From Nanobdellota archaeon (GTDB lineage Archaea; Nanobdellota; Nanobdellia; Woesearchaeales; GW2011-AR4), in NCBI GenBank assembly GCA_022564635.1, contig JADFLA010000006.1, positions 1 through 41,061 of the forward strand: a stretch of 41,061 nucleotides of DNA, given 5' to 3'. The notes under the pieces are model-generated. The model was not told the origin of the DNA and made no database searches. It saw only the letters and a program-made list of their open reading frames with translations. Made by a program: the position numbers and the translations under genes. Below are positions 1-41,061 of this stretch, piece by piece; the first letter of the stretch is position 1; every line of letters starts with the position of its first letter.

Positions 1-2
1 TC

Positions 3-452
3 ATTGACCTTTATGTACCATCAAGAGCTCAGGCACAGGAACTTGATGGTAAAGAACAAACTTTGAACCATGACAATTATGAGTATGATGAAAAAACAAA
101 TGAGTTAATCTGCGAAGGTAAGAGATATAGATATAGGGGAATGTACATAAGAAAGAGTGGCAGGAAAATCCACTCTTTCTACAATAAAGAGTTAAAGAAG
201 AAAAAGGATGTTCCTTTCTATTTCAAAGAAAGGCTTAGGATGAGAAATAAGATGGTAACTGAAAAAGGGAAGAAAGTTTACAGCCTTAGAAAGATAACTG
301 TAGAGCCAGTGTACGGAAATATAAAACAGAATTTAGGCTTTAGGGAATTTCTTCTACGTGGGCTTGAAAAAGTCAAAATTGAGATGAATCTTGCATGTAT
401 TGCTCATAATCTCCAAAAAATTTGGAGATTATCCCAGGCTAACGCCTGCTGA
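3..452 (+). mobile_element. IS transposase, DDE type (IS1182/IS5-superfamily-like), C-terminal part; 5' end lies outside the window
   Basis: Frame is open from base 3 (IDLYVPSRAQAQELDGKEQTLNHDNY...). The C-terminus 'VEPVYGNIKQNLGFREFLLRGLEKVKIEMNLACIAHNLQKIWRL' is a typical DDE transposase tail. Confidence 0.85.
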
Positions 453-489
453 AATTATTTTATCACATAGATTTAATCAGAAAAAATAA

Positions 490-2397
490 TTGCGGGACAG
501 CCTCGAACGTTATGTGACCGAGCTAAGACGAGGTGATACATTCTATATTCAAGTTAGTGGTGTTCCGGAAATCTCTGCAGATTTCTCAGAAATAAAAAGT
601 ATACTTAAACGAAAAAGGCCCGATTATAGTGAAGATAGATCATACATGTTTATCGAATTGGGCTTCTTAGATGACAGGTCTGTTCATGAGACTACAAGGT
701 TAAGATATGATCTCTATCATGCTGTTGCGATGCAGAAACCTGATTTATTTACAGAGACAGAGATTAAATATCTTGATGACTATGTATTTAGAAGGCTCCG
801 TAACGACAGGTCAAACGAATTGGCTGCTGATGAGATGGAGCAATGGAGATATCAATTTTCATCAGAAACTCTTTCTAAGGTTTCCACATATATTTCAGAA
901 ACTGCAAGCAACGCATATAATAAAGAAGGAAGGATATGGAATTATGGTGGTGGTGCCATTAAAGCCTGGTTAGATGGAAAAATCTTACACCCTACACGTG
1001 GAACAAGAAAGCTGGATGATTTAGTGGGAACAATGTGGATTGCTAATTCATTGAATTCTGATGCATTTGAAAGACGCGCAATTGATATTGCATCTACTGT
1101 GGAAAAAGCACAGCAATATCCCCAAGTTAAGGATGAAAGTCCTTATTTTCGTCTAATTGATGGGCACAAAACTGTTACATCTATGGTAAGAGGGTTAATT
1201 GAAGATTTGGTCAAGACTCCCCAGAATGATGGAAATAGAATGAAGGACGGGTCAAATATAAGAATCCATGCAAATTTACCAGAATGGGCAAAGGCGGTCA
1301 TGGAAGAAATTGCCCCGAGAATTGAGCACGGAATTGTTGAAGTGCAATTGTATTCCACAGATATTGTAGAAGTTGCTCCTTATATAACTTCAACTAAGCA
1401 AACGCCTAGAGCAAAAGGACAATCCCATAGCATTGTTTTGGTAGGAAATGATGATACTCAGAGAGATGAAGCCTATGCTTCAATAGGCGTGGTAGAAATG
1501 CCTGCTAAAAGAGGGAATAGACTTCAAAGGGATCTTGAAGGTTCGATAGAGATTCTAGGTAATATTTATGAGGCTGCTGTGCCATTATTTGTTGAGGGAA
1601 TCTCTCTTTCTGGAAATATGGCTACAGTAATGCCTAATATACCCGGTAATATCACAGTTTTTAATGGACATAATGAAGCTAAAACCATTATAAATTTAGA
1701 TAGACTCAGATTTCTGTCACCCGTGGAAAATTACTCTGCAAGCACTATGTTACAGACATATAAGAAATGGGACGAAATGCATTCTAAGGCGCGACGCGAT
1801 AGAAATTACAGGCGTGGATTAGTAACGCAGTACAGAAGAGGCGATGTAGGTGGCCAACCCTTATTCGATAGATTTATTCCGATTTATAATGAATCTCCTC
1901 TTTTGAGGGAAATGTTTGATGAAAAACAATTTTTAAGGATTATATCAAGTGGTGCTAGAATTGCTGACACGTCTATTTTGCAATCTGTGACGAACTCGCC
2001 CCCTGCAACTTTAGATCAACTCCAAAGACAATTTAACGATAGAATACTTGAAATATTATCACGTCTTGAAAATATAGTAATTGATAAAATTGAAGAACTT
2101 AAAGAATCGGATCAAAACATACCTCCAGATTTGACAATGTTTAGGACAATAGGAAGATCAATGTCACCGTCATTTAGAACGCATGGAGATAATTACTTAA
2201 GGGAAAGGCAGCTATTTGCGGACCTATTGGAAAGATACGGGATAAATCCTCATAGAATAATAACTCTCTATGATGATACAGTTTCTAAAGTGTCTGATTT
2301 AACAGCAAAAAGAATTTCGGATGTTTCAGATGGTAGAAGCACCACTTTTGCATTTGTAGATCCAATAACTGGAAAAATGACAGTAACACACTTGTAA
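490..2397 (+). CDS. Hypothetical protein, 635 aa; probably the 5'-truncated remainder of a gene cut by the adjacent IS
   Basis: Long ORF with TTG start inside the putative IS terminal sequence GCGGGACAGCCTC (492-504). No recognised domain. Confidence 0.6.
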   Translation: MRDSLERYVTELRRGDTFYIQVSGVPEISADFSEIKSILKRKRPDYSEDRSYMFIELGFLDDRSVHETTRLRYDLYHAVAMQKPDLFTETEIKYLDDYVFRRLRNDRSNELAADEMEQWRYQFSSETLSKVSTYISETASNAYNKEGRIWNYGGGAIKAWLDGKILHPTRGTRKLDDLVGTMWIANSLNSDAFERRAIDIASTVEKAQQYPQVKDESPYFRLIDGHKTVTSMVRGLIEDLVKTPQNDGNRMKDGSNIRIHANLPEWAKAVMEEIAPRIEHGIVEVQLYSTDIVEVAPYITSTKQTPRAKGQSHSIVLVGNDDTQRDEAYASIGVVEMPAKRGNRLQRDLEGSIEILGNIYEAAVPLFVEGISLSGNMATVMPNIPGNITVFNGHNEAKTIINLDRLRFLSPVENYSASTMLQTYKKWDEMHSKARRDRNYRRGLVTQYRRGDVGGQPLFDRFIPIYNESPLLREMFDEKQFLRIISSGARIADTSILQSVTNSPPATLDQLQRQFNDRILEILSRLENIVIDKIEELKESDQNIPPDLTMFRTIGRSMSPSFRTHGDNYLRERQLFADLLERYGINPHRIITLYDDTVSKVSDLTAKRISDVSDGRSTTFAFVDPITGKMTVTHL

Positions 2398-2414
2398 TTC
2401 AGCAGTATAGGTTA

Positions 2415-3566
2415 TCATTTAGATCTAATTTTTCTTTTCTTCATAATCTTATCAACCACTTCTATAACATCATCAACTTGTATTTTTTTTACACATGCAT
2501 TTTCTATTCCATGCTTACATTCTCCAACTTCTCCCTTATGAACATTAATGCAGGCATTTTGATTATTTTTTTTATAAAGAGAGTAATTATTTTTCCCAAA
2601 TGGCTTAAATCTTACTGGAAGATTGCATCCAAACAATCCAATTGTTTTTACTCCTTGAGCAGCTGCAACATGCATTGGCCCAGAATCATTTCCAATAAAT
2701 AATTTGCATAATGAAATTAAATAAAACATTTCTCTTACATTTATTAAACCTGCAAAATTAAAAGAATTATTTTTATTAATCATTAAATTTTTTAATTCAT
2801 TAATGTATTTTTTTTCTTCTTTGTTTCCGACTAAAATTATTTTTGCATTATATTTTTTTATTAAATAGTCTGCTAATTTTGCATATCTGCCAGCGGGCCA
2901 CATTCTTGATTTTGCTGATTCTGCAGCTCCTACGCCAAATCCTACAAGAAAATCTTTTTTTCCAATATTATATTTTTTTAATAAATCATCAATATTTTTT
3001 TTATCATTTTTTGAATAATTTAATTGATGTAATTTTTCCACTGTTTTTTTAATACCTAACGGCTTTAATAAATCTAGAAAAGTGTAAACAACATGCTGCT
3101 TGTCATTGTAATCCATTGTTTTAGTATATAAGTTTGCTCTGATTCCATGAGAATAACCAATTCTTTCTCTGCCAGTGTAAAAAGCTATTATGGATGATAT
3201 ATTGAGGTATTCTTCCATATCAATAACAAGATCATATTTTTTAAAATTTCTTAAAATAAAAAATTTGATAGAAATTGGGTTTAATTTCAAAACTTTTACA
3301 TTACCAATATCTTTATTGTTATAAAAAATATCTTTATTTCTGGAAGTGACTAAAACATCTATTTTGCTTTTTTTATTTTTATCCCTTAATGCTTTTATTG
3401 CAGGAAGTGTTAATATAGTCTCTCCTATTCCCCATAATTGTATGATTAATATTTTATTATATTTGTGAATTTTTTTATGTCTAAAAAGCTTGTTTATAGA
3501 TAGAAATAAACATGCCAAGGACCCAAAGTATTTATCCAGAAATTTTATTAGATTAACAGACGCCAT
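2415..3566 (-). CDS. Glycosyltransferase family 9 (heptosyltransferase-like)
   Basis: N-terminal 'KILIIQLWGIGETILTLPAIKALRDK' and C-terminal 'LFIGNDSGPMHVAAAQGVKTIGLFG' are GT9 signatures. Confidence 0.88.
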   Translation of the reverse strand: MASVNLIKFLDKYFGSLACLFLSINKLFRHKKIHKYNKILIIQLWGIGETILTLPAIKALRDKNKKSKIDVLVTSRNKDIFYNNKDIGNVKVLKLNPISIKFFILRNFKKYDLVIDMEEYLNISSIIAFYTGRERIGYSHGIRANLYTKTMDYNDKQHVVYTFLDLLKPLGIKKTVEKLHQLNYSKNDKKNIDDLLKKYNIGKKDFLVGFGVGAAESAKSRMWPAGRYAKLADYLIKKYNAKIILVGNKEEKKYINELKNLMINKNNSFNFAGLINVREMFYLISLCKLFIGNDSGPMHVAAAQGVKTIGLFGCNLPVRFKPFGKNNYSLYKKNNQNACINVHKGEVGECKHGIENACVKKIQVDDVIEVVDKIMKKRKIRSK

Positions 3567-3899
3567 TTATTTTCTTTTTATAGCAATACTTCTAACTACT
3601 TTTTCAAGCTTTCTTTGGTTTTTCCTTACTATAGTATATGTGTAGAAAACAACAAACATCGTGAAAAGAAATCCGGCTATTATGAAAAAGTCTAATGTCC
3701 TTGCAATGTTTAATGTACTAAGCAGCGGATCTAAGATTTGCGGGAATAATGTAATGATTACAAATGCGCCCCAGAATAGAAACCAGAAACTATATTCTTT
3801 TATTGTAAATTCTTTTCTTTTGTGCTGCAGGAATGTATAATACATCATAAAGAATCCAAATAAGATACCCAAAATCTGAATGCCCAGTATTTTTGCCAT
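3567..3899 (-). CDS. DUF2304-family membrane protein
   Basis: 110 aa with three hydrophobic segments, typical of DUF2304 beside GT2 enzymes. Confidence 0.75.
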   Translation of the reverse strand: MAKILGIQILGILFGFFMMYYTFLQHKRKEFTIKEYSFWFLFWGAFVIITLFPQILDPLLSTLNIARTLDFFIIAGFLFTMFVVFYTYTIVRKNQRKLEKVVRSIAIKRK

Positions 3900-3905
3900 T
3901 TTTAT

Positions 3906-4568
3906 TTACAAGTTATTTAATTTCCATAAAAATAAGTTAAATACAATTTTAATGCCATCAAGTATTGTTGTACCTTTATATTTGTCCGAGTAAATTGTAT
4001 CTATTGGAATCTCGCAGTAAGATAATTTATATTTTCCTATCTTTGCTATCATCTCGCTTTCCATGCTGTAATCAGACGCTTCCCAACTTAATTTTTTGTA
4101 AGCTTTTGCAGTAAAAGCTTTGTAACCACACTGGCTATCTTTGATTTTTATACCATATAAAAACTTTATTGTTCTGTTAATAAATGAATTACCAAACTTT
4201 AATACAAAAGGCATATTCTTATTTAGTTTTCTGTATGCAAGTACTACATCACAACTTTTTATTTTTTCCAAAAATTTTGGAATTTCATTTGGGTCGTGCT
4301 GTGCATCTGCATCTATGACTATTAAAATTTCTGCTTTATTTTTTATAGCATACTCACAACCTGTTTTTAATGCAGAACCTTTTCCCAAATTTACTAAGTG
4401 CCTTAAGACAATAGCTTTGCTTTTTTTTGCAACTTCTTTTGTTTTATCTTTACTGCCATCATCAACAACAATAACTTTATCAACATATTTTCCTGCTTCT
4501 TTGACTATCTTATTAATGTATCTCTGTTCATTATATGCAGGTATTATAGCAAATATTTTTTTTCCCAT
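3906..4568 (-). CDS. Glycosyltransferase family 2 (dolichol-phosphate sugar synthase-like)
   Basis: 'FAIIPAYNEQRYINKIV', 'VIVVDDGSKDKT', 'IVIDADAQHDPNEIP', 'DSQCGYKAF'. Confidence 0.92.
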   Translation of the reverse strand: MGKKIFAIIPAYNEQRYINKIVKEAGKYVDKVIVVDDGSKDKTKEVAKKSKAIVLRHLVNLGKGSALKTGCEYAIKNKAEILIVIDADAQHDPNEIPKFLEKIKSCDVVLAYRKLNKNMPFVLKFGNSFINRTIKFLYGIKIKDSQCGYKAFTAKAYKKLSWEASDYSMESEMIAKIGKYKLSYCEIPIDTIYSDKYKGTTILDGIKIVFNLFLWKLNNL

Positions 4569-4607
4569 GAGTGTAAAGAAGGGTAAATTTAGAGCATTTA
4601 AAAATTA

Positions 4608-7600
4608 TTAGGTGTTTTGAGAAATATTCAATTCTGAAGTGTTCGTTTCATTTACTGCCTTTTCAATTTCTTTTTCCTCTTCTTTCTGTTCTGGTTCTTG
4701 AACTTCAATTATATTCTTTTCTTTTCCTTCCCAGTCAACTTTCCATACTATAATCCTACCACCAAAAACGCTTCTCTCATCGCTGAATTTTTTGAAATGT
4801 CTTAAGCCAAGCCCTTCTTGGTAAAACAATCTTGTGAACATTGATGCTGTTAAGTCAGAATCCATCTGTAATAACTGATAACTTTCACCATTTTTAATTA
4901 ATGTTAATCCTAGGCCCCTGCCATTTTGAAGTGTAAATACAGATTCGTTATATTCTTTCACAACTACACCCTCATTTGTTGGAAATGATATTTTCTTAGG
5001 GTGTATAATCCCTTGAGGTGTTTGTGCAAAAGCTTCTCTGCTTGTTAAGTTTATTGTAAAACCGTTACCGCATGTTAATATATCTTCATTTCTATCGCAT
5101 CCAACTGTTCCAGCATATCCAGGCCATGGCGCAAGCCAGTTATTTGCTTGGTCACTTGATGTTATAGACTGGACCTCATAAAAGAGGTTTTCTGCATCAT
5201 TCTTAGAATAATTGAATTTTTCCTGCAAGAATCTAACACTTATGTCTATATCATTGCGATATTCTTTCTTTTTTAGCGTATTGTATATCAAAGCGCGGTC
5301 AAAATCCCAGCTTCCAAAATGAGCCCATACTCCACTTTTTCCTACCATGTCTTCAGAAGTTATAAAATAATTTTCAGGTGGCTGACAATGCGTAAGGTCA
5401 AGTATTTCTTCAGTTTCATTTTCGTCAAACTGCTTACTTAAAATTTTTTGTGCATTTTCCCTATTTTCAGGGATTATTTCATATATCAAATTAATAGAAT
5501 CTAAAAAGTCTTCTGTTGATTTTAACATAGTACTAAAACCCTCAGTTGCGCCACAGTCAAGCATACGTAAAATACCTATTGCTACCTCTTCGTCATCCGT
5601 TAGCAAGGCATTGCCTATAAAATGTGCTTGGGGTGTATTTTGGGTTGTTCCATCAAATGTTACAGCACGGTCTGCCCAAAACTTAAACCAATGGCCAAAG
5701 TCCCACCACGAGGTTATTATTGCATCTGGTTTTGAATCTTCTTTTATTTTTTCCAATGAAATTTTCCAGGCATCATTAAAGCTGGGTATTTCGTTTCTTG
5801 CAGTTCCTGCTGCTGACCTGTAAGGTCCTATAAGTAATAAAAGCAGCATAATAATGACAGTAGTTTTTGATACATATTTATTAACTTGTAAGCCTTTTGT
5901 AATCCAGGAACTTGCGTATCTGTATAGCTCTCCAAGTGCAATTCCAAATCCTATTGAAAATGCAGGCACCAAGAGCAAAGTAAACCTTACACCTTTTGTA
6001 CTAGCAAAGGTTGTTGCAATAAACCATAATATAAGGAAAATTGCATATTTTATGTCAATTTCAGTATCTGATTGTAACAGAGCTATTAAAATCCTGATTG
6101 CTATAGGTATACTTATCAATATTAAAAATGTGTTCAGATTTTGCACATTTATTGAAAATATAATTATGTACCATGCTAAAGTACCGATGATAAACCATAG
6201 TCTATTCCGTCCTTTTGTAGTTAATGTTAAAGTAATACCCATTAACGAAATTAAAAAAAAGTAGAATTTTCCTAGACCAACCTGGTTTATTACATCGTTT
6301 AGAGAAGCAGGATTCTGCTCTGCTACGGTTGTAAGTACATTTGGCCATACTGTTGTAATACCTACTTCTTTTTGCTTTGCAAAACCTGTCGGAGAGGTTG
6401 CAAATGCCGAGAAATACTCAAAAAATTTGCCTTTTTCATTTGTGAAATTAAGTAAGCTTACACTAAATGTAGACACCAAAAAAAATATAATTAAAAATGT
6501 TATTGATCTCTTTATTGTTTTATTCCTTGCAAATTTAGAAAGATTCCCGATCAATTCTTTTTTGTGGACAAATGCATAATATCCTATATAGAACGCTATT
6601 GAAATCAAGATAAAGTCAAAAATATACCACCAACCACCCCATGTGACGCTATACAAACCAACCAATAAACCACACCCAACACTTAAAATTATACTATTTT
6701 TTGTATTCTTAGCTTCTAGAGCCTCAATAAAGAGCCAGGCTATGAACAATGGGAACACCACATTATAGGCATCGGTATCAGCAAAACCACCTGCTGTTCT
6801 AGTTAAGAAAGATGGATGTATAGCAATAACAGTTGCTGCTATAAAACCTCCAACATTACCAACAAGTTTTCTAGTTATAAAAAATGTAGGTATAACCGAC
6901 AAAGCTGAAATTAAAACTGGAACAAAAAATACAACTGACATTAGATTAAGATTTTTGTTAAAAAAACTTAGGAATTTGTATAAATATGCTTCAAAATAGG
7001 CGTGAAATATATCTTCTTGTATTAACCTTCCTTGAGGTGCTAGCATGTGATTGTCAAATGGCTTACCATCAGATTTTCTGAGTTCGTCTCCAGGATGACC
7101 ATTTTTTATTATATTTTGAGCATACCTCATCCAGTAATAAGGATCTATTGCAAGCAAATAAGTCTGGCCAGTATCATCTTGCAATCTTGATTTAAAAAAA
7201 TTTGATGTGGCTCTAATCTGCTGGTCAATCTGAGATTTTTGCTGTTGCAACACTTTCTGTAATTCATTTTCAATTAGTGCATTCCTATTTTGTTCTGGTA
7301 GATTAGGATATTGCTGATTTATTTGTCCTGTTATCTGTGACCTTAAGTTGTTAATAACAGAGTCCGTGGCCCATTGGTCTGTTATTGGCAAATATGCTGA
7401 CTGGACTCTTAAAAAAATAGACAGAAATATTGGGATTAGTAATAAAAATAGGACTTTACGCTCCACAAAGAAATTTAGAAATTTTTTGAAGTCAATAGAT
7501 ATGCCCTCATCAGATTCTTTAGCTTCAGTCTTGTCAGATTTTTTGAAAATATTTTTGATATTTTTTAATTTTGAAAAATCAATAGAGATTTCATCCTCCT

Positions 7601-8072
7601 CCTTATCTTCTTTTGTTTTAACTTCTTCACTTGTAGAGTCTTTTTTCTTAAAAATATTTTTTACCCAGCTAAAGTCTATTGCAATTTCATCATCATCTTT
7701 TTTTTCTACAGTATCCTTTTGAGATTCTACTTTTTCCTCTTTGACTTCTTGAGCAGCATTTGATTTTTTCTTTTGAAAATTCTTCGAATTTTCTAAATCT
7801 TCCTCACCTTTGTTCGAAAGCTTAAATAAATTTTTTATTTTTCCAAAATCAATAACGACTTCATCATCTTCTTTTTCTTCTTGTTTTGTTTCTACAGATT
7901 GAGTTTGTTCATGTTTTGTTTCTGTATCTTTATTTTCTATTTCTGTATGTACTTCAGGATTTTTTTCTTCTAGGTGTGGTTTTCTATCTACTTCTTTTTC
8001 TTCTTTCTTCCTTTTGAAAAAGTTCTTTATTTTTCCAAAGTCGATAGAAATCTCATCGTCTTTTTCTTCCAT
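4608..8072 (-). CDS. aglB: Oligosaccharyltransferase STT3/AglB with a repeat-bearing cytosolic N-terminal extension (ORF track start 8087; ATG at 8072 gives MEEKDDEIS...)
   Basis: Catalytic-type motif 'SWWDFGHWFKFWADR', 'GGFADTDAYN', 'DPYYWMRYAQNI', many TM helices. Confidence 0.93.
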   Translation of the reverse strand: MEEKDDEISIDFGKIKNFFKRKKEEKEVDRKPHLEEKNPEVHTEIENKDTETKHEQTQSVETKQEEKEDDEVVIDFGKIKNLFKLSNKGEEDLENSKNFQKKKSNAAQEVKEEKVESQKDTVEKKDDDEIAIDFSWVKNIFKKKDSTSEEVKTKEDKEEDEISIDFSKLKNIKNIFKKSDKTEAKESDEGISIDFKKFLNFFVERKVLFLLLIPIFLSIFLRVQSAYLPITDQWATDSVINNLRSQITGQINQQYPNLPEQNRNALIENELQKVLQQQKSQIDQQIRATSNFFKSRLQDDTGQTYLLAIDPYYWMRYAQNIIKNGHPGDELRKSDGKPFDNHMLAPQGRLIQEDIFHAYFEAYLYKFLSFFNKNLNLMSVVFFVPVLISALSVIPTFFITRKLVGNVGGFIAATVIAIHPSFLTRTAGGFADTDAYNVVFPLFIAWLFIEALEAKNTKNSIILSVGCGLLVGLYSVTWGGWWYIFDFILISIAFYIGYYAFVHKKELIGNLSKFARNKTIKRSITFLIIFFLVSTFSVSLLNFTNEKGKFFEYFSAFATSPTGFAKQKEVGITTVWPNVLTTVAEQNPASLNDVINQVGLGKFYFFLISLMGITLTLTTKGRNRLWFIIGTLAWYIIIFSINVQNLNTFLILISIPIAIRILIALLQSDTEIDIKYAIFLILWFIATTFASTKGVRFTLLLVPAFSIGFGIALGELYRYASSWITKGLQVNKYVSKTTVIIMLLLLLIGPYRSAAGTARNEIPSFNDAWKISLEKIKEDSKPDAIITSWWDFGHWFKFWADRAVTFDGTTQNTPQAHFIGNALLTDDEEVAIGILRMLDCGATEGFSTMLKSTEDFLDSINLIYEIIPENRENAQKILSKQFDENETEEILDLTHCQPPENYFITSEDMVGKSGVWAHFGSWDFDRALIYNTLKKKEYRNDIDISVRFLQEKFNYSKNDAENLFYEVQSITSSDQANNWLAPWPGYAGTVGCDRNEDILTCGNGFTINLTSREAFAQTPQGIIHPKKISFPTNEGVVVKEYNESVFTLQNGRGLGLTLIKNGESYQLLQMDSDLTASMFTRLFYQEGLGLRHFKKFSDERSVFGGRIIVWKVDWEGKEKNIIEVQEPEQKEEEKEIEKAVNETNTSELNISQNT

Positions 8073-8205
8073 AAAAACCCCTGTCAATCAACGAAAAGAT
8101 ATATTTTTTAAAAAGGTTGCGGAAATCCAATCAATCATCAGATTATTTATCAAGCACCATGTTTATTTTTTAAAATGATTATTAATTTAATTTATAATTG
8201 AATTT

Positions 8206-9294
8206 CTAAATTACAAATCTGGAGAACAACAAAAACCTAGGTTCTTTTAAAAGTAAATTCAAAACTAAGGGTATTGGTGTGTCTCTGTCATATTTTTTTA
8301 AAATCTTTTTAACTTTCTCTTGTGACATTAATTTAAGCAGATAATCATAATCTTTATCAGAAAATTTATTCAGAATATTTCTTATTTTCAAATGCAATAA
8401 TAATTCCCTTCCTGAGTGTTTTTTAAGTTCTTTATTATAATTTTTTTTATTAATGATACAATCGCATAGTGTTTGTGCTGCCTTTAATGATGGTATTATG
8501 CCGCCGCCGGTTGTAGCTTTGACTTGTGTTGCAGCATCCCCAATCAGATAAATATTCTCTTTTTGGATAATTTGTTTTGGATTATAGATGGGGTATATTC
8601 CAGACTCCCAACATAAAACTTCTTTTTTTCCAGTTCTTTCCTCCAAAAATTTGTAAAAATAATCTTTTGCATTTTTGAAAGCACCCAAGCCTAACCTTAC
8701 AGTATCTTCTGATTCTGGAACAAACCATCCAAAAAAATTTGGGAAATTACCGCCAAAATGAGTTTCGAATGCATCAAAATCCATTTTTAACTTGACTTTG
8801 GCTTGCATTCCGACGTAGAATTTTGTGTTAGTCTTTAAGCCAGCAGATTTTGCAACAGCGGAAGAAGGACCATCAGCTCCTACAATAATTTCCGATTCAA
8901 TATTCTTAATATGATTATTATTATTATTTTTTATTCTAATTGAATTTTTATTATTGAAATTAATAAATTGATGATTAGTCAAAATTTTAACTCCTACATC
9001 AGTCGCCTTATTGGCCATAAATTCATCAAACTTATTTCTCCACATTACTATTTCATCTGTATTAGCTACTATTCTATTATTTTTGCTTACCACAATAACT
9101 TTGCTGCATCTGTTTGCTATTACATTGTTTGGTAGTTTTACAAATTTTTCAATAGAACCAGTTACAATTCCTGTACATTGGATAGGACTTCCTATGCTTT
9201 CATGCTCTTCTACTATTGTAACATCTTCCCCTTTTTTTGCAAGGAGATAAGCAAGATAGCTTCCAGCAGGACCAGCCCCGACTATAGTTATCAT
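8206..9294 (-). CDS. Geranylgeranyl reductase family FAD-dependent oxidoreductase (archaeal lipid reductase)
   Basis: 'MITIVGAGPAGSYLAYLLAKKGEDVTIVEEHESIGSPIQCTGIV', 'LIGDAATQVKATTGGGIIPSLKAA'. True ATG at 9294; the ORF-track extension to 9447 runs through a structured intergenic stretch. Confidence 0.9.
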   Translation of the reverse strand: MITIVGAGPAGSYLAYLLAKKGEDVTIVEEHESIGSPIQCTGIVTGSIEKFVKLPNNVIANRCSKVIVVSKNNRIVANTDEIVMWRNKFDEFMANKATDVGVKILTNHQFINFNNKNSIRIKNNNNNHIKNIESEIIVGADGPSSAVAKSAGLKTNTKFYVGMQAKVKLKMDFDAFETHFGGNFPNFFGWFVPESEDTVRLGLGAFKNAKDYFYKFLEERTGKKEVLCWESGIYPIYNPKQIIQKENIYLIGDAATQVKATTGGGIIPSLKAAQTLCDCIINKKNYNKELKKHSGRELLLHLKIRNILNKFSDKDYDYLLKLMSQEKVKKILKKYDRDTPIPLVLNLLLKEPRFLLFSRFVI

Positions 9295-9590
9295 AATTTT
9301 GGCTAATTTAGAATAATTTATTAATGTAGCGGAAATGGTAAATTTCGTATATAATGGGAAAATTAGAAATTTTCCGTCACCCACTAAAGTGGGTTTAGTT
9401 ACCCTTTCCTGACATAGAAACGTGGAATAATGACAAGAACGACACACTCAAGGAGTGCGAGGGTACAAAAATTTAGCACGTTTGCTATGATTCGTTTTTG
9501 AAGATTTTTACGGAAACAAAATATTTATATATTGGCTGTTATTCCTAAATAATAGTTATATAATGTATCTACTTTAGTATGCTAAAATAA

Positions 9591-9607
9591 CGAAACATTT
9601 AAATATA
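9591..9607 (+). promoter_or_regulatory. Putative BRE/TATA promoter element CGAAACATTTAAATATA
   Basis: Identical 17-mer recurs at 15022-15038; both sit ~64-100 bp upstream of surface-protein genes. Confidence 0.6.
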
Positions 9608-9670
9608 AGTGAGGGATATTCCGTTTATATTCAATTCGAAATTAAAAACAATTTGGGGGTATAATAAAAA

Positions 9671-10948
9671 ATGATAAAAAAGTTTTTCAGTTTATTTATA
9701 GTATTTCTAATAGGAATTTTAATGAGTGTTACAGCTTTAGCTACTATTACTGTAGATTTTGTAAAAGTAGATGGTGACGAAGTATTTCAAACTGGAAATA
9801 ATTTTATTCTTGATGTTGATAGGGGAGATGAGATTGATGTTAAGGTAAGATTAAGTTCAGATGTATCCCTTGATGATGTCCAGGTAGAGGCTGTTTTAAG
9901 AGGAGTAGACAGCAGAGATAAAGTTGATGATATTACCGATACTTTTGATATGAAAAAAGACGTTTCTTATACAAAAAGATTAACATTACCATTAATATCT
10001 AAAATTGATATTGATCAATATAAGTTAAGAATAAGAATTTCTGACAGAGATAACCCCACTGTTGAACAAACTTATGAGCTTGACATTGGCACAAAAAGAC
10101 ACGATGTTGAGATAAGGGATGTTGTTCTTTCACCAAGCACAGAAGTTAAGGCAGGAAGGGCATTGCTTGCTACTGTAAGAGTGAGAAACAGAGGAGAAAA
10201 GGATGAAGATGGTGTTAAGGTTGTTGTAAGCATACCACAGTTAGGAGTTTCAGCTGCTGACTTTATTGATGAGCTTGAGGCAGAAGGTGAAGATGATGAC
10301 CAAGCAACATCTGAGGAAATGTTCTTAAGAATTCCAGATAGTGCAGAAACAGGGGAATACACAGTAAGAGTTGAGGTATTCTTTGATGATGGTGATAAGA
10401 GAAATGTTAAAGAAACTACAATATTTGTTTTAGGGCAAGACAGAGTAGCAGAAAAGCCTAAAGCAGATGAAAAGACAATCATAACAGTTGCAGTTGATAA
10501 GCAGAGTACTGTACAAGGCGGTGGAGAGGTAGCTTATCCAATAACATTGACAAATGCTGGAGCAAGTTCAAAGACCTATACTATACAAGCTGATGGTGCT
10601 GCATGGGCAAACTTCCGTGTAAGTCCATCAAATGTGTTGGTAATAGATTCTGGAGACAGCAAGGCATTTACTGTTTTTGTTTCAGCAAATAACAATGCTC
10701 CATTAGGAGACCAAACATTTACAGTAACAGTTAGTAGCGGGGCTAAAGTACTAAAACAGTTGCCTTTAAGCATAAATGTTCAGGGAGGACAAGTAGTAAG
10801 TGGAACCTCAACAGTAAAGAGAGTACTTGAAGTCGGTCTAGTAGTTTTAGTGATTTTGCTTGTAATAATAGGCCTAATTATAGGCTTTAGCAAGCTTAGA
10901 GGAGAAGAAGAGGAAGTAGAAGAAGGAGAGGAAAAGACCTACTATTAG
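9671..10948 (+). CDS. Secreted/membrane-anchored S-layer-like protein (COG1361/CARDB-like repeats)
   Basis: Signal peptide, 'LLATVRVRNRGEKDEDGVKVVVSIP', 'ITLTNAGASSKTYTIQADGAAWANFRVSPSNVLV', C-terminal TM. Confidence 0.75.
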   Translation: MIKKFFSLFIVFLIGILMSVTALATITVDFVKVDGDEVFQTGNNFILDVDRGDEIDVKVRLSSDVSLDDVQVEAVLRGVDSRDKVDDITDTFDMKKDVSYTKRLTLPLISKIDIDQYKLRIRISDRDNPTVEQTYELDIGTKRHDVEIRDVVLSPSTEVKAGRALLATVRVRNRGEKDEDGVKVVVSIPQLGVSAADFIDELEAEGEDDDQATSEEMFLRIPDSAETGEYTVRVEVFFDDGDKRNVKETTIFVLGQDRVAEKPKADEKTIITVAVDKQSTVQGGGEVAYPITLTNAGASSKTYTIQADGAAWANFRVSPSNVLVIDSGDSKAFTVFVSANNNAPLGDQTFTVTVSSGAKVLKQLPLSINVQGGQVVSGTSTVKRVLEVGLVVLVILLVIIGLIIGFSKLRGEEEEVEEGEEKTYY

Positions 10949-10961
10949 ATTTTTTCTTTTT

Positions 10962-10988
10962 CCACGAAAATTCAATGAATTTTCGTGG
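10962..10988. repeat. Near-perfect 27-nt palindrome CCACGAAAATTCA-A-TGAATTTTCGTGG
   Basis: 13-bp arms around a single base, read directly. Confidence 0.9.
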
Positions 10989-10991
10989 CAC

Positions 10992-11010
10992 CGAAAATCG
11001 AAGATTTTCG
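10992..11010. repeat. Second hairpin CGAAAATC-GAA-GATTTTCG
   Basis: 8-bp arms, 3 nt downstream of the previous palindrome. Confidence 0.9.
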
Positions 11011-11075
11011 CGTGTATTATAATTTTTATATATTGTTTAATTTCTTACTAGGAGAAGTATTTAGTTTGCATTAAG

Positions 11076-13250
11076 ATGAATACTAAAAAACTATTATTTA
11101 GTTTATTTTTATTATTATTTTTGTTAATAAATATAGTTAATGCTAAGGAAGACTTTACTGCATCCTCTTCGCGTTCTGTGGAATTATGCCCGTGTTCAAA
11201 TCAAGCTTATAGTGTTAATGTGCAAAATACCGGTTCTGTTCAAAATTCTTATACAGTTTTAGCTTCTGGAGGTGCAGCAGAATGGATTACTTTTAATCCA
11301 AGTAAATTTGTTCTGAATCCAGGACAAAAAGGAAGCTTTTTTGTTATTGTGAATTCTGTATGTAATATTGAAGGGGATTATGATATAGAGATTTTTATAA
11401 CTACTAATAATGGCTTAACAAAGGTTGTTAAGCAAGTTCTTGAGTTTTCTCAGTGCTATGATTATACTTTAGATCAGGGAAAAGTTGTTGAAGAGGTTAA
11501 GGAAAGCTTGAGTTTTTTACAGTACGATGGTTCCTACTCTTTATGCAAAAATGAGCAAAAGTCCATACCAATTCTGATTGTAAACAATGAAAATTTTGAA
11601 AACGGATATAAATTGTTTTTAGATGCTCCTGAATGGACAGGATTAAATGTTAATAGTATAAGTCTTGGTGCAAAGAAATCAGGCATATTTCTTATTAATT
11701 TTGATACAACAGATGTAGAAGGAGAATATAACTTTAAATTAAATGCGATAAGCGAGCTCGGAAAGGTACAAAGAAAAAAGAACATTGAGGTTAATGTACA
11801 GGATTGCTATGCTTTAGAGCTTGATTTAAAAGAAGAAGATATTGTTTGCGGTGGTGAAGATAAAGATTATGAAGTTATTGTTAAAAATTTAGGGGCTTTA
11901 GAGCAGAATATAAAATTAGAATTAGATGCTCCAGAGTGGGTGAATGTTGAGAATGCCTCTATTTATTTAGGTTCTGAACAGGAAAAAACTTTAACATTGA
12001 ATGCAAATCCTGAAGATGACATATCTGGAAATTTTTTTGTAACAGTAAATGCTATAATTGAGGATAAACCCGAACTTGAATTTTCTGATAGGATAAAACT
12101 CGATGTTACATCAAAGTTTGAGTGTTACAAAGCAAATATAAATACAAAAACAAGTGTAACTAATTTTTATAGTCAAGATTTCTTTTCTGCTAAAGTAAAG
12201 AACAATGGAATAAAAAAAGCTGCTTATGATGTAAGTTTAGAAGGCCCTTCTTGGATAAGTGCAAGTCCAGAAACTTTAGAGCTAAATCCAGGCCAGACTG
12301 GAAATCTTAATTTAATTGTAAATCCAGGTACAGATGTCAATCAAGAAACTTACGGTATTAAAATAAATCTGGAAAGCAATGGTGCAGTATATTCCAAAGA
12401 TGTTGATATAGTGCTTAGAAAAGAAAGTGAGTTTGTGAAGAAGTTAAAGACAACTTTAAAGAAATATCGATATTACATTTATTTATTGATTTTAATTATT
12501 ATTTTAATTATTATTTTAAGAAAACCAATAATGAGAATAAAGAATAAAGTAAAAAAAGATTATGAAAAATATAAAGTTAAAACAGAAAGATTAAGGGCTT
12601 TAAAGCTCGCAAGGAAAGAGCGAGAAGAAGAAAAAAAGAAGAAAAAAGAGTTGGAAGAAAAGAAAAAAAGAGAGCTGGAAGAAAAAAGAAAAGAGCAAGA
12701 AAAAACGAGAAAAAAAGAACTTGAGAGAAAAAAGGAGAAAAGAATAAAGAAGAAAGACATTTTCAAAAAACTTCCTATTGGCAAAGTTTTGATTTATGTG
12801 GCATTATTAATCGCTTCTATAATATTTATAGGACATGAGAATAAATTATTCAATGCAAAATATCTTCATATTTACATAAGAAATCTATTTTATGGATATC
12901 TGTACTATATATTAATAGGTGTTGGTGTAGTTATTGTTTTATTTTTGTTGGTTTTATTGTATAATTATATTTCTAAAAAAGGAAAGAAGAAGGTAAAGAG
13001 AGAGGCAAAAAAAGCAGAAAAGAAAGCAAAGAAGGGAAAAGAGTGGTACAATAAGCCTTCTTATGTAATTGCTATTTTTATTCCGATTATGATTTTGCTT
13101 GCAGCTCTTGCCTACTTAAATCTTTTTGATGATATAAAGGATTTTGTTATATTATATTCATATTATTTTGGATTAGGCATAGTAATTCTTGTTATTATTA
13201 TATTGTTGATAAGGTTCTATAAGCCATTGTTTAAGTTTTTGAGAGAATGA
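11076..13250 (+). CDS. Multi-TM surface protein with NEW3/COG1361-like ectodomain and a K/E-rich segment between TM helices
   Basis: Signal peptide, repeated 'YxVxVxNxG...APEW' blocks, TM 'YYIYLLILIIILIIIL', K/E stretch, further TMs. Confidence 0.75.
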   Translation: MNTKKLLFSLFLLLFLLINIVNAKEDFTASSSRSVELCPCSNQAYSVNVQNTGSVQNSYTVLASGGAAEWITFNPSKFVLNPGQKGSFFVIVNSVCNIEGDYDIEIFITTNNGLTKVVKQVLEFSQCYDYTLDQGKVVEEVKESLSFLQYDGSYSLCKNEQKSIPILIVNNENFENGYKLFLDAPEWTGLNVNSISLGAKKSGIFLINFDTTDVEGEYNFKLNAISELGKVQRKKNIEVNVQDCYALELDLKEEDIVCGGEDKDYEVIVKNLGALEQNIKLELDAPEWVNVENASIYLGSEQEKTLTLNANPEDDISGNFFVTVNAIIEDKPELEFSDRIKLDVTSKFECYKANINTKTSVTNFYSQDFFSAKVKNNGIKKAAYDVSLEGPSWISASPETLELNPGQTGNLNLIVNPGTDVNQETYGIKINLESNGAVYSKDVDIVLRKESEFVKKLKTTLKKYRYYIYLLILIIILIIILRKPIMRIKNKVKKDYEKYKVKTERLRALKLARKEREEEKKKKKELEEKKKRELEEKRKEQEKTRKKELERKKEKRIKKKDIFKKLPIGKVLIYVALLIASIIFIGHENKLFNAKYLHIYIRNLFYGYLYYILIGVGVVIVLFLLVLLYNYISKKGKKKVKREAKKAEKKAKKGKEWYNKPSYVIAIFIPIMILLAALAYLNLFDDIKDFVILYSYYFGLGIVILVIIILLIRFYKPLFKFLRE

Positions 13251-13443
13251 TAATGGGGCACTCATTGTTCTATTATTTATTAATTATTCATCAATTTCTT
13301 GTATTTAAATCACTTATTCTTGTCTCAACTATTAAATTATGATTTTCTTATTTTCTATATTGCAAATAAGCACTGGACATTCACGCGTAAGGTATTTAAA
13401 AACCATTTACATAGTTTTAACATGATATAATTTGGTGATTTAA

Positions 13444-14124
13444 ATGAAATTTGCAAAAATTAACATTAAAAATTTTAAAATTACGCCAGAATTTGCAAGA
13501 TTGCATGCACATATTTGTGGAGATGGTTCCATTTATAGAACTAAAACTAATAGATCAAAAAAGGAATTAGAACAGCATCCTAGAAAAAATACAGTTAGAA
13601 ATAGATTTAACATTCGATACTGTAATGATAGCCAAATATTACTCAATCAATTTTTAATCGATTTTAAGAATCTATTCAATAGGAAAGCAATTTTAGTATC
13701 AAAGGGTAGACAGATGGAAATCCAAGGGAAATGGTTGTACGACTTGTTCAAGTATTATGGTGCTGGTAAATCTAAAGAATGGTCAATACATAAGGAAATA
13801 ATCGGAGCTTCTGATAAAATAAAATCACAGTGGCTAATGGCTTTTTTTGACGACGAAGCCCATGTATCAAAAACCCGCAAGAGAATTGTTTTGAATATAG
13901 TGAACTTAAAAGGTCTAAAGCAAATCAAAAAACTATTGAATGATATGAATATAAATTCTAAGTTAAATGGTCCTTATTTCTATAAGGAATTTTATTCATA
14001 TCACTTAACAATTTATAAAAGTTCTATTCAAAAATATTCAAATTTTATTGGGTTCACTCATCCCAAAAAAAGAAAGGATTTATATGAGATCGTAAAAAAT
14101 ATGGGGACGCAGGGAATTTCATAA
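13444..14124 (+). CDS. Stand-alone LAGLIDADG homing endonuclease-like protein
   Basis: Two motifs: 'FARLHAHICGDGSIYR' and 'QWLMAFFDDEAHVS'; no intein splicing blocks. Confidence 0.85.
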   Translation: MKFAKINIKNFKITPEFARLHAHICGDGSIYRTKTNRSKKELEQHPRKNTVRNRFNIRYCNDSQILLNQFLIDFKNLFNRKAILVSKGRQMEIQGKWLYDLFKYYGAGKSKEWSIHKEIIGASDKIKSQWLMAFFDDEAHVSKTRKRIVLNIVNLKGLKQIKKLLNDMNINSKLNGPYFYKEFYSYHLTIYKSSIQKYSNFIGFTHPKKRKDLYEIVKNMGTQGIS

Positions 14125-14247
14125 GATTTCTCTTAATTTGAACCCCGATTAGAGGCTATCTTCGAGGAGATTTTTATCATTGCTTTATAGCTCAAATCTC
14201 CATTTACTGGAGGCCTCGATAATAGCCAGATTATAAGACGTCCCCAT
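14101..14247 (+). other. Structured element with 9-bp closing stem ATGGGGACG/CGTCCCCAT, overlapping the end of the LAGLIDADG ORF
   Basis: Nested complements: GGCTAT 14154-14159 / ATAGCC 14222-14227; TCGAGG 14162-14167 / CCTCGA 14214-14219; CTCCA 14198-14202 / TGGAG 14208-14212. Confidence 0.6.
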
Positions 14248-14472
14248 CAAAATAAAGAATACATTGTGTTTATTTAAACATTATTATTTTTTGATTTTAA
14301 ATTATCTTTATTCATTTTTTAATATTTTTATTCAACAATTTTTTAACATTATTAATCATTATTTTATTTTTCAATCATTGGAATTATCATCTTTAATTTT
14401 ATTAATTATTATTGATCGATTTTGCGTCGTCATTATTGGTTTTTTATTTTTAATTATTGGGATTATTGTTTT

Positions 14473-14853
14473 TTAAAATTCAATTTTATCTCCTAACTCT
14501 GTCTTTGTTTCTTTAATAGTATTTTTTGGCAATTCAATAATGTATTTTGATTTATTTTTTGGAGCGTAAAAACTGAATGGCTTAAAATTTTCTTTCATCT
14601 CCACGACAATTTTATTTTTATTCAAAAATAAAACATCAATAGGGTAAAAAACAAAAAACATATGCAACGGATTTATTTTTTCTTTTTTGAAGATAAAAAT
14701 TAGCGGCTTATTTTTTTTAGAGAACATTAATCCCGAGCTTTTAGAAATAATGCTCGTGCATGCCTTTGCATTTCTTGCAAGCAAAGTTTTTTTTGTTTTG
14801 TTTTTGATGTGCATCTTCGATAAAAAGTTTCTGAACAATAAAAATTTAATCAT
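14473..14853 (-). CDS. DUF192 family protein
   Basis: 'SGLMFSKKNKPLIFIFKKE...FVFYPIDVLFLNKNKIVVEMKENFKPFSFYAPKNKSKYIIELP...GDKIEF' matches the DUF192 pattern. Confidence 0.88.
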   Translation of the reverse strand: MIKFLLFRNFLSKMHIKNKTKKTLLARNAKACTSIISKSSGLMFSKKNKPLIFIFKKEKINPLHMFFVFYPIDVLFLNKNKIVVEMKENFKPFSFYAPKNKSKYIIELPKNTIKETKTELGDKIEF

Positions 14854-15021
14854 TATTAAGTTATTATATACTGTAAAAGATACTTAGAGCGAAAGTTTTA
14901 AATATGATTCTGTTTTCTCTATTTTTAATAAAAAGTTTTGGGTGATGACAAGAAAATTCTGACGATTAAATTTTTATTTCATAATAATTTTATATATAAA
15001 AAATAATATACTTTAGACAAT

Positions 15022-15038
15022 CGAAACATTTAAATATA
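15022..15038 (+). promoter_or_regulatory. Putative BRE/TATA promoter element CGAAACATTTAAATATA
   Basis: Exact copy of 9591-9607. Confidence 0.6.
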
Positions 15039-15138
15039 TGTTGTAGGATAAATTAACTAAAAAATATTTTTTGGTGTATAAATTTAGTTCAAAGGGGTAA
15101 ATTACCTTTTATTTCGTCGTTAAAAGAGGAGTCCAATA

Positions 15139-18100
15139 ATGGAAAAAGAGGGTAAGGTTGATATATGGTCCATTTTAATAGCTTCTATACTTATTCTTGT
15201 TGTTTATGCTGTGATGGTTCTTGGTAATGTGGGAGTACTTTCTGAATTTCCTGAGAATACTACTAATGCAAGTGCATCTTTTGGTTATGGTGATGGAAGT
15301 TTACCATCAATGACAGCATTCAATGGGACAAGTAGTTTATTTAGATGTAATGTGAGTACTAATGATAATGGTACAAATACGAATATTACTAACGTTTCTC
15401 TGTTTTTGAACAGGGTACCTATAACAAATGCCGATGGAGATGTAGCAAATGTGACATTTTTTATTAATGACACAACAACAAGTCAAGTTATTAATATGAC
15501 TCTTCCACTGACTCTTGCCGAGGGAACTTATTCTTGGATCTGTAGAGTTGAAGATAATCAGACACCCACTATATCGTATAATACAACTAATAACAGAACA
15601 TTCACAATTGACTTAACTCCTCCAGGATTTACTAATCTATCAGTTACTTCAAACAGTCAGGTTAGTACTGAAGACACAGTTTTCCTGTCAGCGAACTTTT
15701 CGGATCAGTTGACTTCTATACATACTGTGAGACTTTTTGTAAATACCTCCGGTACTGCAGATAATGAAGTTAATATTACTGATGCGACAAGTGGGGTAAC
15801 AGCAGGAAACGGCACCCAAGTAAACCTATCTTTCAAAATAGCTGGCGGTGAACTTGGCAATGATCTGAACTTTACCTTCCAAGTAAACGATTCTGTAAAT
15901 AATATAAACATAACTACTGTTAGTGTAGTGTCTGTTAGTGGAGATGGAACTCCTCCTGGTATTACTTTAAATTCTCCGATTAGTACAAATCAAACAAGCA
16001 CAACAGCACCCAACTTTAACTTTACAGCAGTTGATAATAATAATAGTGCTTCTGTAATTCTTACATGCGCCATTAACATATCATTGGGCGGGTCTCTCTT
16101 TACGGATATAACTAATATAAAGGCAACTAATGGAACTCTTCAAAGTAATACTACAACAGTTACTTTGTCAGATGGTGTATATAGTTGGAATGTGAGCTGC
16201 ATTGATCCTGCCGGCAATAAAAACACTTCTTTAACTCAATCATTTACTGTTGATAATTTAGCTCCTGCTTTGACGCAGATTAACCTTACAAACAACGCTA
16301 ATTTGACTGCTGCAGGGGTATATAGTGTCATAAATAAGAGTGGTTCTGGTAACTCATTAAGACAAGGAGCAACAATTTTTTTGGCTACTAATTTAACAGA
16401 CAATTTAACTCAACCACTTAAAGTTGAACTTCAATTTTTGAATACTTCTTCAGGTAATTGGGAGATACTTGATACTCAAGAAACAATTGATACTAGTGCC
16501 GGTGGTTATTCTGCAGCAGAAGGAATGTGGGGCAATGCCTCTTTTGTAATTCCGACTGGACATAATGAATTTGAGGGTACTAACGTTTCATTTAGGGCAT
16601 TCTATAATGATACTCTCGGTAATTCCAATACCAGTGTAGTAATTATTGCACAGATTAATGATACTTCTGCGCCTACTATAACTATTAACAAACCAACTAC
16701 AAACTTATCAAATTTCAGCAGTGGAAACGATATTGAGATTAACTGGACAATAACTGAAAATAACCCAATTGTTGCAATTAACTGGAGTGTTGATGATGTT
16801 TCAAGCGAGAGTGCGCCTGGTTGTCAAGACTTTGGTAAATTTAATACAGAGGCCTTAGCAGACCCTAAAAAGAAACATAACTTTACCTTATTCCCAGCAA
16901 GTTGTTCAAGTAGTCTATCTTCAGACTTCCATAAAATTTTGATTCAAGCAAGAGATAGTTGGGGTAATGTACAGCAAATATTGATTAATTTCACTGTGGA
17001 TACGCAGGCACCTACAATTGCCATTACACCAGCTAATAATACAAATATGACCTCTTCTTCAACATCAATTACAGTAACTAATACAGATGATTTCAGTGGA
17101 GTTCCAACAACTACTTGGACAACTAGTTGCAGTGGGAGCGGATCTTATACAAGCGGAACCGCATTCTTCCCGTTTAATGATTCAAGTGGTCCATGCAGTG
17201 GAGCTTCTGTACAGACATTGACAATTACTGCTACAGACCAAGCTGGAAACTCAAATGTTTCATCATTCTTGTTTGGTGTTGATGATACTGCTCCGACTCC
17301 TATAACGTCTGTATCACCAACCGATGGAGAGAGTGTTGTAAACGATGTAATGCTTAACTACACAGCTGTTGATGACTTTGTCGAAGTATCTTTTATTGGA
17401 TATTATTTAGATTCTAACCCAGTTGTACAACTTAATTTTAGTGCTGAGGGATTAGGTTCAACAGGCGTTACATTTAATGGCAATACAACAATAAATTTGA
17501 CAGGAGGAAACCACACAATTATCTATACAGCAAATGATACTGTCGGCAACTTTAGAAATAGCAGCACCATAAGCTTTGTTGTAATTGCTCCAATACCTTT
17601 AACAGATTGGAGACTAGGACTAAATCTTACTCTCGGTACAGAAGTTTCTACCGCACCAGTATTTAGGGTTAAGAATGATACCGGGGATTATAACATTAAA
17701 ACTGATAGTCAATTGACAAATGAAACATATGAAATAATTATAAATGTAAACAGCACTGGAACACCATTTAATGTAACACTTACTGATCTGGATGGCTCTA
17801 GTGCGAGTTGGGATAAGATTAATTCCACGTATATTAGGTCAAATAATACTCAAACTTATAATGGAATACAGGGCAACTGGACTAACACCATAATCCAGAT
17901 GGTTTATGTCAATGGTAGTTTAGATGATTTTGCAGGAAATACTAATAAGTATTATGGAACGGTAACATTCCCTGTGAATATATCTGGAAATACAGGTCTA
18001 GTCCAAGAGTTCTGGTGGCTACAAGATGAAACGAATTTGCAGTCAAGAGAAAGTATTTCACAATGTAGTTCTGTCTTTAGCGCAACTGATACCACGCCAT

Positions 18101-19377
18101 GTTGGAACTATACAAGCGAAGGAAGAACAATTGTGTTTGTACCTCACTTTAGTATTATAGTGGCCGTAAATGATTCAGGTGCACCAACAATAACTGTTAA
18201 TAAGCCCGACTCTAACCAGACTGTAAGCACGTTTTTACCAAACATAACTGTAACTTCTGATACTATTACCTGTAAATACTTAGTAAATGGATCAACAACA
18301 AACACAACAATGACTCAAACTGGAACAGAATGTATTGGTAGCACAGAAAGCTTCAAGAATCTAGAAACAGCTGAAGGTTATAATATAACATTCTTTGCAG
18401 AAGATTCATCTGGAAATATACAAACAGGAATTTTGAAATTCAATATTTCAGACAACACAGCACCAAATAACGGAACAAGTATAACAAGCAGTGGAGCAAC
18501 TACCGGGGCAACAATCACAGTAAATAGTGTAAATGAATCTATAACCAACATTACTCTTGTTTATGGAACAAGTTCAACAGCATTAAGTCTAAGAAAGTCT
18601 GAGGTAATAACTGCAACAAAGTCTCCAAGTATAGGCAGTTTAGGAATAAGTACAGTTACAACTGCCACTGATTATTTTTATAATGTTACCATATGTGACT
18701 TCAATAATAATTGTAATACAACCAGTAATTTGACATTTACCCAGTCTGTAACATCGCCAACAACAACTACAACAACTACAACAACCACTACTGGAGGAGG
18801 TGGAGGAGGAGCAGCTGTAAGCAATGTTGCAGATTCAAAAGCCCAGGTATGGTCAACAATACCTGCTGGATCTTCTGTAAGCCTTAATGTTGATAAGGCT
18901 ACTATTGCGATAACTTCCGTTGCTGTTAATAATGTTAAATCCGAGTTAAAGAATGTAGATATAGAGGTCCAGGCCTTAAAGTCCAATCCAGTCTCAGCAA
19001 CAGCTGCTGGAAAGGTCTTCCAATACTTAAGAATTAACAAGAAGAAAATTGCGGATGGCGATGCAGAGAGCATTAAGATAGGCTTCAGAGTTACAAAAGC
19101 ATGGCTAACAGAGAATGGATTGACATCAGCTGACGTCAGGCTCTACAGATATAAGAATAGTGTCTGGAACAAGTTATCTACAAGCGTAAAATCTACAGAC
19201 AGTACATATGTCAACTTCGAGGCAGAAACTCCAGGATTTAGCTTCTTTGCAGTTGGAAGCGCGACTGGCGGTGGAGATGCATTTGCAATCATAGATGCAA
19301 TTAGAGGATTTTATGCAGGCACATCTTCCTTAACAGCATTTGAAATAATTGATATGATAAGAGCATTTTACGGGTGA
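15139..19377 (+). CDS. Giant surface protein/adhesin with Ig-like repeats, Thr/Gly linker, PGF-pre-PGF-like domain and tandem C-terminal motif
   Basis: N-terminal TM, repeated 'DxTAPxI...' Ig-like units, very many N-x-S/T sequons, 'TTTTTTTTTTGGGGGG', 'VQALKSNPVSATAAGKVFQYLRI...FSFFAVG', then 'AFAIIDAIRGFYAGTSSLTAFEIIDMIRAFYG'. Confidence 0.85.
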   Translation: MEKEGKVDIWSILIASILILVVYAVMVLGNVGVLSEFPENTTNASASFGYGDGSLPSMTAFNGTSSLFRCNVSTNDNGTNTNITNVSLFLNRVPITNADGDVANVTFFINDTTTSQVINMTLPLTLAEGTYSWICRVEDNQTPTISYNTTNNRTFTIDLTPPGFTNLSVTSNSQVSTEDTVFLSANFSDQLTSIHTVRLFVNTSGTADNEVNITDATSGVTAGNGTQVNLSFKIAGGELGNDLNFTFQVNDSVNNINITTVSVVSVSGDGTPPGITLNSPISTNQTSTTAPNFNFTAVDNNNSASVILTCAINISLGGSLFTDITNIKATNGTLQSNTTTVTLSDGVYSWNVSCIDPAGNKNTSLTQSFTVDNLAPALTQINLTNNANLTAAGVYSVINKSGSGNSLRQGATIFLATNLTDNLTQPLKVELQFLNTSSGNWEILDTQETIDTSAGGYSAAEGMWGNASFVIPTGHNEFEGTNVSFRAFYNDTLGNSNTSVVIIAQINDTSAPTITINKPTTNLSNFSSGNDIEINWTITENNPIVAINWSVDDVSSESAPGCQDFGKFNTEALADPKKKHNFTLFPASCSSSLSSDFHKILIQARDSWGNVQQILINFTVDTQAPTIAITPANNTNMTSSSTSITVTNTDDFSGVPTTTWTTSCSGSGSYTSGTAFFPFNDSSGPCSGASVQTLTITATDQAGNSNVSSFLFGVDDTAPTPITSVSPTDGESVVNDVMLNYTAVDDFVEVSFIGYYLDSNPVVQLNFSAEGLGSTGVTFNGNTTINLTGGNHTIIYTANDTVGNFRNSSTISFVVIAPIPLTDWRLGLNLTLGTEVSTAPVFRVKNDTGDYNIKTDSQLTNETYEIIINVNSTGTPFNVTLTDLDGSSASWDKINSTYIRSNNTQTYNGIQGNWTNTIIQMVYVNGSLDDFAGNTNKYYGTVTFPVNISGNTGLVQEFWWLQDETNLQSRESISQCSSVFSATDTTPCWNYTSEGRTIVFVPHFSIIVAVNDSGAPTITVNKPDSNQTVSTFLPNITVTSDTITCKYLVNGSTTNTTMTQTGTECIGSTESFKNLETAEGYNITFFAEDSSGNIQTGILKFNISDNTAPNNGTSITSSGATTGATITVNSVNESITNITLVYGTSSTALSLRKSEVITATKSPSIGSLGISTVTTATDYFYNVTICDFNNNCNTTSNLTFTQSVTSPTTTTTTTTTTTGGGGGGAAVSNVADSKAQVWSTIPAGSSVSLNVDKATIAITSVAVNNVKSELKNVDIEVQALKSNPVSATAAGKVFQYLRINKKKIADGDAESIKIGFRVTKAWLTENGLTSADVRLYRYKNSVWNKLSTSVKSTDSTYVNFEAETPGFSFFAVGSATGGGDAFAIIDAIRGFYAGTSSLTAFEIIDMIRAFYG
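18759..18812 (+). repeat. Thr/Gly-coding simple repeat (linker)
   Basis: (ACA/ACT)n then (GGA/GGT)n. Confidence 0.85.
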
Positions 19378-19386
19378 TAAAATAAA

Positions 19387-20025
19387 ATGAGAAAAGTTAT
19401 TGCGTATTTAATGGTCTTTTTATTTGCAATCAGTTTTGTATTCGCAGCATCTGTTAGCAGAGATTTGCCGCAGAGAGCAGATCCAAACAGCGAATTAACA
19501 GTCAAACTTCAAATTTCAGGAGCAGACTCAAGCGGATTATTGACTTTAGAAGAAGAATTACCAGAAGGCATGACGCTTAAAGACTGGACTATTACCGGTG
19601 CAAAAGAAGCCAAGGAAGCAATCACCACAAGAGTCATAGATAACAGGTATGGATGGTCCTTTACTCCCAGTGGGGGTTCAGTTACAGTTGAATATACGAT
19701 AGATTTAGGTTCAAGCGATGTATCATTCGGGACATTAGTTTATTTTGATGCTGCGGGTCAAGGTAAAACAGACCCTCAAACATTAAGGGTTGCAGCAATT
19801 ACTTGCGGAGATGGTATTTGTGAAGGAGATGAGAATAGCGATACTTGTGCAGCTGATTGTCCAGTAGCACCACCTGCAGAAGCAGCACCACCAGAAGCAG
19901 TAGAAAAACCTAAGCCAATAGTGGCACCAAGCAAAGCACCTGTAGCATGGGTTATAGCCGCTGTGGTTATAATTTTAGGAATAGTGTTGATAGTTGCTTA
20001 CCAGAAGAAGAAAAAGCAGGTTTAA
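19387..20025 (+). CDS. Secreted C-terminally anchored protein with CGDGxCEGDExxxTCxxDC motif
   Basis: Signal peptide; 'CGDGICEGDENSDTCAADCP'; Pro/Ala linker; C-terminal TM + KKKKQ. Confidence 0.75.
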   Translation: MRKVIAYLMVFLFAISFVFAASVSRDLPQRADPNSELTVKLQISGADSSGLLTLEEELPEGMTLKDWTITGAKEAKEAITTRVIDNRYGWSFTPSGGSVTVEYTIDLGSSDVSFGTLVYFDAAGQGKTDPQTLRVAAITCGDGICEGDENSDTCAADCPVAPPAEAAPPEAVEKPKPIVAPSKAPVAWVIAAVVIILGIVLIVAYQKKKKQV

Positions 20026-20116
20026 GTTAATTTTTTTTATTTTTAATTAATTTTTTAATTTCTTATTATATTTGATTTAATATCATTCAAGTATTGAAAC
20101 TATTTATTATTAATTA

Positions 20117-21046
20117 TTATTTTTTTGTTGTAAATGGATTTATTGTTTTTAGTTTTATTTTTAATTGAGCTAGTTTTCTATTTATTGTTTCTGGCTCGAT
20201 AAAGGCCAAATGGGCTACAATCATTATTAAAGAGAAGAATGTTATGTTGGATGCAAATAAAATGGAAGAATGAAGCAATATTCCTGCAATAAGCATATAT
20301 TTTCTAGTAGTCTTGAACCATACTAATATTGGAAAGAGGAGTTCTATCAGTAGAGTTGCATAAGTCATAAGCATTACTAGAAAAATATAATTTCCTAAAA
20401 ACTCAAGATTAAATCTTGCAAATTGAGGGTTAGCTAAAAAATAATATACAGCTGTTCCATCTCTCCATGTTGTGCCGGTTTTAGGCAAGAATGCAAAAAT
20501 ATAGACGATTGCAAGCTGTATCTGTATGAGTCTCCTGGGCCATATATACCATTGCTGCCGTTTTTTATGTTCTTTAGAGGGAATATTTTTGTTTCTTTTT
20601 ATGGCGTCAAGGGAAAGACATTTTCCTGATGGTGATATTGCAAGATAAAAGAGCATAAGCCTCATCAAGGTGTCTCCAGAATTAAGGATAAGAGTATTTT
20701 TTTCATGGAGTGAGGATAGCAATATGAATGCAATTATAGCAGAAAACCTAGTATATTTTCCGATAAGGAGCAATAATAAAAATATAATCAATAAAAAGTA
20801 GAATATTATTACAAAGGTTGGACTTCCAAAATAATCAAGAATAGTAAACCTAAATTCTGACCTGAACATACTAGTGCGGCCTGATAAAACACCATCATCT
20901 GAGTAATAATCAACTACAAAAGGAAGATCATTTATTAGGGACAGAAGAATTACAGCAGCTGTCAATATTCTTAGAAGTCCAATTGTTGTATAATCTTCTT
21001 TTTTGAAGAAAAATTCATAAATTATATTTTTTTTAATTATCCACAT
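20117..21046 (-). CDS. HTTM-domain membrane protein (VKG-carboxylase-like / SdpB-like)
   Basis: 'TIGLLRILTAAVILLSLINDLPFVVDYYSDDGVLSGRTS', 'RLIQIQLAIVYIFAFLPKTGTTWRDGTAVYYFL', multi-TM. Confidence 0.8.
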   Translation of the reverse strand: MWIIKKNIIYEFFFKKEDYTTIGLLRILTAAVILLSLINDLPFVVDYYSDDGVLSGRTSMFRSEFRFTILDYFGSPTFVIIFYFLLIIFLLLLLIGKYTRFSAIIAFILLSSLHEKNTLILNSGDTLMRLMLFYLAISPSGKCLSLDAIKRNKNIPSKEHKKRQQWYIWPRRLIQIQLAIVYIFAFLPKTGTTWRDGTAVYYFLANPQFARFNLEFLGNYIFLVMLMTYATLLIELLFPILVWFKTTRKYMLIAGILLHSSILFASNITFFSLIMIVAHLAFIEPETINRKLAQLKIKLKTINPFTTKK

Positions 21047-21522
21047 CTTATATCTCCAAGCTTTTCATAACTAACCTTAGCTTCTACATCTTTTGGAGGC
21101 AAATTTATATCCTTGTACATGATTTGCAAGGTTATTCCATATCCTGGATCGTAGAGCTTGTTGAATTCCTTGCATAAGTAAATTAAATAGGCTGTGTTAA
21201 GGACGTTATCTTTGTTTGCTATAATATTGTCATTAAACTTCCTGAACCTTGTGAATAGAAATGGCATTCCTTCTTTTGCATATTTATGGAGGTAAGGAAT
21301 TGTTTGATTATTGGCCTCAATAATAATCCTGGTAGAAGTTTCTTTGGTGTATGGATCAGGTGAGAAAATGCCCCATGCCTGCCATAGAGACAAGCCGTAC
21401 ATATAAGGCTTGAAAAGATCTATTGTTTTATTTGGAATACTTATTTCAGTATTTAAGTTCCATATAATTATAGAAGTTATATGAAATATTATAAAGATAA
21501 AGACTAATATTTTCTTATACAT
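21037..21522 (-). CDS. SdpA/DUF5819-like single-TM protein, overlaps the HTTM gene
   Basis: N-terminal TM then 'LSLWQAWGIFSPDPYTKETSTRIIIEANN'; 10-bp overlap with the HTTM ORF. Confidence 0.55.
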   Translation of the reverse strand: MYKKILVFIFIIFHITSIIIWNLNTEISIPNKTIDLFKPYMYGLSLWQAWGIFSPDPYTKETSTRIIIEANNQTIPYLHKYAKEGMPFLFTRFRKFNDNIIANKDNVLNTAYLIYLCKEFNKLYDPGYGITLQIMYKDINLPPKDVEAKVSYEKLGDIRCG

Positions 21523-21571
21523 TCAAGGAATTTTGTTTAGAAATTATATTTAATCTTTTTGGTAATATAGC

Positions 21572-21611
21572 GGAGAAAACAAAAATTGAGAAAAAATAGT
21601 TTGTTTTCTCC
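21572..21611. repeat. 12-bp stem hairpin GGAGAAAACAAA...TTTGTTTTCTCC
   Basis: Perfect complementary arms 21572-21583 / 21600-21611. Confidence 0.9.
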
Positions 21612-21727
21612 CGATATAGTGCCGAAATTATCAATCAATTATTTTGTTTCGCCACTATAAATTGATATTGTTGTAAATATAGAGAAAATATAAAGAATAA
21701 AAATTAAAAAAAAGAAAAAAAATATGT

Positions 21728-22165
21728 TTATTCTACTCTTCCTGTTATTGTTCCTGAGATAGTTTTTGTCAGGCCAGACTCTGAGTTTGTATATTCAACA
21801 GATAATTTCTCATTAAATTTTGCGCCTATTGTTAATGTACATGCGCCTGTTGGATTTGTTACTAATGTAACTTTCTCTCCATTAATTACGCTTCCGGTTA
21901 CTCCTTTTGGACAAGTGTCTGTTTGTATACTTACAGCAGTTAAATCAGCTCCTAAGCCATTTCTCAAGACTACAGTTACTCCACCTGTTTCTATTTTAAA
22001 ATCTATGCATGCGAGGCCTGCTGGCAGAACACATTTTGCTGGTAAGAATCTTTCAGGGCTTAAAACACCAAAGTAAGCTAATGCTCCAATAGCAACTAAA
22101 ACAACTAAAATAGCCCATCCATAGGTCATCAAGAATTCCATGGCTGCTTGAGATTTTCTAAACAT
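21728..22165 (-). CDS. Type IV pilin-like protein with class III signal peptide
   Basis: 'MFRKSQAAMEFLMTYGWAILVVLVAIGALAYFGVLSPERFLP'. Confidence 0.88.
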   Translation of the reverse strand: MFRKSQAAMEFLMTYGWAILVVLVAIGALAYFGVLSPERFLPAKCVLPAGLACIDFKIETGGVTVVLRNGLGADLTAVSIQTDTCPKGVTGSVINGEKVTLVTNPTGACTLTIGAKFNEKLSVEYTNSESGLTKTISGTITGRVE

Positions 22166-22217
22166 TTTATTTTTTCACCTCTTATTATATTTTATAGTTT
22201 AAATAATATCATGAATT

Positions 22218-22679
22218 TTATTCTACTTTTGTATTTAAATTACCGAATGATGTTTTTGTAAGACCAGTATCCTTTTCAGTATAACTTAAGGTAATATCAC
22301 CCTTAAACTTTTCTTTTTGGGCACCATTACTACAAGCAGCAGCAATGCCGTCCATAACAAAAGTTCCATCTACTCCACTCTGAAGTTCCACGTCAAAATT
22401 CTCGTCACAGCTTCCTACAACAATTTTGGTTACGGTTATTGTTCTGCCAAGACCATTTGATATAATAAGAGTGGTTTGGGTTGGTTCTACTTTATGGCTT
22501 ACACACGCAATTCCAGGCTGCAAAATACACTTCTCTGGAAGAAATTTTTCAGGGCTTAGGACTCCAAAGTAGGCTAATGCAGCAATAGCAGCTAGAACAA
22601 CTAATATAGCCCAGCCATATGTCATCAAGAATTCCATGGCTGCCTGAGATTTTTTATGTTTAATCAGCATAAAGTTCAT
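22218..22679 (-). CDS. Type IV pilin-like protein, paralog of the previous
   Basis: 'KHKKSQAAMEFLMTYGWAILVVLAAIAALAYFGVLSPEKFLP'. Confidence 0.88.
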   Translation of the reverse strand: MNFMLIKHKKSQAAMEFLMTYGWAILVVLAAIAALAYFGVLSPEKFLPEKCILQPGIACVSHKVEPTQTTLIISNGLGRTITVTKIVVGSCDENFDVELQSGVDGTFVMDGIAAACSNGAQKEKFKGDITLSYTEKDTGLTKTSFGNLNTKVE

Positions 22680-22838
22680 GCACCTCTTTTTATGTCCTAT
22701 GCTATAACTACTATTATAAATACTACTTTGTTATTATATCAAATAACTACTATTTAAATATTATGTTTTTGTATACTAATATACTATTGTATTTAAATAT
22801 ATATATTCGAGTTTATTATAGAAGTTAATGGTCTTTTA

Positions 22839-24164
22839 TTATAAAATAACTCCAAGTAATTTTCCCAGAACTATATCTGCAATGAAAAAGAGGGTTATTG
22901 ATACAAATATGAAAATCGGTATGTACCTCAATCCAAGCTTTGCATTACCCTTTTTTATTGTGGATATTATTACTGCAGAGAAAAATGATGTTATTATTAA
23001 GGACACTAGTGCAAATATTCTGAAGTCACTATACTTGATGCCTGCGCCTGAAAAAGAAAGTGCGAGTCCAGCAGTTGATGCAGCAGTTGTGACATCACCT
23101 AGAGATGATCCAAGATTGGTTATGACCCTTATCAATACACCTGAAAGCGCAAACAGTACTGGTGCAGCTGCTATAGTTGCAAAGGATATGAATATAACAT
23201 AAGTTGTTACATTTGCTGACATCTCCTTTTTCATAATCTTATTTTCCTGTATATTTATTGCAATCTTATTTAATAGGTTTCCAATTTCTCCACCAGCTTC
23301 CAGGCCTTCTATTAGCAAGCTTATAGATCTTTTTAATAAAACAGACTCATATTTATCTGCAAATTTTTGTAGTGCAGTTTTTAGATCCTCACCTCTCATA
23401 GTTTCTTTTGCTACTATCTCTATCTCCTTTGCAAGCACTCCAAAGCGAGGCCTGACAGCATACCATAATGCCCTGTCTATAGTCATTCCAGCTTTAATGT
23501 TAGATGCAGTCAGCTGCAAATAATCAGGAAGAACATCCTCAATGTCAACTTTTCTTTTAAATATCTTTAAATCAACAACGATATAAAACAAGACCCATAA
23601 TATAAAAAGCAATATAATAAAAACAAGAATCCAAAGTGCAATTATTGAAGCCAATATCGTTGTCCATGTAATTCCATAAGAAGTTGAGAAGTGATATATT
23701 AAGAAAGCCGATATAACCAAGTTTATAAAGACATTTATGTTAAAGATATTTTTTGATAATGCCTCAGGTCGAATACCTAGACCAGCACGTTCAAGATAAA
23801 ATCTGAGCTTATGCCTTCTTTCAAGAACTGTTGCTCTCTTTTTTACCTGCTTTTTGAAGTACTCAATTCCTTTTACTTCGTCTGCTTTTTTTTCCTTAAA
23901 AAAACTAAGAATACCAAATTTTATTTTTGTATGCTCAGTTTCTGGTTCTTTTGCTTTTTTAGCAATCACATCTTCTAGTTGGTTCTTTAGATTTTTATTA
24001 TTATCCGTGACTTTTTTCTTTCTGAGAATATTAAAAATATTTAATTTTGGTTTTATTTTTGTATGCTCAGTTTCTGGTTCTTTTGTTATCAATTTTTGAG
24101 CAGTCTCTATCACTTTTTTATGTTTTTTCTTCAGATGGTTTTTATTAGGGATATGTTTGGACAT
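22839..24164 (-). CDS. Type II/IV secretion platform protein (T2SSF; TadC/FlaJ-like) with repeat-bearing cytosolic N-terminus
   Basis: 'DVLPDYLQLTASNIKAGMTIDRALWYAVRPRFGVLAKEIEIVAKETMRGEDLKTALQKFA', C-terminal TMs. Confidence 0.88.
   Translation of the reverse strand: MSKHIPNKNHLKKKHKKVIETAQKLITKEPETEHTKIKPKLNIFNILRKKKVTDNNKNLKNQLEDVIAKKAKEPETEHTKIKFGILSFFKEKKADEVKGIEYFKKQVKKRATVLERRHKLRFYLERAGLGIRPEALSKNIFNINVFINLVISAFLIYHFSTSYGITWTTILASIIALWILVFIILLFILWVLFYIVVDLKIFKRKVDIEDVLPDYLQLTASNIKAGMTIDRALWYAVRPRFGVLAKEIEIVAKETMRGEDLKTALQKFADKYESVLLKRSISLLIEGLEAGGEIGNLLNKIAINIQENKIMKKEMSANVTTYVIFISFATIAAAPVLFALSGVLIRVITNLGSSLGDVTTAASTAGLALSFSGAGIKYSDFRIFALVSLIITSFFSAVIISTIKKGNAKLGLRYIPIFIFVSITLFFIADIVLGKLLGVIL
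23919..23953. repeat. 35-nt direct repeat copy 1
   Basis: TTTTATTTTTGTATGCTCAGTTTCTGGTTCTTTTG, identical to 24051-24085. Confidence 0.95.
24051..24085. repeat. 35-nt direct repeat copy 2
   Basis: Identical to 23919-23953; encodes KEPETEHTKIK on the minus strand. Confidence 0.95.
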
Positions 24165-24166
24165 TT

Positions 24167-24982
24167 TTAAAATTCAATTGCAGGTCTTGAGAATTTTATC
24201 ATTGAGAGGAACATAAATTGAGTAAAGGCTAATAAGAATGCTATTACAAGAAGTATTGTAAGACTAATATTCACTTCTATAAATGAAGAAAGGACAATCA
24301 ACATTGTTACACCCAAAGTTGGTAGAATTACAGCTATTATCATGTAAAACATTGCAAATGGATTTAATTTCTTGCTATATTTATTTACCTCTATTATCTG
24401 TTCGCGGGCTATTTGTTCCAGTACAGACTCCAAAGATTTTGCAACATCGGAACCTGTCCTTATGGAGTTAAGGATTTGCCATAATAATCTTCTGAAATTA
24501 TCAGAAGGTATGTACTCTATAGCCTCTGTTAATGCATCTTCCATGCTTGTCCCAAGGTTAACCTTGTTCACTATTTCCTTGAAATATTTACCAATGACTT
24601 CGTAATTTTTTGAGATATTAATTAGGGCATTATACAACGGTACACCAGATTCCAGTTCTATTATAAGATGTCTGCCTGCAAATACAATTTCCTTGCTTAT
24701 CCCTTTTTCTTTTTTCGATATTTTAACGTCAGGAAGCTTTAACAAGTAGGAGAAAAGTATAAAGAAAATTATTGGAATGAATATAACCATTATACCCTTG
24801 AGTACATCGAATTTTGCTAAAATTAAAGCCAGAGAAACAACAAGGCCGGTTGTCATGTAAAATGCAGAAAGAAAAGTCCTTTTGATGAAGTCTTCTGGCT
24901 TGTAATTCATGCCTGCCTTCTTTAGGCTGTGCTTGAGATTAGGCAAGCGTCTTGCAATTATCTGGAAAAATGGAAATGCCAT
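24167..24982 (-). CDS. T2SSF platform protein (TadB-like)
   Basis: 'FAGRHLIIELESGVPLYNALINISKNYEVIGKYFKEIVNKVNLGTSMEDALTEAI'. Confidence 0.85.
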   Translation of the reverse strand: MAFPFFQIIARRLPNLKHSLKKAGMNYKPEDFIKRTFLSAFYMTTGLVVSLALILAKFDVLKGIMVIFIPIIFFILFSYLLKLPDVKISKKEKGISKEIVFAGRHLIIELESGVPLYNALINISKNYEVIGKYFKEIVNKVNLGTSMEDALTEAIEYIPSDNFRRLLWQILNSIRTGSDVAKSLESVLEQIAREQIIEVNKYSKKLNPFAMFYMIIAVILPTLGVTMLIVLSSFIEVNISLTILLVIAFLLAFTQFMFLSMIKFSRPAIEF

Positions 24983-25054
24983 TCTATTAGGATATGATAC
25001 TTAATGTATAATTTTAAAACAAAAATAGTGAACAAAATAATAACTTCAAATAGT

Positions 25055-25798
25055 TTATTTAAATCCTTGTTTTTCCTCTTCTTTCTCTACTAAAGAAAAT
25101 GGGATTTGGTCATGCAAAATCCTTATTCCGCTTTTATCGATTGCAACAGGATATACATCTAAACTATGATCTTGACCTCTTATCTTTTCTACAGTCAAGA
25201 CTCTCTCAAAATAACTACCCTTCCTTACCCTGCTCAAAATTATAAGACCTTCAAATACAAAATCCATCATTTCGTATTCTAACCTGTCTAGATCTGTTAT
25301 CCTTCTTTCAGATATTGTCATAAAGGTAACTCCAGCACGTTTCATCTTTTGCATAAATAACAATACTTCTCTTCGGAATTCCATGCTGCTGTTATTATGT
25401 TTCGGATATAAATATTCAAAAAATATTATGGAGTCAAGAGCCACTCTCTTGATATTTTTTTTCTTTATCAAATCTAACATACCTTTAATTGATGAAATGC
25501 CTCCTTTAAGCATAGTAAGCGGTTTTTCAACAAGAAAAATTTTGCCTTTTTTTTCCATATCTTTAAAATTCATACCAAAGTTCTTTCCATAGTTCCTCAA
25601 GTCAGAAAGGTTTTCTTCTGTCGCAATAAGAATCCCATTTTCATTGTATTTTTTTGCTCCGTAATAAATAAATTGCAAGGCCATTATTGTCTTTCCAGTT
25701 CCTGGAGCTCCGGTAACCAGGATAGTAGAATTCCTTCGTAATCCGCCTTTAAGAATCTGATCTAGACCACTTATGCCGGTCTTAATTAATTCTATCAT
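25055..25798 (-). CDS. KaiC/RadA-like RecA-superfamily ATPase
   Basis: 'TGISGLDQILKGGLRRNSTILVTGAPGTGKTIMALQFIYYGAKKYNENGILIATEE'. Confidence 0.88.
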   Translation of the reverse strand: MIELIKTGISGLDQILKGGLRRNSTILVTGAPGTGKTIMALQFIYYGAKKYNENGILIATEENLSDLRNYGKNFGMNFKDMEKKGKIFLVEKPLTMLKGGISSIKGMLDLIKKKNIKRVALDSIIFFEYLYPKHNNSSMEFRREVLLFMQKMKRAGVTFMTISERRITDLDRLEYEMMDFVFEGLIILSRVRKGSYFERVLTVEKIRGQDHSLDVYPVAIDKSGIRILHDQIPFSLVEKEEEKQGFK

Positions 25799-25984
25799 TA
25801 AATCACCCTTTTTTATAATTATAAAAATACTAGTATAAAAATCTTATGTTTACTAAACTTTTGCACTTAGTAATAAAAATATTTATAAATAATCATTTTA
25901 TTCATATGTATATGCAAGAAAAAAATGAAATAACTGCATGACTTATTCTTTTTGTTAGTTATAACTCTAAACATAGTGGTTAAA

Positions 25985-28603
25985 ATGCAAATAACTGAAA
26001 AACAAAAGTATCAATTGAAGAAGTTCATCAAAGAACTAGAGAAGCATAGAGGTAGGCATACAGAGCTTGTTTCAGTTTACATCCCAAAAGATTATGATAT
26101 TATTAAAATTATCAACCATCTGGAGCAGGAAAAGGGTACTGCTACTAATATTAAATCTACTGCAACAAGAAAAAATGTTATTGATGCTTTGGAAAGGATG
26201 ACACAGCATTTACGCTTATATAAGAGAACTCCAGAAAATGGTTTAGCGGTTTTTTCTGGAAATGTTGCAAAAAGAGAGGGCCAACAGGATTTCCAGGTTT
26301 GGAGTATAGAACCCCCTTTACCGTTAAACACTAGGATATACAGGTGTGATAAAGAATTTGTTCTTGAGTTATTAAGAGATATGCTCCAGATTAAGGAAGT
26401 CTATGGCCTTGTTATTGTGGATAGGAGGGATGCGAATATAGCTTATCTTAAGGGTAAAACAATAATTCCTTTGTTAAAGACACATTCTGAAGTGCCTGGA
26501 AAAACAAGAGCTGGCGGTCAATGTCATGTTTTCGGTACTTTAGTCCAATTTACATCTGGCTCCATTCTTAAGATTGAAAATTGTCATAATCCGCACATTG
26601 TTAAAAGTATGATTATGAATAATTTATCAATTAAGGATTCAGCGATAACGGATAAATGGACCACTGAAAAACAAGAAGTGTATAAGATAATAACAAAAAA
26701 CCCCAGAGTAGTTGTCGAATCTTCAAAGGATCATTTATTTTTTATAGCAACTAATGAAGGAGTTATTGAAAAACCTGCAGATAAGTTAAAAGGAGGAGAT
26801 TATTTGATCATGCCTGAAAAAATGGAGATTAAAGGCAAAGTTCAAAATTTGAACCCTTTGAAATATTATAACTCATTCAAAATAAATGAACAAGGAAAAA
26901 TATTGTTTAAACAAAAAAGATTAAAGAAAAAATTACACCAAAGACAGCTCGCTAAAAAATTAGGAATAACTCAAACAGCTGTATCTGTAATAGAATTAGG
27001 GAAAAGAAACGTAAACAGGGGGTTATTAAAAAAATTATGTAATTTTTTTAGTATAAAATTCGAAGAATTTTTGGATGACTATTGTAATCCATATTTATAT
27101 AGAAATGTTGAGTTACCAGGTAAAATCGATGAAAATTTTGCACAATTTTTAGGTTACTATATAGGCGATGGATCTATAGAAAATGGCAGGATAACGTTTT
27201 TTAAGCAAAATACAGAAGTTGTTTTAGATTATAAAAAGAAATTTGACGATTTTTTTAAGATAAATTCCAGTTATAAATTTAGGGAAAATAAGAATTACTA
27301 TCAATTAAGATTTACTAGCAGGCCCCTAGTTAGGCTAATTAAAGAAGAATTCCCTGAAATAAAGAAAGCTAAAAATTCAGAAATTCCTAAAAAAATACTA
27401 GAATCACCTAATGGGGTTGTGGCTTCTTTCCTCAAAGGAATTTATGATGCAGAAGGATACGTTGCTAAAGCAAGGGGAGTTGCTATTGGGATAAATAATA
27501 AACTACTGGCTCAACAGATTCAACTTTTATTGCTTAGATTTTCCATCATTAGTTCGCTTCATGAATATGATAATAGAGCAAATAGATACAGTAATAATCC
27601 AAGATATACAGTCGATACTACGGAAGGAAAATCACTTGAATTATTTAGAAATCGTATAAATTTTACTTCTAAAGAAAAAAGTAATAAGCTAGTTTCCTTA
27701 ATCAACAAAAAATCAATTACAAGTTATGTAAGACAGATAATAATTCCTGGATCAAAAATCAGGTCGATAATAGAAAAAGCAGGCAATAATCTTGAATTGT
27801 TTCCCAAAGTTAATAGTTTCTTTAGAAATGAGAGGATGATGAGTAAAGATGTGTTTAAGAACTCCATATTAGCTTATATCAAAGATAAAAAGTTGTATTC
27901 AGAATTAAAAAAAATCTATGATTATCCAATTTTGCCAGTTAAAATAAGTAAAATCGAAGTAAGCAAAAAACCAACTAAGATGGTAGATATTTCAGTAAAA
28001 GGTCAGAACTTCATAGCAAATGGTATATTTGTACATAATTCAGCTGCCAGATTTGAAAGAATAAGGGAAGGAGCTAAAAAAGATCATTTTAAGAAAGTTG
28101 CAGAGTATATGAAAGAGCAGTTTTTAAAAAATAAAAATTTAAAAGGTATAATTGTAGGGGGTCCAGGTCCAACAAAATATGATTTTATAGATTCTGGCCA
28201 AATAACAACGGAAGTTAAAAAGAAAATCATAGCGATAAAAGACTTAAGTTACACCGGAGATTTTGGTCTAAATGAATTAGTGGAAAAAAGCCAAGATGTA
28301 TTGGCAAAAGAAGGAATTATCGCAGAGAAAAAACTTGTTGATAGGTTTTTGGAACTATTGTCAACAAAACCAGGGATGGTGTCTTATGGTGTTGAGGAAG
28401 TAATGAAAAATTTGAAATTAGGAGCGGTTGATACTTTATTGTTGTCAGAGAAACTTGATGACAAAAAATTAGAAGAATTTGAAAATGAAGCTAAGAAAGT
28501 TGGTACGGATGTTAATATTATTTCTACTGAAACACCAGAAGGAATTCAGGTGAGAGATATGGGAAAGGTTGTTGGTATATTAAGGTATGAGGTTAGTTCT
28601 TAG
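25985..28603 (+). CDS. prf1: Peptide chain release factor aRF1 precursor, interrupted by an intein (first ATG 25985)
   Basis: Exteins: 'YVIP-type N domain ... EVPGKTRAGGQ' and 'SAARFERIREGAKKDHFKKVAEYMKEQF...GIIVGGPGPTKYDF...GDFGLNELVEK'. Confidence 0.93.
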   Translation: MQITEKQKYQLKKFIKELEKHRGRHTELVSVYIPKDYDIIKIINHLEQEKGTATNIKSTATRKNVIDALERMTQHLRLYKRTPENGLAVFSGNVAKREGQQDFQVWSIEPPLPLNTRIYRCDKEFVLELLRDMLQIKEVYGLVIVDRRDANIAYLKGKTIIPLLKTHSEVPGKTRAGGQCHVFGTLVQFTSGSILKIENCHNPHIVKSMIMNNLSIKDSAITDKWTTEKQEVYKIITKNPRVVVESSKDHLFFIATNEGVIEKPADKLKGGDYLIMPEKMEIKGKVQNLNPLKYYNSFKINEQGKILFKQKRLKKKLHQRQLAKKLGITQTAVSVIELGKRNVNRGLLKKLCNFFSIKFEEFLDDYCNPYLYRNVELPGKIDENFAQFLGYYIGDGSIENGRITFFKQNTEVVLDYKKKFDDFFKINSSYKFRENKNYYQLRFTSRPLVRLIKEEFPEIKKAKNSEIPKKILESPNGVVASFLKGIYDAEGYVAKARGVAIGINNKLLAQQIQLLLLRFSIISSLHEYDNRANRYSNNPRYTVDTTEGKSLELFRNRINFTSKEKSNKLVSLINKKSITSYVRQIIIPGSKIRSIIEKAGNNLELFPKVNSFFRNERMMSKDVFKNSILAYIKDKKLYSELKKIYDYPILPVKISKIEVSKKPTKMVDISVKGQNFIANGIFVHNSAARFERIREGAKKDHFKKVAEYMKEQFLKNKNLKGIIVGGPGPTKYDFIDSGQITTEVKKKIIAIKDLSYTGDFGLNELVEKSQDVLAKEGIIAEKKLVDRFLELLSTKPGMVSYGVEEVMKNLKLGAVDTLLLSEKLDDKKLEEFENEAKKVGTDVNIISTETPEGIQVRDMGKVVGILRYEVSS
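26522..28039 (+). other. Intein (506 aa) in aRF1, class 1, with HTH_XRE and LAGLIDADG domains
   Basis: Starts Cys1 'CHVFGTLVQFTSGSILKIENC'; block B-like 'VVVESSKDHLFFI'; HEN motifs 'FAQFLGYYIGDGSI' and 'VASFLKGIYDAEGYV'; ends 'VDISVKGQNFIANGIFVHN' before Ser+1. Confidence 0.93.
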
Positions 28604-28683
28604 ATACAATAATTTAAAAAACAATAAAAAAATTCAATTTTAAAAATAATAATTAAAAAATATAAAATAATGAATATTAAAAA

Positions 28684-29340
28684 ATGAAATTAGTTGAGCA
28701 AGCATTTAATGATTTATTTCCGAATAAAAATTTTGAGGATTATGATCTGAAAATAAAATATACAGACAAGTTTAAGCCTTATAATGCTAATGTAAGGTAC
28801 ACTAGAAATTCCTTGCAGTTTAATCTAAGCAAGAGATGGAGAAAAGTAAGCAAGGAAATTCAAATTGGGCTTATACAGGGGCTAATGCTTAGGATTTTCA
28901 AAGATAAAAAGAGTACAACAAACATTGATTTGTACAATAGTTTTATGAGAAATTTGCATGTAAGCATTCCAAAAACATCTACAGATCCAGTATTAGAACA
29001 ATCTTTTAATAAAATTAATGATAAGTATTTTTTTGGTTTAATTGAGAAACCAAATTTAAAGTGGCATGATTCTATAAGAAGACTAGGTTCTTATGAGTAT
29101 GGCAGTGACGCAATATCTATGAGTAAGGTTCTTGAAAATGATGAAAATTTACTGGATTATGTAATGTATCATGAGATATTGCATAAAAAGCATAAATTCC
29201 ATAGCAAAAATGGAAGAACCCATCATCATACTAGAGAATTTAAAGAAATGGAAAGAAAATTTGAGAATAATGAGGAAATGGAAGAAAGGATTAAGAAATT
29301 AGTGAGGCAGAGGAGTAGGAAAAGGGTTGTTTGGTTTTGA
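28684..29340 (+). CDS. SprT/YgjP-like zinc metallopeptidase
   Basis: 'LDYVMYHEILHKKHKFHSKNGRTHHHTREFKEMERKF' (HExxH variant HEILH). Confidence 0.75.
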   Translation: MKLVEQAFNDLFPNKNFEDYDLKIKYTDKFKPYNANVRYTRNSLQFNLSKRWRKVSKEIQIGLIQGLMLRIFKDKKSTTNIDLYNSFMRNLHVSIPKTSTDPVLEQSFNKINDKYFFGLIEKPNLKWHDSIRRLGSYEYGSDAISMSKVLENDENLLDYVMYHEILHKKHKFHSKNGRTHHHTREFKEMERKFENNEEMEERIKKLVRQRSRKRVVWF

Positions 29341-29373
29341 TGCAAACCAGCGGAAAACAAAGTTTTCGAGGTA

Positions 29374-29434
29374 TTTGAAAATCAGTGAGATGCGAGTGAG
29401 CTCGCGAACTCGCTCACAATTCACAATTTTCAAA
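29374..29434. repeat. Long imperfect hairpin immediately upstream of the histone TATA region
   Basis: TTTGAAAAT/ATTTTCAAA outer arms; GTGA..GCGAGT / ACTCGC..TCAC inner arms. Confidence 0.75.
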
Positions 29435-29481
29435 ACCTTTAAATATAACCATTTTATTCAAATTTGCATGAGGGTGGTTAA

Positions 29482-29691
29482 ATGAGTTCAAGGCTTCTTC
29501 CTTTGGCAGCAATGGAAAAAATACTCAAGCAGTGCGGGGCTGATAGAGTGTCAGACAAAGCAAAAGTAGCTTTGAAGAATACTATGGAAGATCTTGCAGA
29601 TGAAATAGCTACAAAAGCTGTTAATCTTGCAAAGCACGCTGGCCGTGTTACGGTAAAAGCTAGTGATGTTAAGCTTGCGGCAAAAAGCTAA
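29482..29691 (+). CDS. Archaeal histone
   Basis: 'LPLAAMEKILKQCGADRVSDKAKVALKNTMEDLADEIATKAVNLAKHAGRVTVKASDVKLA' histone fold. Confidence 0.95.
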   Translation: MSSRLLPLAAMEKILKQCGADRVSDKAKVALKNTMEDLADEIATKAVNLAKHAGRVTVKASDVKLAAKS

Positions 29692-29753
29692 ATATAAAAA
29701 TTTATAAATCTTAATCTTTATCTTCTGTTAATTAATTAAAAATTGATGGCATT

Positions 29754-30146
29754 ATGGCGACAAAAATACAAAGCGTAGGCAGTTTGCAAAAAGGCAGCTA
29801 TGTTATTTTGGACGGTGCTGCTTGCAGAGTTGTTGATATGCAAGTGTCCAGGCCAGGAAAGCACGGTCATGCTAAAGTAAGGCTGACAGCAGTTGGCCTT
29901 GTTGATGAGAAAAAAAGAATTGTAGTCATGCCTGGACATGATAATGTTGATGTTCCTATAATTGAGAAAAAGTCAGCACAAGTGTTATCCATTCAAAATG
30001 ATGCAGCGAATGTAATGGACTCTGAAAGTTATGAAACATTTGACTTAAAGATTCCGGAAGAGCTTAAGGGCCAGGTTGTGGAAGGTGCAAATGTTACGTA
30101 TTGGGTAATATTAGAAGACAAAGTGATGAAACAAGTAAAGAGTTAA
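29754..30146 (+). CDS. Translation initiation factor aIF5A
   Basis: 'GSYVILDGAACRVVDMQVSRPGKHGHAKVRLTAVGL' including the hypusine loop. Confidence 0.95.
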   Translation: MATKIQSVGSLQKGSYVILDGAACRVVDMQVSRPGKHGHAKVRLTAVGLVDEKKRIVVMPGHDNVDVPIIEKKSAQVLSIQNDAANVMDSESYETFDLKIPEELKGQVVEGANVTYWVILEDKVMKQVKS

Positions 30147-30251
30147 ACAACCTTAAAATTAATTAGTGCATATTTAAACAATAATAATAAAAATTCATTT
30201 TTTAAATAGTTTAAATTAATAAAATACAAAAAATAAATAATTGATGACAAA

Positions 30252-30413
30252 ATGGTCAAATTCCCAGAAGGGCAAGCAAGAAAGTATAGAAATGTATTTA
30301 TTTGTAAGAAATGCAGCACTAAAATAAGGGCCCAGAGCATGAAAATAACACAGGGTAAGGTTAAGTGCAGAAGGTGCCATGGCAAAAAGTTTAGGTCAGT
30401 TAGAAAAAAATGA
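30252..30413 (+). CDS. Ribosomal protein L40e (53 aa, absent from the supplied ORF track)
   Basis: Translated by eye: MVKFPEGQARKYRNVFICKKCSTKIRAQSMKITQGKVKCRRCHGKKFRSVRKK*; CxxC...CxxC zinc ribbon. Confidence 0.85.
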   Translation: MVKFPEGQARKYRNVFICKKCSTKIRAQSMKITQGKVKCRRCHGKKFRSVRKK

Positions 30414-31609
30414 GCTTTATCTTAGCTATAACACAATATAAATTTACCATCTTATTTTATTCTTTGATTTTTTTGATCATTTATCTTAATAGAAAGAAGT
30501 TTGATGTTCATGGAAAGTTCATATATCTTTACCGAACAAAGATTGGCATAAACTTAATGAATTTAGTAGCCAAAAAAGCAGGAAGACTAGTTAAATTTCT
30601 TGGGTATGTTGGAGTTGTAATCGGATTTATTGGAATGATTTTTACATTTATTTTGATATTGTTTTTGACATATAAACTACTTCTAAATGAGCCTGGAGCA
30701 GGAGGTGCAAGCCCAGTTATTCCTGGTTTGCCTATTGCGGGCACTGGCTTAGTGTTTCCATTAATAACAGGATGGATAGTTTTATTCATAATAATTGTAG
30801 TTCATGAATTTTCACATGGTATTGTGGCAAGTGCGTACAAAGTCAAGATTAAAAATTCTGGCATGGCTTTCTTTGGTCCAATACTTGGAGCTTTTGTTGA
30901 GCCTGATGAAAAAAGCTTGGCAAAGCAGAAAGATTGGATACAACATTCAGTATTCGCAGCTGGAGCATTTTCAAATTTTTTGACAGTAATAGTTGTTTTA
31001 CTGATAGCATCAATAATTCTAAACCCATTTATAAACATATTAACTGATTCAACAGGGGTTATTGTTTATTCCCAACCAGGATTGCCTGCGGAAAAAGCAG
31101 GTATTGCAAATAATACCGTAATTACCGGAATTTATGGAGGAAAAGTTGATACAATTAAAGATTTTAGGAATGCAATGAGAGATATAGGTCCAAACAGAAA
31201 TATTAGATTAAAATCCGATGATAAAATCTATAGTGTTACAACAATAGAAAGCCCAGATGACCCATCCCAAGGCTACTTAGGGGTTTTGATTATAGAAGAG
31301 AGATCTGAATTAAGATATGACAATGTTGTAAATCAAGCTTTGCTTAATATTCTTAAATGGTTTAGGCAGCTGTTTGGATGGTTAGCATTTTTAAGCCTTA
31401 ATATAGGGTTAATTAATTTATTGCCAATATTTATCACAGATGGCGCAAGGATGTTGAAGGTATTTTTTGAAAGGATAATACCAAATAAGGACAAAAGTAC
31501 ATCTGTTTGGTTACTTATTAATTGGATTTCAGTATTTTCCCTCTTAATATTGGTATTTTTGCCATTCTTTAGATGGTTAAACACAATTTTGGTAAGCATT
31601 TTAATATAG
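30410..31609 (+). CDS. Site-2 protease (M50) with PDZ-like region
   Basis: 'IIIVVHEFSHGIVASAYKVKIKNSGMAFFGPILGAFVEPDEK' HExxH; 'PGLPAEKAGIANNTVITGIYG' PDZ-like; 'NLLPIFITDGARML'. Confidence 0.9.
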   Translation: MSFILAITQYKFTILFYSLIFLIIYLNRKKFDVHGKFIYLYRTKIGINLMNLVAKKAGRLVKFLGYVGVVIGFIGMIFTFILILFLTYKLLLNEPGAGGASPVIPGLPIAGTGLVFPLITGWIVLFIIIVVHEFSHGIVASAYKVKIKNSGMAFFGPILGAFVEPDEKSLAKQKDWIQHSVFAAGAFSNFLTVIVVLLIASIILNPFINILTDSTGVIVYSQPGLPAEKAGIANNTVITGIYGGKVDTIKDFRNAMRDIGPNRNIRLKSDDKIYSVTTIESPDDPSQGYLGVLIIEERSELRYDNVVNQALLNILKWFRQLFGWLAFLSLNIGLINLLPIFITDGARMLKVFFERIIPNKDKSTSVWLLINWISVFSLLILVFLPFFRWLNTILVSILI

Positions 31610-31733
31610 ATTATTATTTTCTAAATTAGTTATTATAGAAATTCTTATCTAAAATAAAAAATATAATTAAAAACAATTAATGTAGGATAATAAAATAACA
31701 ATATTTATAAAAAATAAATTATTAAAAAATAAT

Positions 31734-32297
31734 ATGGCGGATATATGGGCGAATGTTCTAAGCGGATTTAAGGAAATATTCTCGGCACCATTAAGGGATC
31801 TTTCTATTTTATGGCTTCTGATTCCTATAATTTTATTTTGGCTTGTTCTAGAAGTTTATTTTGGCAGGTATAAGGAAGAAAAACTAGGGTGGAATTCCGC
31901 TTTAGGATATGGATTGAGTATGTTTTGGATTGTTATAATTAGCTTTAAAACAATGTTTGAAAATAATTTTGAATTATTCAGCATAGACAAGCTTTTATTT
32001 GTAATATTTATTGCTGTATATTCTGGTTTTATTATTTTTATTTCCTTTACTCACAGATTAAAAGAAAAAATCTTTTTTTTATTTACTTCACCAACACTTG
32101 TTTATTTTCTTTTTGGGATAGCACTTTTATGGGTAAATGGCCTTATTAATATAACTCTTTGGGTAATCGTTGATTTGGTTATATTTTACATAATAATCTT
32201 GATTTTTGAATTAATTTTGAAGAAAGTTATTCCATCTGCTCCAGAAAGTGATAGGATGTCAGGTAAAGATTCAGATTTATCTATGCCTAAGATATGA
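31734..32297 (+). CDS. Multi-TM membrane protein, unknown function
   Basis: 187 aa, several hydrophobic segments. Confidence 0.65.
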   Translation: MADIWANVLSGFKEIFSAPLRDLSILWLLIPIILFWLVLEVYFGRYKEEKLGWNSALGYGLSMFWIVIISFKTMFENNFELFSIDKLLFVIFIAVYSGFIIFISFTHRLKEKIFFLFTSPTLVYFLFGIALLWVNGLINITLWVIVDLVIFYIIILIFELILKKVIPSAPESDRMSGKDSDLSMPKI

Positions 32298-32305
32298 TCT
32301 TGTAA

Positions 32306-32620
32306 TTATTTATTTTTGTCAAAATATTCCTTAACTTTTTCATTACTGGTCGGTTTTGCAGCGTCTCCTAAGCAATAATATATTTTTTCTGCTTCTGGGC
32401 CCCAGGAATAATCTCCTTTTTCTTTTTCAACTTTGCTGACCTTGAATTCGTGCAATGCAGCACCCTTTTTCAAGTGATAGTAAATGCTGCGCATGGTAAC
32501 TTTTGGAAATATTGCAATATAGGCTTTATAGATCTCATAGCCATAACCCTGTTTCATAAAATAAAGTATTTCTATTATATTCTGCCTTATTTCAGATTTT
32601 ACAGGACGACCTTTTGCCAT
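32306..32620 (-). CDS. Small winged-helix (PadR-like) transcriptional regulator candidate
   Basis: 'EIRQNIIEILYFMKQGYGYEIYKAYIAIFPKVTMRSIYYHLKKG'. Confidence 0.65.
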   Translation of the reverse strand: MAKGRPVKSEIRQNIIEILYFMKQGYGYEIYKAYIAIFPKVTMRSIYYHLKKGAALHEFKVSKVEKEKGDYSWGPEAEKIYYCLGDAAKPTSNEKVKEYFDKNK

Positions 32621-32701
32621 AGATAGTTTTGTATAATAAATAGTATTTATAGTTTTCTATATGGAAAATAAGTATTTGTACGTTGTTAGGAGATGAAAGT
32701 T

Positions 32702-32722
32702 CGTCTAATTTCCCATTAGACG
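32702..32722. repeat. Hairpin A: CGTCTAAT-TTCCC-ATTAGACG
   Basis: Perfect 8-bp arms; related to hairpin B at 33709-33734. Confidence 0.9.
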
Positions 32723-32834
32723 CCCTTTTTGAGTTCCCTTTGCATATCTTTGATATTAAGCTTATCGATGATTTTCTTTCTTCCCATACAAAGCTCAGAA
32801 AGATAACGTAAAATTATTCTAATTTTCCTAAAAA

Positions 32835-32970
32835 AATTCCGCCAACAACAATGGATTCGAATACGGTCATTTGCTCTCAAGCTCGCAAATGCCCTATTCC
32901 GAAAGGAAATTTCAGAACTTCGTAACTGAAATTTCCTCTCCAGTCAATTCTCATCCTTGTTGGCGGAATT
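32835..32970. repeat. Cruciform/cloverleaf element with 14-bp perfect closing stem AATTCCGCCAACAA/TTGTTGGCGGAATT
   Basis: Internal hairpins CATTTGC/GCAAATG (32868-32891) and AGGAAATTTCAG/CTGAAATTTCCT (32904-32937). Confidence 0.88.
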
Positions 32971-32983
32971 TCTTAAATCTTCT

Positions 32984-33043
32984 GATAAGCTACGGGTTTA
33001 ATAACGTGTTTTTTGAGAAGTCTATTGTAAGGGTCGGCAAGAA
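32984..33043. repeat. Left arm of a ~60-nt imperfect inverted repeat
   Basis: GGTTTAATAAC-GTGTTTTTTGAGA...GGTCGGCAAGAA pairs with 33635-33697. Confidence 0.8.
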
Positions 33044-33071
33044 ATTATCTAGTTGATTAGACAAGAAAAAA

Positions 33072-33566
33072 TTACAATCGTAGCGTTTTAGGTGGTTTTA
33101 GTGGCATTCTCCCATCTTTACCACCATACATGTGAGGATTTAACTGTTGATGTACAGAAGCTACTGGACCATTAGGATCTACTGGTGGTGGTGTAGGTTC
33201 AAAACATCTTTCAGGTCCATAAATTATTCTAACACCCCCTTTTGATACTTCTTCATTTATATCTATGTAGTATTCACTTCTTGTTTTTGGTACTAAAAAA
33301 TGTAATATTGCATTTCCTCTTGCAGTAGAATAATCTCTAGGTATTTCAACTTCCATAATATCAGTAAGTTTTCCATCATATACGTCCCTAATTATCAAGG
33401 AACTTCCATATTGAACAAATTCATCACGTATTAACCCATCACAATAATCTTCTAGTATTGGGGCTGGTGTTCCTCCTCTACCACATGCACCTAGTAAAAC
33501 TTCTGCAGTTAAACTTCCTGCTACTAAAAGATTTCTAAGATTGAGATAATCAGTGAGTTCAACCAT
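33072..33566 (-). CDS. Hypothetical protein with N-terminal hydrophobic/lipobox-like segment
   Basis: 164 aa; 'NLLVAGSLTAEVLLGACGRGG'; lies between the inverted-repeat arms. Confidence 0.55.
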   Translation of the reverse strand: MVELTDYLNLRNLLVAGSLTAEVLLGACGRGGTPAPILEDYCDGLIRDEFVQYGSSLIIRDVYDGKLTDIMEVEIPRDYSTARGNAILHFLVPKTRSEYYIDINEEVSKGGVRIIYGPERCFEPTPPPVDPNGPVASVHQQLNPHMYGGKDGRMPLKPPKTLRL

Positions 33567-33634
33567 GTAATTGAGAAATAAGCTGAATTTAATAAATATT
33601 TCTTACATAACTACTTTTTATATAACACTATCCG

Positions 33635-33697
33635 TTCTTTGCCGACCATATTACTCTACTCTACTCTCAAAAAACACTATTAAACCGAAAATTTATC
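33635..33697. repeat. Right arm of the ~60-nt imperfect inverted repeat
   Basis: TTCTTTGCCGACC...TCTCAAAAAACAC-TATTAAACC. Confidence 0.8.
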
Positions 33698-33708
33698 TCC
33701 GCATCTTT

Positions 33709-33734
33709 CGTCTAATGTAGCCAAACATTAGACG
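33709..33734. repeat. Hairpin B: CGTCTAATGT-AGCCAA-ACATTAGACG
   Basis: Perfect 10-bp arms; shares TTCGTCTAAT...ATTAGACGCC with hairpin A. Confidence 0.9.
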
Positions 33735-33917
33735 CCTCCATACGCATTACAAATGCTATTCCGAGCTAACATTTTTCTTAACGTCATAAATTCTTTATTG
33801 ACTAAAAAATGTACAGATATCCAGCATGCCTTGGGACTTTTGTTAAAACAAAAGCGGTAAATTTTCGGGAACTCAAAAATCAAATAATTTTTAAACTAAA
33901 TAGATTTAATATTTACT

Positions 33918-34514
33918 ATGTCAAAATTCAAGTATATATTGTTAGCAGTTGCGATTGCAATAGTTTTTGTTTTCTTTGTAGGTTTTGGTGTAGCTTCTTT
34001 TTATAAAACACCAAAATATGAAGATTTTTGCGGAGAAAGGGAGAAATTTATAGATGCAATAACAAAACAAAAATGTGATGAACTTGGTGGGAAATGGAAT
34101 TCAAGAGAAGTTGCAAGACCTTTAGAGAGAATTGATACTAATCAGCTATTATGCACTAAGGTCTCAGAAAAAAATGATGCAGTTACTTTGAATTGTCAAA
34201 CTCAAGAACAAATAGATAATCAAGGTTATTGTGATAGGGATTTCTTTTGTAGAGGAGAATTTGATGATGTCAGGGAAGTATATAACAGGAATGTTTTCAT
34301 TGTAGCAACCGGAATTGGAATAATAGCTTTAATTGCGGGTTTTGCTTTAAAACTGGCAAGTGTAAGTTCTGGAATCATGGGCGGTGGAATTTTAACAATA
34401 ATTTACGGAACAATAAGGTATTGGTCTGATTTGCCTGATTTTGGAAGGTTTATAATCCTAGGAATTACTTTAATAATTTTAATATGGATGGGCTACAAGA
34501 AGATATCGAAATAG
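33918..34514 (+). CDS. Membrane protein, unknown function
   Basis: 198 aa, N-terminal TM, Cys-containing middle, C-terminal TMs. Confidence 0.65.
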   Translation: MSKFKYILLAVAIAIVFVFFVGFGVASFYKTPKYEDFCGEREKFIDAITKQKCDELGGKWNSREVARPLERIDTNQLLCTKVSEKNDAVTLNCQTQEQIDNQGYCDRDFFCRGEFDDVREVYNRNVFIVATGIGIIALIAGFALKLASVSSGIMGGGILTIIYGTIRYWSDLPDFGRFIILGITLIILIWMGYKKISK

Positions 34515-34522
34515 CTTAAATT

Positions 34523-36937
34523 CTATTTTTTCTTTAACTTTTTTTCCATTTCTAATATCTTTAAAGTAGTTTTGATAACTGAATTGGGATTTAAAGAAAT
34601 ACTATCAATTCCGCATTTTACTAAAAATTGTGCAAATTCTGGAAATGTACTAGGTCCTTCGCCGCAAATTCCTATCTTCCTATTATTTTTCTTTGCTTTT
34701 TTAATTACTTCTTGTATTCTGTCCATTACTGCAGGGTTTCTTTCATCAAAAATTCTTGCAACGAGCTCAGAATCCCTATCTAATCCAAGGGTTAATTGCG
34801 TAAGGTCATTGCTTCCGATGCTAAACCCATCGAATATTTTGGCAAAATCATCAGCTAATATTACATTGGAAGGTATTTCACACATTACATAAATTTCCAA
34901 ACCATTTTTTCCTTGTACAAGACCGTGTTTTTTCATCTCATTAATGACAAGCTTGCCCTCTTCAACAGTTCTGCAAAATGGAATCATGAGCTTTATGTTT
35001 GTAAGGCCCATCTCATCACGGGCCCTTTTCATGGCTTTGCATTCTAAACCAAAGGCTTCCCTATAGTTTCCAGCATAATACCTGGAAGCTCCGCGCCATC
35101 CCAACATTGGATTTTCTTCTTTCGGCTCAAATTCCTTGCCACCAATCAGGTTTGCATATTCATTGGTTTTAAAATCAGACATTCTTACAATTACATCTTT
35201 TGGGTAAAATGCAGCTGCAATCATGGCTACACCCTGAGCTAGCTTCTCAATAAAAAAATCAACCTTGTTTTTGTATGCGTAAGTTAACTGATTAATAATC
35301 TCTTTTGCCTTTTTGTCTTTTAATTTGTTATAGTGCAATAATGCTAACGGGTGTATTTTAATGTAAGAGCTTATTATGAATTCCTCCCTCGCTAAGCCAA
35401 CACCATCATTTGGTATAAAAGAAAAATCAAAAGCTTGGTCGGGATTGCCAACGTTCATCATTATCTGAGTTTTTGGTTTTTTTAATTTTTTTAGGTTGAT
35501 TCTTTTTATACTGAATTTTAGTTTTCCTTTGTAAACATTGCCAATTTCACCTTCTGCGCAGTTTATTGTAATATCTGCTCCTGTTTTTATTAGCTCTGTT
35601 CCATTTTCAGTTCCTACAATCGCTGAGATTCCCAATTCGCGAGCTATAATTGCTGCATGTGCTGTCCTGCCGCCTTTATTTGTAACAATTGCAGAAGCAA
35701 TCTTCATTATTGGTTCCCAATCCGGATCTGTCTTTTCTGTTACAAGAACTTCGCCTTTTTTGAAATTGTGTATGTCTTTGGCATTTTTTATTATATGTGC
35801 TTTACCAGATGCAATTTTAGTTCCAACACTTAATCCAGTAACAATTACTTTTCCTTTTTCTTTTAGAGAATATTCTTCCAGTATATTTACATCCTTCTGG
35901 CTTTGCACTGTTTCTGGTCTAGCTTGTACTATGAAAAGTTGCTTTGTTTTTCCATCTTTAGCCCATTCAATGTCCATTGGTTTAAATTTACGAGCTTTTT
36001 TTGAGTAGTGGTCTTCAATAATGCAAGCCCATTTTGCAAGTTTTAGAATTTCATCATCATTTAACACGAATTTAAACCGGTCATCATATTTAACAGGAAT
36101 ATTTTGTGTTGTATGCTTTGATCCCCATTCGGAGTAGATCATCTTGATTTTTTTTGAGCCAAGTTTTTTGCTAATTATGGGTTTGAAGCCTTTCTTTAGT
36201 GTTGGCTTAAAAACATAGAACTGGTCTGGGTTTACTGTTCCAAGAACCACATTTTCACCTAAGCCGTAAGATCCATTTATTAAAACTGCATTTCTAAATC
36301 CAGTTTCTGTATCTATGGAAAACATTACACCAGAGTTTGCTAAATCACTTCTAACCATCTTTTGAATTCCAATAGACAGATAAACCTTGAAATGATTAAA
36401 TCCCTTATCAACCCTGTAAGAGATTGCCCTGTTAGTGAATAAAGATGCAAAACATTTTTTGCAGGTTTCTAATACTGCCCTTTCCCCCCTGATGTTAAGG
36501 TAGGTTTCTTGCTGACCAGCAAAACTGGCATCTGGCAGATCTTCTGCAGTTGCAGAACTTCTTATAGCTACATCCGTGTTAGGACCATATTTTTTACATA
36601 ATTCTTTGTAGGCTTTAGCTATATCATCTTTTAATTCTTGTGGAAATTCTGCCCCTAAAATTGTTTCCCTTACTTTTCTTCCTCTTTCAGCAAGGTTTTT
36701 CATATTACGCGTGTCTAGATCTGAAAGAATTTGCCTTATTTTCTTTTCAATTTTAGCCTTTTTTAATAAATATTTATAAGCGTAAGAGGTAACTGCAAAA
36801 CCATTGGGGATATTAACTCCTTTTTTTGTCAAGTTTCTGTACATATCTCCTAAAGAAGCGTTTTTTCCTCCAACTAATGGAACATCATCTATTGTCAGGT
36901 CCTTAAACCACAGAATAAACTCTCTTTTTTTGTTCAT
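34523..36937 (-). CDS. ppsA: Phosphoenolpyruvate synthase
   Basis: 'LVGGKNASLGDMYRNL', 'AIRSSATAEDLPDASFAGQQETYLN', 'TNKGGRTAHAAIIARELGISAIVG', 'SIGSNDLTQLTLGLDRDS'. Confidence 0.96.
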   Translation of the reverse strand: MNKKREFILWFKDLTIDDVPLVGGKNASLGDMYRNLTKKGVNIPNGFAVTSYAYKYLLKKAKIEKKIRQILSDLDTRNMKNLAERGRKVRETILGAEFPQELKDDIAKAYKELCKKYGPNTDVAIRSSATAEDLPDASFAGQQETYLNIRGERAVLETCKKCFASLFTNRAISYRVDKGFNHFKVYLSIGIQKMVRSDLANSGVMFSIDTETGFRNAVLINGSYGLGENVVLGTVNPDQFYVFKPTLKKGFKPIISKKLGSKKIKMIYSEWGSKHTTQNIPVKYDDRFKFVLNDDEILKLAKWACIIEDHYSKKARKFKPMDIEWAKDGKTKQLFIVQARPETVQSQKDVNILEEYSLKEKGKVIVTGLSVGTKIASGKAHIIKNAKDIHNFKKGEVLVTEKTDPDWEPIMKIASAIVTNKGGRTAHAAIIARELGISAIVGTENGTELIKTGADITINCAEGEIGNVYKGKLKFSIKRINLKKLKKPKTQIMMNVGNPDQAFDFSFIPNDGVGLAREEFIISSYIKIHPLALLHYNKLKDKKAKEIINQLTYAYKNKVDFFIEKLAQGVAMIAAAFYPKDVIVRMSDFKTNEYANLIGGKEFEPKEENPMLGWRGASRYYAGNYREAFGLECKAMKRARDEMGLTNIKLMIPFCRTVEEGKLVINEMKKHGLVQGKNGLEIYVMCEIPSNVILADDFAKIFDGFSIGSNDLTQLTLGLDRDSELVARIFDERNPAVMDRIQEVIKKAKKNNRKIGICGEGPSTFPEFAQFLVKCGIDSISLNPNSVIKTTLKILEMEKKLKKK

Positions 36938-37006
36938 TGAACTACCCCATTAAGAATAAAGAAATAGGTTATTTAAATGTTTTTGGTTTGTCTGAATGCA
37001 AGTGGT

Positions 37007-38086
37007 CTAAAGTGTTTTGTAAAAATCTAATATTAGTAACCTTGTCGTTTCCAGATCTAAACAACCATCGGTTACAGATAACCCATATTTCAATGTGGAA
37101 GGATCAAAACCGGTCAAGTCAGATTTGATACTTTGGCTACCTGCATTTATGTGGGACTCAAACATTATCCCTATAATTCCTTCATTGCCCTCCTTAATTT
37201 GTTTTGTAACATCTTCAAATGCAATTTCTTGTCTTTCATATTCTTTAACACCTTGGTCATTTAATGTATTGTCGTGACTGCAATCAATGACAACAATAGG
37301 TGGCAATCCTGCTTTTTCAAGTAAGGATTGAGCGTATCTTACATTTCCTTCATCATAATTAGTTGTTCCTCCGCCACCCCTTAGAATAACATGTGTATCC
37401 GAGTTACCTGTTGTTTTTACAATCGAGACCATTAAATGTTCATCCACACCTGGAAATGAATGGCTTCTTCTTGAAGTGAGAGCACCATTGACTGCAACGC
37501 TTATGTCTCCATGAGTATCGTTTTTAAACCCAACTGGCATAGATAATCCAGAAGCCAGATTACGATGTGGTTGAGAATATGCAGTTCTGGCACCTATGAC
37601 TGCATACGAAATGAAATCACCATTAAATTGCGGTGTAATCGGGTCAAGATATTCAGTTGCGGCTGGCAATCCAAGTTCTGCAACATATGATAGAAGTTCC
37701 CTAGATAATCTAAATCCTTTATTAAGATCTCCAGTTTCGTTCATGTCTGGATCCATTATTAATCCTTGCCAACCAAGACTGGTTCTAGGTTTTTCAAAAT
37801 ACATCCTCTGGACAATTAATAACTTATCTGACACCACATCTGCTAATTCTTTGTTTCTACTAGCGTATTCCATTGCCGATTCTGGGTCATGTATTGAACA
37901 TGGTCCAACAATAATTAATTTTCTAGGGTCATCACGATTAAGAATTCTTCCTATACCTTGTCTTCCAAGCCTAACTGTTTCTTTTGCTAGATCTGAGCTA
38001 GGAATATCCTGCTTAAGCTGATAAGGGCTGACTAAAGGATCGTACCTCATAATTCTTTGATCTGTTATGCCATTTCCATTATCCAT
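37007..38086 (-). CDS. 3-deoxy-7-phosphoheptulonate (DAHP) synthase, class I AroFGH type
   Basis: 'IIVGPCSIHDPESAMEYA', 'MYFEKPRTSLGWQGLIMDP', 'AVIGARTAYSQPHRNLASGLSMPVGFKNDT', 'ILRGG', 'DCSHDN', 'GIMFESHINAGSQ'. Confidence 0.94.
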   Translation of the reverse strand: MDNGNGITDQRIMRYDPLVSPYQLKQDIPSSDLAKETVRLGRQGIGRILNRDDPRKLIIVGPCSIHDPESAMEYASRNKELADVVSDKLLIVQRMYFEKPRTSLGWQGLIMDPDMNETGDLNKGFRLSRELLSYVAELGLPAATEYLDPITPQFNGDFISYAVIGARTAYSQPHRNLASGLSMPVGFKNDTHGDISVAVNGALTSRRSHSFPGVDEHLMVSIVKTTGNSDTHVILRGGGGTTNYDEGNVRYAQSLLEKAGLPPIVVIDCSHDNTLNDQGVKEYERQEIAFEDVTKQIKEGNEGIIGIMFESHINAGSQSIKSDLTGFDPSTLKYGLSVTDGCLDLETTRLLILDFYKTL

Positions 38087-38415
38087 TTTAAACCTCCCAC
38101 AATATATTTTTTATTTATCATAATTTTTTGAATTAATTATCACTATTTTTTTTAAATTATAAGAACAAACCCTTGTTTTCATCCTTGGAGTAACGGTTTT
38201 TCGAACCAAACCAAAAAAAGAACTTATCAAGAGCAAATGAACTAATTAGAAGTAGAAGTAAAACCAAAAATTATTATTTGCTTTCATAGAATATAAGGAA
38301 TATCATCTTGTTTATAAATTTTATTATTTTAAAGATATGATTTACTAAGAAAAGAACAGAAAGGAATATATACCGATAAAACTTCCCCTGCAAGAGTAAT
38401 GTAAGTTTTTTCAAA

Positions 38416-39576
38416 ATGTCAAATGAAAAATTATCAAAACAAGAACTAAATAGGTATTCAAGACATCTGGTCTTGCCGGAAGTAGGCATAGGAGGGCAGG
38501 AAAGAATAAAGCAAGGTAAAGTTTTGATTGTGGGTGCTGGTGGTCTTGGAAGTCCTGCTGCTTTGTATTTAGCGGCTGCAGGTATAGGTACCATAGGCAT
38601 TGTTGATTTTGATGTTGTGGAAGAAAATAATTTACAAAGGCAAATAATCCATTCAACAAAAGAAATAAGTACATTAAAAGTTGATTCAGCAAAAAATTCT
38701 ATTAATAATTTGAATCCTAATGTAAAAGTTGAAACATATAATGTAAAATTAAATTCTCAAAATGCGATGGAAATAATAAAAAAATATGATGTGGTTATAG
38801 ATGCTAGTGATAATTTCCCTACCAGATATTTAGTTAACGATGCATGTGTTTTATTGAGTAAACCAAATATTTATGGCAGCATTTTTAGGTTTGAAGGCCA
38901 TACCTCTGTTTTTAATTATGATGATGGTCCATGTTATAGATGTTTGTTCCCAAATCCACCACCAAGGGATGCTGTACCTAGCTGCACAGAAGGTGGTGTT
39001 TTAGGAGTTTTGCCAGGAGTTATAGGTACAATACAAGCTACTGAGGCACTTAAGATTATTATAGAAAAGGGAGATACATTGTCTGGCAGGTTTTTGGTTT
39101 ATGACGCCTTGAGTATGAAATTTAAGGAGATTAAATTAAGTAAAAATAAAAATTGTCCAATTTGTGGAGAAAATCCAAGGATTAAAGAATTGGTAGATTA
39201 TGAACAATTCTGCAATATGAAAGAAGAAGAAGAAAAGTCTTTGACAAAGGATGAAATTAGTGTACATCAATTTAAAAAAATGATAGATGACCACGAAGAT
39301 TTTGTTTTAGTTGATGTTAGGGAAGAATATGAGTGGGATATTTGTAAGATAGAAGGAGCTAAATTGATTCCGTTAAGCCTAATAATTAATGGAGATATCG
39401 ATATTCTAGAAAACATTGAAAGTGATAAAAAAATTATCTTGCATTGCCATACTGGCGCAAGAAGTGCTGAAGCATTGCAAATATTGAGGAATAAGGGTTT
39501 TAAAAATCTAAAGAACTTAGTAGGTGGAATTGATGCTTGGTCTAATGAGATAGACCCCGAGGTTGTTGTTTATTAG
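38416..39576 (+). CDS. ThiF/MoeB E1-like adenylyltransferase fused to a C-terminal rhodanese domain
   Basis: 'RYSRHLVLPEVGIGGQERIKQGKVLIVGAGGLGSPAALYLAAAG', 'CYRCLFP'...'CPICG', rhodanese active site 'HCHTGARSAEALQIL'. Confidence 0.93.
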   Translation: MSNEKLSKQELNRYSRHLVLPEVGIGGQERIKQGKVLIVGAGGLGSPAALYLAAAGIGTIGIVDFDVVEENNLQRQIIHSTKEISTLKVDSAKNSINNLNPNVKVETYNVKLNSQNAMEIIKKYDVVIDASDNFPTRYLVNDACVLLSKPNIYGSIFRFEGHTSVFNYDDGPCYRCLFPNPPPRDAVPSCTEGGVLGVLPGVIGTIQATEALKIIIEKGDTLSGRFLVYDALSMKFKEIKLSKNKNCPICGENPRIKELVDYEQFCNMKEEEEKSLTKDEISVHQFKKMIDDHEDFVLVDVREEYEWDICKIEGAKLIPLSLIINGDIDILENIESDKKIILHCHTGARSAEALQILRNKGFKNLKNLVGGIDAWSNEIDPEVVVY

Positions 39577-39581
39577 AATTA

Positions 39582-39989
39582 TTAATCATTATCTTCTTTT
39601 GATTCCAAAATGTCCGATATGTCGGATCCTGATGGTAATATCTTCATTAGTTCTGGAATGTATGGATTCATTTTTTCCCATTTTTTCCTCCAATCTTCTA
39701 GAGAATCCAAGCGTCTCTCATTAATCATTATCGAACCATCATCCGAACCATAAATATCAAGGTGTTGTCTTTCTTCTTCTGAAACAAAATCAGAAAGCCT
39801 GTATATCAAATGTCCAGTAATTTGACTTAGACCAACATCTTTCCACATAGCATCATAAAAAGGTAGTAATGCAAATGGAAATAGCTCTTTTACCTCATCT
39901 ATTTTACCTTCTTTAAGCATTTGAGCCAGACTTTTTAGATAATCTAAATCTTCAGGCAAATTTCCATAAAAAGAGTCATGATCCGTCAT
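39582..39989 (-). CDS. Hypothetical acidic protein
   Basis: 135-aa ORF with ATG; no family recognised. Confidence 0.5.
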   Translation of the reverse strand: MTDHDSFYGNLPEDLDYLKSLAQMLKEGKIDEVKELFPFALLPFYDAMWKDVGLSQITGHLIYRLSDFVSEEERQHLDIYGSDDGSIMINERRLDSLEDWRKKWEKMNPYIPELMKILPSGSDISDILESKEDND

Positions 39990-40074
39990 TTATTGCACCT
40001 TTCATTAATTTATCATAAACAATATTTTAAACTTTATTAGAAAATAAAATTTTTTGATTTCCTAAAATACTTTA

Positions 40075-40371
40075 TTACCGGTTCTTACCTAATGTTACTT
40101 CAATGATGGAAACTCTTATGTCCTTGCCTTCGTCGTTCTTGAATTCTTCGCTGTCTATTTTAATGTTTTTTACTTCTACTGAGCCTTCCAGAAATCTTTT
40201 ACTTGAGACTTCTGCAACATCTACAGCCCTTGAAATGAACTTTCCGCGAGCTTTTATTACCACTTCATCTGCATTTTTTGTGGTAAACTGCATCACTACA
40301 CCGGTCACATAGTTCATAAACGGCTTTCCACCAATAAAAATGTTGTTGTCATCCATATTACTAGCCTCCAT
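40075..40371 (-). CDS. DNA/RNA-binding protein Alba
   Basis: 'IFIGGKPFMNYVTGVVMQFTTKNADEVVIKARGKFISRAVDVAEVSSKRF'. Confidence 0.92.
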   Translation of the reverse strand: MEASNMDDNNIFIGGKPFMNYVTGVVMQFTTKNADEVVIKARGKFISRAVDVAEVSSKRFLEGSVEVKNIKIDSEEFKNDEGKDIRVSIIEVTLGKNR

Positions 40372-40482
40372 GTTGTTTTATTGTAGTTATTAGTGTTAAT
40401 TAATGTCAATAATGTCCCAACGCTTGTAAATTATGAAAATATTCTATTATATAAATATTTCTAAAAATTATATGATTGGAAT

Positions 40483-40911
40483 TTATGTAATTTGTTTAAA
40501 TCTTAATTTATAAACTAAATGCCTGAGATACCATGCTAATTTACCATCAAAATTAATATTTTTATAAGTAAAAATACCATGTTTGCTGCCCAAAACTATT
40601 AAAGTCCCTTTATGGGAATAATGAAAATCTTTTTCTTCTTTTCCATTTATTCTTCTTAAGATATTTTTTCCAATATTAATTCCTTCTAGAAATGCTGTTT
40701 GTGCAGTTGCAGCTAGTGGTTTGTTGTTTTCCATGAACAAATCAGCATCACCACCAACATAAACATCATCATAATCAGGAATTTTCAATTTACTAGTCAC
40801 TTTAATTGTATTTCCTCTCTCAAATATCAATTTGGGATTAGTTTTTATTGTGTTTGCCTTTATGCCCGCAGTCCAAATTATAGTAGCAGCTTTAATTTTT
40901 TTGTTTATTGT
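40483..40911 (-). pseudogene. Truncated NDH-2-like NAD(P)/FAD pyridine nucleotide-disulfide oxidoreductase (C-terminal part only)
   Basis: Frame reads TINKKIKAATIIWTAGIKANTIKTNPKLIFERGNTIKV...VYVGGDAD...PLAATAQTAFLEG after an in-frame TAA at 40912-40914; no N-terminal FAD domain. Confidence 0.6.
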
Positions 40912-40940
40912 TTAAAATCTAGTTAATGTTCTACTGTAAA

Positions 40941-41061
40941 ATGGATGAAAAACAAAGTAATCAACCTTGGTATAGGCAGATTTATGATCCCTTTATTAGG
41001 GACATTAAAAACCCAAAAAATAGAAAATGGGTTATTTGTTGGAGTGTTGCTTTTTCATTTT
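40941..41061 (+). CDS. 5' end of an ORF running off the window
   Basis: ATG at 40941: MDEKQSNQPWYRQIYDPFIRDIKNPKNRKWVICWSVAFSF...; open to window end. Confidence 0.5.
   Translation, partial: MDEKQSNQPWYRQIYDPFIRDIKNPKNRKWVICWSVAFSF

Follow-up and report, generated by a model that had tools for sequence, protein, structure and literature searches.

A LAGLIDADG-containing class 1 intein predicted at the catalytic GGQ motif of the release factor aRF1 of DPANN archaea

Introduction

Inteins that occupy conserved active sites in essential genes are already known. In TliVMA/PhoVMA (7qss, 7qst), PI-PfuI of RIR1 (1dq3) and PI-PkoII (2cw7), whose hosts are V-ATPase, RNR or Pol, a two-motif LAGLIDADG homing endonuclease (HEN) is inserted in the Hint domain, and these inteins have Cys1 and a terminal His-Asn. 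Inteins generally insert at conserved active sites (PMC7765530, PMC10643990). For instance, the Prp8 inteins of eukaryotes are found at seven sites of a spliceosomal protein, an essential, single-copy host of core gene expression, and exist in HEN and mini forms (PMC6805012). The haloarchaeal MCM-a/MCM-d inteins reside at a conserved site of the replicative helicase, are patchily distributed and have been shown experimentally to home between species (PMC10643990). Moreover, conditional splicing has been documented for the RadA intein of P. horikoshii (PMC5790916) and a mycobacterial DnaB intein (PMC6195587).

The window of this study, the whole stretch of 41,061 nucleotides that was analysed, is from a Woesearchaeales archaeon and contains an aRF1 gene with an insert of this kind. 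Similar to TliVMA/PhoVMA, PI-PfuI and PI-PkoII, the aRF1 intein has a Hint domain into which a two-motif LAGLIDADG endonuclease is inserted, and it possesses Cys1 and a terminal His-Asn. Its predicted fold superposes on theirs over almost the whole insert, and the sequence identities were 13-18%. Different from these inteins, it resides in a class I release factor, and an extra XRE-type helix-turn-helix (HTH) is found in it and in 34/34 of its close homologs. Similar to the Prp8 inteins, the aRF1 inteins occur in HEN and mini forms in an essential, single-copy gene of core gene expression, but they occupy a single site, that of the catalytic residue in a termination factor, and are found in DPANN archaea. 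Similar to the MCM-a/MCM-d inteins, they are patchily distributed at a conserved site and appear to home between species, although their homing is deduced from sequences. No earlier description of an aRF1 or eRF1 intein was found in the open-access PMC literature. The GGQ/S site of aRF1 (here and below, a slash between residues marks a splice junction) is apparently a new host protein and insertion site, and an unexpectedly widespread one, for a known kind of element.

Results and Discussion

An aRF1 gene interrupted by an insert

Direct translation of positions 25985-28603 (+) of the window gave aRF1 interrupted by an intein of 506 amino acid residues. No stop codon was found inside this frame, the precursor is 872 residues long and the joined extein 366. 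The ATG at 25985 is the best start codon; the program-listed open reading frame begins at a TTG at 25952. The features identified are as follows.

25985-26521, +: N-extein, 179 aa, comprising eRF1 domain 1 and the beginning of domain 2, with GGQ at its end (TIGR03676, Pfam eRF1_1)
26147-26158, +: NIKS motif of the N-extein, a class I release-factor motif
26339-26359, +: YxCxxxF motif of the N-extein, a class I release-factor motif
26513-26521, +: GGQ catalytic motif, its Gln being residue -1 of the splice junction
26522-28039, +: intein, 506 aa, exactly between the catalytic GGQ and Ser+1
26522-26524, +: Cys1 codon
26522-26851, +: Hint N-terminal half, aa 1-110, with block A Cys1 (AlphaFold Hint fold)
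26723-26734, +: block B, S68-K-D-H71, the [T/S]xxH of the Hint N-terminal half
26909-27070, +: XRE/Cro-type HTH, aa 130-183 (Pfam HTH_3, 47.5 bits)
27107-27721, +: LAGLIDADG homing endonuclease domain, aa 196-400 (Pfam LAGLIDADG_3, 64.4 bits)
about 27143-27172, +: LAGLIDADG motif 1, LGYYIGDG
27431-27457, +: LAGLIDADG motif 2, LKGIYDAEG
27929-28039, +: Hint C-terminal half, aa 470-506, with block F D489 (TIGR01443 intein_Cterm, above cut-off)
28031-28039, +: block G, VHN, the intein C-terminus
28037-28039, +: Asn506 codon
28040-28042, +: Ser+1 codon
28040-28603, +: C-extein, 187 aa and stop, beginning with Ser+1, remainder of eRF1 domain 2 and domain 3 (Pfam eRF1_2/eRF1_3)

The frame scored 395.7 bits against NCBIfam TIGR03676 (aRF1_eRF1; cut-off 234.7), and its Pfam domains eRF1_1, eRF1_2 and eRF1_3 flank PF14890 (Intein_splicing), LAGLIDADG_3 and HTH_3. 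With a family score above the curated cut-off, 3/3 eRF1 domains and the NIKS, YxCxxxF and GGQ motifs, the extein is a class I aRF1, as the original prediction had proposed. The junctions of that prediction, exactly at GGQ/S, were correct to the base, and translation reproduced the sizes it had given for the insert and the joined extein. The archaeal aRF1 proteins 4af1 and 3agk share the extein family, domain order and all three motifs with the aRF1 of the window; different from it, their solved chains (345 and 410 residues) are without an insert of such size. The AlphaFold model of the precursor matched both of them as well as solved inteins in Foldseek. The GC contents of the intein, N-extein and C-extein were 28.5, 35.8 and 32.6%, respectively.

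Anatomy of the aRF1 intein

The splice junctions read ...EVPGKTRAGGQ/CHVFGTLVQF...NFIANGIFVHN/SAARFERIREGAKKDH... by direct translation. The score against PF14890 was 71.1 bits, well above the cut-off of 35.8. Residues C1, S68, H71, D489, H505, N506 and Ser+1 were invariant in 34/34 HEN-type homologs, whose identities to the window intein ranged from 46 to 67%. All 34 also possess LAGLIDADG_3 and keep the XRE-type HTH between the Hint N-terminal half and the endonuclease. The acidic residues of the endonuclease motifs are conserved in these sequences as D216 (33 D, 1 E) and E/D311. The AlphaFold model of the intein, with a mean pLDDT of 93.2 and a pTM of 0.92, matched TliVMA (7qss), PI-PfuI (1dq3) and PI-PkoII (2cw7) in Foldseek (E 2.5e-23, prob 1.00). 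The insert, which the original prediction had read as an intein, possesses all class 1 signatures and is predicted to be a class 1 cis-splicing intein. The Gln at position -1 could retard its first splicing step.

Distribution of aRF1 inteins

Pooled searches delimited 96 distinct aRF1 inteins, a number that is a lower bound. The arrangement GGQ/Cys1...His-Asn/Ser+1 and a [TS]xxH match were found in 96/96. They comprised 58 HEN-type inteins (414-571 aa), 37 mini-inteins (130-145 aa) and one of intermediate size (275 aa). Among the matches listed, the carriers were Woesearchaeota, Pacearchaeota, Nanoarchaeota, Aenigmatarchaeota, Diapherotrites/Iainarchaeota and Nanohaloarchaea. In the window's order, 353 genomes were searched, 317 had an aRF1 match and at least 45 of the 317 carried an intein at GGQ/S, of which 36 were HEN-type orthologs, 8 were mini-inteins and one was the 275-aa form. 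The latter (L079/L179 of genome G082) matched the endonuclease region only in parts (query 4-106 and 284-397) and is an apparent intermediate between the HEN and mini forms. Another 23 carriers were identified among 172 genomes from other orders of the class with the DNA pattern GKxxxGGQC and HMM verification. In GTDB r220, aRF1 with GGQ/C was verified in 93 of 114 stretches with the pattern VPGKxxxGGQC among the matches listed, and 92/93 of these were from DPANN or unplaced archaea. The patterns, unlike the orthology and extein searches, demanded Cys1; because they also demanded particular codons, the carrier counts are lower bounds.

Several candidates were rejected. The one exception among the 93 verified stretches, L171 (JAFCBX010000040.1) from a 'Methanosarcinales' MAG, has an N-extein 100% identical to that of Woesearchaeales L048, and its contig is likely a mis-binned Woesearchaeales contig that contaminates that MAG. 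Matches suggestive of non-DPANN carriers, namely one from Bathyarchaeota and those from bacteria, where aRF1 was found in 0/19 pattern stretches among the matches listed, were attributed to chance. G155, the single apparent pseudogene, was not retained as a decayed, stop-containing copy, as the assembly has NN at the position of the break. The split aRF1 of G342, whose halves are adjacent and overlapping without an insert, is a frame break. A scan of IMG/VR viral sequences identified generic endonuclease relatives of 21-38% identity and no aRF1 ortholog or aRF1 intein.

Nearly all of these records are MAGs, and the apparently stop-containing G155 and the 'Methanosarcinales' L171 could be read as signs of an assembly or contamination artefact. 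Both cases, however, are explained by the assembly NN and the mis-binning. Moreover, the two exact junctions are common to 96 distinct sequences from many studies and are therefore not chance, and two closed chromosomes refute such an artefact, which makes this explanation scarcely credible.

A single release-factor gene

Whole-genome searches of two closed chromosomes, CP010426 (archaeon GW2011_AR20) and CP045477 (Ca. Forterrea multitransposorum), each identified one aRF1, which was intein-bearing. The same single-aRF1 picture was obtained for the near-complete drafts G351, G162, G159 and G275. Given that the only aRF1 of the two closed genomes is intein-bearing, these cells must obtain their release factor by splicing, barring errors in both the annotation and the sequence.

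The window genome is a draft of 1.43 Mb that is 87% complete, and the gene described here is its only aRF1 with GGQ. Its further eRF1-superfamily genes encode pelota (contig C10) and a protein of 343 amino acid residues on contig C42 (C42:12887-13618, -; L003:1345-2376). In the latter, KGGWSQGRFERLRD, GGW-SQ replaces GGQ. This protein is without the stop-decoding domain eRF1_1, its nearest Pfam models are eRF1_2, acVLRF1 and baeRF10, and it was the sole match of its type among 39 relatives searched. It is perhaps a ribosome-rescue peptidyl-tRNA hydrolase.

The C42 protein, together with the incompleteness of the window genome, could suggest that the aRF1 gene with the intein is spare or non-functional and that another release factor terminates translation. 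Given its GGW-SQ, its lack of eRF1_1 and its resemblance to acVLRF1/baeRF10, the C42 protein was rejected as a back-up release factor. Also against a spare copy, no other aRF1 was found in the two closed and several near-complete genomes, and the exteins and splicing residues are conserved throughout. Termination by another factor is thus highly improbable.

Mobility and inheritance

The original prediction had called for a survey of related genomes for intein-less alleles, and such alleles exist. In the window's genus, the empty allele of L015 (89% extein identity) runs without a gap as GGQ/SAARFERIREGAKK. In the pairs L060/L098 and L044/L091, whose flanks are 89-95% identical, the occupied allele differs from the empty one by an exact insertion that separates a CAR (Gln) codon from a TCN or AGY (Ser) codon. 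On an extein tree of 89 rows, presence and absence changed at least 24 times, sometimes inside the window's genus. The inteins of L061 and L062, which belong to different families (f35 and f74, respectively), are 0.15 apart and their exteins 2.42 apart; the extein branch of L062 is long, and nucleotide identity agrees (84% for the intein versus 60% for the C-extein). These values indicate a recent transfer between families. For 34 HEN inteins, the correlation between intein and extein distances was weak yet non-zero (Mantel r 0.40), and the history is therefore partly vertical. The dN/dS of the HEN domain ranged from about 0.09 to 0.17 across five pairs, four of them close and one diverged, suggesting that the endonuclease is maintained as a protein. 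Taken with the near-identical inteins across families, the patchiness points to homing of a selfish element.

A different pattern was found for the mini-inteins of family f91. Inteins were present in 15/18 genomes of this family, 13 of them HEN-less mini-inteins of about 130 aa and 2 HEN-type, and 3 genomes were empty. The mini-intein tree followed the extein tree (Mantel r 0.88, 0/5000 permutations, slope about 2.2), which indicates vertical inheritance of the HEN-less mini-intein in 13/18 genomes. The co-occurrence of empty, HEN and mini states within f91 agrees with the homing-cycle model of inteins. The long survival of a non-homing mini-intein at an active site may be due either to a function or to precise deletions being rare. 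The Hint tree contained only 3 mini/HEN switches; its backbone is weak, the trimming of HEN inteins may group HEN forms, and it was not relied on.

It had also been proposed that splicing autoregulates termination, i.e., that conditional splicing in response to stress, redox, temperature or aRF1 level gates termination globally. In favor of such a switch, the insert lies on the catalytic residue, two closed genomes have no release factor besides the one that carries it, mini-inteins that are unable to home persist vertically through f91, and RadA and DnaB inteins splice conditionally (PMC5790916, PMC6195587). However, a required regulatory role is disfavored by the patchy presence inside genera, among them that of the window; the HEN-bearing forms are clearly mobile, and no conserved switch element was identified. 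Mini-inteins would likewise persist if they were seldom deleted precisely from GGQ. Moreover, any aRF1, intein-bearing or not, depends on aRF1 already present to complete its synthesis, and GGQ is a site of the conserved kind that inteins generally target (PMC7765530, PMC10643990), so that gating is neither supported nor needed to explain the data. Sequence evidence for a splicing switch was not found, and we regard global gating as quite unlikely. Where a mini-intein is vertically fixed, as in f91 and for mini-inteins in other orders, protein splicing might be a rate-setting or conditional step for the sole aRF1 and so control termination capacity, but this too is unlikely.

Proposed mechanism

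The insert is very probably a selfish class 1 intein with a LAGLIDADG HEN at GGQ/S of the sole aRF1, which is spliced out and homes into empty alleles. We infer from the sequences that splicing and endonuclease cleavage take place. After translation of the 872-aa precursor, Cys1 would attack the Gln(-1)-Cys1 bond, the chain would be transferred to Ser+1, and cyclisation of Asn506 would free the intein and join GGQ to SAARFERIRE, giving an active aRF1 of 366 residues. Splicing probably occurs during or shortly after the exit of the C-extein from the ribosome. The unspliced precursor is presumably inactive, because 506 residues directly follow the catalytic Gln.

The free intein would cleave the corresponding site of empty aRF1 alleles, into which it would be copied by recombination. 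GGQ is a likely homing target, since the amino acid sequence there hardly varies and cells would not survive an imprecise loss. The XRE-like HTH of the intein probably supplies extra DNA contacts; DNA specificity and autorepression are candidate roles for it. Across DPANN archaea, the element would cycle through gain, loss and decay, with HEN-less mini-inteins persisting by vertical descent.

All proteins of these cells, the aRF1 precursor included, thus appear to be released by a splicing product. Given that HEN-type, mini and empty alleles are found together within families, the homing cycle can be traced at one essential active site. The mini-inteins of 130 aa, which follow an invariant GGQ, are candidate compact splicing tools. 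In addition, DPANN annotation that splits the aRF1 open reading frame would falsely count aRF1 as missing.

Other observations

Elsewhere in the window, positions 20117-21046 (-) encode an SdpB-family protein of this DPANN archaeon, which scored 67 bits against NCBIfam TIGR04033, below the cut-off of 178.4. The window genome also contains a second intein (G000:C26, L008:1000-3354, -), which interrupts a TruB/Cbf5-like pseudouridine synthase, another RNA/translation-related host. The Pfam domains of this gene are, in order, TruB_N, Intein_splicing, LAGLIDADG_3, TruB_C_2 and PUA.
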